From Ceratodon purpureus (taxonomy: Eukaryota > Streptophyta > Bryopsida > Pseudoditrichales > Ditrichaceae), in the NCBI GenBank assembly GCA_014871385.1, contig CM026422.1:12884831-12948830 (forward strand): 64,000 bases of DNA. The letters are read 5' to 3'. This document shows positions 1 through 64,000 of this stretch, in pieces. The position numbers and the translations under genes were made by a program. How positions within the stretch are numbered: the first letter of the stretch is position 1; every line of letters begins with the position of its first letter. The notes below the pieces were generated by a model. The model saw only the letters and a program-made list of their open reading frames with translations, was not told the DNA's origin and made no database searches.

Positions 1-58
1 GCACCTGCTGCTTTTAGTTTAGTGTGTCAATTCACTAAGAATTGTTCTATGGTCGCAG

Positions 59-283
59 GCGCTATGTTTGCTGTACAACCAGCAACTACTCGACGCAACT
101 GATACTCTCGAGGATGCAATTTTCAAGGGCCCTAGGCGGCTGGTTAACGAGGCGGTCATCGCAAATGTGTGCAGCATGTACGAGGTGGTGTCTTTCAGCG
201 GCGCTGCTGCCAAGAGGAGCTTGAGGACATGGATGAAGGAAAATGGACCAGACGATTTTGAACCTTCATCTTTCCGGTTGTAG
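59..283 (+). CDS. TRAPPC12-like TPR protein, last exon only
   Basis: This is the 3'-terminal exon of a gene that enters from the left edge. A splice acceptor (..GTCGCAG) ends at 58 and the exon reads ALCLLYNQQLLDATDTLEDA, then NEAVIANVCSMYEV, ending at TAG 281-283. The combination of ALCL, a leucine-rich helix, NEAVxxNVCSMYE and a short tail ending in DDFEPSSFRL matches my recollection of the C-terminus of the plant TRAPPC12 (formerly TTC15) homologue, a TPR subunit of the TRAPPIII tethering complex acting in ER-Golgi and autophagy traffic. The match is from family memory, not from a search. About 74 codons are visible; the rest of the protein lies outside the window. A different TPR protein with the same C-terminal helices remains possible. 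Confidence 0.6.
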   Translation, partial: ALCLLYNQQLLDATDTLEDAIFKGPRRLVNEAVIANVCSMYEVVSFSGAAAKRSLRTWMKENGPDDFEPSSFRL

Positions 284-1855
284 TCTCCACAGCCAAGAGC
301 AAACAGTAAACCATTTCACAGCCTTGATACACTGGACCAGCCTCCAAACACACACCCCCACACATCCACTAACACCGATTCCTGGAGCTCATTCAATGAT
401 CTCTCGGTGGCATTGCTTAGCTAGCTCAGCTTTGGAGGTAAATGTATCAACATGATTGATGCTTCTCGTAGTGCAGGCATTTGGGAGTATTTGCTGCCTC
501 ACCGTGATGCACCAGGACTTGATCAGTTTGATAGAGCTGTGAACTGATTGACATGCCAGTGTTGTGGAAGTGACCAGGAAGAGATCATCAGTGATACATT
601 CTAATCATGGTAGCTTATATGTAGAGCATTTTAAGCACTTGCATGTCTGTAAAGTATATGAGTCTCACATGACCTTCACACATGATTGGGCTGTAGGTTC
701 TGATACCTTCAATCTATTGGGTAACTTTCATGACATTGCTATATGAGTATACATAGAATACATGAGTAATCAGGGAGCTTGCTGGAACCGAGTCAGTTGT
801 TGCGATCTGAGTATACGTAGAATATATGAGAAGCAGCAGGTGTGTGCCCTCTGTCTATAGATCTGTAAGGCATTGAGAAGGATATGCTGCACCTTGTCTT
901 CTGCCCATCGAGGTCCATTTGGGAACGCAATGATCTGGTGTAGTTTCTTCTAGAATCCAAACACCTTTACAGCCCTGACTTTTCCGAGCTGCCTATGTCG
1001 ATCCTTATCCACAGTAGAAGAATGGATTACCATCTGGAACAGCCCACTTGAGACACTTCCCATTTCAATCTTGTTTTATTAGTCTTTGTAGCTAAGCGCC
1101 ATGTGCACTCACCTGGCAAAAAGATTGTTGTCCCTTCAGACCACCACTCATATAATTGCATGATGTGTCAAATCATGGGACGATTTGCCACCCATCACAC
1201 CAAAGATTATTTAATAAATGTATCATGTTGGTTCCAGTAAACTTCCAAAGTACTAGCTACGGTTAGCGAAGATAACATACAAATCAAACATTTCAACTTC
1301 CAGCTCTCTCATCTCGTCCTCTAGATACACGGTAGAAGAGTACAAGAATTAAAATACTGCTATTATTACCATCGCTATTACTAATAACAATATCAATATC
1401 CATATTGATATTGTGGTATATTCTCTGATCCCCCACCAGACAAAAATCCATCAGGAATACACTCAAGGAGATACACCACACCAATCTACCACCACAGACG
1501 ACTTCCCAAGCTCAAACTTATCAAACACACAACCCCCTCATTCAGCCCACAAAAACCATCCACAACAGAATAACATGCATCCAAAACAGTAGGAAAAAAA
1601 TGAGTCACATGTGGCCATCATTCCTCAAATCATTCATCTACCGGAAGTCAAGAGACTGAGCGAGAAAGACTGCTTCCAGTAAACACGAGGTTGCGTCTCA
1701 AGCAGAGCTCGCATGATTGCGTCTGTCGTGTGTTGTCTGTTGTCTGCAGGAATGGTGTACTCACGCTCGGATTCATAGACCGACGACCGATGCCATGATG
1801 GAGTAGCGCTAGAAAGAGAGGCCTTGGCAACAATCAGTGCCCCGAGAGCACCACC
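284..1855. other. 3' UTR and intergenic spacer
   Basis: Between the TRAPPC12-like stop and the MED28 start I see no reading frame with plant-gene character. The first few hundred bases are probably 3' UTR. Near 770-840 two similar short phrases (GAGTATACATAGAATACATGAG and GAGTATACGTAGAATATATGAG, each under 25 bases) repeat. The last ~150 bases before 1856 must include the MED28 promoter and leader, but no TATA box stands out. Confidence 0.5.
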
Positions 1856-3290
1856 ATGGCGGCCATGCCGCAGCCGGATCTGCTCGGCCTGGTTGCATCG
1901 CTGGACGCTGCGCTGCTGCCCTGCTTGCCAGCTCGGGAGCTTCAGGCTGCTGACCGCTCCACGCACTCCTCTCCTCAAGGTGGGTCAGTCCCATGAAAGT
2001 GTTCTCTTGCAAGGGGGCAGTTGCTCTGTACCAGCAATCTATGTCATGTCATGTGGACATAGAATCTAGTCCTCGAGGTGGAACAAACGGACACTTTATT
2101 CTCTTGGGTTTGGGACTGGACTTCTTCGTCTTGGGTCCATCTCGAGTAGCCACCAACTGCCTAAGTTTTGATCATGGTTATGCTTTTCTTTTTTGGTTAA
2201 GTTTTGATCATGGTTATGCTTTTCTTTTTTGGTTAAGTTTTGATCATGGTTATTGTTTATGGTTGTTGATTTTTTTGTTGTTTTCAGGTGGTGATATGGT
2301 TGTTTGTTTTGGGTTATATTGGAAGTGATGGCGTTTTCTGGTGATTTGACGTTAGGTGGATGGTGGGGGATGTGGTTTTTTGTTTTTGCGTTTGTTGATG
2401 GCTTTTTTGGGATGTGTGAATCAGTTGGATTGTTGTTTGGAGACGACTAGGTGGGGTTGTGATTTTTGAAGTGGATGGTTGTTTGGGGTTGAGTTGGGGA
2501 TGCGTTTTAGGGTTTTCGTGGTATTGGGAATCGCTATAGGCGTGTGATTGTGGTGACAGATATGTGAGGCTGGTGTTTACTTTATAAGCAGAAGCTTTTG
2601 AAAATGTATCACAGATGTTTCTAGGTTGGTTTCATGTTTGAGTTTAACAGTAGTTGGGGATGGTGCTTGTCTAGGCTTAGGATATTGAGTTGTCTATTCT
2701 GTAAATTATTGTTTGTGTTTAATATACAACTGTGATTTGGAAACTGGATTTTTTTGCACTGAGCTGGAGAGAGCCACTGTTCGTTCTATGCGTGCAGTTG
2801 ATGTGGAAAGGCATGCGGCTGATTTCATGGAGGCGGCTAAAACTTTGCAGTTATATTTCATACGAGTCCAGCATCAACATAAACCCACTAAAGAAGAAGC
2901 TCTGAGAAAAGTGAGCATTTGTTGTTGTGAACGGATTGAACTCTTTGGTTTTGAGTTTCAGGGGGTTCGTTTATTACATGAATGGTTGCAATCTTTCCTC
3001 TCGGATTAAATCTTCGTAGATTGATTGCTTTTCCTATCCTTTCTTTTCGACGCCTGCTCTATAAGTTGATGAGAAATGCGTCTGGGTCAAAACTTGCAGT
3101 CACATTGTTCTGCAATTCCGCACAGGATTTTGACTTTTCGGTGAACCCACTCCAGGAAATAGCAGGGCTTGAGGCGGAGCTAAATGAAAAAGACGCATTG
3201 CTTGAGAAGCAAAACAAGCTCTTGCAGCATTGGCAAGGTCTGCTGGAAGCTCAGAAGAACATTCACATTCAGGAGCTGGAGCGAGTGTAA
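1856..3290 (+). CDS. MED28: Mediator complex subunit 28 (MED28)
   Basis: Three exons give a 123-residue protein: 1856-1979, 2798-2910 and 3156-3290, with GT-AG introns and phases that join exactly (phase 1, then 0). Exon 1 reads LDAALLPCLPARELQAADRS, the N-terminal signature of plant MED28. Exon 2 gives VDVERHAADFMEAAK and LQLYFI. Exon 3 gives LEAELNEKDALLEKQNKLLQ followed by HWQGLLE, a coiled coil that parallels the LRNELQRKDAL..LRHWQ segment of animal MED28. MED28 is a small head-associated subunit of Mediator, bridging transcription factors and RNA polymerase II in the nucleus. The start ATG at 1856 is chosen because the frame is open from it and the length fits the family (about 110-180 aa). 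Nothing in it looks broken. Intron 1 (818 bp) contains a 36-bp tandem repeat. Confidence 0.93.
2162..2255. repeat. 36-bp tandem repeat in MED28 intron 1
   Basis: A 36-bp unit beginning TAAGTTTTGATCATGGTTAT occurs at 2162-2197 and 2198-2233 without change, followed by a partial third copy from 2234 that diverges after about 22 bases. It lies inside the first intron of MED28, in a very G/T-rich stretch. The perfect identity of the first two units implies recent duplication. Confidence 0.9.
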
Positions 3291-4617
3291 GCCACTTCAT
3301 CGCGTCTTTTACTTTTCCATGCTCAGTCCACCATTTCGGACGTGGTTCGGTGGTGGAGGCCATCGTTCTTCTCCAATCTCATTGGGTCATTGACGACTAT
3401 TGTAGCTGGTATATTACACAAAGAGCCTCAAGGACAATCGGCCACCTTACTTAAGGGGTGCTTGAGGCTTGACCTCAACCCAGTTTCCAGCAGATGGTGT
3501 AAATTCTCTACAAGCAGCGCACAGGAGCGCTCTGCAGGTGATTCCGTTGCCGCACCTGCATTTCGGCCGTCGTCCCCCGGATCTGAGCTATGTTTCATCT
3601 CACGAAGTTTTAGGTGGTCTTGTTCGTTCCCTATGTGCAGGGACACATCCTTGACTCTATTGTGTATTACAATGGCTACGGATAGTAGTAGTGGGTTATT
3701 TAGTAGAACTTGTGCCAAGGAGAGCGGTGAAGGAAGGTTACATCAATAGAACAGATTCTGATCAGTTTCTGGACTGTGAAGTTGTCTTACACCTTCGATG
3801 CCTTTCCTTGCTGAACATCCTCAGTTTTCCTGAACACCTATTTCCGCCACTAGTTAGATGGTGGTGCTTCAGCACATGAAACTGAACACAACGTAAGAAT
3901 GAATTCTCTTGTAAAGAGTCTATGCCGAACAACCTTGGAGAAACCAAGGCTGCCATTCATTATATAGTTTTCCCTATCATGTTTATTGAACTCATGTCTA
4001 CTCAGAAAATTCCTGAATTGTGCGAAGCTTGAGTGACGCGACCCACAGTACTCCCCACCTGACTCGTGGGATACACGTTGGTTTGCATAAATGATCGTCA
4101 TGATCATCGCTATTCCTGCTTTTCCATCACCCGGGAAAACGCTCCGCTAAACATCACCCATTCTCCTGACCACCTTCTGGTGAGTGAGGCCAGATCCTAC
4201 ATCATTGCTTCCGAAGCAACTACACTTTTCATGACAACTGCTAAATCTCATTTCTCACAAAACAACACAACACGGAGCAGACGCCAAGGAATCACAGCAC
4301 ACATGTAGAGACTCCCAGAAAGGAGGTACTCGCAGACAGCTTGCGAGGACAAGTCACGCCCCGGAACTCCACGAAGGTGAGCTGCTCTTATATGAAAGAG
4401 ATATGAACTTGGTGTTTGCACAACCAAAAGTATCGAGGGTCGAAATAGTAGCATCAGAAGTTATACTAATTTTGTTTCAAGGTGTGTATCATGAGCTTAA
4501 AATTGATCTTTAGTACTTTTCATATGTCTCACGCGCTGAAACCTTTTGGCATTGGACCGTAGGGTGGAGGTGACCTGGCCATGGGTAGGAGAGGAAACTG
4601 GGCAGGTGGGTTTCTAG
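3291..4617. other. MED28 3' UTR and spacer
   Basis: Downstream of the MED28 stop the sequence is of moderate GC with many short open frames on both strands, none matching a family I know. The first few hundred bases are likely 3' UTR. I see no RNA gene or repeat here. Confidence 0.4.
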
Positions 4618-4932
4618 GGAGAGCCACCGAGGGAGGGAGCGTTCTCCCGGCAATCGGTTGCAGACTCCGAGGGGCTCTTTCTGAAGTGCTACAAATGCTA
4701 CAAATGGTGGAATGGCCACAGTCCGTGCATCATCTTCCACTACCACACTAAACTTAACATTAATGATGCAGAAGTTGCAATGCGAGCCTCTCAGGATGCC
4801 GTTGAGAGGAGTGAGACATCCCTGAGCTGGCTATCGGAATGCTTTGTTCGTGCAGGACTTGTAAAAGAAACTTCAAGAGCAAGGGTTAACTCCTATGTAT
4901 TGTCATATAAGATATTATTGTTAAATAAATAG
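4618..4932 (+). other. Unassigned open frame, possibly a gene fragment
   Basis: A stop-free frame of 104 codons runs from just after TAG 4615-4617 to TAG 4930-4932. It contains FLKCYKCYKWWNGHSPC, then NINDAEVAMRASQDAVERSE and LSWLSECFVRAGLVKE. The helix-like second half looks more protein-like than the surroundings, and a possible acceptor (GGTTGCAG) precedes it near 4660, but there is no early ATG and no family I recognise. The end fades into AT-rich DNA, as if a coding fragment were cut by inserted sequence. It could equally be chance. Confidence 0.25.
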
Positions 4933-7900
4933 CGCAGAGATTTTCATATTAAGCCATTCTCCAAATCCCATCTTCCAACTCTAAGTTTTGAAGTATCTCC
5001 ACACACTTCTATGTTGTTGTGGACGAGCCTAATTCCACATGAATTGCTAAAGATGAAATGGTCCAAAACTCACATTGACAAATTAGAATATATTGAAGGT
5101 ACTTAACAATTGATTTGGAGTAACCAACAGGATGAGAAGAACATTTCAATTGTCCAAAATAGAGGAGGCATCAATGATCTACTTTTGCTTCAAGGTAGGA
5201 TCGGAAATTTGTATATGTGGACTTTTTTTTGCCATATGATGGTTAACTGCGAGCGTCGCATCGACCCAAAGTTTGGCGTTTAGACCACTGGCTATGTTTA
5301 CATCTTGTATGTGAAATTCTTTATAATTGGAAGCCCCGATGGTATACCAACACCACTTATGTATGTCAAGAGAATATATACTCCTACATAGATAAGGGTC
5401 TATAGTATTTTCCTAGCATTTCATTACAAATCAAATATTTGATATTCTTTAAAACATTATAAAATCAACCTATAAATTTTAATTTAATTTAGAAGTTCAT
5501 CTTTTTAAATATAAAATATGATTTTTCATTTAAAAAACATATATTGATTTTTTTGAAAATTAAAAAATCTTTAATAGATTATATTATATAATTTTTAACA
5601 ATATGTTATTAATACGTTATGTTATTTTGAATTGTCTAGAAAATAAATGTGTTTATATATAAACTAGTATAAATTATGATTTAAAGATATGATTTAAAGA
5701 TATGATTTTCTTTTTAAATCATTTTATAGACGTAAAATTTTTGCTTAAAATTTAAATAGCAATATAGTATGTAGATTTACATGTTTATGTAAAACATATA
5801 TGAAAATATTTATAATCTTCAAGAACAATTTTTCAAACATCATATGTATATGATGTAATTTTTTAACCTAAAATTAATACATTCAATGCTAAAATTATAA
5901 ATAAGATAAATAAATTATATGCATATATTCACACAAAGGTCATTTTAATATTCATGTTTTTCTAATCATTAAAAAAAATTAATTAAATTTCATTTTGATT
6001 TTTCAAATCATTCCTGGTGAAATGTTATGGCTAAGTTTTAAGAATGATTTTGTCTTGTATTCGGAATATTCTCACTCTGATTACTGTGGATGGTGCAAAA
6101 CAAATACAGATTATTTCTCTCGGACGGTGATACCCTGAACCGGTTTTGACCCAAGTAACTACGAGATACCCGGAATCCAGCCTGGCAAGCAGCGGAAGGA
6201 GATTCATCAGTACGTGGATAGAATGCGTGGATGTTCTCTTTCAGAAATAATATTTCTAATATTTTTATTCATAAGTGGTGGCAATTTTTGTGCTTGATAA
6301 ATCCTTCATGTATTTGTATATAACATGTTAAATGCAATTAATATGTTTAGATTTTCACCATACTAATAATGCCTTGCAACTTCTTAAAGTGATGCATCAA
6401 TGTATGGATGATGAGCAAGATTGATAATCTAACCATAAAAATATTTTCATTTTAAATCACAAATCAAAGTGATTTCTAATGATGAATATCAATTTACAAT
6501 CAAAAAAATAAAAATTGTATTAAATATCTTTTGATCATATTGATGAAATTTATAGCTTCCTATGAGGTACTTTTTGGTCTAATACTAATAATAAAGTTTT
6601 ATACTTTGTATTTGTAAATTATGAGTTTCTTTAATTCTTAGAATAAAAATATGAGTATCAATATTTTTATCAACAACCATCATGATTGATACATTAACTA
6701 AATCTAATCATATATTTAATAATAAATTTAAATTATATATTTAAGCTTAAAATTTACATTTTTTTATTCATCACATGATGTTTTAGAAAAAAAATTGTTT
6801 TTATTAATTATATAATATTATATTTAATGTTACTCTATATTTTCATAAACTTGTTCATGTTCCTCTTTTATCTTCTTCGTTTTATTTGTTTCACCCTTCC
6901 GCCTTCTCCTTGTTCTTGTTCCTATTTGCTCTACTAACCTATCAAATTTACTCCATCATTATCCATACTTAGATAGCAACAATAAAATCATTGAAAAATG
7001 GTACTGAGCCAATGATAGGGAGCAATATGGGTATTCGTTCGTGGAGGAAGAAGAAGAGTGTGGTCCTCATGTTTTTTTGAGATTGACATTTTCAATAATT
7101 ATAATACCATTGAAGAAATTATATTATAGAAAAAATATACAAGAAGTCATAAAACAACATATAGGAAGTTTTAATGTTTGGTTAATACTTATATTTATAG
7201 TCAAGTAATAGGTTTTTTAGGAATTTTTTTATACAATGAACCTTGAGTTGGATTTGAATATTATAAAATTTCATATTAAAATCTTATCCTATTGTTAGTA
7301 GCTATTGATTGTGGAAATATTTGGTGGTCTCTCAACTAAAATACTTATTATGGTTACTTATGAGTATTGTTTATTCTATCTTCATAATTTTGGTCTTGTA
7401 TTTAAAAGAATTTTCTTCATAATTTTGGTCTTGTATTATTAAAGATATTTTTTTATAAATTATGTTTTTTCCGAAATAAACTAATTACTATTGTATTAGT
7501 AAAGGTAGTATGGTATTGATCATAGAAAAGCTTGACATCTTCTATTTTAAAGGGAAGCTAGTTTTAACCACCTTTGAAATTTTATAAGTGAGCATGATGT
7601 ATGATAATTCTTTTTCTATCATTCGATTAATTATAGAATTTTTTTAATTTTAAAAATATGGTTTAATTTATTTAAATTTAGAAAATATAGGAAAAATTAT
7701 TTTATATTTATGTCTTACTTTAGAGATGTCAATGTTACCTAGAAATGACATTTTCAAATTAGAAAAAAATCACAAGCACAAAGCTATGAAATTTTTGGTA
7801 TTTAATTAAATGGCCTTTCATTAAGACAATTGGTTTGATAATTAAAATGATAAATTATTAATTAGACCATTTTTTTTTTCTTAATTTTTAAGTCTTGTGA

Positions 7901-8190
7901 TAGATGAACGCAATAATCTTCAACTACATTAATGAGTGCTCTCATAAATTTAAGATCTTCTATAATAAAAGACATTAAATATTTATTCCCAAATTATATA
8001 AATAGTATTTAGAAAGATCATCTTAATTGATGGAAGATCAAATGTAGATCTAAGAGAGGTGACCAACAACCAATAGAGTACTAAATTCTCATGAGATTAT
8101 TTCATTTATTCATTTCATTTTAACAACAAGTAAGTGTAGAAACTCCTCCAATTTTTAGTTTCTTTTTGAATACTAGTCTTTCTTTCTTAT
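4933..8190. other. AT-rich spacer without visible genes
   Basis: Some 3.2 kb of strongly AT-rich DNA with homopolymer runs and no open frame of note on either strand. A short GC-richer island lies near 6060-6240. The composition resembles the other AT-rich repeat blocks of the window (36.7-45.4 kb) and it is probably decayed transposon DNA, but I see no terminal repeats or recognisable domains. Confidence 0.5.
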
Positions 8191-9726
8191 TTGATGTGTT
8201 TTATTCATGTGGGTCGGTGGTCATCCGAGTTCGGTGTCGATAGGAAGGTGAAGATGTGGGATTTCTCTCTAGAAAATGGGTTTTCGTGTGGTGTTTTGGA
8301 GAGCATTGATCACAGAGAGGACTGATTCTTCTGGAGTTTTTGTTTAGTGTGGGCTGGAGTGTCGGAGGAGAGCCTCCTGTGCGGTGATACAGAGCATAAG
8401 TTATTTGAGGGAGAGTGAGCATTCTGAGCATCTTGTAGTGTGGGAATGGGCTTGACAGAATGGAAAGTGATCGGAGGGGACTCAGGTTCATTGCGGTGGC
8501 CGAGATATGTGTTCATGATTTCTCTTCATTTTCCTGCTTCTTTGACGTTGTCTTCAGTTTGGGTACACTCTCCGTCTGTCGTAGCATGGTATCAAGAGCT
8601 GAAACTGTCGGTTTAATGTCGGTGTTAGGGATATTTTGACAGCATTTTTTTCGGATCTGAGTTTATTTCACGTGGATTTGGGGACGCTGTTTGAATTCTG
8701 AATTCTTTTATGTGAAAGAGGTAGTGGATCCCTTCAAACAGCATCTCCAAATCCATGCTGAGTTTCTGTGTTTTCTAGATGTATTTGCAAGTTCCAGTTT
8801 GAGAGGTGGTCGGTAGTTTAAGCTGATTGATGTGCATTTTTCTTGGATTGCAGGTAAACATTTGTTTACTTCGGCGGAACAACGAGGATAATTTTTGAAT
8901 CATTTTCTCTTATCTTCAATCTGTTCTGCTCTTGGATATATGTCATTTTGTTGTACCGGCTTTAGCTATGGCCTAGGGTATTCGGCCGAGGTGAAGACTG
9001 AAATGATTAGCCAGGTGCATTACTTTAGAAGCTTGCACTTGTCAGCTTAGTTGCTTCTCGGATTAGAATGTTTTGATGCGACCATGTTTGTGGGAGCTGT
9101 CGACCCTTGGGTTCACATAAACCAGAGTTGGTCGTAAAAGATTGTTCATAAGATGGAGGACAACGACCTACGTCTGTCGAGATTGGGTCGACGAGATGTA
9201 ATCGCCAGAGGGGAGACAGAGGCTGAGCCATCGGTGACCATGGAAGAGTCAGTTGCCAACAACCTAAGGTGCGTGTTGTGCCATATTTCTAGCTTTGGTA
9301 GTATCTAAAATAATTCCTCACTATTTGTGTGAGTTCGTTTACAACTGTGAACGATTGAATTAGTTGTTTCTAGTAAACGCAAGGGAAATCTGAGTAACAT
9401 ACTTAAGATTTTCAACCTGTAACTTGCGTTTGGTCGGACGATACTAGGATTTTATGGAGATTAGGGTTTTTAAAATTCGATGTGAGTCTCCGACATAACT
9501 CGTGCAGGGATTTCGTGTTCCCTGAATCGCTTTGGTGTAATGCATAGATACGAATCCATGAATCAACATACAACAAACTCCACCGGATATTCAATCACCA
9601 AATTGTGCCCACAAGAGAGGCTTAAACCTATTCACAGCCAAGCTCTCATTCTCGAATTCCCTACAACAAACTATTCACATTCCAGCTGAGCTCTGAACAT
9701 CTTCTAAAACTGCCGACAACAATTGT
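8191..9726. other. G/T-rich spacer downstream of the AAA-ATPase
   Basis: This stretch is richer in G and T than its surroundings and holds only short frames. A phrase near 8586-8600 (TGGTATCAAGAGCT) resembles the initiator-Met primer site of LTR elements, but I could not find LTR ends, so I do not call one. The part near 9600-9726 is probably the 3' UTR of the minus-strand AAA-ATPase. Confidence 0.35.
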
Positions 9727-11490
9727 TCAGTATCGGCTAGTTCGGGATCCCCTCCCTCTCCCTCCACCTCCTTGCCGCCACATCCGCTGATTATAACTCA
9801 TGTACACTTTCAACATCTCACCTTGCGACTGGTGCTGCTTCACATTACAATGGATCCTAGTACACTCCTTCCCATCCTCCTCCGCTTCTTCTCTCAAATC
9901 ACCTTCCTCAATCTCACCTTTCTCCACTTCTAGACACTCGTCATAATCCGCCTCCCCTACCACCACAGCGTCCCCCTCCACAGCCCGCCGCTCCAGATCC
10001 TCCACCAGCGTCTGCAACGCAAGCTCTCTGTCGTTCTTGTGCTGGAACAGAAACTCGGTCACCTCCGCCGGCGTCACCTTCACATTCTCCTCCAGCAGGA
10101 GCTTCTGGACTCTCTCAAACGCCGGGTGGGCTTTCAATCCCAAGTAGTTCATGGCCAGCACTTTGAAGATGTCGAAGTTGCAGAACGACATGTGAATGTG
10201 CATGTCCATGCGGCCGGGGCGCAGCAACCCGGGATCTAGCTTCTCGATGTGGTTCGTGGTGAAGATTATGATGCGCTCGTTTCCACAACATGACCATAAC
10301 CCATCGCTGAAGTTCAGCAACCCTGAGAGCGTCACGCTGCTGCCGAAGGCAGCTTGCGCCTTCGGTGCCGTCTTCGGCTTCTCCTGAGGTTTTCCAACTC
10401 GTGTGCCGGTGAGATCTAGCGAGCAGTCGATGTCTTCGATCACGATTATGGATTTTGAGCTTGTGGATGTTAGGAGCATTTTGAGCTGGTTGTTGCTGGT
10501 TACCTGGTTGGAATGAGGAGCGATGTGTGAGATGATCGGATGGAAGTGGAGATGGGTTTAGAGATGGGCTGGGGAGGATTAACCCGTGGATGCGTTACCT
10601 GGGTGAGCTCGAGGTCGTAGATGTTGTAGCGCAGGCGGTTCGCCATGGCGGCGATGAGGGAGCTTTTGCCGGTGCCGGGAGGGCCGTAGAGGAGGTAGCC
10701 TCGCTTCCATGCGCGGCCGACGCGCTTGAAGTACGCTTCGCCCTCCATGTAGGATTGGAGGTCGGTCATGAGGCGGTGCTTGGAGTCGGGATCCATGGCG
10801 AGTGTGTCGAAGGTGGAGGGGTGGTGAAACGTGTGCGCCCTCCAGCGCTCGTTGTTGCAGCTGTAGAGGTAGAGGTCTCGCAGTTGGGTCTTGTACTCTT
10901 TGGCGCTGCGCGCTATGTAGTCCATGTAGGTCGTCTTGACGAAGTGTTTGTCTGCTTTCAGCATCTTGAGGACGTACTTGTTCTCGTCTCTCTCGCCGCC
11001 GTTTTGGCCCTTGGACTTCTCGGTTGAGAATGTCCACCACACCTTCACCCCCTCGTGATTCTCTGTCACGGTCTCCTCTCCTGTCACAAACAAAGTCTCC
11101 GGCTCGTGAGAAATCCCTTGGAATTGTGAGAGATTTTATCTGCATAAGAAGATAGTAATTGGAGTGAGAAAGGTCACCGAGGGCCTCACCTCCGAGCGTG
11201 AAGCTGATTTTCTTCGCATTTTCTTCCTGTGAGAGGTGCAAGTCATCAGCATCCTCAATCAGGTGCTTCGCTCGCAGGTGCATCTCCACGACGCGGTAGA
11301 GATTGTTTGTGCGCCGCTTGCTATCGAGCTCGTCGATATGAAACCGGCAGTAAGGATCCGATCCCCACAGCTTCTTCATCAACTTCTTCATCCAAAGATT
11401 CATGTAATTCTGAAACTCCGGTGGAAGAAAACCCCGGATGATCGTAACCAGTCCCATGAGTGACCACACATATGCCATAGAGGACATCAT
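9727..11490 (-). CDS. AAA-ATPase of the AATP1/ASD (BCS1-like) plant family
   Basis: Three exons on the minus strand, 11490-11190, 11080-10599 and 10503-9727, join in phase to 519 residues. An N-terminal hydrophobic segment (residues ~5-20) is followed by the AAA-associated domain with YRVVEMHLRAKH and EGVKVWW. Walker A is GPPGTGKSSLIAAMAN (near residue 233), Walker B is SIIVIEDIDCSLDLTG (near 280) and the second-region/arginine motif is FTTNHIEKLDPGLLRPGRMD. These identify a membrane-anchored AAA-ATPase close to BCS1, placed in the endoplasmic reticulum or mitochondrion in characterised plants; the substrate is not deducible. The C-terminus is an acidic stretch followed by a GGGGRGRGSR tail, variable in this family. 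The start at 11490 fits the family's hydrophobic N-terminus. No defect is visible. Confidence 0.95.
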
Positions 11491-12657
11491 TGTGCACCAC
11501 TACTGCGGTTGCAGCTCTCGCTTGCTGCGCTTGTCCCCCCGATCTCATTAATTGCTCCAGCTCTAGAGCACAATCACTCACTCACATCCTCAAAAACACC
11601 ATAACCCACCTTCACCTCCAACTCAGCACCGCGAGAAGATTTCCCTCAGAACCTCACAACTCGAAAACCTCGCACAGGAAGTGCTCATCTCGTCTCTGCA
11701 GCTAGAAACGGCAACAAAATTCTTCACCATACTCACATCACTACCTTACACAACTTGGAACACATCCAGAAAACACAAATTTGGAAACCGTTGCTTCTTC
11801 ACTCAACACAACGCTCTTAGATTCCTATGAAGAAAGTTTCCAACACTACCTCGGAAGATCAATCCCACCTGCAACAACCCAAGGTGAAGCATAACCTTTG
11901 AAATTGTCTACAATTTTCGGAGATACCAATTCAACAGTGTTCTCTCTCTCTCATGTGTTTCTGTGCAGCTAAACTAGAGCTTCACCCTGAAGGCCCAGTC
12001 TTCAAGGTAGTCATCAACCCCACCAGTACTACAGACATCCCCCACTAGTCCAAATTAGCTCCCCTGAATTTCTGCGTGATTGTTGCTCCTCCTGAAACAC
12101 CCTTTCCCTTTCCGTGTGCATACACAGCTACTCCGCAACGTAGGTCCCAAGTTCCAATGGACATGGGGGCCCATGACTCTGGAGCCATGTATGATTTTTG
12201 GGGTCGGGAACTGGGAGCATGAAGGGCACCAGGAGCCTGCATACATGGGCGAGAAAGTGTGCTCGGCAAGTTTCTGTGTCTCTATCTTGCTGTCGGTATC
12301 TCCTCCATCTGCGTGAAATATTCTCCATTGATTGATTGAAGCACTTTCACTTTTGGGTCTATGTGAGTTGGGAGTAATTCTATGTTGAGGGGGGCGATTT
12401 TGTACCATTTTCTGAGACTTTTCTTGCATGTTGCGGATAACTTAGAGGCCGCGCGTGTTTTCGGGGGTGGATTGAAATGTTGGAACTGGAAGGGAGATGA
12501 GTTAGTACAAAGTAAGTATTCGTTTCTCTTCATGCACGGACAATGACTTGGCCTTCACACCATATGCGTTGTCTTATATTGTTTGATCATTAGTTGAAAG
12601 TGCAGCTCTCTTATGCACCAGGAAACTGCAAGCGGTGTACGGTTTTCATGAAGATGA
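11491..12657. other. Upstream region of the AAA-ATPase
   Basis: This should hold the promoter and leader of the minus-strand AAA-ATPase. Overlapping frames on both strands around 12045-12530 do not resemble proteins I know. A CT dinucleotide run sits near 11941-11953, common in plant leaders. No TATA box is convincing. Confidence 0.4.
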
Positions 12658-12963
12658 ATTTTCCATGGATCACCCATTTCAGGAGAACTCGTGCGTCATT
12701 CTGACCGCAAGGTGTACCTCTCTGCTGCCATAAAATGCATAAGTAACAAAACTTCTGTTGCTACGGTAGTTTCTCAATCTGGGAAAGGTGAAAATGCCGG
12801 CAGTTCATGTCAAAGCTCTCGAGCATTCTATGACGTAGTCTTCGAGTGCCCACCATTGCAAATCCAAGTTTTCAAAGCCGTTGAATCAACCGATCATCTG
12901 AAAGAAGTTGCATTTTTCAGTTTTTATAGAACTGTTATAATGATGCATGACGAGCATAAGTAG
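12658..12963 (+). other. Unassigned open frame
   Basis: A frame of about 101 codons without an ATG near its start ends at TAG 12961-12963. It reads VYLSAAIKCISNKTSVATVV and later FYDVVFECPPLQIQVFKAVE. Codon use and composition are closer to coding than the flanks, but I recognise no domain. It may be an exon or the remnant of a gene lying between the AAA-ATPase and the LAZ1-like gene. No function is proposed. Confidence 0.25.
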
Positions 12964-13485
12964 GTACTAAGAAATGGTAACATATATAGATTATTCATAC
13001 ACGTAGCGCTTGTATCCAATGGGGCCTCAATTGACAACTAGGAACAGAGAGCTACAGTATCTTTGTTATACCTTTTCAATAGATTGTATAATATGTGCCT
13101 TTGTTCTCTTCTGGATGACTTGGTCTTGTGCTGAATCCCAAATTTCCAAACGAATCCCGCTCCGGTTCTCACAAAATGGAGTGTCAAGTTTCCAAGGAAA
13201 CCTGTTTCGAGGAGAATATTTCAGTGTCGTCCACACCGCTCCCCAGAGACTGAATTTCCAAGTGTTCTCTTCTGGATGGAGCTTCAGGTGACAAGCATCG
13301 TCTGTAAGCACGCTGTAGGTAAACCACTTGGTGGTAGCACCGCACAGGATAACATGATGTCTCATGGAGTAAATTAATTAACCATGACTTCGTCTGAACA
13401 TACATACACACCAAAAATTCTCACTCATCGTTAAATCTGTCATCGAAGTCCACGACATGCGGAAACGTCAAATGCAGGATGTAGG

Positions 13486-13731
13486 ATGTCAAATGCAGGA
13501 GTTCGAGTGCAATTATTGGATGCAGGAAAGCTTGTGGAGGTTGCCAGAGAAGGTCCTCGGATCCAGATTTGCTCTTATCCGGACGACATTCAGACTCGTG
13601 GGGCCATGCTGTTAGACTTACTAGGTTGTTGGCATATAATTGGGAGAGCCAGAATGTACAATAAGTTGGTTCTTGAATCACTGGAACCAACAGGAAATGG
13701 CACTTTCTCGGAGGCGTTCAAAAGTGTGTGA
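13486..13731 (+). other. Unassigned 81-codon open frame
   Basis: This ATG-initiated frame reads VRVQLLDAGKLVEVAREGPR, later DIQTRGAMLLDLLGCWHI, and ends LESLEPTGNGTFSEAFKSV before TGA. It has balanced amino-acid composition and may be a real short gene, a terminal exon, or a fragment. A short direct repeat (GTCAAATGCAGGA) spans its start, at about 13469 and 13488. I do not recognise it. Confidence 0.3.
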
Positions 13732-14413
13732 GTGTACTGCCACCAAGGTTCACACCCAAAAGCTAAGTCCTGTCTCATGCGATAATTTTCAATCGCTAGG
13801 GAAAATTTAAGGTAGGGTACCTATGCTAGCTGGAGAAAGCAGATTCTTGTAATAGAAAACAAAGTGTAGTCGTGAAAATGACTGGCGTGTATTAGCATTC
13901 GGAAATGGAGTTCAATCCAAATGGTTTCCTAATTGTTGGAGTTCATATGAATTAGATTTTAATTATAAAAATACGTCATAAAAGTAGAAAAGATGTGGAT
14001 GATGGGAACACCCAAAATGAACACGATCGTCTCATGCATCCAACAATTAAGAATCGATATTGAAGGTTGCCGCAAGGATAGATTGAGGTACTATCACAGC
14101 CTTAAAAAGGAAAACTATGAGGATGCCACCCCTGCATTCCACACACCACTGGTAAAAGCGCATCATTCCCATTTAAACTCCTCAAAAAAAACTCATGATG
14201 CAGATGAAAGGAGAGTATACAGGTATGATTACAGAATGTATATGATTGACACAAGTTCCTACTGCTCCTTTCCAGGCTTTTCCTCAAGCCATCAATTGGT
14301 TCATAACAAACTAACAACTTCTTCCATTCCTATGCTGTACAGCTCCAAGATCTGCCTATTGCTGCAAATCTTAATTTGAATCTAGAATGCTGTATTTTTC
14401 ACTAATCAGCAAG

Positions 14414-17400
14414 TCAATGATGCTCTACACGATGGCTTGTTGATTTTAGTAATACACTGCGTTCATCATGCGGTAGAGCAGAATTAGCAACCTCTACAGG
14501 ATCTGACTCGGGTATAAATGATACCTCCGTAGTCGTTGTGACATGAGATTCCGTGGGTTGATCCCTTTCATTGTCATGTTCTATTGTTTCTGTTGCCTCT
14601 ATTTCCTTTACAACGGTAGTACCACTTGCACCAGATTCGTCATTGACGGCATAAGTGTCTTCCATAGTCACAGTCTCTTTGAGGTGGCCACCCCACGATT
14701 CTATTCTGTCGTGGCATGACTCCTTGATCTTGTGAATGCCCGTCTCCATAGGCTTCACTGCTTGCGACATTGTAATCTTCACGTCCTGAACAACCTGCCA
14801 GAACAAGTAGGTTGCGAATACTGTCAACAACCCGTAGTGCACACAAAGACCACCAAGAGATGCAATGACCATTACATTCGTATGAGCGAAACATACGTAG
14901 GGAACCATTCACCAGATTGCTTCTCAGATAATAAGCTTTACTGAAAATAGAAAGCCAACCAGGTAGCTTTTAGAAGAGTGACAAACAGGTAGCATGTCTG
15001 AGCGATTGCTTATGAATGGTTACAGACTGTAGATTCGATTAAAAATTGTGAAAATCAGCTGTGTAGAAAAAGTTAGGGTGAAGAGAGCTCACATGTTCAC
15101 CTCCTCCAAAGACCACGTCATGAAAACTCTCCTTCACACGAGCTACGGTTCCTTCCAGGTCTTCTTCCGCCATTGTTTTAGCAACAATTCCCATTATGTT
15201 GAACTCTTGTACATACGGCGTTGCTGGATATACGAACACGTGAACTACTGCTGCAATTGCCATCTGAAGAGTGATTCCCATCAGCCACTAGTTACAACAA
15301 GAGCAAGAAGAAGCAAGGGTAAAGTAATTAAAGCAAGTGGTGATACAAAGAAGTGCAACGTACTTCTATACATATGAGTAAATCTTGGAGTCCTCTTTGA
15401 ACGTGGCCACGAAAGACTTCCTTCCTCGAGAACCACCTCAAAGCCAACCCCGATGAGAATATGAAGGCAATGATCACCCCCTGCCACCAGGTAACGAAGA
15501 CAACTGCCTTAAACGTGAGAAACTTCGCCAAAGGGTTTATTGCTTGAAGCTCTTTCTTGATTACATGATACAACTGTACAAGACAGTAAAGAGCCCACAG
15601 CTGACTAAAATTCAGCACCAGCGTTATGTACGGATACCTGCACATCAAGACAGTACATAGATTTCATATCCTCGAATCATATATCTGATCCACGCATGTA
15701 TCAGTTCCAACTTAAGTGCGTTGCTTCCAGACAAAGGGAAGAAATTGTTAAAAGAATCACACAGGAACGTACAGAAGTGAGTTACTTACCCTTTGTACCA
15801 GTCAAATTCACCTTCTCCATAGAGTTCAAATTGCTCCAGAACCAGCGATAACCAAACGCAGACGGTTTTCAATATCATCTGAAATGAACAGCCCCACCAA
15901 GATACTCATCAACTAAAGCATTCTAAGTGAGTTCTCGGTGAGGTAGTATATTGGGACAGGCATGCCCTTCTGCCATCCTATCTGTATATGAATGCCAAAG
16001 CCTGAAAACAATATAGATTCAAGATCTACACTTAGGTCTAAAAACATGTTCAGCTTATGTGGTAACTCAAAGGCAATGTATGCATGATAGCTGCAACCCT
16101 TGTAGCATACTTACATATTGCACAATGCCAAACTTTACTGCATCATAAAACTGGCGCCCCAGTTGCCAAGGTTCAAGAAACCAACTGAAGGGGACAGGGT
16201 GGTACACCATGTGATAGCCAGAGTGATCGCCCACCAGAGGCTGATGAGGACCAACTGAATCTTGCTTTTCTAGCTTCTGCACAGCCATATCCTCCTCCCC
16301 TGGATGACCAATTTACAGTTACACAAATCAGGTTCTGTTTTCAACCATCCTTTCCTAAAAACTATAAACAAAATGACAAATTCAAATATGCATTGTTAGC
16401 CATATTTATATGCCCAATGTGACCATTTTTAAATTTTACCAGTGAATTAGGGTTACAACATACTTCCATTCAGAGTAGACTCGTGCAGGCTTTTAACAAT
16501 CTAAGATCTTAGTACCTAATTGCATTTACTTAAAAGCTAGCACTCCATTGGTCCAAACCATCATTCGCAGCATACTGTACCTAGGCAAGCGATTAGGTAG
16601 CGGCTAAATGAGTACAAGGCAAATGCTTCGTAGCAGTTCCCCAGAATATTGCACTCTATCGAAATCTCTGGCGCCCACAGCGATACAAACTGCAACCTAT
16701 CCACAACAAGTAAGAACTGAATCCCCTTAAACCCATTTCAATCATTCCATAGACTCCCACATACTTGCCGAAATGCAAAGGATGGCAATCCAGCCAACTC
16801 ACATTCTACAACAGGCATTAGAGTCAATAAAAGTCAGAGTCGCACTATCAAACATCCAACTTCATTCGCAAAACATCGTACAAAGTGTAAAGTAAGAACA
16901 ACCCTTCTGCATTTTAACTAGGCACAATCTCCTCTGAACATGGATGGGTTCAGCTAAATTACCGAAGCAATCGAATAGACCGGAATCATGAAGATGATTC
17001 CAATAAGCCATCTTTGTTCCTGTCAAACAACCATTCTCAAACGTCACCCTTCCGAACAAGAAATTCAACTGCTAGTGTAGCTCTCCATCCCAGCAAAGCA
17101 GAATTGAATACTTTCAAAACTGTCCCAACTTGCCCTTATTCTCCAACACCCTTCCACTCCTCCAAACTTTAACCTAATCTCAAATCTCACAAAAACGAAA
17201 TGCAAACTCAAACCCTCACAAAATACTCAACCCAACTCAAAACAACCCGTCACTGCACAAACCCACACTCAAAAAAACGACTTCAAACCAAAAAAACCAG
17301 AACTTGAACCCACCGAAGGTCCATTATAAGTAGACAAGTGCTGGAAAACCAGGTGCGACGAGAGCCCAAGCGTAAACACCACGAAGAACGCCGCTAGAAT

Positions 17401-17469
17401 CACAACGCGCGTGTGCAGAGCCGCAACCGTCACCCCTCCCACCATCGCCACCTTCTCATAAAACTCCAT
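14414..17469 (-). CDS. LAZ1-like protein, Ost-alpha/TMEM184 (DUF300) family
   Basis: Eight minus-strand exons: 17469-17314, 17019-16963, 16689-16581, 16299-16115, 15878-15790, 15637-15364, 15263-15093 and 14794-14414. All have GT-AG borders and phases that join to 473 residues, close to Arabidopsis LAZ1 (~480). Family motifs appear in order: LSSHLVFQHLSTYN, EQRWLIGIIFMIPVYSIAS, NCYEAFALYSFSRYLIACLG, YPYITLVLNFSQLWALYC, then KFLTFKAVVFVTWWQGVIIA and the late VVQDVKITMSQAVKP. About seven membrane helices are expected from the family. The C-terminal ~100 residues are acidic and Thr/Glu-rich, probably cytosolic. In Arabidopsis the LAZ1 proteins lie at the tonoplast and affect brassinosteroid signalling and hypersensitive death; the same role here is inference. 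The 19-codon second exon is easy for gene finders to miss. The start at 17469 immediately precedes the first hydrophobic segment. Confidence 0.95.
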
Positions 17470-17987
17470 CGATTCACCTCAACCTGATCAATCAACCTCC
17501 TGAACTAGACCACCCTAACTCCTAATCCAACTCCATGAACACCATCCCACCACCACCACCACCATAACCTCACTCCCAACTCCAGAGCTCTTGCATGTCC
17601 ATTCGAATGAGTTAGACGACTCTAGAAAGCGGTGACTGTTGGACAAAATCTCTACTATCCTGGACTCACTGGACAAACTGGACTCCTGTAAGTTAAGTTA
17701 ACTTACCATTATAATCAACTAATGCTTTTGGTCACTGCGAAATTTAAGTCAATGAGCCTAGTTAACAAGGCTACTATCAGAGTTGTCACTGATCTTCTTC
17801 GCATGATTCTAGATGTGGACATAGATGACGGAGCCCATTTTGCGAGTCTGCAGTGATCGTCGATATCGATCTATCTAGATTCTAGTCGTGTCTTCGTCTG
17901 ATCATTTTATTCAACTCAGAGCATAGGTGTTGATGTTGCATGTGTCTAGCTTGTGAGTATACTTAAGCGATGTATCCATTTTGTGTC

Positions 17988-18031
<44 letters not shown>

Positions 18032-18560
18032 CAAATTTTGTGTTGTTTTTTTGGTTTGTGTTGGTTGTTTGGAGTCATTGCCAATTGGCCTGGTTTTGAA
18101 GCGTTTGATGAGGTGATGAGTTTGCAGTGTGGTTTATGAGTTGTGGAGCTTAGTTGGCGTTATGGGGTGAGTCATGGCTTTGTTGGAGGAGTGACATGGC
18201 TTGTGTTTGGGGATAAGAGTTTGGGGGAGTGAAGTGTTGGGCAGGAGTTGGGAGTTTGAGAGGGGGATGGCACGTGTCCTGGTGTTTCAGAGGGGGCACC
18301 ACCTGTCGGAGGTGGTGCGAAGATAGTCTGCAAGCTGCTTTGAATCCAGGTTTTGGTCTAAAAGGCTATCTAGAGTGGTTATCACCACTCTACAATCTAC
18401 ACCAGCGTTACTCCAGCGCTGGTTTTAACTTTATCACGATTAAAAGTGTCATATTATTCAAAACCTACTCAAATTAGGGATATAGTATACTAGTGCAAAC
18501 CATGCCCTCCATGACTGGAACACATGACATTTACAGGCATAGTATGACCACTATTATATA
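17470..18560. other. LAZ1-like upstream region with poly-T tract
   Basis: The leader and promoter of the minus-strand LAZ1-like gene should lie here. A pure T run of about 39 bases occupies roughly 17990-18028. A G-box core CACGTG lies at 18271-18276 in a G-rich stretch. A small frame at 18229-18477 does not look like a protein. Confidence 0.4.
17990..18028. repeat. Poly-T tract
   Basis: An uninterrupted run of about 39 T. It could be the A-tail of a retroposed sequence on the minus strand, but I see no target duplication around it. Confidence 0.85.
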
Positions 18561-21500
18561 ACTGATATTAACCCCTAAAATTCCTTGATTATGTTTCATC
18601 AAAAAAACGCTTCAAAACAGTCATTTTCAATGTAAAAAAACATGAATGACTAAAAAATCATTATTTTCCAATTCTAACCGTAAGATCTTCAACTAGATTA
18701 TTGTAGTAGATAGTTCAAAAACTTTCATCACAATCGACATAGAGATTAGAAGATTATAGCAATTGAATTTTGAGAACAAACTTTTTGACACAATTTTTAA
18801 CTAGTTTGACACACTATAATTTTTTTCACACACTACGTCAATTTTAAATAAGTTTGGGCTTTTATGTAATTTTTGCCCGAACTTTCAAAAAGCCAAAACG
18901 TGGCAAATTGCCTTTTAGAGGTTAAAGGAAATTTGGATTTTCGAATAACAAACCTTATATTGTTTGCATCTTGCTCAAAACTCACTTAAATATTGTTTGT
19001 GATGTATGCATCTTGTAGTGCTTGACAAAATCTTTTTCATGAATTTAAAGTCAAATGTTAACTCCAAGTAGTGAATGAAATATGGAAAATTAAAATTGAT
19101 GATAAAGAATTTGGATGTTCATTATTAAAGGGGTATTCAAATGAGCCCACCTATTAGCCACTATAGATGACTTTTATAGCTGACAATATCTAGGTTTTTT
19201 AGCAAAAACTTTATATTTGCAAATGTGCATACTAAAGTATGTCTATCAAACTCTTTGTAGGATAACTGGCTAAATCCTAGGAGAACACCCCATCTTGGAG
19301 GACACTAGTCCCACACTTTGCTATAATGGGTATGTAGATTAAATTAGGATCGCAAAATTCAATTTTGTGAAAAGAAATTCCAGAAAAGTTTATAAAACCT
19401 CGAAATTGTAATTTAAAGTTGCTTCAGATTCTATATGAACACAATTCTACATTCTAAAAAAGGATTTTGGGAAGAGTTAAATGGATATACGTTAAACCAG
19501 GATTCCGTAGAATTTAAAGCGAGGACACACTTTGCACCATTTATAACCTTAATATGTAAAAGCTCTCCACCTCTCTCGGAGCTCTATGCGAATTAGAGGA
19601 GTGGTCAAGTTCTTTTGACTCAAAATATAGAAACAGTGACGTGATCTCGGCGTTAAGCGCAGTTGGACTTGCAAACTATCGGTTAATGTGCCTTTTCACA
19701 AACGTAGAGTCTGGACTAAGGGTTGGTTTAGATTACGGTGGATAAGTCCATCGGTCATGAAAAAAAGACGTTTGTGAAATGTGATTGGCCAAAAACGCAA
19801 CTCTTCATCTGAAGGTGTTTACACTAGGTGAAAACAACAATGGTGGTGAAGTTTTCTCATGGATGATAAAATGACATGGCCGCCTACATAGCATCACTTT
19901 TTGGACTTGAGGCAAGACGAGAAACTTGTTCTTCGGAGAAGCCCATCGAATAAAAAATTCATTTTCAATCCAAACTAAGACCGTTGATTCTACCATCAAG
20001 GCTTGAACCATGTTCCTTGTGCTTGCCAAGATAAGCCTCTTCGGCTTGCGGTCCACGTCCACCTTTTCCTTGTATCCCCACCTTCTTAAAATTGTATTTA
20101 TGCACTTTCGACTTTAGCGCAATATTCTGTACTTGTTTTTTCAAAGCCATTTTGAAGGCTTAGAGCTTATTTTTTGGGCTTTTTATCATGTTTTCGTAGA
20201 CATGAGCATGCAAGTTGAATATTATACTATCAAGAGATGTTTTTTAACTATGGAAAGTGAAAATCAACCAAAAAACATATTATTCTTCCGCATAATTTGA
20301 TAATAAAATAATTTTGAAGTTTAGTCAAATTGTCATACATATGCATATTCATTTTTTATGAACACAGTTCTTGTTTAAATCTTTTGATACGATGTGAATG
20401 TACATAATTATGGTTTTCATAAAAAAAAAAACTTCACCATTTGGTGAGCTTCTCTTTACCGGTACACTTCTCCGATGGACTTATCTGCTAAGCTTCTCTT
20501 GTAGGTGTCGAAATCAACTCGATCAGGGTCAATTTTGGTCTGGTCAGGCTTGCAGTTACTAAATTCAAATCAAATGAAGTTTATATTTTTGGAAAATTGT
20601 AGAGTTTTTTCATACCTTTCCGAAGAGTCATCTCATGCTTCAAAATTCCTCATAGTTTAGGAGATATCTACAGTCAAAGTTTGAAAATACTATTTGAAAG
20701 TGCCCAAAAGTGCCCAAAACTGCCCAAACTGCGGTATATGCTCATTTATTCTTAAAAATTGCCCAAGATCAATTAAATTGCAGACACTTCAAAAATTCAC
20801 CAAAAATTGAGATTTTACTTTTTTTTCAAGTTTTGTTTTTTGTTCAAGTAAATAAGGTTTTAAGGCATGATCTCATCGTTTGGATTTTCAATCTAGTTAT
20901 TCTTTACATGACTTTTTTATTGTCAAAGATTTGCCTTTGTAGTTGAATTCCAGCATACCTTTATGTGAATAATCAAGCATTTCTTTAGGATTTATAAGTC
21001 TTATGAGGGTAAAAATTGCAAAGGCATGTTCCTAACTAACCTAAAAACAAGAATGTGAAGAGTCTCATGTCAAATTTTCTACCAAAAATGGTTTTTTTGG
21101 CCCTCAAAACACTAGGTGTCCCTTTTCCAACAAGCAAAAAAGCTTTTTTTCCAACTTTAAACATTATGATCTCACAATTGGTAAGGATTTTGAATTTAAT
21201 ATTTGACATACATATGCACATACAAGTTAGATACAATATTTTACGGTTGCCTACCTTGTATTTAAAGAGGGCAGTTTTAAGAGTTTTTTGCAATTTTGAG
21301 GGCATTCGACATTTGAGTTAATTCTTCTATGGCACATCCACCATTTGCCTCATATTACCATGTCTGGGCCAAGCATTCTTGACCGACCGGAGACCTTCTC
21401 CACCGTAGTATAAACCGGCCCTGAGATACTGCTTGTAGAAATCAAAAGCAGACCAATAAGGAAAGAATGTACTCCAATGGGTCACATGAACTGCTGATTG

Positions 21501-22735
21501 CTGCTGTGAGAGGTTCATGCACGTCGAGGGGCTACATTTGGCTTCTGATATGAGCAAATGGGGTACACTTTTCGGTTATTGGTTCCCTGCTGGATTTTGC
21601 ACCAATCTGCAATAGTGAAGAGGGTGTAAAAATTATCAAGCATCTGAAGGACCTTTCAGACCAAAAATACTCAAACCTGACTTTCTATTTCCATGCGTTA
21701 TGAATGATTACCTTATTACATTTTGAAATGAGTTTTCTACAAGTATTTACACACCACCATAAAATATTTCACAAACTGTACGATACCCCTAAAGGTCCAG
21801 GAAACCCGATTTGGGTTTTTACTATTTCGGGCAGCCTAGTTGAAGAGGTTAGCAGTAATATTTTTGCCTAAGATTTTTACTGGATGTTCCCTTTGCCGCA
21901 AAGTGTGCGTGGTAAAATTTTCAACGTCAAATTACAATTTTAGAACCTTCATCTAGAAATTTTTAGATTTCAAGTCGAAATGGGGCAGCTTGAAATTAGG
22001 TTTTTTTTCAAAAAAAAAATTAAAAATATGTTTATAACCAAATTATTACTCAAAATCCAAAGTGATCCAAGCCAAAAAAATTTCCAATTTTACAAGGGCA
22101 ACCTCCAAAAATTATATGAACAAGCTTCAAAGTTTTCTGTAATTTTACATTTTGTCCTTTCAAAAATTGTCAAAATTTGAGATTGAGGAATTTTTCAATT
22201 TTTTTTTCTTCCAAAATTTACAAACTCATAGATGTAACTTTTCACCGTTCACTTCTTTTTCAAACCAAAACACTTTAATGTTATTTAAGTTTTACCATAT
22301 CGACGATTTTGAGCCTACTTTTGGAAAATAATTTGCATGAAGGCCAAAAAATCAAAAGAATGCTTCAAAATTTTGCATGGAGGTGCTCAACTTAGTTACC
22401 TACATGGAAAAAAATATGAGCAAAATGTTTGGGTTAACAATCATCAAGTCTCCCTTAGCACCATTTAGACTATGCCTTTCGAGGGAAACCAAAAGAAAAA
22501 AAAAAAAAAACAGTAAACTTTGGACGTTAGAATCTCACAAATGGTAAAGATCCAACACTTGAAGTTTGACATGGTCTTAGTGCAAGTAGTTAGGTTGAAG
22601 ATCTTATGGTTGGAAATACCAGAAAAGGAAATTTTATTGGAAACATACATCAATTTCCATAAAGTGGTCAAAATCTGCAGTTTCGGGTCTTGAAGGTCCC
22701 AAAACACTCTATAGCTTTAGGGGTTTAAAACTACA
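18561..22735. repeat. Decayed AT-rich transposon-like block
   Basis: The block begins near 18567 with ATTAACCCCTAAAA and ends near 22730 with CTTTAGGGGTTTAAAA, an imperfect inverted pair resembling the 17-bp ends of the element at 42400-43494. Inside, 20500-21310 shares an ordered set of phrases with that element, including GAGATATCTACAGTCAAAGT and the pattern ATTATGATCTCACAATTGG..ACATACATATGCACATACAA. A second TIR-like phrase (ACCCCTAAAGG) sits at ~21786. Minus-strand frames at 19805-20150 are open but unrecognised. I read this as old, possibly nested, non-autonomous DNA transposon copies; whether it is one element or several is unclear. Confidence 0.4.
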
Positions 22736-23770
22736 AAGGGGCCTTTACTAAGTGCACAGAATAGATGGTCTTTCTTGATTTTTTATATTTGATTCCATTT
22801 TCCTTCAAAAAGCTCTCAGTCAGTGGGTAATGCTCCATAATTAAACTCTAAAAGTCTGAGGGTGTTGTACAAAAAGAGGTTTTCCATAAATTATATTAAT
22901 TACCATTTTGAGGAGTACTTTAGAGATACAAAAAGAGAGTCGTAGATTTTGAGTTTTTTATTTTATCTCTAAAATTAAATTCAAAAATCACTAATATCTT
23001 ATTATAATATTTCAAATTAATAGTCAAACTTACACTTATTTAATTTATTTGTTGGAATGGGTTTAGAATTATGATATATTCTTAACATGATTATTTTTTA
23101 ATTTTTACTTAAATCTACGACCTCATTTTTCTTGACATTTTGAACTAAGTTACCATAAATATGCTTCGTTATAAGTTTCACATACATAAATATTAATAAT
23201 TTTAGTTTAATAAACATGTCTTAGCGGTTTAATAGGCCAATAACGTTATGAACTATATACTAAAGATCTTTGATTTGGAAACACAAAATTACGCAATGAC
23301 CCAATATTGGTCAGTTGAGCTGTTACAGTAAGAGCTGTTACATATCGTGGTCGCGTGGATCACAGAGGGTTAAAAACCAGCCCAAATTTGTATTTTCACA
23401 GTGTTGTGATCTTGAAATGAGGGCATCAAATCACAATATACCTGTTCTTTTCCTTGACTTGGCACCCACTTGGCACCCACCCGTTTGGAGTTGACACCCT
23501 TCTCCTCACAAGTCAAATGGAAGAAGAACTCCTGCCCCTTTTCTGCGGCAAGAGTGAATGGAGTCCATTGCTCACACCTTGACCACAAAGTAAAGCCCCA
23601 CATCTCCTGCAAGATCCATGAACATGAGATTGAATCTGTAGTGTAAGTTGTTCAAGCATAAGTTCATCACAGCGCACCTCATGTGCTGTATATTGTGAAT
23701 CATGAATCATGTCTAAAGTGTTAGACCATGTAGAAAGGCCCTTCATGGTGGGAAAGATGGCTCCTCTTTT

Positions 23771-23817
23771 TTTTTTTTTTTTTTGGGAAACAACTGGAAC
23801 CTTTTATTTCCACTGAG
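23771..23817 (-). mobile_element. Tiny poly-A-tailed retroposed fragment with target duplication
   Basis: The 16-bp phrase AGATGGCTCCTCTTTT occurs at 23755-23770 and again at 23818-23833. Between them lies 47 bp that, read on the minus strand, is about 30 bases of unique sequence (ending GTTGTTTCCC) followed by an A tail. Target duplication plus A tail is the mark of LINE-driven retroposition of a severely 5'-truncated transcript. The source is unknown. Confidence 0.75.
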
Positions 23818-24966
23818 AGATGGCTCCTCTTTTGAGTGCCAAGCATTCTTAGCATATATTAATGAAAAAACTCTCCATGCTGGCTTGCTTGATTAGAGCT
23901 TGCACTTATCAATATTGGCCTATTGCCCTTGTGGATGGATCTCCCATGGAGAATATACCGTTGCTCTTTATTTTGTCTGTGGATGTAGTGGAATGATCCC
24001 TGAACACTCCTGACTCAATTATCAAGGTAAGGTGATGAAGAACTTCAACCTCTGTAGAGACCCACATCAAAATAGATAAGCTTTATTAATCGTGTAAATT
24101 CTTACACCCAAGTGAAACTGAAGCACGTGCATGCTGAATGACTGTACGGTACAAGAGCCCACTGGTGTTCTTTGTGCCCAGTTTACAATTAAAATTGCTC
24201 CTTAATTATCCATTACAATTTTTCATCACATCCAATACAGGCGAGTTCTTGCACTGAAGTAGGCAGCAAAGCATGACATGTTTACATGACTGTACAGTAG
24301 CCCACAAAGGTGTTTTTCCCGCACAGTAGCTCACAATTAAATTGCTGCTCATCCATTCTGGTCCTCCATACCAACTTTTGTATCTATTCACAAAAGCCCA
24401 TCCCCAGGCTTATCACGAAAATGGAACTCTATGATACTCCATATTGCCATTTCGGTTCCTAGCAGACATAATCATGGGCAAAGAATCTAACTGAAAGGTA
24501 AAGTGCCATTTCCAATAAACATTTCAAATACTAAAACTAAAAAATAAATAAACTATACTACCATCTAAATAAAGTATTCACTGCAACAATAAATTCAACC
24601 ACATTATACATAAAAAACCTTTAAGTAACCAAAATTACCAGCTAGAATAGGCCAAAATCAGTCACAAAATTACACAACTGTTACATTTAAAATTACACAA
24701 CTGTTACATTTAGATCTAATAGTGTTTGAGCAATTCCTCACTTGAAACATGGAATTTGCAAATTCCAATCACAACATCTTTGCTGACAATGGGCGGTGGA
24801 AAAGCCAAAGATGGATGAAGAAGGGCAGGGAAGGAGGAAAGTGCAGAATTGATGGCAATGCCAATGGCCATGGGCAACTCCAGTTCCAGTCTGGCCAACT
24901 ATGGCAACCAGTCCCTGAGCTTATCAACAACAGTAATCTCACTTTCAACCCTTCTGTAACTTAGAG

Positions 24967-24997
<31 letters not shown>

Positions 24998-25056
24998 TTT
25001 AATTTTTTTTTTTAATTTTTTTTTTTAATTTTTTTTTTTTAATTTTTTTTTTAATT
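24967..25056. repeat. T-rich microsatellite (TnAA)n
   Basis: A long T run followed by about six units of AATTTTTTTTTT-type sequence with small length variation. It is a simple-sequence array, perhaps grown from a retroposon tail. Confidence 0.85.
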
Positions 25057-25380
25057 ACACAAACGAGCACAATTTTATTACTCGTTGCAAGAAAAGGTAC
25101 AAATGCCAAGCAGTAAGTAACTTAGTTTTAGTGAAGGCTCTTGAGTTTTGAGCTCAGACATGCGCACTTCACTCAGTTCCATGTGATATTTTTTGTAGTA
25201 ATTCCGAGTGCCCAAGTTGGTGATAATTCTATCATAATTCTAGTCATGGAGGAGAGTTACAAGATGAGCTAGCATGCTAACTCTTCTAACTGGGTGAAAT
25301 CTTCTCCCTCCTCCACAACGCAGTTGTTAACTCCAACTATGACACTCTCCATTGTTTCTGAATGGAACAAGTCTAGTACA

Positions 25381-26323
25381 TTTCCATGTTAACACCTGAC
25401 CCAATCCAAGATCATTTTAGTAGCAAGTATCGTTCCCTTTGCCATGAACTTTGTCTAGATTATGCAATACCTGGTCCTGGTCCGGTGCCCACAGGAGAGT
25501 ACATCCAAACTTTCAGGCAAAAAACTAAAAATCAAAAACTAGAAAACCAGTCTGATGAGTTTACCGTGGAAGTAAACTGGAAGCGAGAGAGAGAGAGAGA
25601 AAACAGCACTCCAAAGAACCTTCGGCAGGCACTCATGAGGTTGCCATGCAAGTGGTCACATGGGGAGGGAGGCGGATGACATCAGGGAGAAGATGACAGG
25701 GGAGAGGAATGATGCGGGTCACAGGACGCGAGCGAGGGACACGAAAATGCGGGCCAAAGGTGGCCCACAAGGGTCGGATGTTGCGCTCTGTCTGCGCAGT
25801 AACTTAACTTGTTGCAAACTCACTCACGTTGGTTTGGTGGTAGCCCACGGCGTGGGACCGACCAGGCCGAGACGACGACGAAGACTCTTCAACAACGACC
25901 ACCACCACCAAGTGCCAGGCTTGCTCCCCTTGCAGGAAGGAAGTCATTGCCATTCCAATTGTGTTGGTCTGGTTTGCTGGTGAAACAGATCTGCACCATT
26001 CATTCTGGGTGGGGCAGGGCCTGCCTGCCTGCACAGTGGCCAGCCTGCTCATGAACAGAGTGATGGTATGTTGGTGATCGTTCTCCGACTGCCTTTTCCG
26101 GGGGGCCATAAAAGCCTCTGCAGCTCCACTCTGCTCTCTTCTTTCGTTGGTGGGAGCTCCAGCCCGGCCCCCCTGGTCCAGTTGCCGTCTTTAGCATCTC
26201 CAACTCCGGGGTGGTTTTTGGTGTGCTAGTGGGCTTGGGAGTTTGCTCAGCTTGGTGGTCAGGACTCCGAGATCCGAACCTGGACCAGGCTTAGACTCCA
26301 TTCTCTTGTTGAGTTTTACTGCG
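25381..26323. other. Upstream region of the sucrose-phosphatase gene
   Basis: GC content rises towards 26323. A (GA)n run lies at about 25587-25600 and (CCA)n/(GAC)n-like runs at 25872-25912. The open frames through here are low in complexity and do not match proteins. The leader of the SPP gene probably starts in the last few hundred bases. Confidence 0.45.
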
Positions 26324-29300
26324 ATGGAGTTCATGGGCGCGCCGCGCTTGTTGATTGTGTCGGATCTCGACCACACTATGGTCTGTCCCTACTTCTTAAA
26401 CCTGTAATGTGGAGAGTAGTTTGTGAGGCTTAGTGTGTGGTCGGAAGATGGGAGTTTTTGAAGTAGTGTGCAAGTGAGGTGTGGATTTGGAGAGAAATTC
26501 GTGGTTTTTTTGGAAATAAATTTGCAAGTGTGCAGAGTGAGGTGGAGTGGAGGGGAGGTTGTGAGGATTAATTTGGGATTTGGATTTTCTACATTTTTCT
26601 GCTGGAGTGTTTTTATGGCTCCTTTTGAGCTCTCGTGATCTGTTTCGGTAGTGTGAAGTGTTCGATCTCTTTGGTACAATTGGGAACCGCCGAGCGTGGT
26701 TTTTTTTTCTAGTAGTGTCCTGCCGGTGTTTGCTTTGTGGGGTGTCTGAACGGCAGCGCTGCATTGCATCTTAGTTATGGTGCACGTCTGGTTTCTCCTT
26801 CACCGATTGTGCTGTCGAATTGTAGTGTAGAGATATGGCTTGTGGGAGGGCTTCTATTGACAAATGGAAGGGAGAGTTTCTGACTAAATTCTTAAGGATT
26901 TTGTAAGCAACTACAACTAAAATGGCTGATTAAGAATTGTAAATTTCAGATTAATTCCGGGTGATAACGGCCAGGGTGACGAGAAAAAACTCGAGTTAAC
27001 TAAAGGCTACATGTGATGGGATGAGCAGTTTTTATTTATTTTTCGGCAATTTTGTTCACCAATTTTTATCTCTACAGGTGGACCATAAGGATCAATTGTC
27101 CTTGCTTCGATTTGGTGCGCTCTGGGAGTCGGAATTCAATCACGATTCCTTACTCGTGTACTCCACTGGAAGGTCCCCGACTATGTTCTCCGACCTACGG
27201 CGGGAGGTGCCTTTGTTGACACCAGGAATTGCAATTCTGGCTTGCGGATCTGAAATCTTTTACGGGGACACTATGACACAAGATTTTGGTTTTATTGATG
27301 AACTCAACAAAGGCTGGAATCGTGCAGCTGTTGAGGAGGTGGCCGCAGAAATGAATCTTAAATACCAGGTGCGAATTTGCACCTGTATCTGTGGCTCACT
27401 ATAAGTTTTGATGTGGGATGATTTTTTTTCTTTGTGAGAAGTCGTTTCTCAATCTTCTCATGGCGTCATGTTTTGGTTGCGTTACAGTGGATTAGTTGAT
27501 ATGACCGGTGGAATAGATGAACTTGTCTCAAGTTACGTGCACTTTGTCACAATCTGGCAGTGTGATTCAGAACAAAGGCCGCACAAAGTAAGCTTTCACG
27601 TCAGGAAGGAGGAGTCTGCGCACATCATGCCCATGCTCCGTGAAAAGCTAACAGCTAAAGGGGTAAGTTCAACATACTAATTGATGAACACAAGTTTTAT
27701 GACTTACATTTTTTTCTCCTTCCTATGTTTATAACGTTTCAACTGTAATACCCTCGTCTATCAAGCTTACAGTTCTTTATTATGTGAAGGATTGACGCAG
27801 AGGATATTAAGGCTTTATATTAATGATACGTAGTCTTGTTGTCTGTATTCAAGATTTTGCAAGGGCCGCACTTCGCCAGTGGGTGGTAATCATTTTGTAG
27901 CTTTTGTTTAGTGAAGATCTAGGACTGAGGTTAGATATTTGCAACTGCTAGTATGTTTACTTCACTAACAAAAATCTGTGATCGGCAGCTGGATTACAAA
28001 CTCATTTACAGTGGAGGATTGGATCTTGATGTTCTCCCTAGAGCTGCTGGCAAAGGTCAAGCTCTGTCTTATCTTTTGAAAAAGCTCAAAGCTGAAGGCC
28101 GCGCTCCTCAACAAACACTAGTCTGTGGGGATTCTGGAAATGACATCGAACTTTTTGGTGTGGACAACGTCTACGGCGTTATTGTGAGTCGCTAGTCCAC
28201 CCTCAAACGCAGACTGGGCTGTTTTTCGTACATGGCTTCTTAGATGACCTTTCATAGATTTGTCTTTGGAGGAAGATGGTTTGTTCTCTTGATTCCCTGC
28301 AATTTTTTCATTCTTCAGTAGATTTGGCACATGTAGTATCACTCTTTAACAACTAACTGGAGAAACAACAGTACTAGTCTTAAAACATTTAATTCAACTA
28401 AAGAAAGGATCTCAGTCTCATGGATAAGCATAAGTAGTGCTACACTTGCATCTGATTTATCTTCCAAGAGTATTTCATAATTTGTTAAGCTCTTTTTCTA
28501 CTGTCAATTAAAGGCAATCATGGTGAAGGATGTCATTTTTCTCTGACAATTCGAACTTGTTTTTCCTGGGTGAAGGTTGCGAATGCCCAAGATGAGTTGC
28601 TCCAATGGCATGCCGACCAACTCGGTGACAAGTCCCACATTTTCGTTGCAACAGAGAGGTGTGCAGCGGGTATTATCCAGGCCATGCAGCACTTTAATCT
28701 CCGACCAAATGTTAGTCCACGAGATATTAGTGTCCCACTTTCAGTTCATGACAAATTGGCTCCAAAGCCTGATGGTGGTGCTGTGTCTCGAGAGGTGGTA
28801 GAATATCTTTTGCTCACTGAGCAGTGGCTGCGAGGGGATATAGATGCCTCCGAAGAAGCGTTTAGAAGGCTGAAATTTGGCTTGGTGAGTTGCAACACTT
28901 CCACCTTATTTACTCAATTCCTTCAAGTAGTACGCATTCATATAACAATACTGCCATACTTTCCTTCTTGCCGAGCAATTTTGTATCTACATCGTTGCAT
29001 TGATTTTGAATGGGATGTTTGATCTTGTATTAAATCTCACCACGCATGTGGGTTGCACAGGCAAAGGAGTCGAATAGAGTATGCCCATGGGGCGTTATAG
29101 AAAACCCACATGAGGAGATAGACACCCTCCGCGCACAGCACGGTTCACAAAAAGGAAAACTCTTCTACATATGGGCAGATCGTGTCCGCTCTATTAAACT
29201 TAGTGACGACTCCTGGTTGGTTAGATTTGACAAATGGGAAAGATCAGGTGAGCCTCAATCATACACTTCACTGCTACCAAATGCCTTGGATTAAATCTAT

Positions 29301-29730
29301 CTCTTTGAAACCCTATTCAGCGTTTTACAAAATCACATTACACAGGACGATTTCACTGCTTTCCAATTCATCGTTTGACCCATTTCCTACAGTTCTTTGT
29401 TGTTGAACAAATTGAATGACCCACTTCTAAACTTATCCTCACTTGTGCAGATGCTGGATTAACATGTGTGCTCACAAGTGCCTTATTACAAGCTAATGTA
29501 AGACAACCTTCCCTGTAATTCTTCATACAGTCCTTTCATTAAATAAACTGCATTCTGAGAATCTCTGCTTGTTCTTGTGTCTGTAATTCCTCACATATTA
29601 TTGTATGTTGAATTGACGATGTTATTGTCCCTCTTTTGAGCAGGCGGAGTTTCCGAATGGCTTGTACTGGAGATTGATCCATGAGACATGGCTCAAAGGG
29701 TATGAAGGGTCTGCTGCTCTCAAGGGGTAA
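26324..29730 (+). CDS. SPP: Sucrose-6F-phosphate phosphohydrolase (sucrose-phosphatase)
   Basis: Eight exons, 26324-26380, 27078-27368, 27561-27662, 27989-28183, 28576-28884, 29061-29247, 29451-29497 and 29644-29730, join in phase to 424 residues, the usual SPP length. Exon 1 is only 19 codons, [19 protein letters not shown], and carries the HAD nucleophile motif DxDxT-like (SDLDHTM); it is separated by a 697-bp intron and easy to overlook. Then [11 protein letters not shown] (motif II), [31 protein letters not shown] (motif III lysine) and [12 protein letters not shown] (motif IV). The C-terminal S6PP_C domain includes [22 protein letters not shown] and WLVRFDKWE. The enzyme removes phosphate from sucrose-6F-phosphate, the last step of cytosolic sucrose synthesis, with Mg2+. 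No active-site residue is missing and the gene looks intact. Confidence 0.96.
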
Positions 29731-31899
29731 TATAACATGATCTAGCATTCTTCTTGAATATTTGTATACAGTCTTATCGATCAGATTTTTTGCTACGTTA
29801 CCAGTATTGTATCTGCACTATTTTGTGCACTCAATATATCACACCGTAATTTTTTTGAGAGGCTTGTTGTTGCATGGATGAGTCACGTTCTAGCCAGCTT
29901 TCGTATCCTTTCTAGTACAGTTATCTACTTCAATTACAATGTGTTGTTAGAATCCTTGATCACGTCTATCACTGTTAGAATTTTGAGGTGTAGGCGATAA
30001 TAATTTAACAGTTGCTGTACTGAAAAAATTCTCATCTCTCTCTTCATTTTCTCCCACCAAATCTCCCACTTAGGTGTTATCGCCTTAGAAATGGCAAATA
30101 ATGTGAAGTGTTCGAAGGGAAGTAATGAAATTTCCTGCATTTACAATCCACTAAAATGTTTGTAGGACGCTTTTAAATGGTTCATGAATCAGCAGATTGA
30201 TTTGTATGAGTAGAGTTCTTTATCAAGCATTTTTGAGCAAATCTGACAAAGTGTGATGAGTATTTGAAACAATGTCAAATTTACCATTTCAAACAATTGA
30301 TGTATTGTGAATCTGTGTCTATTGCAAAGTTAACACATTTCCAATATCATAGAATGTTTCTTAGGTAAGACATAGGAAACAATACCTATAATTTCATTTC
30401 GAATATTAAACTAGATTTTTTTGTAATGTTTGAAATCTTCATGCATTTTTAAAATATAATCTTTTACCTTTTCTTTTGGAATATGTTTGCAAAAATAATA
30501 AAAAAGAGGAGTTGAAACAAGTTTTGAAATTTTGTAACAAGTTTCAACGTAGACCTTTTTACAATCAAAATCAAAAAAAACTTTCTTTGAATGGATATTT
30601 TGAATTAGAGAGTCTTGTATAAATATTGCTTTGATACATAGCTTTTTTTTTCCATACTTGACATATGGTAATCACATATCAGTCTATTACAAGTTCCAAT
30701 AATTCTAAGTGGGAAAAAAAATTCCAGTTGAAATTTTTTCCTTTGAGTTGAAATATTGGGTTAAAGTCTTTTTTAAGAAATATGTTCAAAGATTTAGAAG
30801 AGTATATAAAAATATCATTTGTCTAATTCCGCCGACAAGGAACTTAGAGAGGATTTTACCCCAGAAAAATATGAAGAAAAATTGTCAGCGTCGTTGTTGT
30901 CGTATTCGGCCCCCATCTCTGCGCGATTCGCTTGTGTGAGTTGTGTAATTGCATTCATCGTCGTTGTTGTTTGGAGACTATAGGCAATGGAGTAGCGCAA
31001 GCAATCGTTGGGGGAGACAAGGAATATGTTTAACTCTGTGTTTAATCTTTCACGCAGGGAGGGGAGCGTGTCTATTAGCGGAGGTGGTGTGAGATGCGTG
31101 GTTTTGTGTTTTGTATTTGGAAGAGAGTTTTGTAAGAAGGTTTTAGTGAGAGGGAGAGATCATTTCTTGGTTTGGTACAACGAGTTTGATCGGGATGCCA
31201 CCGTATCTTGCGGCTATGAAGTTTTTGTGGTGAGCCGCTTGTCGTTCAAAGAGATGGTGCCGTTTATGTTGTTGGGAATTTGAGAGGAAAGCTAGAGGTG
31301 CGGCGTGGCAGGTTTGATCAGTGACTGGATCAGTGTCGGTGAGGTTTGAATTGAATTGACAGTCAGTATGGGATCTAGTAGTGTGGGGGTTTGCTATGGT
31401 TTGGTTTTGACACGGGATCAAGCTTTGTAGTGGCAAGGAAGCGCCTTGTAGGGTTAAGCGGTTTAGTATAATTCATCTTTGTCATGAAAGAGCTTGTTAG
31501 TGGATGCCCGTGAAAGGTCTTCTTTCTTAAGGCTCACTTGTTCTTGAGATCTTTAGGCTCGAGTGTTTTACCATGCTTCGGGGTTTATTTGTGGAGGCGA
31601 GTAATGATTTTGCTGTAACTTAAAGTCGCTGCCAGAGTTTTGAAATGCACTTACCACTTAAGTTTTGAGGTTTTGAGTACTAGTGGTACTCGCAAAGGTA
31701 GACTTGAGATGTAGGCCGCGCAAGCGGCATGTTGACATAGTTAGAAGTGACTCGTGCATTGTATCCTAAATCCTGCGTTTGAACGGATGTTTCTGCTTTA
31801 CGGAAGTGTTGGATGCTCATATGCGGTCTACATATGGGCTTATTCATAGTGCCGCATTTTTTTTGAGAGTTTTGTACATTTGAAACTATTCTTTATCCA
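29731..31899. other. SPP 3' region and repeat-like spacer
   Basis: AT-rich DNA to about 30800, then a G/T-rich stretch (30880-31450) with a plus-strand frame at 31008-31283 that I do not recognise. It could be the eroded 5' part of the PP2C pseudogene that follows or simply leader-like DNA. Confidence 0.35.
31816..31895. repeat. 80-bp direct repeat, copy 1 of 2
   Basis: Sequence beginning CATATGCGGTCTACATATGG and ending TGAAACTATTCTTTATC is repeated at 35260-35338 with roughly 90% identity. The flanks differ on both sides. Copy 1 lies directly upstream of the PP2C pseudogene. Confidence 0.85.
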
Positions 31900-33042
31900 C
31901 AACTATTCTGGTTGAAGATTGTCTAGTTGTTGCTGATGTTGACGATTTGAACGCTGTGGTTTGTATCATGTGAAAGGTGATTACGCGACCTATTTGCAGC
32001 TTGAGATTTTAGAGAAGAGAACCATTCAATGAATGGAACTCTATTATAACGATTATACTATTTAGCATCCTAAAAACACTATTTTTTTATATTGAAGATG
32101 TTTTTACTGTGGAAAGCATTTTATTGAGTCGTTATTTAGCCACCTCATTTCTGAATTTTATGTTTCACTTGTGTCATTTGTTTTAGCAATTGCCCTTTCT
32201 ACTAAAGACAAGCCAAATCGGACGAACAAACAACAACGTATTAAGGATGTTGGAGGAGTTGTTATATAGTCTGGTGAGTGTCAGATATTCCATTGATCAT
32301 TGTCAAGTGAATTCTAAAAGATTAGAAGGTCTATTAACTTTTGTGTAGATCAACATTCCTCTAGTACTATTTATCTTTATGTACAAGGAAGCATCGGCTC
32401 ATAACAGGGTTCTCTTTTGCAAGTCATTGGCGTGTAGGTGGTGTTTTTGCTGTCTCATGGGTATTTGGTGAATGGCTTCTTAAAAAATACTTTGTTGCTG
32501 ATCTAGAGATTTAGGTTGGACATATCACTAGCTTAATGTTTGTTGCCTTAATAGATTAAAAGATTTTCTTTTTTTAATGTCAGTAGGACTTGTGTAGGGA
32601 ATAGAGTTTTGATTTCTTTTTGGTCTTTGCAGGAAGAATCCAAAATCAAGGAAGTCGAGTTTTTGGTGCTCGCCAGTGACGGTGTCTGAGACATTGTAAC
32701 AAACCAAGTTTACATTGGAACCTTCTTTTTGGTTTGATTAGAGCTTTGAAGGCTTCATGTTACATGTAAGGAGACTACTAACACGTGCAATCTGAAAAAA
32801 TTTGTTTGTAATACCGTGTAATTTTTTGGAGAGTTTTGTTGAGACTTGTCAGTTTTTGTATACACATATTTCTAATTCTCTTATTTTGTGTTGAACGTAG
32901 TAAAGCAAACCTTGATTTTTTTACACTTTTTCCTGCAGCTAGTACAAATGTGGAGAAGGCCTTTGGAGTAAGAGCTCAAATTCTCACACTTGGTTCCGAG
33001 TGGGAGTCGAACCAACTCTTGACTCTTGTCAAATTCAATTAA
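31900..33042 (+). pseudogene. Protein phosphatase 2C (PP2C) pseudogene
   Basis: Five segments in correct order resemble exons of a plant PP2C. VVADVDDLNAVVCIM (31918-31972) corresponds to VANVGDSRAVV. 32187-32273 gives ALSTKDKPNRT..GGVVI then TAG where Trp is expected. 32428-32513 gives WRVGGVFAVSWVFGEWLLKK. 32633-32720 gives VEFLVLASDGV, then TGA in place of the Trp of the DGVWD motif, then DIVTNQ. 32938-33042 ends in TLVKFN, like the family's C-terminal VVRF. Splice borders (TTTTAG, TTTGCAG, GTGAGT) survive, so it is not a processed copy. Metal-binding residues are altered (GD to DD). The N-terminal third is missing or unrecognisable. It is a dead host gene copy, likely from segmental duplication or transposon capture. 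Confidence 0.85.
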
Positions 33043-34800
33043 TTATAACTATTTGGCTCCCATGGGCGTGACGGCTGGATTTTCAGTTATTTGTTCAGTT
33101 ATTTTTGTAGTTGTTGTTGATACAAACGGTTTCAAAGTATAAAACTCAAGGTGTTTGATTCATTTCTCATATTCAGTTGAGGTTTGAGCTAGTATCGTGT
33201 ATTCATTTGATGTTGCCTATTCAGTTGTTGCTATATACTGAGTTGTTAGACACTGTTGTTGCAATTGTTTAGAATTGAGCTGCTGCAAATTTAAAACTTG
33301 TTAGTGCTCCTAATTGAGATGTTGTTGTTGTTGTGAATTGAGGTGCTGAACATGCATGTGGAATGAAAGAATGTGGAAAAGTAAATAAACTTCAGCAAAA
33401 TTGAGGCGAGGCTACCTTGTCGGTTTCAGGCATGATATCAAGCTTGGCTTCTCTCTCCACTTACTCCTCATTTTCTTCTAGTTCTTTGAAATCAGATGCA
33501 AACGCAATCCAATTCTGTGTAGTCTTTGGCCCATAAATACATTACACCTGGCATAGACACAGAAGCAACTACTGGGCGAGTCGGGTGCCAAGTCAAATCA
33601 GCGAGTCCTTTCTTCTAGCCTTTCAATATTCAAGCCAGTTGCTAAAAATTTGTAATACGCACACATGAGAGTTTAGTGGTTACTAAAACCCGACAGCTTT
33701 GGCCAAACAAAACTAATTAATTTAATCCTCAGAATCATGATGATTTTGGCCATCAAAAATTTTATTTTGAGAAAAAATTTCATGTCTGGTCGGACTATTT
33801 GTAATAGAAGTTGGGATAAAAGAGAAATCTCAATGTTGCAGCATAATAGTATATATAAAGAGTAAGCAAGATTGCAACTAACACATGTTATAAATGTGAA
33901 ATTTATGCTCTCCCTTGCTGGTAGAGGCTTTGACCACACACTCACCATCCCCATTAAAGCATGGGGCCTTCCAGTGCATTTTATTTACATAGTCTTGATA
34001 ATCTATTGTAAATTTTAGACATAGGACATCTTAAGAGACATGCAAGATCAATATTCTTTTTTATCAACTAGAGATATCAGAGCTTTAGCAACATTGTTTC
34101 TAGGTAATAGGATCTCAAACAATGTCAAGATTCTATCTATAAAATTTGTGAGAACAAACTAGCCATTGCCACTAAATACGATGTGTTTGATTGCAGCATT
34201 TCTTAGAAATGCTGTATTAAGTTGCTGAGCAGTAAGTTGCGAAGAGTACAAGTAATAGCTCTGATCAGCCGTGTTTGGAAGCACCCATTCCCTTGCCGTA
34301 TATTACGTTACTAAAATTATCGTTGGCAAGTCAGCACAACTCCTTTCTTTGTTTATGTTTTAGTTCATATACTAGAAATATAACAAACCATTCTGTGCAT
34401 GTGATGAAATTTGTGAATCATATCCTTGTGCTTTTATCATTTTAAAATACAAGTTATGGTTAATTTCAAAAGCTAAATAGTTGAACCATTCAATATAAGC
34501 ATGCATTGGGATAAATTGTTTGTGTTTCTTTTGAATACTAGTTATTGTATTGTTGACAATGTTGTTAAAACGGTATGAAGAATTTGTCCCCTTTTATGTA
34601 GCTAATGCTGAAACATGTTGCCTTCTAGAGCAATTAACAGTGGTCGGGGTAGAATTAGATGCTTAGATGTGTTGTTTTAGGTTCTTTTTGTTGTTGTAAG
34701 ACGGCCAGGATGCCCAGGGGGCCATGTGTAGAAGACGCCTTTAGAGGACTATATAGTTCATCGCAAGATTTAGATAGTATAATTCATTTAGAGACTATAG
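33043..34800. other. AT-rich spacer
   Basis: No gene seen. The minus-strand frame at 33673-33954 has no protein character. Several GTTGTTG-type runs lie at 33100-33350. Confidence 0.45.
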
Positions 34801-35200
34801 CATTAGGAGAAAAATGAGCTCAAAATAAGGCCGTGTAAGCCTGCCCTTTCTAGGTGAACTCCCTACTTTGGGCACCTCTGCCGCTGGCAGCGGATGCCAG
34901 AGTTGCTGCCCGCACAGAACTGCGTGGCGCACTCACAACAAAGGTCCTCGGAATATTAGGTGAGACATGAATGCCTCGGCTCGGGCTTTGGTCCCAAGTG
35001 GGCAGGTTGTGTCAGCCCGACACTGTAGATGTGCCCTCCACACGCCTCCCTCGGAGGTCATTGGTTCGAGCCCCCGTGGCGGTTGCTGGCACCACGGTGG
35101 CACCTCACATGCCATGTCAAAAAGTACGCGGGCAGCGCCCGTTTTTTTCTCTCACGTGCCGCTTACACGGCCTTTTTGTGACCTGATTTTTCTCCTAATG
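34801..35200. mobile_element. MITE-like element with 39-bp terminal inverted repeats
   Basis: The left end CATTAGGAGAAAAATGAGCT and on to CCGTGTAAGC (34801-34840) is matched by the reverse complement of 35161-35200 with about six mismatches over 40 bases. The 320-bp interior is GC-rich, unlike its AT-rich surroundings, and contains GGTCATTGGTTCGAGCCCCC, which resembles a tRNA TPsiC arm (Pol III B box). No coding frame is evident. I could not find a clear target duplication. It is a non-autonomous inverted-repeat element that may have captured tRNA-like or SINE sequence. Confidence 0.75.
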
Positions 35201-36689
35201 ATTTATCCCTCTTTTAATCAAGTGTTTATGAATATGTGTGACGATTTATCGGTAAAATCATATGCAGTCTACATATGGGCTTATTCATAGTCCCGCATTT
35301 TTCTCAGAGTTTTGTACATTTGAAATTGTTCTTTATCATGCTATACGAGTTTCGTAGTTTGATAGTAGTTTTGTTTCGAATAAGGAGTACCAAATTCTCT
35401 TTTCTTGCATAGGTTGGTGAGAAGTGTCGTACTTACTAAATCTTGTTATTGTATGATGTCTCAGCGCAAATCTTAAGGATGGTGGCTAGACATTTATTAA
35501 TCATTGTTGCAATTATGATACACAATCATTCAAAGTTAAAAGTTATAGACCATTATTGCATGAAGCATCAGTAGACAGTCAATGAAAATGGAGTTGAAAC
35601 AGCTGTAATTCATACCTATACCCAGCTTTGCGATTGAAGGCAAACCAAGTGTATGAATAGAGTGTGTTGCGATTGTCAACAGAGATCAGTATAGTGAAAC
35701 ATTGAATTTAGGTTCTTTATCGATCTATTTTTAATGACACTTTCAATTTGTAACTTTTTAATATTTAAATGGGACATTATCTAGTGCAATTTGGCATCAG
35801 TCTAAGAGAGAATGTTATCTGATGTTGCAGGCTCATGGAGTGACAAGCCGTACAAGGAGGCCGAGACGTATTACACCCGGTTGCCTTCAGCTTCAGAGTA
35901 CAAGCTGACCTTGGGAGTCAAGTTTGTTCAAATCTGTGCGTTCACTCATAACCTTTCTAAATATGACTTAGACATTGTTAGACATTTTTCGTCTCACTTA
36001 AGCTTTTTGTTCTATTATATTTGTGAGTGGGCTCAAATTCTACATGGACTACAATTTTCAAATTATCCGTTGAACTCTTGAAGCTTTCAAAAAAGTGTTG
36101 TAAGTTTGAATTGTATGCTTTTTGGAATTCTGCGTTTGAAGTATTATCGTCCTCCTGCATGCCCTAATTTGCACCTATCTGAATGATATTTTTTTAAATA
36201 TGATCAACTGAACTTGTAATTTTAAAACCATGAATCTTTAACAATGTCCAAACTAATAATTTGACCTTATTTCTTGTATAGCCTTAATGGTTGCATGTTT
36301 AAATAATAAGATCGCAAGAGTAGCTTTGGAGCATATCAAGGTGCAAGCCAAGGAGATCATTCAATTAGGCAATTTCTAAAGGTATCAATACTTGTGGTAG
36401 ACTTACGCTTCATGCTTCTTGGAATTATTGTGCAATCTAAATATTATCCAAAAAAATAGTATTATTCTACTTTTGAAGTAGTATCGTCTTCATGCGTGGC
36501 CTAATTTTCATTAAGAAGAATATTACTCTATTATCAATATTCAACATTGATGAATTTTCAAGTTTGTGAAGCATCTAACTTAATGAAAACTTCATATCTA
36601 ACTTTTTTGCATGACTCGCATTTGAGCAGTTTGGAGAACAAGAGAATTAGAGGTGGCCGGTACAAAGGCTTGAGCACACAGACAATGTG
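35201..36689. other. Spacer with exon-like fragment
   Basis: Mostly AT-rich. Around 35830-35925 a short GC-richer piece follows an acceptor-like GTTGCAG and reads GSWSDKPYKEAETYYTRLPS. It looks exon-like, but nothing around it continues the frame and I cannot name it. Confidence 0.3.
35260..35338. repeat. 80-bp direct repeat, copy 2 of 2
   Basis: Matches 31816-31895 (CATATG.AGTCTACATATGGGCTTATTCATAG pattern, then GAGTTTTGTACATTTGAAA). It starts about 60 bp after the inverted-repeat element at 34801-35200. Confidence 0.85.
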
Positions 36690-36739
36690 TTCCAGCGCTT
36701 TGATTGGCTGATCATTCATGACCATTCCAGCCAATGTCT

Positions 36740-36900
36740 ATACTTGTATCAATCAATTCCATGTGGTGAGAGACAAACATGTCTGACTACTACAAAAAAA
36801 CCGGCTCGCATACATTACTTCCCAAGCACCGTTGAGTTTAGTCGATCTTACGCTATGGCCAAATTTGGATTGTGTAGTGTGAATCTAATTGGATTGAAAT
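36740..36900 (+). repeat. Inverted-repeat arm, left
   Basis: About 150 bp here matches the reverse complement of 40610-40775 at roughly 70%: shared phrases include ATCAATTCCATGTGGT, CATACATTACTTC and GCCAAATTTG/ACCAAATTTG. Conceptual translation of both copies gives similar peptides (SIPCGERQTCLTTT and SIPCGKRQICSTTG), but neither is part of a longer frame. Confidence 0.7.
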
Positions 36901-36988
36901 ACAATATATCTACAAACAAGAACAATCCGACAAGGAACAACTCAAATGAATCAGATAGTAGATTTTAGGATTGCAATTGTATTTCTTT

Positions 36989-37042
36989 CATTTGTAGATG
37001 CATTTTTTTTTTTCATTTGTAGATGCATTTTTTTTTTTCATT
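36989..37042. repeat. 27-bp tandem repeat pair
   Basis: TTCATTTGTAGATGCATTTT followed by more T occurs twice in tandem, with a partial third start (TTTCATTTTTC). Confidence 0.7.
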
Positions 37043-37439
37043 TTTCAATTATATTTAGTATGGATTTAGTTCCATATATGAGAATAAATGCATATATAAA
37101 AATAATAAATAGAAAAAAAAATTGGGAGAAAGTTACAAAGAAGTATGAAAAAAAATATTGTTTCAAAATATTTATTTATGTTTTCATTGAAAATCTTGAA
37201 CCTTTTAAAAGAAATATATAAACATGTCAAGATGAAAATGAAAGTATAAATAATGGATTTGAAATTGTTAAATGTTTACAAAAGTAAGAATCATCATGGT
37301 ATGACATCATGTTCATGTAATCCCTGACATATGTATTCAAAAACTATTATGGTAATCTGCATAAAATCAGTAGCTTGACTTTCATATTCCACATAGATAC
37401 ATTCTAAAGTTGCATTTTTATTTTAGATTTAGTATTCAT

Positions 37440-40400
37440 TCTAGACAAAAATCCACGGTAATAGGTCGGAATATCCTTTAGATTTCCATTCAAAACCCAA
37501 ATTTATACTCATAGTTCTCTACTTGCATACAAACTTTTTCCTTAACCACCCTAACTCCTTTAGCCCCTATTTCATTGCTAGGCCATTCTCTGTTTACATT
37601 GTTGGGCCTAGCTCGAACATGCACTCTTTTATGTGCAATCTTTCATGTGCAATCTTTCATTTATAGTCTTTCATCCACAATTCTCCATTTGTAGCCTTGA
37701 TCTTTCCTCCATAGTCTTTCCCCCATGATTCTTTCCTCCATAGTCTTTCCCCCATGATCTTTTATCTTCAATCTTATTGCTTAAACGGTTTTGCTACAAC
37801 AGTCTTAATATAATGGTTTTGCTTAAATGTACTTGGTTAAATATATATATATATATGAATATATATATATATATATATTCAATTAAATGATTATTATTTA
37901 CGTTTTGACTAAAGTGATGTAAATCTAACAAATAACCTTAAAGAAATTTTAAATTTGTAGCAATAAAAAATGAAGAATTATTTTTTAATAAGTTGTAATA
38001 TTATTCATCTAATTTTACTGAATATACTTGTTCAATATGATTAAGTTTATCTACTATAATCATTGCATCTCGATTTGAATAATTTCATGCAAAGGGTACG
38101 TATAACATGTGAAAGTTAAGAATCATTTTATGATAATGCATTAAAATTAAAGTATTCCAAAGATTTGTTTTTGCTTCAAAAGCCTATGGTGATTTCTTGG
38201 CTTAGATTATGAAAAAAATTCAATTCCACCATTGAGAAGTAATTCTTTTATTCCAAATTCTTCAAAACAACATGGAAGTAAGATTTTAAGAGATCATAAT
38301 CAAAAGAATGTTATACATTTTCAACAACAACTTGAAATTATTTAAAGATATCTTTATCAATTCAGAAAGTTTGATTTATGAGTTTTTACTCAAATCATTG
38401 TTTATCACATTTATTAAAGATAAAGATGACTAAAAATTAAACCATAAGTTTGTGGTAAATAAAAATCTATTTTATATTTAAATATTATTAGACTATTGTT
38501 AATTACACTTTCTTCAATGTTGTTTAATACGTTATTCAAACTTAAGTGATCTAATGCTTAGTCTCCAAATTATTTCATCTTCATTTATAGCTTTGATAGT
38601 CTATAGAATATGTTGGATGTCTTTAATATTATTATTACAAAATTTTCCATGGTTGAAATAACTTTATTTGAAGATCAAATTAGTCATGCATTAAGTCTAA
38701 ACAAATCTATATTTTTTGCCATCTATGATAATGAAGATATTTTTACAAACAAATCTCAAGTTCTCTCATGATTGAAACCACTTTTAGCTACATATAATAG
38801 TTTATTTTTACCTTCTTAATCTCTTACTATTTAAGTAAAGCATTATAATTTATATTTTGTATTTTTTTTCTTGTGTTTTTTAATAACGGATTTCATTTTT
38901 CTTAAAAAGGATTATTGTTTAAAAGGATGATTTTCAAGAGCCATTCATTTTTGTTGTGTTTTTTATTTTATTTATTTTTTTTTATTTTTTTTTTTAATTT
39001 TTAAATTGTACTTTCTTGTTTTCTTAAAGTTTATTTAGGTTTTTTTTTTTAAAAAAAAAACTCTTCATTTTGTGCCATATGTTTGTAGTGTTTCTTAAAT
39101 ATTTTACATGCATTTGCTCTTTTTTTATGGTACGTTTCATTCATGCTTTGTTATAGTTATATGTCTTTATTGTTCATCTATATTGGCATTCATTTTTGCT
39201 GATATTTGCAATCTTGATATATAAATTAAAATTTAATGTCAAATTGTGAATATGAGATAGAAGACTAAGTACAAGAGAATGAACATTACATTAAGTTCAT
39301 AAGTTGCACAGTGGGACAATGCTCCGCCACTGTGCTTAAATACTAACTTGAAGGTCTAGCAGTTTTGAAGGTCCCGCCGCCATAAACTGCCTATTAATTG
39401 TTCTTCATTCGTAATTTACTACGATCGTAGGTCCTGTAAGTGCTACTAACTCCACGGTCATAGGTCTTATTCTTAATATTTAATTTGTAAATGGAATGAT
39501 TTATTAATGTAAAATGTAATAAATTAATACAAATCTATGTAAGAATATTGTTGATTGATTATTTCTATGCTTAAGGGTATAGTGTATCAGAGGAATTTGG
39601 CCTTGCTGATTAGCAAACTTAAAAATTCATTTTTGGTATGATTCAATGTGTAACAATTTATAACACTAATTATAGTCAGCTCTTGAAGACTTTTATTAGA
39701 GTCAGGCCTTATAACAGTGTAAATAGGGAGGGGGGGCCTAGCAGTATAAATAAGATTAAGGGTATTGAAAGAATTAAGTAAGATAGAGAAGTTAAAAGCC
39801 AAGGTTGATCACAACATTTAGACAACTTGTTGGATAGCTTATACCTTGACAAGTGAAAGCAATTGCCCTCATTCTGCATTCTTTCCTCATATTGCTTTTA
39901 AAAATAAATATGGGATCATTGCATGAGTATGATAGAATCTTATCCTTGACAACTCATATTTAAAAGGTCACATAGTGTCACATCTCATAATACTAATGGC
40001 TTTGGCATAATAAATATTCAACATCAATGTTTCTTTCAAACATCATCCCCACATGTGTTTTATTTTTATATCTCATTAATCGCACATTTGGTAAAAAAAT
40101 GGGTCAAGTCATAGTAAAAAATATATTGTATCTCTACATCAACTCACCACTTATCCTAAACAAATTTTGTAATTGCCATTACATATCCATAATTACGAGG
40201 AGATTCTTTTAGCATTCAAAAGATTGCATGACAATTCCAATTGCATACTCCAATATAATTTTTTTCTCATCATCACTTAGATAATACAACATGATATTTT
40301 TTTTTTAAAATGACTCTATCCAGGTACTGACTTATATGAACCTTGTTTGCATTTTATAATGATATAAAGAAGCAATTCATGTCTTTAATGTTAAACAATG

Positions 40401-40560
40401 AAAGTAAAAAATCTAAAAATAAAAATGTAATAACTTTTACTTTTTATGTTTCCAACACTGAAAACTAAGGAATCAAAAATTTAGAATTCTAACATCTTTT
40501 AGCAAAGGCAGTAAAAAATCATACGTGATCTTATTTCTCCTTTTTTCACATTAATATTCA
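37440..40560. repeat. AT-rich long repeat, copy 1
   Basis: This 3-kb block is colinear with 41300-45375. Matching anchors include TAGCCCCTATT (37563 and 41358), CTTTCATCCACAATT (37667 and 41453), GGTTGGATGTCTT-type phrases (38612 and 43519), CAATGTGTAACAATTT (39644 and 44269) and CATCAATGTTTCTTTCAAACATCAT (40021 and 44381, 25 bases in two parts). Identity looks like 75-85%. No protein frame is found. It is bounded by the inverted arms at 36740-36900 and 40610-40775, so it may be the interior of an unknown mobile element. Confidence 0.75.
37838..37881. repeat. Palindromic (TA)n tract
   Basis: Two TA runs separated by GAA form a nearly perfect palindrome (ATATATATATATATGAATATATATATATATAT-type). 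It is absent from the colinear second copy, so it is a local expansion. Confidence 0.8.
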
Positions 40561-40609
40561 TGATTTAACCTCATTGTTTAAAACAAAAAGAATTCAATCA
40601 ATTCATTAA

Positions 40610-40775
40610 TACACAAATTGCTTTTGTAACCAATTCAAATTTGGTCTGTGCACAATACCAACCTAGCTTAGCACCGCATGAGAAGTAATGTATGTGAATT
40701 GGTCTGCCTGTGGTTGAGCATATTTGCCTTTTACCACATGGAATTGATCGATACTCATTTATACTATGGATGTAT
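40610..40775 (-). repeat. Inverted-repeat arm, right
   Basis: Reverse complement of the arm at 36740-36900. Together the arms enclose 3.7 kb, nearly all of repeat copy 1. Confidence 0.7.
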
Positions 40776-40941
40776 TTGAAATTCACTAATTTTAAAATTT
40801 ATATATAAAATTAAATCAGATGAATTTTTCAATAATATTTTAATACACACTATATATATTACATAGTATTACATCTATAGATGCATCTTACAATCTTCCC
40901 TTTACATTCTTTCATCTACACTCATTAATTCTCGCTATCAA

Positions 40942-41176
40942 TGTTAAGAACATGTGTAGTGGAGATAAGGTTATCCAGTGTAATGGAAATAGGATTAGAC
41001 ACTTAGTTAGTTAATAGTGGCTGCAAGGCCGCTAGACAGCAGTTTGGCCAATTGCTGGCTTGCTTTGTGGTTATTTAAAGCACAGTGAGGGACAAATCTC
41101 CATCTGTGCATTTTTCCTAATTAATGAATTTGTTGTACTGAAACACTTATTCTTTGTCTCTAAGTTCAATCTAACA
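40942..41176 (+). mobile_element. Solo LTR, probably Copia-type (fossil)
   Basis: A 235-bp segment begins TGTTAAGAACA and ends ATCTAACA, giving the TG..CA ends with a 5-bp inverted TGTTA/TAACA. A TATA-like TATTTAAA lies near 41063 and is followed by a region resembling R/U5. Flanking bases ATCAA and GTCAA are a near-matching 5-bp target duplication. No internal region or second LTR is present. It is a lone relic. Confidence 0.6.
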
Positions 41177-42399
41177 GTCAAGGACGGAATTTTATTAACA
41201 CTCATTCAATAAATACAGATTTATTTCAAAAGCAGCAAGTCAGAAGAATTCAAAGTGAGAGCAATTGCCTTTCCCTTGCCAAGGTGTACAACTTTCATTT
41301 AAGTTACTATCTTAACTATTAAGAGCCCTCTTGACTCCTACATTCTCCAACCTACTTACTAGCCCCTATTCTTTATGATAAGCATGTCCCTATTAATATT
41401 GTTAAACCTAGTCCTAACACGCACTCTTTCATCTACAATCTTCTATTTGTAGTCTTTCATCCACAATTTTCCATGCAAAGCTTCAATCATCATCTATACT
41501 CTTTCGTCCGTAATTTTTTATCTTCAATTCTTTAGCCTAAATAATTTTGCAACAACACTCTTATTTAAACGGTTTTGCTTAAATGCCCTTGCTTAAACAT
41601 ATTTTGTCACACATTTTATCATATAATCTTGATAAAAATATAAAAATCCAATTATATTGTTATTTATGTGTTTTGACTAAAGTATTGTAAATTCAATAAA
41701 CAAGTTGATGAAAATTTCAAATTTATAGCAATAACAAATTAAAAATTCTTTCTTCATAAGTTCTATTATCATTCATCTAATTTTACTAATATATTTTTAA
41801 TAAATAAGGTAATGTAGAAATTATTAGATTAACATGTCATTTGTGCTTATAAATTCATCGTTAAATCTTGTTCTTATTGGCTTCTGTTTAATACATTTTA
41901 TGCAAAGAGTATAGAACACATATGACAAAAAAGAATCATTCATTATAATGCATCAAAATTAAGTATACCAACTATTTGTTTTTGCTTCAAAAGCCTATAG
42001 TAATTTTTTGGCTAAGACCATGGATAAGGTTCAACTCCAACATTGAAATGTAATTTTTTTATTGCAAATTCTGCAAAACAACATGAGTATAAGATTTTAA
42101 TAGATTATAAACGAAAGAATACAATATATTTTAAACAACAAATTGAACTTCGTTTTACTATTTCTTATTACTTTAGGAAGGTTCATTCATTCCTCATCAA
42201 TATTTTTATTTAAATCATTTTTTACCACATTTACCAAAGATAAAATTGACTATAAGTTAAATAATAAGTTTGCCGTGAATAACAAGTTATTTCATAATTA
42301 AATAGTATTAAGTTGTTGTCAACAACATTTTTTTCAACACTATTTAATATATTATTCAAAGGTAACTGATCTTATGCTCTATCTCCAAATTATTTCCAC

Positions 42400-43494
42400 T
42401 TTAACCCCTAAAGTATCAACTCAACAGTTTTGGTATGATTTAGGGTCCGGTCAGGCTCCCTATGAGTCAAATTTTATCGGATGTGGCTGTAACTTTGGCA
42501 CAGCATGGGAAATTGTCATATCTTTCTAGCAAGACCAAATTTTACTTCCATCGGGTCCGTAGTTAAGAAATAATTGGTGTTTAAAGATCAAAATTCAATT
42601 CAGGGCAGCTCGGGCAGGTTTGTGGCCGATGGGAGTGGTGTACCAAATCTGTGAAAGTCTACAGTGACTTCCAAATGATCCTTTCTAAAATTGTTTCACA
42701 ATTTTTTTTTAAATTGATTTTGAAGAATCCAACCGTAGGATCTTGTTTAGAGCCATCCAATTAGTCTATGTATCAAGTTTTGTAAACTTTGACCGTACGG
42801 ATCTTGAGATATATTCAGTCAAAGTTCCAAGTTTTATAAAAACTGTCAAGACAGATCAACAGTGATTGGGTCACCTTCATCACCCATTTTCCCTACACCA
42901 TTTTCTCCTCCTAAACCACAGTATATGCTGTAAAATTCATATCTATTTTGGATTTATTTATTTTGTGGATTTTTTTCCTCTACAATTTCTTTTCCATACA
43001 AATGCATGTATACACCGTTTGGATTCCCAAAAATTGATGATCTTCTTAGGCATTTGTAGTGTGGAAAAAGACCTAGTGTACATGCATTTCATTTGACTCC
43101 CGTCACTAGAAATGTGGTTTTCCAATGCTTTTGTGTGTTGTGTTGTCTTCAATTTTTTGGGGCATACTCCCAACTCACTTTAGAATCCAAAACTGAAGAG
43201 CCTCCACCCATGCAATCTTCAAAAATGGATTGTTTTACTCTCCGAAGTCTGGCTGTCCCTGCCGGGCAGGACCAAAAAAAACTTTTCACTCAAGTTCAAA
43301 CCTTATGATCTTCCAAACGGTGAAGAGTGACAGTCTAAAATTTTGTGTACACATACATGTACAAATTAGGTACTAGATCCTACGGTTAGATTCTCCTAAA
43401 TACATTTAGATTTGCATAATTCTACTTTGAACTAAAACAGGGCAGAATTGAGGCAGAATTTGGGATTTTATGGCCAAATACTTTAGGGGTTAAA
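42400..43494. mobile_element. Non-autonomous DNA transposon, 17-bp TIRs, CAC target duplication
   Basis: The left end TTTAACCCCTAAAGTAT (42400-42416) is matched perfectly by the inverted right end (43478-43494). CAC lies immediately outside on both sides (42397-42399 and 43495-43497). Repeat copy 1 lacks this 1,095-bp segment at the corresponding position (near 38590), though a few flanking bases differ, which supports insertion. There is no transposase frame. The 3-bp duplication would be compatible with CACTA or PIF/Harbinger-like elements, but the ends do not match their usual termini, so I leave the superfamily open. Confidence 0.8.
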
Positions 43495-44489
43495 CACATG
43501 AGTTATAGTCTATACAATAGGTTGGATGTCTTAAGTGTTGACTATACTTGTGTTGCATCATGTTTAAACAAATTTATCATTTTTGCCATCTATAAAAATA
43601 AGAATTTTGTTTATTACAAATATCTCAAATCTTATAATCTTTCAAGATTCAAGTCACTCTTAGCTACATATAATTTTATTTTTTTGTACTTATTGAAAAA
43701 GATAAGAAATTAATAAAAGATGAAGAAAATGCTTTACTTAAATGGCAAGAAGCTATAACAGTAATTTCATCTTTTTTTAATAAAGATTGTTGTTTTAAAA
43801 AATGATTTTAAAGAGCCATTATTTTTTAAAACTTTTTTACAATAATAGCTTGTTTTCTTAAAGTGTTCTCTAATAAAAGCAGCATCTTTATTTTGTGTTA
43901 GGTGTTTGAAGTGTTCTTTGGATATTTTACATGCATTTGCTCTTTTTTTAATGACTTTTGTTTACTCTCCAACATATGTCTATATTGTTTATCTTTATTG
44001 ACTTTCATATTCTTCACATTAGTAAATATCTTTCATTCTCGTCTATAGGAGATTCTTCATTTTTTCCATTTTCTAATTTCTATTAAAATTTGCAATCATG
44101 ATATACGGTATAAATTAATTTAATTTGTAGAAAAAATGATTCTTAAATATAAGACATAATACACTAATATTGCTAATCAACTATTTCTACACTTGAGGCC
44201 ATATTGTATCTTATGAATTTGGCCCTATTGAATGACAAACTTAAAAATCCATTGATGATGTGATCCAATGTGTAACAATTTGTAACACTAGTTGTAGTCA
44301 ACTGTTGAAGACTTGCATCAAAAAGATCATATAGCTCAACATGTGATAATAGTGATGATATTGGTATAATAAGTATTTAACATCAATGTTTCTTTCAAAC
44401 ATCATTTCTACATATGTTTTACTTTTATGATTTATAGACTACACATTTGGTGAAAGATCAGCGTCAAGTTGTGGTAAAACATTGTCCAT

Positions 44490-44825
44490 CTCAGAAGCAA
44501 CTCACCACTTATTTTGAATAGATTTCACAAATACTTCTGGAGCAACTCACCACTTATCTTGAAGAGATTCGACTGACCACTTATCTTAAACAGATTTACA
44601 GATTTGATAGTTGCCTCTTGAGCAATTCACCACTTATCTTGTACAGATTTGACAGTTGGTTCTGGAGCAAATCACAACTTATATTGCCTCTTGATCAGCT
44701 CATTACTTATTTTGTACAAATTTGACAGTTGCCTCTTTGATCAACTCACCATTTAACTTGTACAGATTTGACAGTTGCCTCTGGAGCAAATCACAACTTA
44801 TCTTGAACAAATTTGACAGCTCCTC
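44490..44825. repeat. Imperfect ~47-bp tandem array
   Basis: About seven diverged units built on CAACTCACCACTTATCTTG followed by AACAGATTTGACAGTTGCCT and CTGGAG. The corresponding place in copy 1 (about 40140-40195) carries only one unit. Confidence 0.8.
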
Positions 44826-44830
44826 TGCAT

Positions 44831-45109
44831 CTCCATAATTATGATGGGAATCTTTTATCTTCCAGATATTTGTTGGACGATTCTCATTGCATGATCCAAC
44901 ATAAGCTTTTTTTCCATCATCATCTCCATAATTATGATGAGAATCTTTTATCTTCCAGATATTTGTTGGACAATTCTTATTGCATGATCCAACATAAGCT
45001 TTTTTTCCATCATCATCTCCATAATTATGACGAGAATCTTTTATCTTCCAGATATTTGTTGGACAATTCTTATTGCATGATCCAATATAAGAGTTTTTTC
45101 CATCATCAC
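44831..45109. repeat. 93-bp tandem repeat, three units
   Basis: Units at 44831-44923, 44924-45016 and 45017-45109 share well over 90% identity. 93 is a multiple of three, so the minus strand stays open through all three and gives a 163-codon frame with the periodic motif GSCNKNCPTNIWKIKDSHHN. Copy 1 has a single eroded unit. I consider the frame a by-product of repeat length rather than a proven gene. Confidence 0.9.
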
Positions 45110-45447
45110 TTGGAATATGCAATATGATGTTGTTTAAAGAAATAACTTTGTATTTGTATTGGCTTATGTGAACATTGTTTGTATTGTATAACAATGTTAA
45201 GGATCAATTCATGTCCTTAATGAAAGTAAAAATTCTTAAAATAAAATTTAATGACCTTTACTTTTTATATTTCCAACACTGAGAACTAAGGAATCAAAAG
45301 CTCAAAACTCTGATGCCTTTTAATTAGAGTTACATCCACAATCTTATTTCTTCCATCTTTCACATTAATATTCATAACTTAAACTCACCGACTATACTTA
45401 AATACTTCACTCACTTCGTGAATATACATATTGTGTTACAACTCTTA

Positions 45448-45711
45448 GAGCATCCCCAGTGAGGCCTGAACCGTAAACCTGTAATCGGAAAGATGTAGAA
45501 AGACGTGAATTGCGGTTCAAGCCAAGCCTGTATTCGAGCTTGTAAGTCTGTAATTTACATGTCGAAACCTCATTTTGGAAGGTTTTTTGGGGCAAACCTG
45601 TAAATCTGTAAACGGTTTTGGAATGTTTTGCTTCGGAAAGGCACTCAGGTTTGGGAGAACGACGTTCTCATAATTACAGGCTTACAGGTTTACAGCTCAC
45701 TGGGGATGCTC
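45448..45711. mobile_element. Tourist-like (PIF/Harbinger) MITE
   Basis: A 264-bp element with perfect 16-bp inverted ends GAGCATCCCCAGTGAG and a further inverted GTAAACCTGTAA inside them. TTA is present on both sides (45445-45447 and 45712-45714), the usual 3-bp target of Tourist elements. No coding capacity. Confidence 0.88.
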
Positions 45712-45714
45712 TTA

Positions 45715-47522
45715 TAAGTTTTGGTACTCACACACTTAAAAAAATATAACCAAACTAAGGTACAATAAAAGTCGATTCCCTGAAACGGGGAAAAAGAATC
45801 TCTAACAAATCCATTTGCATAATCCCAAAGCCGAATTTCCAAACCCCGACTCCCACGCCACGCTGGCACAAAAAACCTCCGAGGTGGCCCCGAAAACGCC
45901 TAGGTGGAATTCCCTTGACCCATGCAAACAAAATACTCCTCGATTGACGTCCGCGCGATAACCAAGTGAAACTACTCTGATACCCGCCCAACACCCAGGA
46001 AGTACCCCCGGCTAGTGCAGCAGCTTCACAGTCCCCCGGCTAGTGCCCGAGATACCATAACCCCACCCAAACCCGACATATGCTCAAAATGAATCTAGAT
46101 TTTAGAAGGCAGATTCTAGATATGTAGTAGATAGGCTTCCGTTTAGGAACCGTGACGGGTTTAGATCGTCGTCCTCGACCCGAGGTCGACGAGAGCTTTA
46201 TCTCGCAGAAGAGAAGCGCAAAGGCTTTTGCGCGAAGTGTTCGTTGTTTGGCTCGCAAAGTTGGTCGCGCACTTCCTTGCTTAGGGTTTCAGCCTCTCGC
46301 GAAATTGCCTCTTACTCTCCGGGCCTTAGTCTACCTTTTCCTGCACTCCCTCGCATTCCCTCTCTCGCACGGATTCTTTCGACCTATGCGCCGTTTCTCG
46401 CGGTAACGTTCTCCGCCTCCTGAGGCCTTTGCTCTGGCGCTCAGATCGCTTTGGTCGAGTCTGGCGTTTCTAACCCTGGAGACGGGGTTCTGGCTGCCTG
46501 CTTTGCCGTGGAATTGTCGTACAATGCCGTGGTGTGTGGTTCCGGGGGTAGGATTTCGCGTTAGGGTTGGTAGGGGGGGAGGTTTGAGGTGTGAGGAGGA
46601 CGAGTAGGTGTAGCGGGCGTGTGTTGATGTTTAGGTGTGTGGAAGGAGGTTAGCGGTTTGTGTGTTTTTATTGTGTGAATTTTTCGTCGGGTTTGGAGGT
46701 GGAGGTGTTGAATTCGCCGTGGTGGAGTCGCGGTTCTGGTGGTTTGGGAATTCTGATTTTTTTGACAGTATCGTGCATGGGATGTGACAGATGGTGAGAG
46801 AGTGTGTCAGTTGAGATGAAAGTGAAGAGCGTTAGCGGGGAGCTTGGTAGAGTGCGTGTGAGTTTGTTGGAGGAGGTTTTCGAATGCCATCCGCGGAGTT
46901 CGGTCAAGTGTTCAAGGATCTCAGTGCTCTCGGTTATACAGGTAGGCCTATCGTATTTGGTTTGTTGAATTGCTGCTGTTCTTGTAGGGTTTAATATTGT
47001 GATTTTCATGCCCGGGGCTTATTTGAGGAGAGGTGAAGTGAATCTGCGTGCGGGTGGACAGTTACGTGACGCGGGAGGTGCGAGAGAGTGTTAAAGGGTT
47101 GATTGTCTGCAACATTGCAGAATATCTCATGAACCGAAGGGGATGCGATGCAAGAGAGCGCTTAAAATTGTGTTTTCGGATAACAGGCTTGTGGAGTTCT
47201 ACGCTTGCGAGCCTGAGACGGGGTTCTTTCTTTTCGAGTAAGTGTGTGGTATTGCGCCAGGAGCTAGCATTAACATCTTTGTCTTGTGAGGTTGTATTTT
47301 TAAGTTGTTATAATTATACACGGTTGCAGACATGTGGCTGTTTGCATTTTCTTGATACTGGCAAATGTTTCTTATTAGGGCGTCTTCATTTTCCAGTAAT
47401 TCAAATGAGCTGGAAGACTGAACTTGTGTGCATCGTTGTTTGACTTGTTTTGGTTGTGTACAGGTTGAAAGGTTTTTCTTTACTCCCTGCTTGTCAAGTT
47501 TGCTTGGCGCCAACCTGAGCTT
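45715..47522. promoter_or_regulatory. Promoter and leader of the PHD-GNAT gene
   Basis: GC content rises sharply after 45750. The segment 46180-46900 looks like a plant leader and first introns: possible donors at 46942 (CAG|GTAGG) and 47239 (CGA|GTAAGT). A stretch at 47129-47238 reads ALKIVFSDNRLVEFYACEPE and TGFFLF, apparently coding, but its phase does not join the downstream exon in any way I could find. Upstream ATGs, including one at 46884 (MPSAEFGQVFKDL), may be short upstream frames or an alternative N-terminus. Confidence 0.45.
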
Positions 47523-50500
47523 ATGGATAATGGCTATCCGCGAGGTATTGCTTGAGATATTGCTAAAGCACGTGCACATGTGTTCATTTTTTTTCTTTTC
47601 TTTGAATATTTTTTCACCTGATGGAGTCCTTAAAGCGTAGACGGTAGAATGTAATGTTTGATGTTCGAGGTACTTCATGCTTGGCCTTATTTACTAAACG
47701 GAGTTAACAATTTGCAGGAGAAAGTGATTTTTTGGTACCGAATGGGGACATTTTTGGAGATAGATATCAGAACTTTGGAAAGAGTGACAAACTTTGCAAG
47801 AAGCGATTGTCAGGCAGCCACCTGTCTGGCGAGACAGAGCGCAGAAGTAAGAAAAGCAAAAATTCCGCATCTGAGGATTCGACAGGGTTTGTAGGAACGA
47901 TGACGCCATATATATCGAAAGAGTCTGTCAAGGTCAAGCGAGAATGGGCACAATTCAAGTCCCCTTCTTCTCAAGATATCTCGAAAAAGAAGAATGGTAC
48001 TCGTGGAGGTTGTCGCATGGAGGTTCTGCTCTCCGCTCCATATGAAGATGATTTTTCGGAGGATGGTAAGGCTGGGTTTGGTGCAGCCAATGCAAGGAAC
48101 AACATACTTTCGTGGCTGATCCGAGCTGGGGCACTAGTGAAAGATCAGAAGTTGTTCTATAGGCACAAGGGCAAGAAGAACTTAGGGCATGGATGGGTGA
48201 CTAATGAAGGCGTACTTTGTGGATGTTGTAACGATGTCTTCTCTTTATCGTATTTTGAGGAGCATTGTGGCAGCAGATTGCATCGGCCATGCCAGAACAT
48301 TTTCGTGGATGGTGGCAAGTCTCTCACAGATTTACAAATGGAGGTTTTTCAGAAAGAAATTGATTTCACCTCGTCCGGTGTACATTTCAAAACAGGGTCT
48401 GGGAAAAGACGGAGATCTTCTAAAGATAAAGTGAAAGTGGAGGGGGATGGAAGCGATGATACGTGCGGAGTATGCGGTGATGGAGGTATACTTATCTGCT
48501 GTGATCATTGCCCATCAACGTACCACCTGGCATGCATGGAGATGCAGGTAAACCTTCATTACGTTGATTATTTATGCTCTTTTTAGATTTTCTGGTATTA
48601 GTGCTGAGGTTCTTCGTCCGAAATCAACGTCCGAGATTTATATGCCATCCATCGAGAAGTTGCATTAAACGCTCCTCTGTACGAGGCAGTTTCTTTGTTT
48701 CATTTTTAGATTCACATGAAATTTCTGAATGTTGTTCCAGGAAGTTCCAGCGGATAATTGGTACTGTCCAAATTGCCGCTGTGCGATTTGTGATGGAAGT
48801 CAGTTCAACGGAGATCAGAACGTGTTCAATGACCTGACGGTTCTCTTCTGCGATCAATGTGAACGTGAATGTAAGTGCCGGAAGGAAATAGTACGAACCA
48901 GCTTGATATCTGTACTCCGTTTTCTTCTGTTTGTGCTCAATACTAGATCTCCTCTAGGCGCGGGAGAAATAACAGATGCAGCATTCTATTATTATCATGA
49001 CCTCTTTGCTAGGTTACTTTGGGCGTAGGACAAATGCCCGTACTGTTTTCATTAGGGAACCGTTAATTTTGGAGACTTCGTGCCTTCATATTTCTTCTTA
49101 AGGATATTGAAGTTTAGAAGTAGGATTTTACGCTCTTGTTACTTCTGAGTAGAAATAACCGTTGTCATTCGTCATCATGATTTTACATTTCTTTGTCTGA
49201 ATGCTTGGATTGCGCTGCAGTTCATGTGAAGTGCTTGTACGAAAGGGGATTTCCAAAAATGGATGAGTGTCCTCAGGGGAGCTGGTTCTGCGGCCCATCA
49301 TGTACAGAGGTATGCCTTCCATGTTAGGGAGCTTGGAACTTTTTACTGTTTCATCCTACTAAGTTGCGGGGAGTTGGGTTCTTTGATTAGACTATTTTTC
49401 GTTGCTTCTGGCTTCAATACTTGCAGTGATTATTTTGTATCTGCTGATAGCAGTCGTATCAGGTCAACTTACGAAGTTAATCTGAATCTGCATTCATCAG
49501 CTGTATGTTAAGCTAGGAATAAAGATCACAAAGGGACTTTCTGTTTGGACTTTACCCGAAGATGACTACTTGAGTTCATTGAAATAATTATGATTTGGTG
49601 TTGAGAGCAGATTTATCAGAGCTTGCGGGGGTTGGTTGGTGTTACCAATAGCTTGTTTTCAGTGAGTAGCGGATTTTCATGGACACTCCTGAGATCTCAA
49701 GCGGAGGATTCGGATCCGAAGTCCGAAGGGGACAGAGAGCTAATGGCTGAGCATAATATCAAACTTTCTATGGCTCTAAGCGTAATGCAAGAATGCTTCA
49801 AGCCTATGATTGATCCACGCACTAATGTTGACCTGGTCACTCATGTTCTGTATAACAGGGGGTAAGCTTCTATTATTAAGCCAATGGCTTCTGGAGCGCT
49901 TAATATGCCAGTTTTGTACTCTTTTCAGTTCAGTATTTCTTTTCAGTTCATATCTTATTTTTCTAGAACTATGTCGGTGCTATTTTTGTTCATCACAGCC
50001 ACAGCCGTTAGGTCTAGGATTTTTCTTCAATAGTCCGTTTAAGTCCTGTTGTGATAATCCGTTCAAGGGTGCAAAAATCCTCTTGGATGCAAATCCTCTT
50101 GGATGCTTTTGTTCAAGTTAGACGGCAGAGGAAAGTAGTCTTCGTTACGATTAGGTTATTAACCTGAGTTAATATCTATTATTAAGTTAGGAGCTGTTAA
50201 AGTCAATTGGTCTGGAATAAAATCTTTAAACTGACTATTTGCCATGTTATCGTAAGCAGGTCTGACGTTAGTCGACTAAATTATCGAGGTTTCTACACCA
50301 TTATCCTAGAAAAAGAAGACGAGCTTGTGTCAGTAGCAACAATCAGGTACTTCACAGTTTTATGAAGTTAAGAGCACTTGGGGTTTTCCGATCTTGTGAT
50401 GATCGTCTGTTCCTTGTTGACTAGGGCTCTAGGTTTTGACTTTTTCAAAAATCTCTTTTATGGCTTTATCCTATTGTACCTTCCTTAGTGAAAGTATCAA

Positions 50501-53234
50501 GTCATATTTCTGATGAAAAGTCGTTACTTAGGATTAGTCGCCTGCTTAACTTTTTGTTGTTGTTTGGGTAGATCTTTCCTGAAGTGTTGTTTCATTTTGA
50601 AATCTTAGAGTGCACGGCAATCTTTTGGCGGAGATGCCGCTGATCGGAACTCGATATCAGTATCGAAGACGGGGGATGTGCCGGCGTCTTATGCATGCCA
50701 TCGAGCAGGTAATGTCTTGTCTTCGGGTGACTGCCTGAGTGGGACTCGGTGTTTGTCTTCCCTTTCCTCACTTGACCATCTTGATCATTGAATTATCTTC
50801 ATTCTTCCATTGTCCGATCTAATGTTAGCATCCTTGCTGGTGCAGATGCTGAATAGGATAGGTGTGGAATTACTCGTGCTTCCTGCTGTCCCAGAATTGA
50901 TGGACACGTGGCGGGTGGCTTTTGGTTTCCAGCCCCTAAATAGCCATCAGAAAAAGGAATTAACGAAGCTGAATCTTATGGCTTTTCCTGGGACTTCTCT
51001 ATTGCACAAGTTTTTACCAAGACCAAAATCACATTCTTCTTTTGGAGGTAAAGCGGACCTTAATGTTTATTTTGCATTACAACTACAGTTCGTGAACACT
51101 GCCCCCAGGGCTTGAGATGTTTCTGTATATGAGGCCGGTTTGATAATATCAATAATAATCGTAAAGTGTTTTAGAGGTCTTAATCACATTTTATTCTCTA
51201 GGCCTTCATGTTTTGGCCAATGGATTTTTAATATTCGATTTATTGTACTGTTGGGCTGTGTTACAGACCAGATACAGAATCTTTCAGTTTCACATATGGT
51301 CAATGTGCCCATTGGCGGTCCAGAGGCTCCATATCTGAGCGGTCAAGATGTGAATATTTCACCTGATGGTGAATCGGTCCAGAATTATTTGATGAAGATG
51401 AGGGATGTTAATGCAGGGCATAGCATGTTTGGATCCGACTTTCTCGCAAGCTCTCCTCCTCCCCGCGAAGTTATCACCAAGAGGGATTTGATTCATAATC
51501 AGCACAGTGGTGCTCAACTTGACAGGTACATATTGGATAGTTATGAGTTTGTTTGTGCGCTCAAGTTATGTGTAGGATAAGATGTTACGCTATTTAGAAA
51601 ACTATATTGCCAGAATGAATTGGGTTTTAATTTTTTTGGTATGTTCTTCACAAATATGCTATGTATTCTTGCATTTACATGGTAGAATTTGCTTGACAAA
51701 TACGCCTGTTCATCGAGTATTGGTTTGTATTCCTCGCATGCAGAATGTTCTTTTAACCCTGTTTATCCTTCTTTTGGAGGAGTGCGGAAGGAAATTTAAT
51801 AATTCTGTTGGTTGAACGTTTTCCTACAAGTTTTCCTTCTTTTACACTTCCGTGCGCTGCACACATCTGTCAAGCGTTTATCAATTTATTGTAGTACGAG
51901 GATATTCACAACATCGTTGTCATAATATCCTTGTTCACTGGTATCATCTGTTGAAAATGTACATTATATGACATTTGGTGGAGTGTCAATGCCGACTAGT
52001 ACCTTTTAGCTTACTATTTTAAAAATGTTGGAGCTTGTTCTTCAATTTTTTTTACTAGTGCATCTTTTATAACCGCATTTACACTTCGTGGGATTTTAAT
52101 GACAGGTTTCGTGAGAATGGACACACGCCAAGGCCAAAATCGGAGGAGAACTTGTACAGTACGAGAGTTGTTGTTGGAACCACACGCTCAAAACGACTGG
52201 TGAGGATAATTACTCCTAGTTTCAGATTGTATTTTATATTTGGTTCTAGTCTGTGTGGTTGACTCAAGTTGTTTATGATCTGAGGCATAAGCATGCATGA
52301 AGTTCAAATTGAGAATATTCCATAACTGCAAAATCAAGAGGGTATGCATTTTTAGCTCCGATTCGGTTAATCACTTGCCGACGGAAAGCGAGTGGAGGCG
52401 AGAGCGAGGGAGAGATCTTAATCATTCTGGACGTTGAGCGTAAATCCAGCAGCATTATTTTGTGCGACTCTGATATTTATATAGACGGAAGACTAGTCAC
52501 AATCTCATGTGTAACTGGATTTGGATGCACTGGCTAAATTATTATGGGATGCTATGTATGGTATTCAATAGGTCAAAACTACCCAATGGGTGGCAGATGC
52601 TATGAACAAGCTTGCTGGTCGTTCCTCCCCGGCAGATGGAGCAGGCACCAAGCTGTCTGTGGACAGGCAGCTGACTGTAGGAACTCATCCAGCTGCAAAT
52701 CTGAGCATGTCAAATGGCAAGAGATCAGATTCTCCCAGTGCAGTGAGCTGTATGGAAGATGCGAATGCAGCTGAACCTAAGAAGCTAATTCTTAGAATCA
52801 ATTTGAGCAAATTGAAGGAGAAGAAAGAGAAGAAGAAAAAGAAAAGAGACAAATACCAGAGGTTCTCGAGTAAGGGAGAGTTGGTGAAAGAAGAACCTGC
52901 TTCTCCTGCTACGGACACGCCACCGATACAATCGTTTGATTCGACAGCTTACAGAGCTATGTACGGCGGCATGCCGCCTCTTACTCAGAGTCAGATTCCG
53001 TTGATGCCCGAGGGTGATCCCGAGTGTTCCCAATTTGTTCCTCAGGTGGACTTCCGGGATTTAGAGCACTCTCCCACAATATGTGGGCCATTGACGAGGA
53101 GATTAGAGGGCCCTGATGCGGAATTTGTTGATATTGCGCCTGCATTAGATGTAGGATGTCATCTCTTACCCCTTCTCAGGCACCGAACGCGGCTTTTGAA
53201 ACCCTTTCCTCCTAGATCTTCTAAATTGTGGTAG
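47523..53234 (+). CDS. PHD-finger / GNAT acyltransferase-like chromatin protein (IDM1/ROS4-type)
   Basis: Eleven exons: 47523-47544, 47718-48547, 48741-48870, 49221-49309, 49611-49861, 50260-50346, 50609-50708, 50846-51047, 51267-51525, 52106-52199 and 52572-53234; phases join to 908 residues. Near residues 127-210 is the conserved domain preceding the PHD ([40 protein letters not shown]). A PHD finger follows (~254-300: [28 protein letters not shown]), then a second Cys/His cluster ([25 protein letters not shown]). The GNAT fold covers ~400-570, with [16 protein letters not shown] as the acetyl-CoA loop. In Arabidopsis IDM1 is a histone acetyltransferase that guides DNA demethylation; other members are merely acyltransferase-like, so catalysis here is inferred. 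The C-terminal 220 residues hold a lysine-rich stretch and no known domain. I start at 47523 because an in-frame TGA lies at 47464; an upstream start through another splice form is possible. Confidence 0.9.
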
Positions 53235-54133
53235 CTACTCCAACTCGATGATCAGGGTGCACGTAGTGGAATTACACAGGACGAGTAGGAGGTAATTCCT
53301 TCCAGGGCTCACTCCTTGTTTTGAAGGTGCAAGTTTGTTTTCCTGACGTGATACTGTTGGGGTCGTCAATTTTGATGGCTGTAAGATAGTCAGACTGCTT
53401 GTCAGCACGTCCTTTGTACAGAGGCCACTCCAATTTTAATCCAGATTCATGGTATAAGTTGTCGGTTTTATGGCAGTGTGGTATGTGATCGTTTCGGAGT
53501 GTTTGAGTTAGATGATACAGTCCATAAATTAATGTGATGTAGTGCTCTGGTCGTTGCTGTGTACCTCTGTTGACCACTATGTAAGCCCCTAGAGTTCCAT
53601 TTTCGCCGACTGGGCTGTGGGGCTTAACGCATTAACCATGTAGCTTGTTTGGTCGTGAGTACCACTATTGTTTGGATGGGGGACTGACTTTCAATGATTC
53701 TGGGTAAGTGCACTATGAGATGTTGGCCTAAGAAGGTCTTTCATTATTTCTGGGTAAGACACTTCTCCTCTTGTTCCACCTTCCACCGAGCTACCACATG
53801 CGGGATGCTTCACCCTTTGACGCCCAAACTGAGGTCACTGGGTTGCAAAAACTGGAATGTACACGAGTAATCAGTGAGGACGGAGGTGGTCAGATTTTCT
53901 TGTCAAAAAGCATGGGGTGGGGATTTGAAGGTAGGAGTTGGCAATGCTTGTGTTATTGACGTGAATTAGTGGATGACGACCTCCCAGTCCAATTTACCTT
54001 CTCTTGTGATGCGTATTGCCCTTGAGCCACGTGTAAAGGTTTCTCTAAAAACAGAACGGGAGGGCTGACGTACATCTCCTTGAGGTCCGGCACATGACCG
54101 GGTTTCTCCGCTATCCAAGTATTGGCGGGTCCG
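53235..54133. other. 3' UTR and spacer before the tRNA cluster
   Basis: The first few hundred bases are probably the 3' UTR of the PHD-GNAT gene. The phrase TTCTGGGTAAG occurs twice (53698 and 53747). No gene is visible. Confidence 0.45.
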
Positions 54134-54582
54134 GGCTTCGTGGTGTAGTTGGTCATCAATGATTTCATTAATGACCAGTCCTTTGAGCTAGCTCTAATTT
54201 ATTTCCACTCTGATGTGCCTTCTTGCTTTTCCCTTATTGATTACTCCAGATTTCCTTGAGTTGGTTTCTAGGGTAGAGTAGGATTGCTACCAGTTTGGCT
54301 ACTTTATTAGAATCTCCATTAATTGTCTAGGCCAGTTACCGCTTTAGCTTTTGTAGGTTTTGCCTTCTTACAGCTTTAGCTTAGTTGGTTACTTTTGGTC
54401 ACCCCTGCAAAGGTCAACCAATGCTTATCTGACGCGTGGCGACGGCCGGTGCCCCCGGCCTCCTTGGTTTTTACCGAGGTTTTGTTTTCATTTCCTGTTT
54501 TAACCGCGGTGCGGAATTAAAAGTTGGTCATCACATCAGTCTAACACACTGAAGGTCTCCGGTTTGAACCCGGGCGAAACCA
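54134..54582 (+). pseudogene. tRNA-Val (AAC), split by an insertion
   Basis: Nucleotides 1-25 (GGCTTCGTGGTGTAGTTGG, then TCATCA) lie at 54134-54158. The remainder lies at 54534-54582: CATCAGTCTAACACACTGAA, then GGTCTCCGGTTTGAACCCGG and GCGAAACCA. Joined by eye they give a 74-nt tRNA with anticodon AAC in a CTAACAC loop, a CAGT/ACTG anticodon stem, an intact TPsiC arm and an acceptor stem GGCTTCG/CGAAACC with one C-A mismatch. Between the halves is a 363-bp insert flanked by a repeat of AGTTGGTCATCA (54147-54158 and 54522-54533). The split lies in the D-loop, inside the Pol III A box, so the gene should be dead. Confidence 0.9.
54159..54521 (+). mobile_element. 363-bp insert in tRNA-Val, likely truncated LINE tail
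   Basis: The insert sits exactly between the two AGTTGGTCATCA copies. It is non-coding and ends GCGGAATTAAA, comparable to the ...GGGTTTTAA end of the LINE copies in the neighbouring tRNA-Glu, though the rest of the sequence is not obviously the same subfamily. Size, target duplication and orientation (3' end facing the tRNA body) fit a 5'-truncated LINE. Confidence 0.65.
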
Positions 54583-54602
54583 CATGATACCCGCCGGGTA
54601 TA

Positions 54603-54626
54603 TCTATAATAGTCTAGTGGTTAGGA
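54603..54626 (+). pseudogene. tRNA-Glu (TTC) 5' fragment
   Basis: TCTATAATAGTCTAGTGGTT followed by AGGA resembles nucleotides 1-24 of plant tRNA-Glu; the D arm is exact, while the acceptor strand (TCTATAA) departs from the usual TCCGTTG. It begins 20 bp after the end of tRNA-Val. The rest of the gene is found at 62704, past two LINE copies. Confidence 0.75.
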
Positions 54627-54903
54627 GTATTGGGTTTGATTTCCCCTTGGTACTCGATTTCGGGTACCCACCTGCTGCTTTGCTTTGGGTGGCTTGAGGT
54701 TGCGTTGTGGTTCTCCGTGACGGGTTCCCGCCTGGTGGTTTTGCCGGGTATGTTGCTTAGGTTCTCAGTTCTGAGTTCCCGCCCCGAGGTTGTTTGGGGT
54801 GTTCCCCTGGGGTTGGTTCCCTGGGGGTGGCCTTTGTGGCCTGTGTGTTCCGGGACTTCGTTCCTTTGTTTCTCATTAATCGATTGCCTGAAGATGGGTT
54901 TTA
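54627..54903 (+). mobile_element. 5'-truncated LINE copy A in tRNA-Glu
   Basis: 277 bp, starting GTATTGGGTTTGATTTCCCC and ending GATGGGTTTTAA, are about 94% identical to the last 276 bp of the long LINE (62412-62687). The copy is flanked by AGTCTAGTGGTTAGGA at 54611-54626 and again at 54904-54919. It is a short 3'-end insertion with a 16-bp target duplication. Confidence 0.85.
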
Positions 54904-55330
54904 AGTCTAGTGGTTAGGAAGTCGGATCAGGCGGTGGCTGTCTAGAGCAGAGGTTGGCTTTCGGTAGTTTCACAGAGAGAGAGCATGAGTGTTGTGAGCA
55001 CAGCTTCTCGCTTGCGGGAGGAGGCTTGCAACGTGCATGGTGAGCGCTAGCTTTGCGCGCGACGTGCGACGTGCAAGAGCTGAAGCCCCGGAAGCCGCGG
55101 GGCTAGGGTGAGGAGTTCATGAGACGGGTGATCGCAGCAGCTGTAGTGTGATCGAGGGAGCTTTCTGAGGTCGGAGGTGGCAAATGCGGAGTGCGAGCTC
55201 ATTTGAAGACAAGTGAAGACAGAATTGGAGGTGATTTGTGCGCCGTTGGCGATGGCGACGGGCGTCTTTCAGTAGTGCAGATGAGCTCCGAGGGTTCATG
55301 AGTGGCCTAGGAACGGCTTTTTCCGGGCTA

Positions 55331-55354
55331 GGGTATCTGGTCTAGTGGTATGAT
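55331..55354 (+). pseudogene. tRNA-Pro 5' fragment inside the LINE 5' region
   Basis: GGGTATCTGGTCTAGTGGTA followed by TGAT equals nucleotides 1-24 of plant tRNA-Pro apart from one or two acceptor-stem bases. It stops at the same D-loop position as the Val and Glu breaks and is followed by GGTATGAT again. The rest of a tRNA-Pro is nowhere in the window. It may mark the true 5' junction of a LINE once inserted in tRNA-Pro. Confidence 0.7.
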
Positions 55355-55469
55355 GGTATGATGAGCGGAGCGATGCAGAGCTCCAAGAAGCGGCGGTGGT
55401 GTCTTTGATTCCGTTTTTTCGCTCTTGATGCTTTTAGTTCACTAATTTTTATAATTTTTTGCTTTTGTC

Positions 55470-56684
55470 ATGGCTCATGCCTCGAGTGCAGTAGGGGTCG
55501 TTCCAGTAGTTGCTTCGAGTGAGCAAGATGTAGTAGGCGCAGATGAGGAGCGAGGGGCGATTGCACAAGAGGATACGAGGATGGCCTTAGCGGATCAAGA
55601 CAGACCTACAGACGGCCGGATGCACGCGCATTCTACCCATGCAAGATTAATTCCTAAGGGTGTTGCTGCACAGTCACCATACGATGAGATACCAGAATTA
55701 GTTCTTTCTTCCCAGGAACTCGCGATATTTGAATCTTGCCGCTTATCTGCCTCTAAGCTCACTGTCTTAGGACAGTTACCGGGCCCTAGCCTTGGCTATC
55801 CTGCTCTCCGTGAGTAGGCCAAATCTAATTTGGACAGCTCCTTTCGAGCATGTGCTCTTATCGGGAATGGCTTTTTTGAAGCTACATTCCACACTGAGGA
55901 AGGCGCACAACATGCCCTGTCCCATGTATTCTTTTTCGAGGGTGAGAAGTTCCATTCTCCCCGTAAAATCCCAATTTCTCTCTAGATAATCCGAACTCTG
56001 CTCTGTTACTGGCGCACCCAGTTTGGATGTTAAAACATCTAGTCTGCGTGTTAAAGTATTAGTGAAGGATGTTACTCTTATTCCAGAGCGGATCTGCCTC
56101 AGAGGGGACACGCCTAATTCCTTCACAGAACACAAGATTTTAGTGACCGGTCATCCAATTCAGTGCGCGAGATGTGATAAACCGGGTCTCAATTCCAACA
56201 ATTGCTCCGTCCAGGTTGGGGAGGGTAAAAGATTGGTGCAGAACCCTCGACAACAGCACCGAGAGAGACATGTGCTTCGTTCTGATCACAAGAAGCATCC
56301 TAACCCCCATGAGAGGGGTCGGTCCAGAGAGAGGTCTCGAGTTTCGGAAGATCGTAGACCCCCACAACGTCACCAAGGTGGGAGATCAAGAACCCCAGCG
56401 GCCCACACTAGACCCTCAAGGGGGAGGTCTGGTGGCCAGAATCCTCGTAACAGAGACCCTCGCCCAAGACCTAGAGAGGATCTTGTGCGCCATGATACTC
56501 CTCAGGCGAAAGTCTCGGGGGTCCCCCTTCTTCTTGGTAAGGATCGTAAGGTCCATTCTGGTGTTCTTTCAGAGGAAGTTAACTCCACCCAGCGAGGCGC
56601 TGATCTTGATTCTTCCACGAAGACATCGTCTCCACAGAAGATTCAAAAAGCTACGGCTGAGACTCCACAGTTACCTCTGAATTA
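55470..56684 (+). pseudogene. LINE ORF1 (nucleic-acid-binding protein), broken
   Basis: The first frame starts MAHASSAVGVVPVVASSEQD and runs to TAG at 55815; the same frame continues past it with ALIGNGFFEATFHTEEGAQH and FFFEGEKFHSPRK, the layout of the DUF4283 domain of plant LINE ORF1, to a second TAG. The frame then shifts by one and gives HPIQCARCDKPGLNSNNC, a CxxC..C zinc knuckle in which the His is replaced by Leu, and an Arg-rich tail (RGRSRERSRVSEDRRPPQRH). ORF1 proteins coat the LINE RNA. At least two stops and one shift make it non-functional. Confidence 0.75.
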
Positions 56685-57045
56685 GGGGACTCAGGGTTCT
56701 GATTTCGGAATCTCTCCAGAAGTTCAGCCCTCTTTAGTATATCCCACTATTCCTGATCCTGTACCAGTGAAACCGCTTCATGATCCAGCCCAGGCTTTTC
56801 AACCTGGCTTGGTTTTTGGCTCTTTGAGCCAGCCCAAGTTACCTAAGGCACCACCCAGAACTCCCTTGAAGAACAGAGAAGTCAGATTGTCTTCGGTGCA
56901 GAACAGATCGTCTTCGGTTGAGAGGCTTCCGGTAGACGCGGAACCAAATTTTGGTTTCATCTGGCATTCCGTTGGGGCTAGCCACAGAAGCTCTGACACG
57001 ATTCAACGGAGTAATACAATTTCGTCGTAGACGAAACGAGGCCAC

Positions 57046-57930
57046 ATGACTTCTATTATTCCTTATTCTTTTTGGGATACAGTACAGATGCCCCCAATGC
57101 ATCACACGACGATCAAGAGAGGGAGAGTATTCCCGATCCTTATGACGTGCATAGGGGAATCCAAGGATTTCTCTACTTTCAGGATTTTATCGGAGAACAA
57201 CTCTCCTTTAAAACACCCTGTGGTCATGAGACAACTTACAGTGCTTGATTCTCAAGCATGTTGGTCCTTGGAGGAGGCGAAGCAGCTTATTGTCAATGAA
57301 ACCTCGTTAGCATTGCGCAAGGTGATTGTTAATCGACACAATCAATTTCACCCAATTCGGCAGTGGAATGACGCAACATGGTATTATACCTAGGTTTGCG
57401 ACCAGAATGGTGGGAGTCACTGCGTTATCATCCCGATCTTGGCCATGACAACGCGGGACATCCCCTTATAGAAGCCTGATCGTTACAAATGGTCCTCGGT
57501 TTCTCCTGCACTTAAATCACACCTGATGAGTTCGGCTGAGAAGGGCAGCGTTCAGCAATTCCCCCAGTCACTCATGTCTCATCTCAGGGCTTTGATAGGG
57601 GAGCACTTGAACGAGGACGACCTCTCTCCCCCGAGACCGGATTTGAAGAAGATGAAACAGCAGGTCTCTGACCTGGGTTCCACAGAGTAGCACCCTTTGG
57701 GCTGCGGTGACTCCCCTGAGGAGGAGAAGCGTGTGCAAGACATGCTGAACAAGGTTCCGAATATATCCGCTATTGATTATTTCGAACCTCGTGATCGCCT
57801 CATGGAACGTCCATACCTTAGGGCAGGGCGTCCAGGGCATTCGGAAACGTTGCGATGTTCGCAACTTCCTCAGAAAAGCAGATCCTCAGCCATAGATTTT
57901 ACTGTTTCAGGAGCACCACCTGCCGATTGA
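57046..57930 (+). pseudogene. LINE inter-ORF / ORF2 N-terminal region
   Basis: Short frames in changing phases occupy this part. A frame at 57697-57930 gives VQDMLNKVPNISAIDYFEPR. It lies where the start of ORF2 should be, just upstream of the endonuclease, but the N-terminal endonuclease motif is not recognisable. Confidence 0.35.
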
Positions 57931-57949
57931 AGACTGCCTAAATCAGACT

Positions 57950-58642
57950 GACCAGCTTCAATTCAAAGGGGGACTTAGCATTTGGAACAATGCTCTTTAT
58001 GAAGCGGAGGGGGGCGGGTTTTTTGGTGGCACTGGGATTTCCCTCTCCCGTGAGACTGTTGCTTGTTTGGTTAGCTCAATAGTGGTGATAGAAGGCCGTG
58101 CTCAGTACATTATTCTAAATGTCAAGGGCCTTCACATAGGTGTGCTTAACATCTATGCTCCAAATACTACAAGTGAACGTTCCAATTTTTGGAATGCACT
58201 GGCTCACCATGAATTTCCGGAAGTAGAATGAATCGTGTCAGGTGATTTTAATATGATCGAGACTCAAGACGATCGGAGTCAAGGCTTCAACTCCCGGAAC
58301 ATGTCCAACAGAGAGCTCAACGCGTAGTCAAGATTGGCTTTGGCTCTCGGGGTTGAAGATGCATTCTATGCACCGGAATACAGGCGGATCGGTTCCAAAC
58401 GCTTCACTTGGAAGCGGGAGAGACCGTCGTTTTGGTCCACGTTGGACCGCTTTTATACCTCTATGTCTCTGCGTGCTAAGGGTGGGGCTCACGGCATTTG
58501 GCCTCACCTGGATTACATATCCGACCATGCTGGGGTATTTTTGTCAATTCCATTGGCAAAACGTAAAGGGGGGAAGAAAGCCTTTTTTAACAAAGGCTTG
58601 GTCTCAAACATGAGTGCCATGGACAAGTTTGTGTCTGCATAA
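57950..58642 (+). pseudogene. LINE ORF2 endonuclease domain, broken
   Basis: Reading across in-frame stops, the segment shows FKGGLSIWNNALYE, then ILNVKGLHIGVLNIYAPNTT, IVSGDFNMIETQDDRSQG (the GDFN catalytic motif), ALGVEDAFY..RRIGSKRFTW and finally LDYISDHAGVFLSI (the SDH motif). These are the ordered motifs of the apurinic-like endonuclease that nicks target DNA. One TGA precedes IVSGDFN and a TAG lies near 58328. In this element the endonuclease would be the candidate for tRNA target choice. Confidence 0.85.
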
Positions 58643-58651
58643 AAAGGTGCT

Positions 58652-60116
58652 ATGAGTAAGGCTGGCAATCACTTGAAGGGGATTAGGGTTTCTATAGCCT
58701 TTGAGCAAATTAGGAGACTCAGCGCTCAAATCTCGGCTGATCAGAAACAGAAGGCCAGGGACACTTATAAGGAGCAATTCAAGGAGGTCGAACTAGTTGA
58801 AGTTGCTCTAGAATTGGACTGGTCGGATTTGGACGCATGGGAGGACCTCAATTCCGCCCAAGCAGCGTTGGAGGAGATTCGGTTACAGAAATTAGAAGCG
58901 TCCAAGAATGCGACAGCGGCCCGCTGGATTCAGGTGGGTGATAGATGTTCAAAGGAGTTTTTTGAATTCCATAAGGATCAAAAAAGCAAGACTACCATCA
59001 ACGATTTGCAAGATGGTGATCGCCTTCTCACGGAGGAGAAGGATATCAATGCATTCGTCTATAGTTATTACAAGGAACTATATTCAAATGACATGGCGGT
59101 GGAGAGTAACCTTGAGGGCAGAGCTCGGTGCTAGGAGAGCGTCCCACGATTAATTTTCGAGGACATCAACGAAATCCTTACAGCTCCTATCAGATTGGAA
59201 GAAGTGCTTACAGCACTCAAGGAGATGCCGGCGGATAAAGCCCCGGGTTACGACTCAATCCCCAAGGAGTTAATTCTAGAACTCTGGGATGAGATAGGAG
59301 ATGACATGCTGGAATTTATCCAGGAGTCGCTTGACACCGGCTCCCTGGAGAAATCTTTTAAATACGGCTTAACTTCGTTAATCCCTAAGGAGGGTTCCTT
59401 ATCTGCGATATGGAATTTCCACCCTATCTGTGTTCTGTTGGCAGTGTACAAGCTTATTGCTAAAACACTTGCGAACAGACTTCAACCTTTTCACCCAAGC
59501 TATATACAGCCCACCCAGACTGTCTTCGTAAAGGAACATAATATCCCTATATAACGACCTCGTTATATAGGGATGCTACTTCTTCCATCTTGGTTAACGG
59601 TAATTGACTTCCTCCTTTCCCAGTGGAAAGATCAGTCACGCAGGGTTGCTCGTTGGCACCCTACTTGTACTTGTTCTTTTCCAACCTCTTTTAACTCATA
59701 TGCTTAACGACCCAGCGTATGGGGTGGTTGGGTTCACTCTCCTGGATGGCACTGTAGTTAGACTATAGTGCTTTGCAGATGATACTGCACTTTTTCTCCG
59801 AGGAAGTCCTGAGAACTTACAAAGAGCCTTCGACACTATAGAACTTTTCTGTAGTGCGTCTGGGGCTAAACTAAATTGGCACAAATCCTGTGCATTGTGG
59901 GTCTCGGATTCTCCGAGGTCGTGGACTTGGGGTACCGACAAGGGCTTGCAGTGGCTTGCAGATGGACATACCACCAGGTACCTGGGCTTTCCATTTGGCA
60001 TCAATTTGAACCAAACGGATAAGGACTCGAAAGTACTCCAACACATTAGAAGTAAGTTGAATACATGGTCTAGTAGGTCCTTGTCGCTGGCAGCAAGAGT
60101 CCTTGTTTCAAATTAG
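58652..60116 (+). pseudogene. LINE ORF2 reverse transcriptase domain, broken
   Basis: After a linker with coiled-coil character (58652-59134: LSAQISADQKQKARDTYKEQ, SKEFFEFHKDQKSKTTINDL), the RT begins with EEVLTALKEMPADKAPGYDS, then YGLTSLIPKEGS, CVLLAVYKLIAKTLANRLQP, a gap with frame changes, MLNDPAYGVVGFTL and the catalytic CFADDTALFLRG (FADD in place of YADD), then GAKLNWHKSCALWVSD and RYLGFPFGI. These are RT motifs in the right order for the L1 clade. Stops at 59134 and near 59765 and a disordered stretch at 59550-59690 show it is dead. Confidence 0.9.
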
Positions 60117-60250
60117 GTTATCTTAGCCAACATGTGGTATCTTGCCAGTTGCTGTGATTTCTCAAAAAATGTCCTCCTTAGGGTGCAGGCGCTTGTGAGA
60201 AACTATATCTGGAGTGGTAACTCAGAGGGGCGCCCGAGAGCGAAGGTGGC

Positions 60251-62220
60251 GTGGAACACAGCGATGGTTCGTACGATCAAGGCAGGTATTTGATTTTTGA
60301 CCCGTTGACTCAAACGCAGGCTCTATTAGCGAAGATGATGGTGAGAGCTCTTGTCCCCGGGCCTGAGCCCTGGAAGACGTTACTTCGCCACATGATAGAC
60401 CAGATAAAGTTGAGGAGGGATGGTGATTGGGGCTCTACAGCTGCATGGCTGTGTTCAGCCCTTAAGATTAGTCCTGTGGGCTCATCGCTCTGGCTTGCGA
60501 TTTGGAGTGCATGGGCAGCTGTGCGCCCTGGCATTCAAAAGCTCAAGTCGGAAACTCAGGCTGAGAGATGAAGGAAACCCTTATATCTCAATCCTGAAGT
60601 GACTCTTGAGAATTCTCTCCCTCTAGGAGTTGAGAAAAAATCTCTCTTTCGGAATTGGTCCTGTAAAGGGCTGAATTCCGTTGCTGATCTTAGAACAGAG
60701 GACAACCGTAGCTGGTTGGAAGCTTCTATTCTCCAACGCCGCACCAGATCACACAACACCCCTGCAACGAGGCAGAAGGTAATCAGCAGTACAGAGGACT
60801 CGGACTTGGCTATTTCGGAGACCATTGTCGTTGGGATGTGGTTCCAGAGCAGCGATCCCAGATGGGCGTACAATTATTTTCATGTACTTAAATCGGAAGG
60901 GGACGATTGGTTAGCCCGTGAGTACACAAGAGATATTACCACAGAGCAGCTCCATAAGGATGATGGACACCCAGTACTTTTGCCGCAAGGTGGAGTAACG
61001 GAGGCCAGGATTTTGATCCGCTCTAAGTCTGGTGAGGTGATCAAGTTTAACCCTAAGGATCGAGTTGACGATGGTTTTCAGGTGTGGACTTATAGATTGG
61101 AAGAGATTTCCAAGCTCTCCTTTGATCCAAAGGAGCGGGGCTAGAGAAGACAGGGAGTAATTAAGCCGGGACATTTCTTTGAATATTCCACAAAGAGAGG
61201 GTATAGAATAATTCAGAAGACTCTTTACAGACAGCTCAAGTTCGATAAGTGGATGGAGGATTGTGGTTATTCAGATCAGCAACGCAAGGGATTTTTTAAG
61301 AAGTTATGGCACCCCTGGCTCCCCAGGAAGGTGTCCTCAATGGTTTGGTTGACGATTGCTGAAGGACTGCCTCTAGGGGCATGGCGCAGGAGGATTGGTC
61401 ATACAAGGATCTGCCCCCTATGTCCAGGAAACGTACTACAGACAGCCGAGCATGGCCTGCATACTTGCCGGGCTGTACACGTAGCTTGGAAGAAGCTCCG
61501 TTTACATCACTTCAGTGCAGGAGTTTCACTTCCTCTCATTAGTTGGCACGATGTTCTTTAAGGAGAGATTGGCCGACCTCAGGCTCGTGGCGGTGGCCCA
61601 GGAACGATTAACCCGGACGATGACATTTCCTGGGACACTGGCTCTCCATGTGCAATCAACAAATACACCCCATGGCACATCATTCGATGTGCCTTTCTGT
61701 GGTATATATGGTGTCATCACTGCAACCACAATCTGAAGGATGGAGTTTTCCATATTGGAGTAGCTTTGTATAAAGCTTGGCAGTGCACAGTGCAAGTCAG
61801 AATGGCAGCATAGATACAACTGCAGAAATTTTGTAAGAAACAAAATTTTCCAAGCATGCAGAAATGGAGGCCGCTTTTACTTCCATTTGGTGTCAGGAAG
61901 AACTCTTCTGCTCTAATGACTGCAGCAAACCCCGTTGGCATCCAACGCCCCACCCGGATTTTCTCCCGCGTGACTTGGCAAACAGATTTTCTTCCTCTCG
62001 TATTATGAGGAATAATTTTGTTTCAATGGATGCCAGCTCCTCTGAGTCGGCGAGTTCTTCTCACTTGGAGCAGGTCGATTCCATCGATTAGATCCCCCTT
62101 CCTCATGTGATTAAGGAAGTTGAAGACTTGGCTGAGGCTATTATCGGCAAACTCATCGACGACATAGAAGCAGAAGTCGAAGACGAGGACTTCGATCCGG
62201 ATCCTGATCCTGCTCAAGGC
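60251..62220 (+). pseudogene. LINE ORF2 C-terminal region with RVT-type zinc finger
   Basis: From 61253 the frame gives KLWHPWLPRKVSSMVWLTIA, then RIGHTRICPLCPGNVLQTAE and HGLHTC, the Cys/His module seen at the C-terminus of plant LINE ORF2 (zf-RVT). After a frame change, 61668-61815 gives PWHIIRCAFLWYIWCHHCNH and WQCTVQVRMAA, and the frame at 61864-62091 continues to a Ser/Glu-rich end. The upstream part (60599-61141) is a less conserved connecting region. Confidence 0.75.
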
Positions 62221-62411
62221 TGATCATTTGTCCCTGCTGGATGACATTCAAGGCTCCCCGTTTTCTTGCTTCTTAAAGCATAATCCGGTCCCCCTTCCAA
62301 TCACCTTAGGCCCCCTGTTGTTTAGGTGACAAATTTTTGCGGTTTTCCGCTCACATGCAGACGTAGTTTTGTCTGTTCTTGGTTCTCTTCGTAGGACCCC
62401 GCTTCGTGATT

Positions 62412-62687
62412 GTATTGGGTTTGATTTCCCCTCGGTACTCGATTTCGAGTACCCACCTGGTGCTTTGCTTCGGGTGGCTTGAGGTTACGTTGTGGTTCTC
62501 CGTGAGGGGTTCCCGCCTGGTGGTTTTGCCGGGTATGTTGCTTAGGTTCTCAGTTCTGAGTTCCCGCCTCGAGGTTGTTTGGGGTGTTTCCCTGGTGTTG
62601 GTTCCCTCGGGTGGCCTTTGTGGCCTGTGTATTCCAGGACTTCGTCCCTTTGTTTCACATTAATCGATTGCCCGAAGATGGGTTTTA
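62412..62687 (+). repeat. LINE 3'-terminal 276 bp, repeated in copy A
   Basis: Starts GTATTGGGTTTGATTTCCCC and ends GGGTTTTAA. Differences from 54627-54903 amount to about 17 substitutions and one indel. The segment resembles an LTR by position, but target duplications around each copy show independent LINE insertions. Confidence 0.85.
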
Positions 62688-62740
62688 AGTGTAGTGGTTA
62701 GGATACCTCGCTTTCACCCAGGCGACCCGAGTATGATTGG
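62688..62740 (+). pseudogene. tRNA-Glu (TTC) 3' fragment
   Basis: AGTGTAGTGGTTAGGATACC, then TCGCTTTCACCCAGGCGACC and CGAG, covers the D arm, anticodon arm (TTC in CTTTCAC) and variable region of plant tRNA-Glu. The anticodon stem has one mismatch (CCTCG/CCAGG). The TPsiC arm beyond 62728 (TATGATTGG) is degenerate and the acceptor strand is not identifiable. Together with 54603-54626 it is one gene split by 8 kb of LINE DNA. Confidence 0.8.
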
Positions 62741-63122
62741 AACGAGAATTGCTATGACGAGGTGATGAAGCTTGGGAAGGGTGCTGATTATCCCTTTGCG
62801 GTGTTTCTTGCCGACTTGGAGTTGCCGTATAACAGTTATGGATGTTGCTTTGCAAATCCCATTACCGTTGACACAACTTCGGAGGAGATTTCAACTTTGT
62901 CTTTTTTGTTTGATTCTCTGGGTGGTCGACCCGGGTTGCTCCTACTGAAGCCATTACTGTTGATAGTCTTGCAGTGGTCCAACTTGTTGGGGGGGTCTTG
63001 ATTGCGTCGACTCCTGATGTTTTGGGTCCAGCTGCAGGTGCAATCGAGGAAGTCCTGGTGGACATGGCGCTGGCGGCGGTGAAGGATTCTCTGTCAAAGC
63101 ATGAGGCATGGAGCGAGCAATA
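62720..63122 (+). other. Unassigned coding-like fragment
   Basis: A long open frame starting within the tRNA-Glu fragment reads RPEYDWNENCYDEVMKLGKG, then FAVFLADLELPYNSYGCCFA and NPITVDTTSEEISTLSFLFD. At about 62925 coding character moves to another frame: RVAPTEAITVDSLAVVQLVG, then AAGAIEEVLVDMALAAVKDS, ending at TAG 63120-63122. Composition is clearly protein-like. I cannot name it; it may be a broken exon of a host gene or part of another transposon. Confidence 0.35.
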
Positions 63123-63748
63123 GTTGCTCTTGAAGGAGGCAATCCAACTGATAGTGATTGATTTCTGCTCATTCTGTACGCCTATTTAGGGTTGCAAGTT
63201 TGTAATTCGCCTCTTCGTGTGACTTGCCTTTAGATATCGTGTCGGTGCAGACTCCATGATGATGCTGTCGGTTTGATTAGAATCTGCAGATTAGTAGACT
63301 TATGCCTATATTTTGCAAAGGAGGGAAAATAGAAAAACTTGACAATGATATCCTATTAATCCCGTTTTTGATATTCTATCAAAAAGTGCATATTGTCCAT
63401 GTGGATAAGGGTCATCTTGTAATTTATGGCATTTTTGCTAACATGTTGTTTGATTTTGGTAGATGGATGTTGAAACCTTCTTCAATGCTATGATTGAAGC
63501 ACGTGTCTCAATAGAAGCATATTAGATCATTGACCTATTTTTTGACAAAATTACATGGTGAGTGTATAAATGACTTTAATAGCTAAAGAATTAGAGCGAG
63601 CCCTTGGGTCTAACTTCTAGAGAATAACTTTTGAAAATTCATAACTCATTCATACATTATCCAAATGATGGATATTTTGGTATGTAAGAATCCTCTCAAA
63701 ATGACCCAAAAGCTTCCAAGTTTGTTTGACTTTGAAAAAGTGTACGGA
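63123..63748. other. AT-rich spacer
   Basis: No gene recognised; the frame at 63302-63493 has no family resemblance. Confidence 0.5.
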
Positions 63749-63773
63749 TGCGGTGAGCGTGGATCGAACACGC

Positions 63774-63813
<40 letters not shown>

Positions 63814-63821
63814 GAAAGTCC
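63749..63821 (-). pseudogene. tRNA-Phe (GAA) with a non-pairing 5' end
   Basis: On the minus strand the sequence AGCTCAGTTGGGAGAGCG, then TCAGACTGAAGATCTGA (anticodon GAA) and AGGTCGCGTGTTCGATCCAC, then GCTCACCGCA is that of plant nuclear tRNA-Phe from nucleotide 9 onward. The first seven bases (GGACTTT, from 63821 downwards) do not pair with the 3' acceptor strand TCACCGC and do not match the usual GCGGGGA. It is therefore a truncated tRNA-Phe relic, a class that is very common in plant genomes. Confidence 0.85.
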
Positions 63822-64000
63822 CAATCAGGGATGAATTGAGAACAACGAAACCAATCACAAACGAATGAAAATCATCCAAAAGTAACCGCCGTTGCGGCCC
63901 AACCAGAGCGGCACACAGGGCAAAGCGAGTCGCAAACTACGGCAACCTAGGAGGACAGAACAACACTACAATGCCGACCAAGAGGACAGACAGCACAAAC

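Follow-up and report, generated by a model that had tools for sequence, protein, structure and literature searches.

Why should several tRNA genes lying close together all carry foreign DNA in the same arm? In the window (the whole stretch of 64,000 nucleotides that was analyzed), three tRNA genes, for Val, Glu, and Phe, are each interrupted by foreign sequence within the D-arm/A-box region. One LINE accounts for at least two of these insertions, which suggests that the element picks the A-box segment as its landing site. We consider it probable that the block is a record of repeated site-specific integration of non-LTR retrotransposons into the D-arm (A box) of plant nuclear tRNA genes.

Interrupted tRNA genes and their junctions

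The tRNA genes were compared with reference sequences (Val-AAC, Glu-TTC, Pro-TGG, and Phe-GAA, the last from Arabidopsis). The 5′ part of tRNA-Val(AAC), from nucleotide (nt) 1 to canonical A24 (54134-54158, plus strand), is followed by a 363-bp insert of unproven family with the 3′ tail AATTAAA (54159-54521, plus strand) and then by a second D-arm copy and the tRNA-Val body from nt 14 (54522-54582, plus strand). Positions 54522-54578 agree with Val-AAC nt 14-70 at 54 of 57 sites, and the D-arm repeat AGTTGGTCATCA forms a 12-bp target duplication at 54147-54158 and 54522-54533. When 54134-54158 is joined to 54534 onward, ARAGORN recovers a complete tRNA-Val(aac) whose acceptor stem has one mismatch, and it reports none with the insert present.

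The tRNA-Glu gene holds two inserts. Its 5′ part (nt 1-24; 54603-54626, plus strand) matches Glu-TTC at 15/15 positions over nt 10-24 and fits poorly over nt 1-8 (4/8, counted by eye). Next come a 277-bp, 5′-truncated LINE copy consisting of the 3′ end only (54627-54903, plus strand), a middle D-arm copy of nt 9-24 (54904-54919, plus strand; 16/16 identical to 54611-54626), a large LINE insertion of 7,768 bp with coding frames broken by stops and frameshifts (54920-62687, plus strand), and a third D-arm copy (62688-62703) that begins a tRNA-Glu body found degenerate by comparison with Glu-TTC (62688-62748, plus strand). The three copies of the 16-nt D-arm read AGTCTAGTGGTTAGGA at 54611-54626 and 54904-54919 and, with one change, AGTGTAGTGGTTAGGA at 62688-62703. 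Aligned to 62412-62687, the 277-bp insert shows 261 identities over 276 aligned positions, with 15 mismatches and one gap, and the same Glu nucleotide was thus hit by two copies of one LINE family. Within the degenerate body, 62692-62729 matches Glu-TTC nt 13-50 at 36 of 38 positions. The degeneracy of this gene and the rejection of the joined Glu site by ARAGORN count against the explanation.

A kilobase beyond the Glu body, on the opposite strand, a tRNA-Phe(GAA) gene absent from the first-pass annotation is interrupted in the same arm. It retains nt 9-73 (63749-63813, minus strand; Rfam tRNA, 43.8 bits, model positions 9-63), is identical to the Arabidopsis reference at 65/65 positions, and, as in a genomic tRNA gene, has no CCA after A73 and a T run downstream. 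The missing nt 1-8 are replaced by foreign, T-rich and A-poor sequence that runs off the window (63814-64000, minus strand). Only one side of this insertion falls within the window, the other lying beyond it, which counts against the explanation. A bacterial promoter/terminator scan near tRNA-Phe gave nothing of use.

ARAGORN found no tRNA in the intact window and accepted one of four test stretches, the joined Val flanks; the Val site with its insert, the Glu site after joining, and the Phe stretch all gave nothing. Across the whole window, the only Rfam matches above the gathering score were to tRNA; below it (E up to 10, 53500-64000), six further matches included a weak tRNA match at 54508-54582 and no ribozyme.

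The upper-strand cut falls between canonical nt 24 and 25 in both Val and Glu. With these cuts and the 12-bp and 16-nt duplications, the first-pass reading of Val-AAC and Glu-TTC as interrupted in the D-loop with the D-arm repeated is borne out, as is its claim that insertions recur within tRNA genes at the same canonical position. For comparison, runs of at least 12 bases were common to 1 in 500,000 random position pairs of the window. The lower-strand nick precedes "AG," at nt 9 in Glu (twice) and Phe and at nt 14 in Val. The site is therefore not of one fixed phase, an observation that counts against the explanation.

The large LINE and the kinship of the inserts

Judged from its sequence, the large insert is best read as a plant LINE of the L1 type, no longer intact, that has a reverse transcriptase (RT), an apurinic-like endonuclease, and a zf-RVT domain and lacks poly-A. 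The putative ORF1 region (55471-57687, plus strand) has a broken frame whose translation contains a cysteine-containing stretch, CARCDKPGLNSNNC; Pfam returned no family for it at E 0.1 and one meaningless match at E 0.63. The endonuclease domain of ORF2 (57797-58528, plus strand), which upholds the earlier proposal of an L1-like element, matches Exo_endo_phos (E 3.3e-5; 24.2 bits, 0.3 bits below the curated cutoff of 24.5) and aligns to the L1 endonuclease chains 2v0r and 8sp5 in the PDB (best E 1.8e-5). The RT region occupies more than one frame (58742-59993, plus strand; RVT_1, E 9.4e-8), with FADDTALFL at 59772-59798. Human L1 ORF2p matches ORF2 across endonuclease and RT (E 1.3e-24), and among solved structures the RT is most like L1: none of nine matches to E 1 is named R2, and one is named only RNA-directed DNA polymerase (8c8j). 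A C-terminal zf-RVT zinc domain follows (61277-61489, plus strand; PF13966, E 3.8e-7, 31.1 bits, cutoff 27.5), a domain typical of plant LINEs; the general Pfam scan reported nothing else at or above cutoff downstream of the RT, and thus no restriction-like endonuclease. Single-sequence queries with two ORF2 pieces, which detect close relatives only, gave 12 pattern matches in viral contigs and 23 in prokaryote contigs, none of them confirmed; a junction pattern had no matches in viral contigs.

The large insert contains, toward its 5′ end, a 24-nt tRNA-Pro 5′ half (55331-55354, plus strand), matching Pro-TGG at 17/17 positions over nt 8-24 (55338-55354) and at 22/24 over nt 1-24 by eye, with an 8-nt duplicate, GGTATGAT, directly after it (55355-55362, plus strand). 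This half, already noticed in the first-pass annotation, is thus present, but within the large insert and not beside it. Upstream of it is a 411-bp G-rich segment (54920-55330, plus strand; G 38%), probably a transduced flank or a 5′ leader, whose similarity to the LINE body does not exceed that of shuffles. Two candidate readings were rejected: the segment as a second LINE 5′ end (13/100 shuffles for the first 146 bp, 44/100 for the whole element), and the Pro half as one more LINE terminus with a D-arm attached, the DNA before this half being G-rich, not T-rich, and nt 1-8 fitting Pro at 6/8 by eye.

Among the foreign 3′ ends, only the two Glu copies are alike (score 472; 0/300 shuffles, made by resampling dinucleotide transitions, scored as high). 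The reading of all three inserts as LINE sequence at a shared site accordingly holds for the Glu pair, whereas local alignment of the 363-bp insert with the large LINE detects no similarity (294/300 shuffles equal or higher); shuffles scored as high in 237/300 cases against the 277-bp copy and in 30/300 against the Phe flank. With the last 60 nt anchored at the end, the fractions of 500 shuffles reaching the score of the Val insert were 0.582 (large LINE), 0.334 (277-bp copy), and 0.094 (Phe flank). The Phe flank gave 169/300 and 214/300 against the large LINE and the 277-bp copy in local alignment, and 0.092 and 0.026 in end-anchored alignment, where its alignment is weak. Its composition (A 9%, T 41%) resembles that of the LINE 3′ end. 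By a criterion set after the data were seen, this composition occurs in 12/20 windows of the last 290 bp of the LINE, in 14/10,944 outside the block, and in 0/669 of the LINE body. It is missing from the final 187 bp of the 363-bp insert, which counts against the explanation, as do the local alignments of the Val insert and the Phe flank to the LINE. The Phe flank is possibly a LINE 3′ end, and the Val insert, like the flank, is a putative LINE.

None of these ends has a 3′ poly-A: the LINE ends in GGGTTTTA directly before the D-arm, the Val insert in AATTAAA, and the Phe flank in ACTTTC. In its minimum-energy fold, the large LINE has a 4-bp hairpin 4 nt from the 3′ junction (62670-62683, plus strand). 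By a definition likewise made with the data in view, a terminal hairpin is found in three of the four ends tested (LINE, Val insert, and Phe flank), compared with 45 to 50 per 1,000 shuffles and 71 of 1,500 random positions; it is absent from the best fold of the 277-bp copy. For the LINE, the 277-bp copy, the Val insert, and the Phe flank, the fold z-scores were -0.67, 0.06, -2.25, and -1.71, respectively.

A search for 3′ ends of the family at non-tRNA sites, which would speak against specificity, found none in the window: both of the two blastn-detectable copies adjoin a tRNA D-arm. The best tblastn match for LINE remnants elsewhere in the window had an E value of 1.1, and the window therefore contains no control set of non-tRNA sites. 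The evidence base is two to four events in a single 64-kb window, which counts against the explanation.

Target choice and competing explanations

The inserts, duplications, junction positions, and protein domains are read directly from the window; from them we infer target-primed reverse transcription, direct DNA recognition, and family preference. The endonuclease would nick the lower strand at a CT/A step, immediately ahead of tRNA position A9 (or A14), and the freed 3′ end would prime reverse transcription starting at the extreme 3′ terminus of the LINE RNA, which the small terminal hairpin may help to hold. The upper strand would be cut between nt 24 and 25, so that nt 9-24 (or 14-24) become duplicated. 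What is recognized is most likely the DNA sequence of the D-arm, because the core GTCTAGTGGT is common to the two tRNA types linked with the LINE family, Glu and Pro, and because the second Glu insertion hit a D-arm already flanked by LINE.

A more tentative extension, which we regard as possible though doubtful, is that several separate plant LINE families use one D-arm/A-box site, each family favoring particular tRNAs (Glu and Pro for one, Val for another, and Phe for a third), and are kept there by 3′ read-through homing. The LINE RNA would read through into the D-arm, and its tail would pair with the nicked lower strand and aim reverse transcription at the next tRNA gene, the target's own sequence doing the job of a poly-A tail. 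If so, all three recognized tRNA genes of the window would be victims of this cycle.

Targeting by the Pol III machinery, in which TFIIIC/TFIIIB bring the LINE to tRNA genes as in Dictyostelium TRE5 and the endonuclease cuts locally, appears unlikely. The targets are Pol III genes cut in the A-box region, and the available part of PMC5911963 describes contact between the TRE5-A ORF1 protein and TFIIIB; TRE elements, however, are described as sitting outside the gene, whereas the cut here is nucleotide precise within it. Moreover, had the large copy come first, the second Glu target would have consisted of nt 1-24 and then LINE sequence, without a B box nearby, and had the 277-bp copy come first, nt 1-8 would already have been gone.

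Somewhat less probable still is a single compound event at Glu, with one transcript carrying the LINE 3′ end, Glu D-arm, 411-bp segment, Pro half, and LINE body, and the two ends not independent. The presence of the Pro half and of the 411-bp segment ahead of the LINE body does imply transduced or switched sequence in the large copy, but the source itself would have had to contain a LINE 3′ end abutting a Glu D-arm, which leaves the specificity in place, and the middle D-arm matches the duplicated 16 nt without a difference (16/16). That LINEs fell into a tRNA gene cluster by chance or chromatin preference, with no choice of sequence, is improbable: the events are few and the tRNA genes close together, but Val and Glu share the upper cut, the same Glu nucleotide was hit twice, and Phe, 1 kb past the Glu body on the other strand, is broken in the same arm. 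Finally, although the Glu phrase follows both LINE ends, it is highly improbable that the D-arm phrases are a tRNA-derived, SINE-like part of the element and not its target, as each of the three genes (Val, Glu, and Phe) has a D-arm of its own that runs on into the body of that gene, and the Val phrase stands on both sides; the assignment of these phrases to the tRNA, made at first pass, is retained.

Site-specific integration into the D-arm, if correct, would mark the A box as a target reached repeatedly by unrelated mobile elements and would allow a test of how the start point is chosen in LINEs that lack poly-A. It would also be a way for tRNA pseudogenes to arise and a starting point for delivering DNA to specific sites in plants.

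Comparison with known tRNA-associated elements

Insertion inside tRNA genes is already in print, for restriction-endonuclease LINEs and for Dada DNA transposons. The LIN elements come from planaria and NeSL-1_TV from Trichomonas. NeSL-1_TV (tRNA-Pro), LIN15_SM (tRNA-Arg), and LIN25_SM (tRNA-Glu) are described, in the part of PMC4640811 available to us, as tRNA-gene-specific NeSL-related LINEs; the comparison with elements such as Dictyostelium TRE, offered at first pass, was therefore too narrow. Like the present LINE, they target sites inside tRNA genes, but they belong to restriction-like-endonuclease lineages and are not from plants, whereas the present LINE combines an apurinic-like endonuclease with zf-RVT. 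Our literature search found no apurinic-endonuclease, L1-type plant LINE inserting inside tRNA genes.

According to the available portions of PMC3706591 and PMC8869645, Dada DNA transposons also insert inside tRNA genes; in Perkinsus, each family has its own tRNA and target duplications lie at nt 8-13 in the A box, adjoining the nick sites of the present block, and in fish the choice of tRNA is not always strict. Dada elements encode a DDE transposase and leave 6- to 7-bp duplications, whereas the present element is an RT-encoding LINE with 12- to 16-bp duplications. The dictyostelid TRE5/TRE3 and NLTR-A/B are non-LTR retrotransposons tied to tRNA genes, and TRE, which is classed as L1, carries an apurinic endonuclease (PMC5911963, PMC5006619, in part). 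They are described there as inserting ~4 to ~300 bp outside the tRNA gene, whereas the present LINE enters it between nt 24 and 25.

Plant L1-clade LINEs have a conserved 3′-end stem-loop in one lineage, and almost all flowering-plant L1s end in poly-A; the term "tRNA gene" is absent from that source (PMC3747384). Their endonuclease and RT are of the L1 type, as in the present LINE, whose ends, in contrast, abut tRNA and lack poly-A. Keno, Mutsu, and Dewa belong to the Tx1 clade, which has an apurinic endonuclease as the present LINE does. These zebrafish LINEs have strict targets in small RNA genes (U2, 5S, and the tRNA-Leu spacer, respectively; PMC3706591, PMC4640811, in part); Dewa thus lies in the tRNA-Leu spacer and not in the tRNA, whereas the present LINE lies inside the gene. 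A plant L1-type LINE with a nucleotide-precise tRNA site would stand beside Dada and the LINEs of animals and protists as their plant counterpart with an apurinic endonuclease.

LINE copies at the tRNA-Glu D-arm

The D-arm/A-box sequence of the tRNA-Glu gene, AGTCTAGTGGTTAGGA, stands unchanged at 54611-54626 and again at 54904-54919; a third copy, at 62688-62703, carries one change. These copies are separated by inserts of 277 bp and 7,768 bp. The shorter insert is a 5'-truncated LINE 3' end, and its alignment with the terminal 276 bp (62412-62687) of the large insert gave 261 identities, 15 mismatches, and one gap, so that recent duplication does not explain it. As for the tRNA-Glu gene, it is degenerate: it agrees with a Glu-TTC sequence at 36/38 positions over nt 13 to 50 and matches poorly before nt 9.

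The large insert is a LINE with an apurinic-like endonuclease (Exo_endo_phos, E = 3.3e-5, 24.2 bits versus a cut-off of 24.5), a reverse transcriptase (RT; RVT_1, E = 9.4e-8), and a zf-RVT domain (E = 3.8e-7). The stretch from endonuclease to RT matched human L1 ORF2p (E = 1.3e-24), and the QE-HL, GDFN, and SDH stretches are kept in the endonuclease alignment. Stops and shifts interrupt the coding frames, and this copy is therefore dead; the LINE has no poly-A tail. In the RT region, a 32-nt near-palindrome at 59543-59574 (93.75% identical to its own reverse complement) probably arose when the dead copy was locally rearranged. At 54649-54800, the LINE 3' end has a 41-nt unit three times in diverged form (identity to the reference unit, 63% and 71%; spacing, 60 and 51); in the large copy, this end also includes a near-palindrome seen by eye, GGTACTCGATTTCGAGTACC.

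The interrupted Val and Phe genes

ARAGORN detected no tRNA gene anywhere in the window. The first-pass annotation had proposed removing the inserts as a check, and this recovered one of the two genes: among four test stretches, only the joined Val flanks were accepted, as a complete tRNA-Val(aac) whose acceptor has a single mismatch, and nothing was returned for the filled Val site, the joined Glu site, or the Phe stretch. The Val insert (54159-54521, 363 bp) has AGTTGGTCATCA at both borders; in a sample of 500,000 random position pairs from the window, a single pair had a run of at least 12 bases in common. The same annotation had regarded all three inserts as LINE sequence in one orientation. 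This holds for both Glu inserts, where the LINE is in sense orientation to the tRNA, but the 363-bp Val insert showed no resemblance to the LINE in sequence comparison. The Val and Phe inserts would be sense oriented too if the flanking DNA at those sites represents LINE ends.

A hairpin occupies the 5' insert junction at Val (54150-54177), where TGGTCATCAATGA, comprising the target D-arm and 4 nt of the insert, is followed 2 bases on by its near-perfect inverse, TCATTAATGACCA. Pairing is 12/13, and none of 5,000 shuffles was equally good, which suggests that the 5' end went through a step of snap-back or pairing. Within the insert, an A-box-like TTAGCTTAGTTGGTTA lies in the same orientation at 54376-54391 and agrees at 15/16 positions with Ile-AAT nt 7 to 22 (E = 0.20). 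The pattern TRGYNNARTNGGT has three plus-strand matches in the window (54141, 54377, and 60066) and none on the minus strand. The Val insert may be composite, or the A-box-like sequence may be due to chance. The Val and Glu genes are just 20 bp apart, and their spacer (54583-54602) contains a palindrome-like ATACCCGCCGGGTAT, noted by eye.

A third gene, tRNA-Phe(GAA), lies on the minus strand and is identical to an Arabidopsis sequence over nt 9 to 73 (65/65). The single Rfam tRNA match above the gathering score in the window is at 63757-63813, minus strand (model positions 9 to 63). On its 3' side the Phe gene has no CCA and is followed by a T run, and it thus resembles a genomic tRNA gene rather than a reverse-transcribed mature tRNA. 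Other DNA (63814-64000) stands in place of nt 1 to 8, and the far side of this insertion lies beyond the window. This Phe flank has 9% A and 41% T, as in the LINE 3' end. Under a criterion fixed after the values were seen (A, ≤12%; T, ≥37%; 187-bp windows), 12 of 20 overlapping windows in the last 290 bp of the LINE qualified, compared with 14 of 10,944 outside the block of insertions (both strands) and none of the 669 within the LINE body. The final 187 bp of the Val insert did not qualify. Local alignment of the Phe flank with the LINE gave no detectable likeness (169/300 and 214/300 shuffles scored as high); when its last 60 nt were end anchored, the alignment was weakly better, with fractions of 0.092 and 0.026 of the shuffles scoring at least as well.

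Minimum-energy folding of the last 78 nt placed a 4-bp hairpin close to the junction at three of the four ends, 4 nt away in the large LINE, 7 nt in the Val insert, and 5 nt in the Phe flank; the 277-bp copy had none. The hairpin criterion was picked after the folds were seen, and such hairpins also occurred in 45 to 50 of 1,000 shuffles of each end and at 71 of 1,500 random positions. Fold-energy z scores were not special for the LINE (-0.67) or the 277-bp copy (0.06); the Val insert scored -2.25 and the Phe flank -1.71. The presence of the hairpin at three of four ends is weakly suggestive of a common template-recognition element, such as that described at the 3' end in one plant L1 lineage (PMC3747384).

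Cut positions and a candidate route of integration

Canonical tRNA positions were assigned by hand, using the cloverleaf drawn by ARAGORN together with the D-arm alignment. The common cut site earlier claimed for the three inserts is borne out on the upper strand, where the cut separates A24 from nt 25 in both Val and Glu. The lower-strand nick differs: it precedes A14 in Val but A9 in Phe and at both Glu inserts. In every case the continuing tRNA sequence starts with AG, and the nicked lower-strand step would therefore lie between CT and A. Alternatively, the Glu gene may continue from two bases later, as the AG could belong to the LINE end.

Duplications of 12 and 16 bases, the 5' truncation of one copy, and the presence of an apurinic endonuclease are in keeping with target-primed reverse transcription, by which the elements would have integrated. 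Whichever Glu insertion came second met a D-arm with LINE sequence on one side, which argues that the sequence of the D-arm is itself recognized directly.

In its 5' part, the large copy contains a 24-nt tRNA-Pro 5' half, which shares GTCTAGTGGT with Glu and whose ambiguous last T puts its end at either canonical nt 24 or nt 25. An additional GGTATGAT after it (55355-55362) repeats its last eight bases once, directly before the LINE body. The simplest account is a candidate 5' transduction: a parent copy would have resided in a tRNA-Pro gene, and a transcript starting upstream would have carried along the Pro half and the 411 bp preceding it.

The evidence comes from one window, with two insertions of one family at Glu, one insert at Val, and one at Phe seen from one side; no further LINE copies were found in the window as a control set. 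Elsewhere the window contains genes for an At3g28540-like AAA ATPase (9727-11490, minus strand), a sucrose-6-phosphate phosphatase (27021-29022), and a Tify-binding-domain protein (47732-48586) with a PHD finger just below its cut-off. The phosphatase and Tify-binding-domain genes point to a plant as the host. A 93-bp tandem unit at 44828-45108 (three copies, 96% matches) is open on the minus strand as a repeated peptide.

Relation to known tRNA-targeting elements

A literature search, without preprints and most subscription journals, did not turn up any account of a plant L1-type LINE located within tRNA genes. According to PMC4640811, specificity for tRNA genes is known for NeSL-1_TV (Pro), LIN15_SM (Arg), and LIN25_SM (Glu); these belong to restriction-endonuclease lineages, whereas the present LINE has an apurinic-like endonuclease. 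As described in PMC3706591 and PMC8869645, Dada elements are DNA transposons with duplications at nt 8 to 13 in the A box, and Dewa is located in a tRNA-Leu spacer (PMC3706591). TRE and NLTR elements sit beside tRNA genes (PMC5911963 and PMC5006619). On these sources, targeting of the tRNA gene interior is already known, and the new part is its combination with an L1-type plant LINE.
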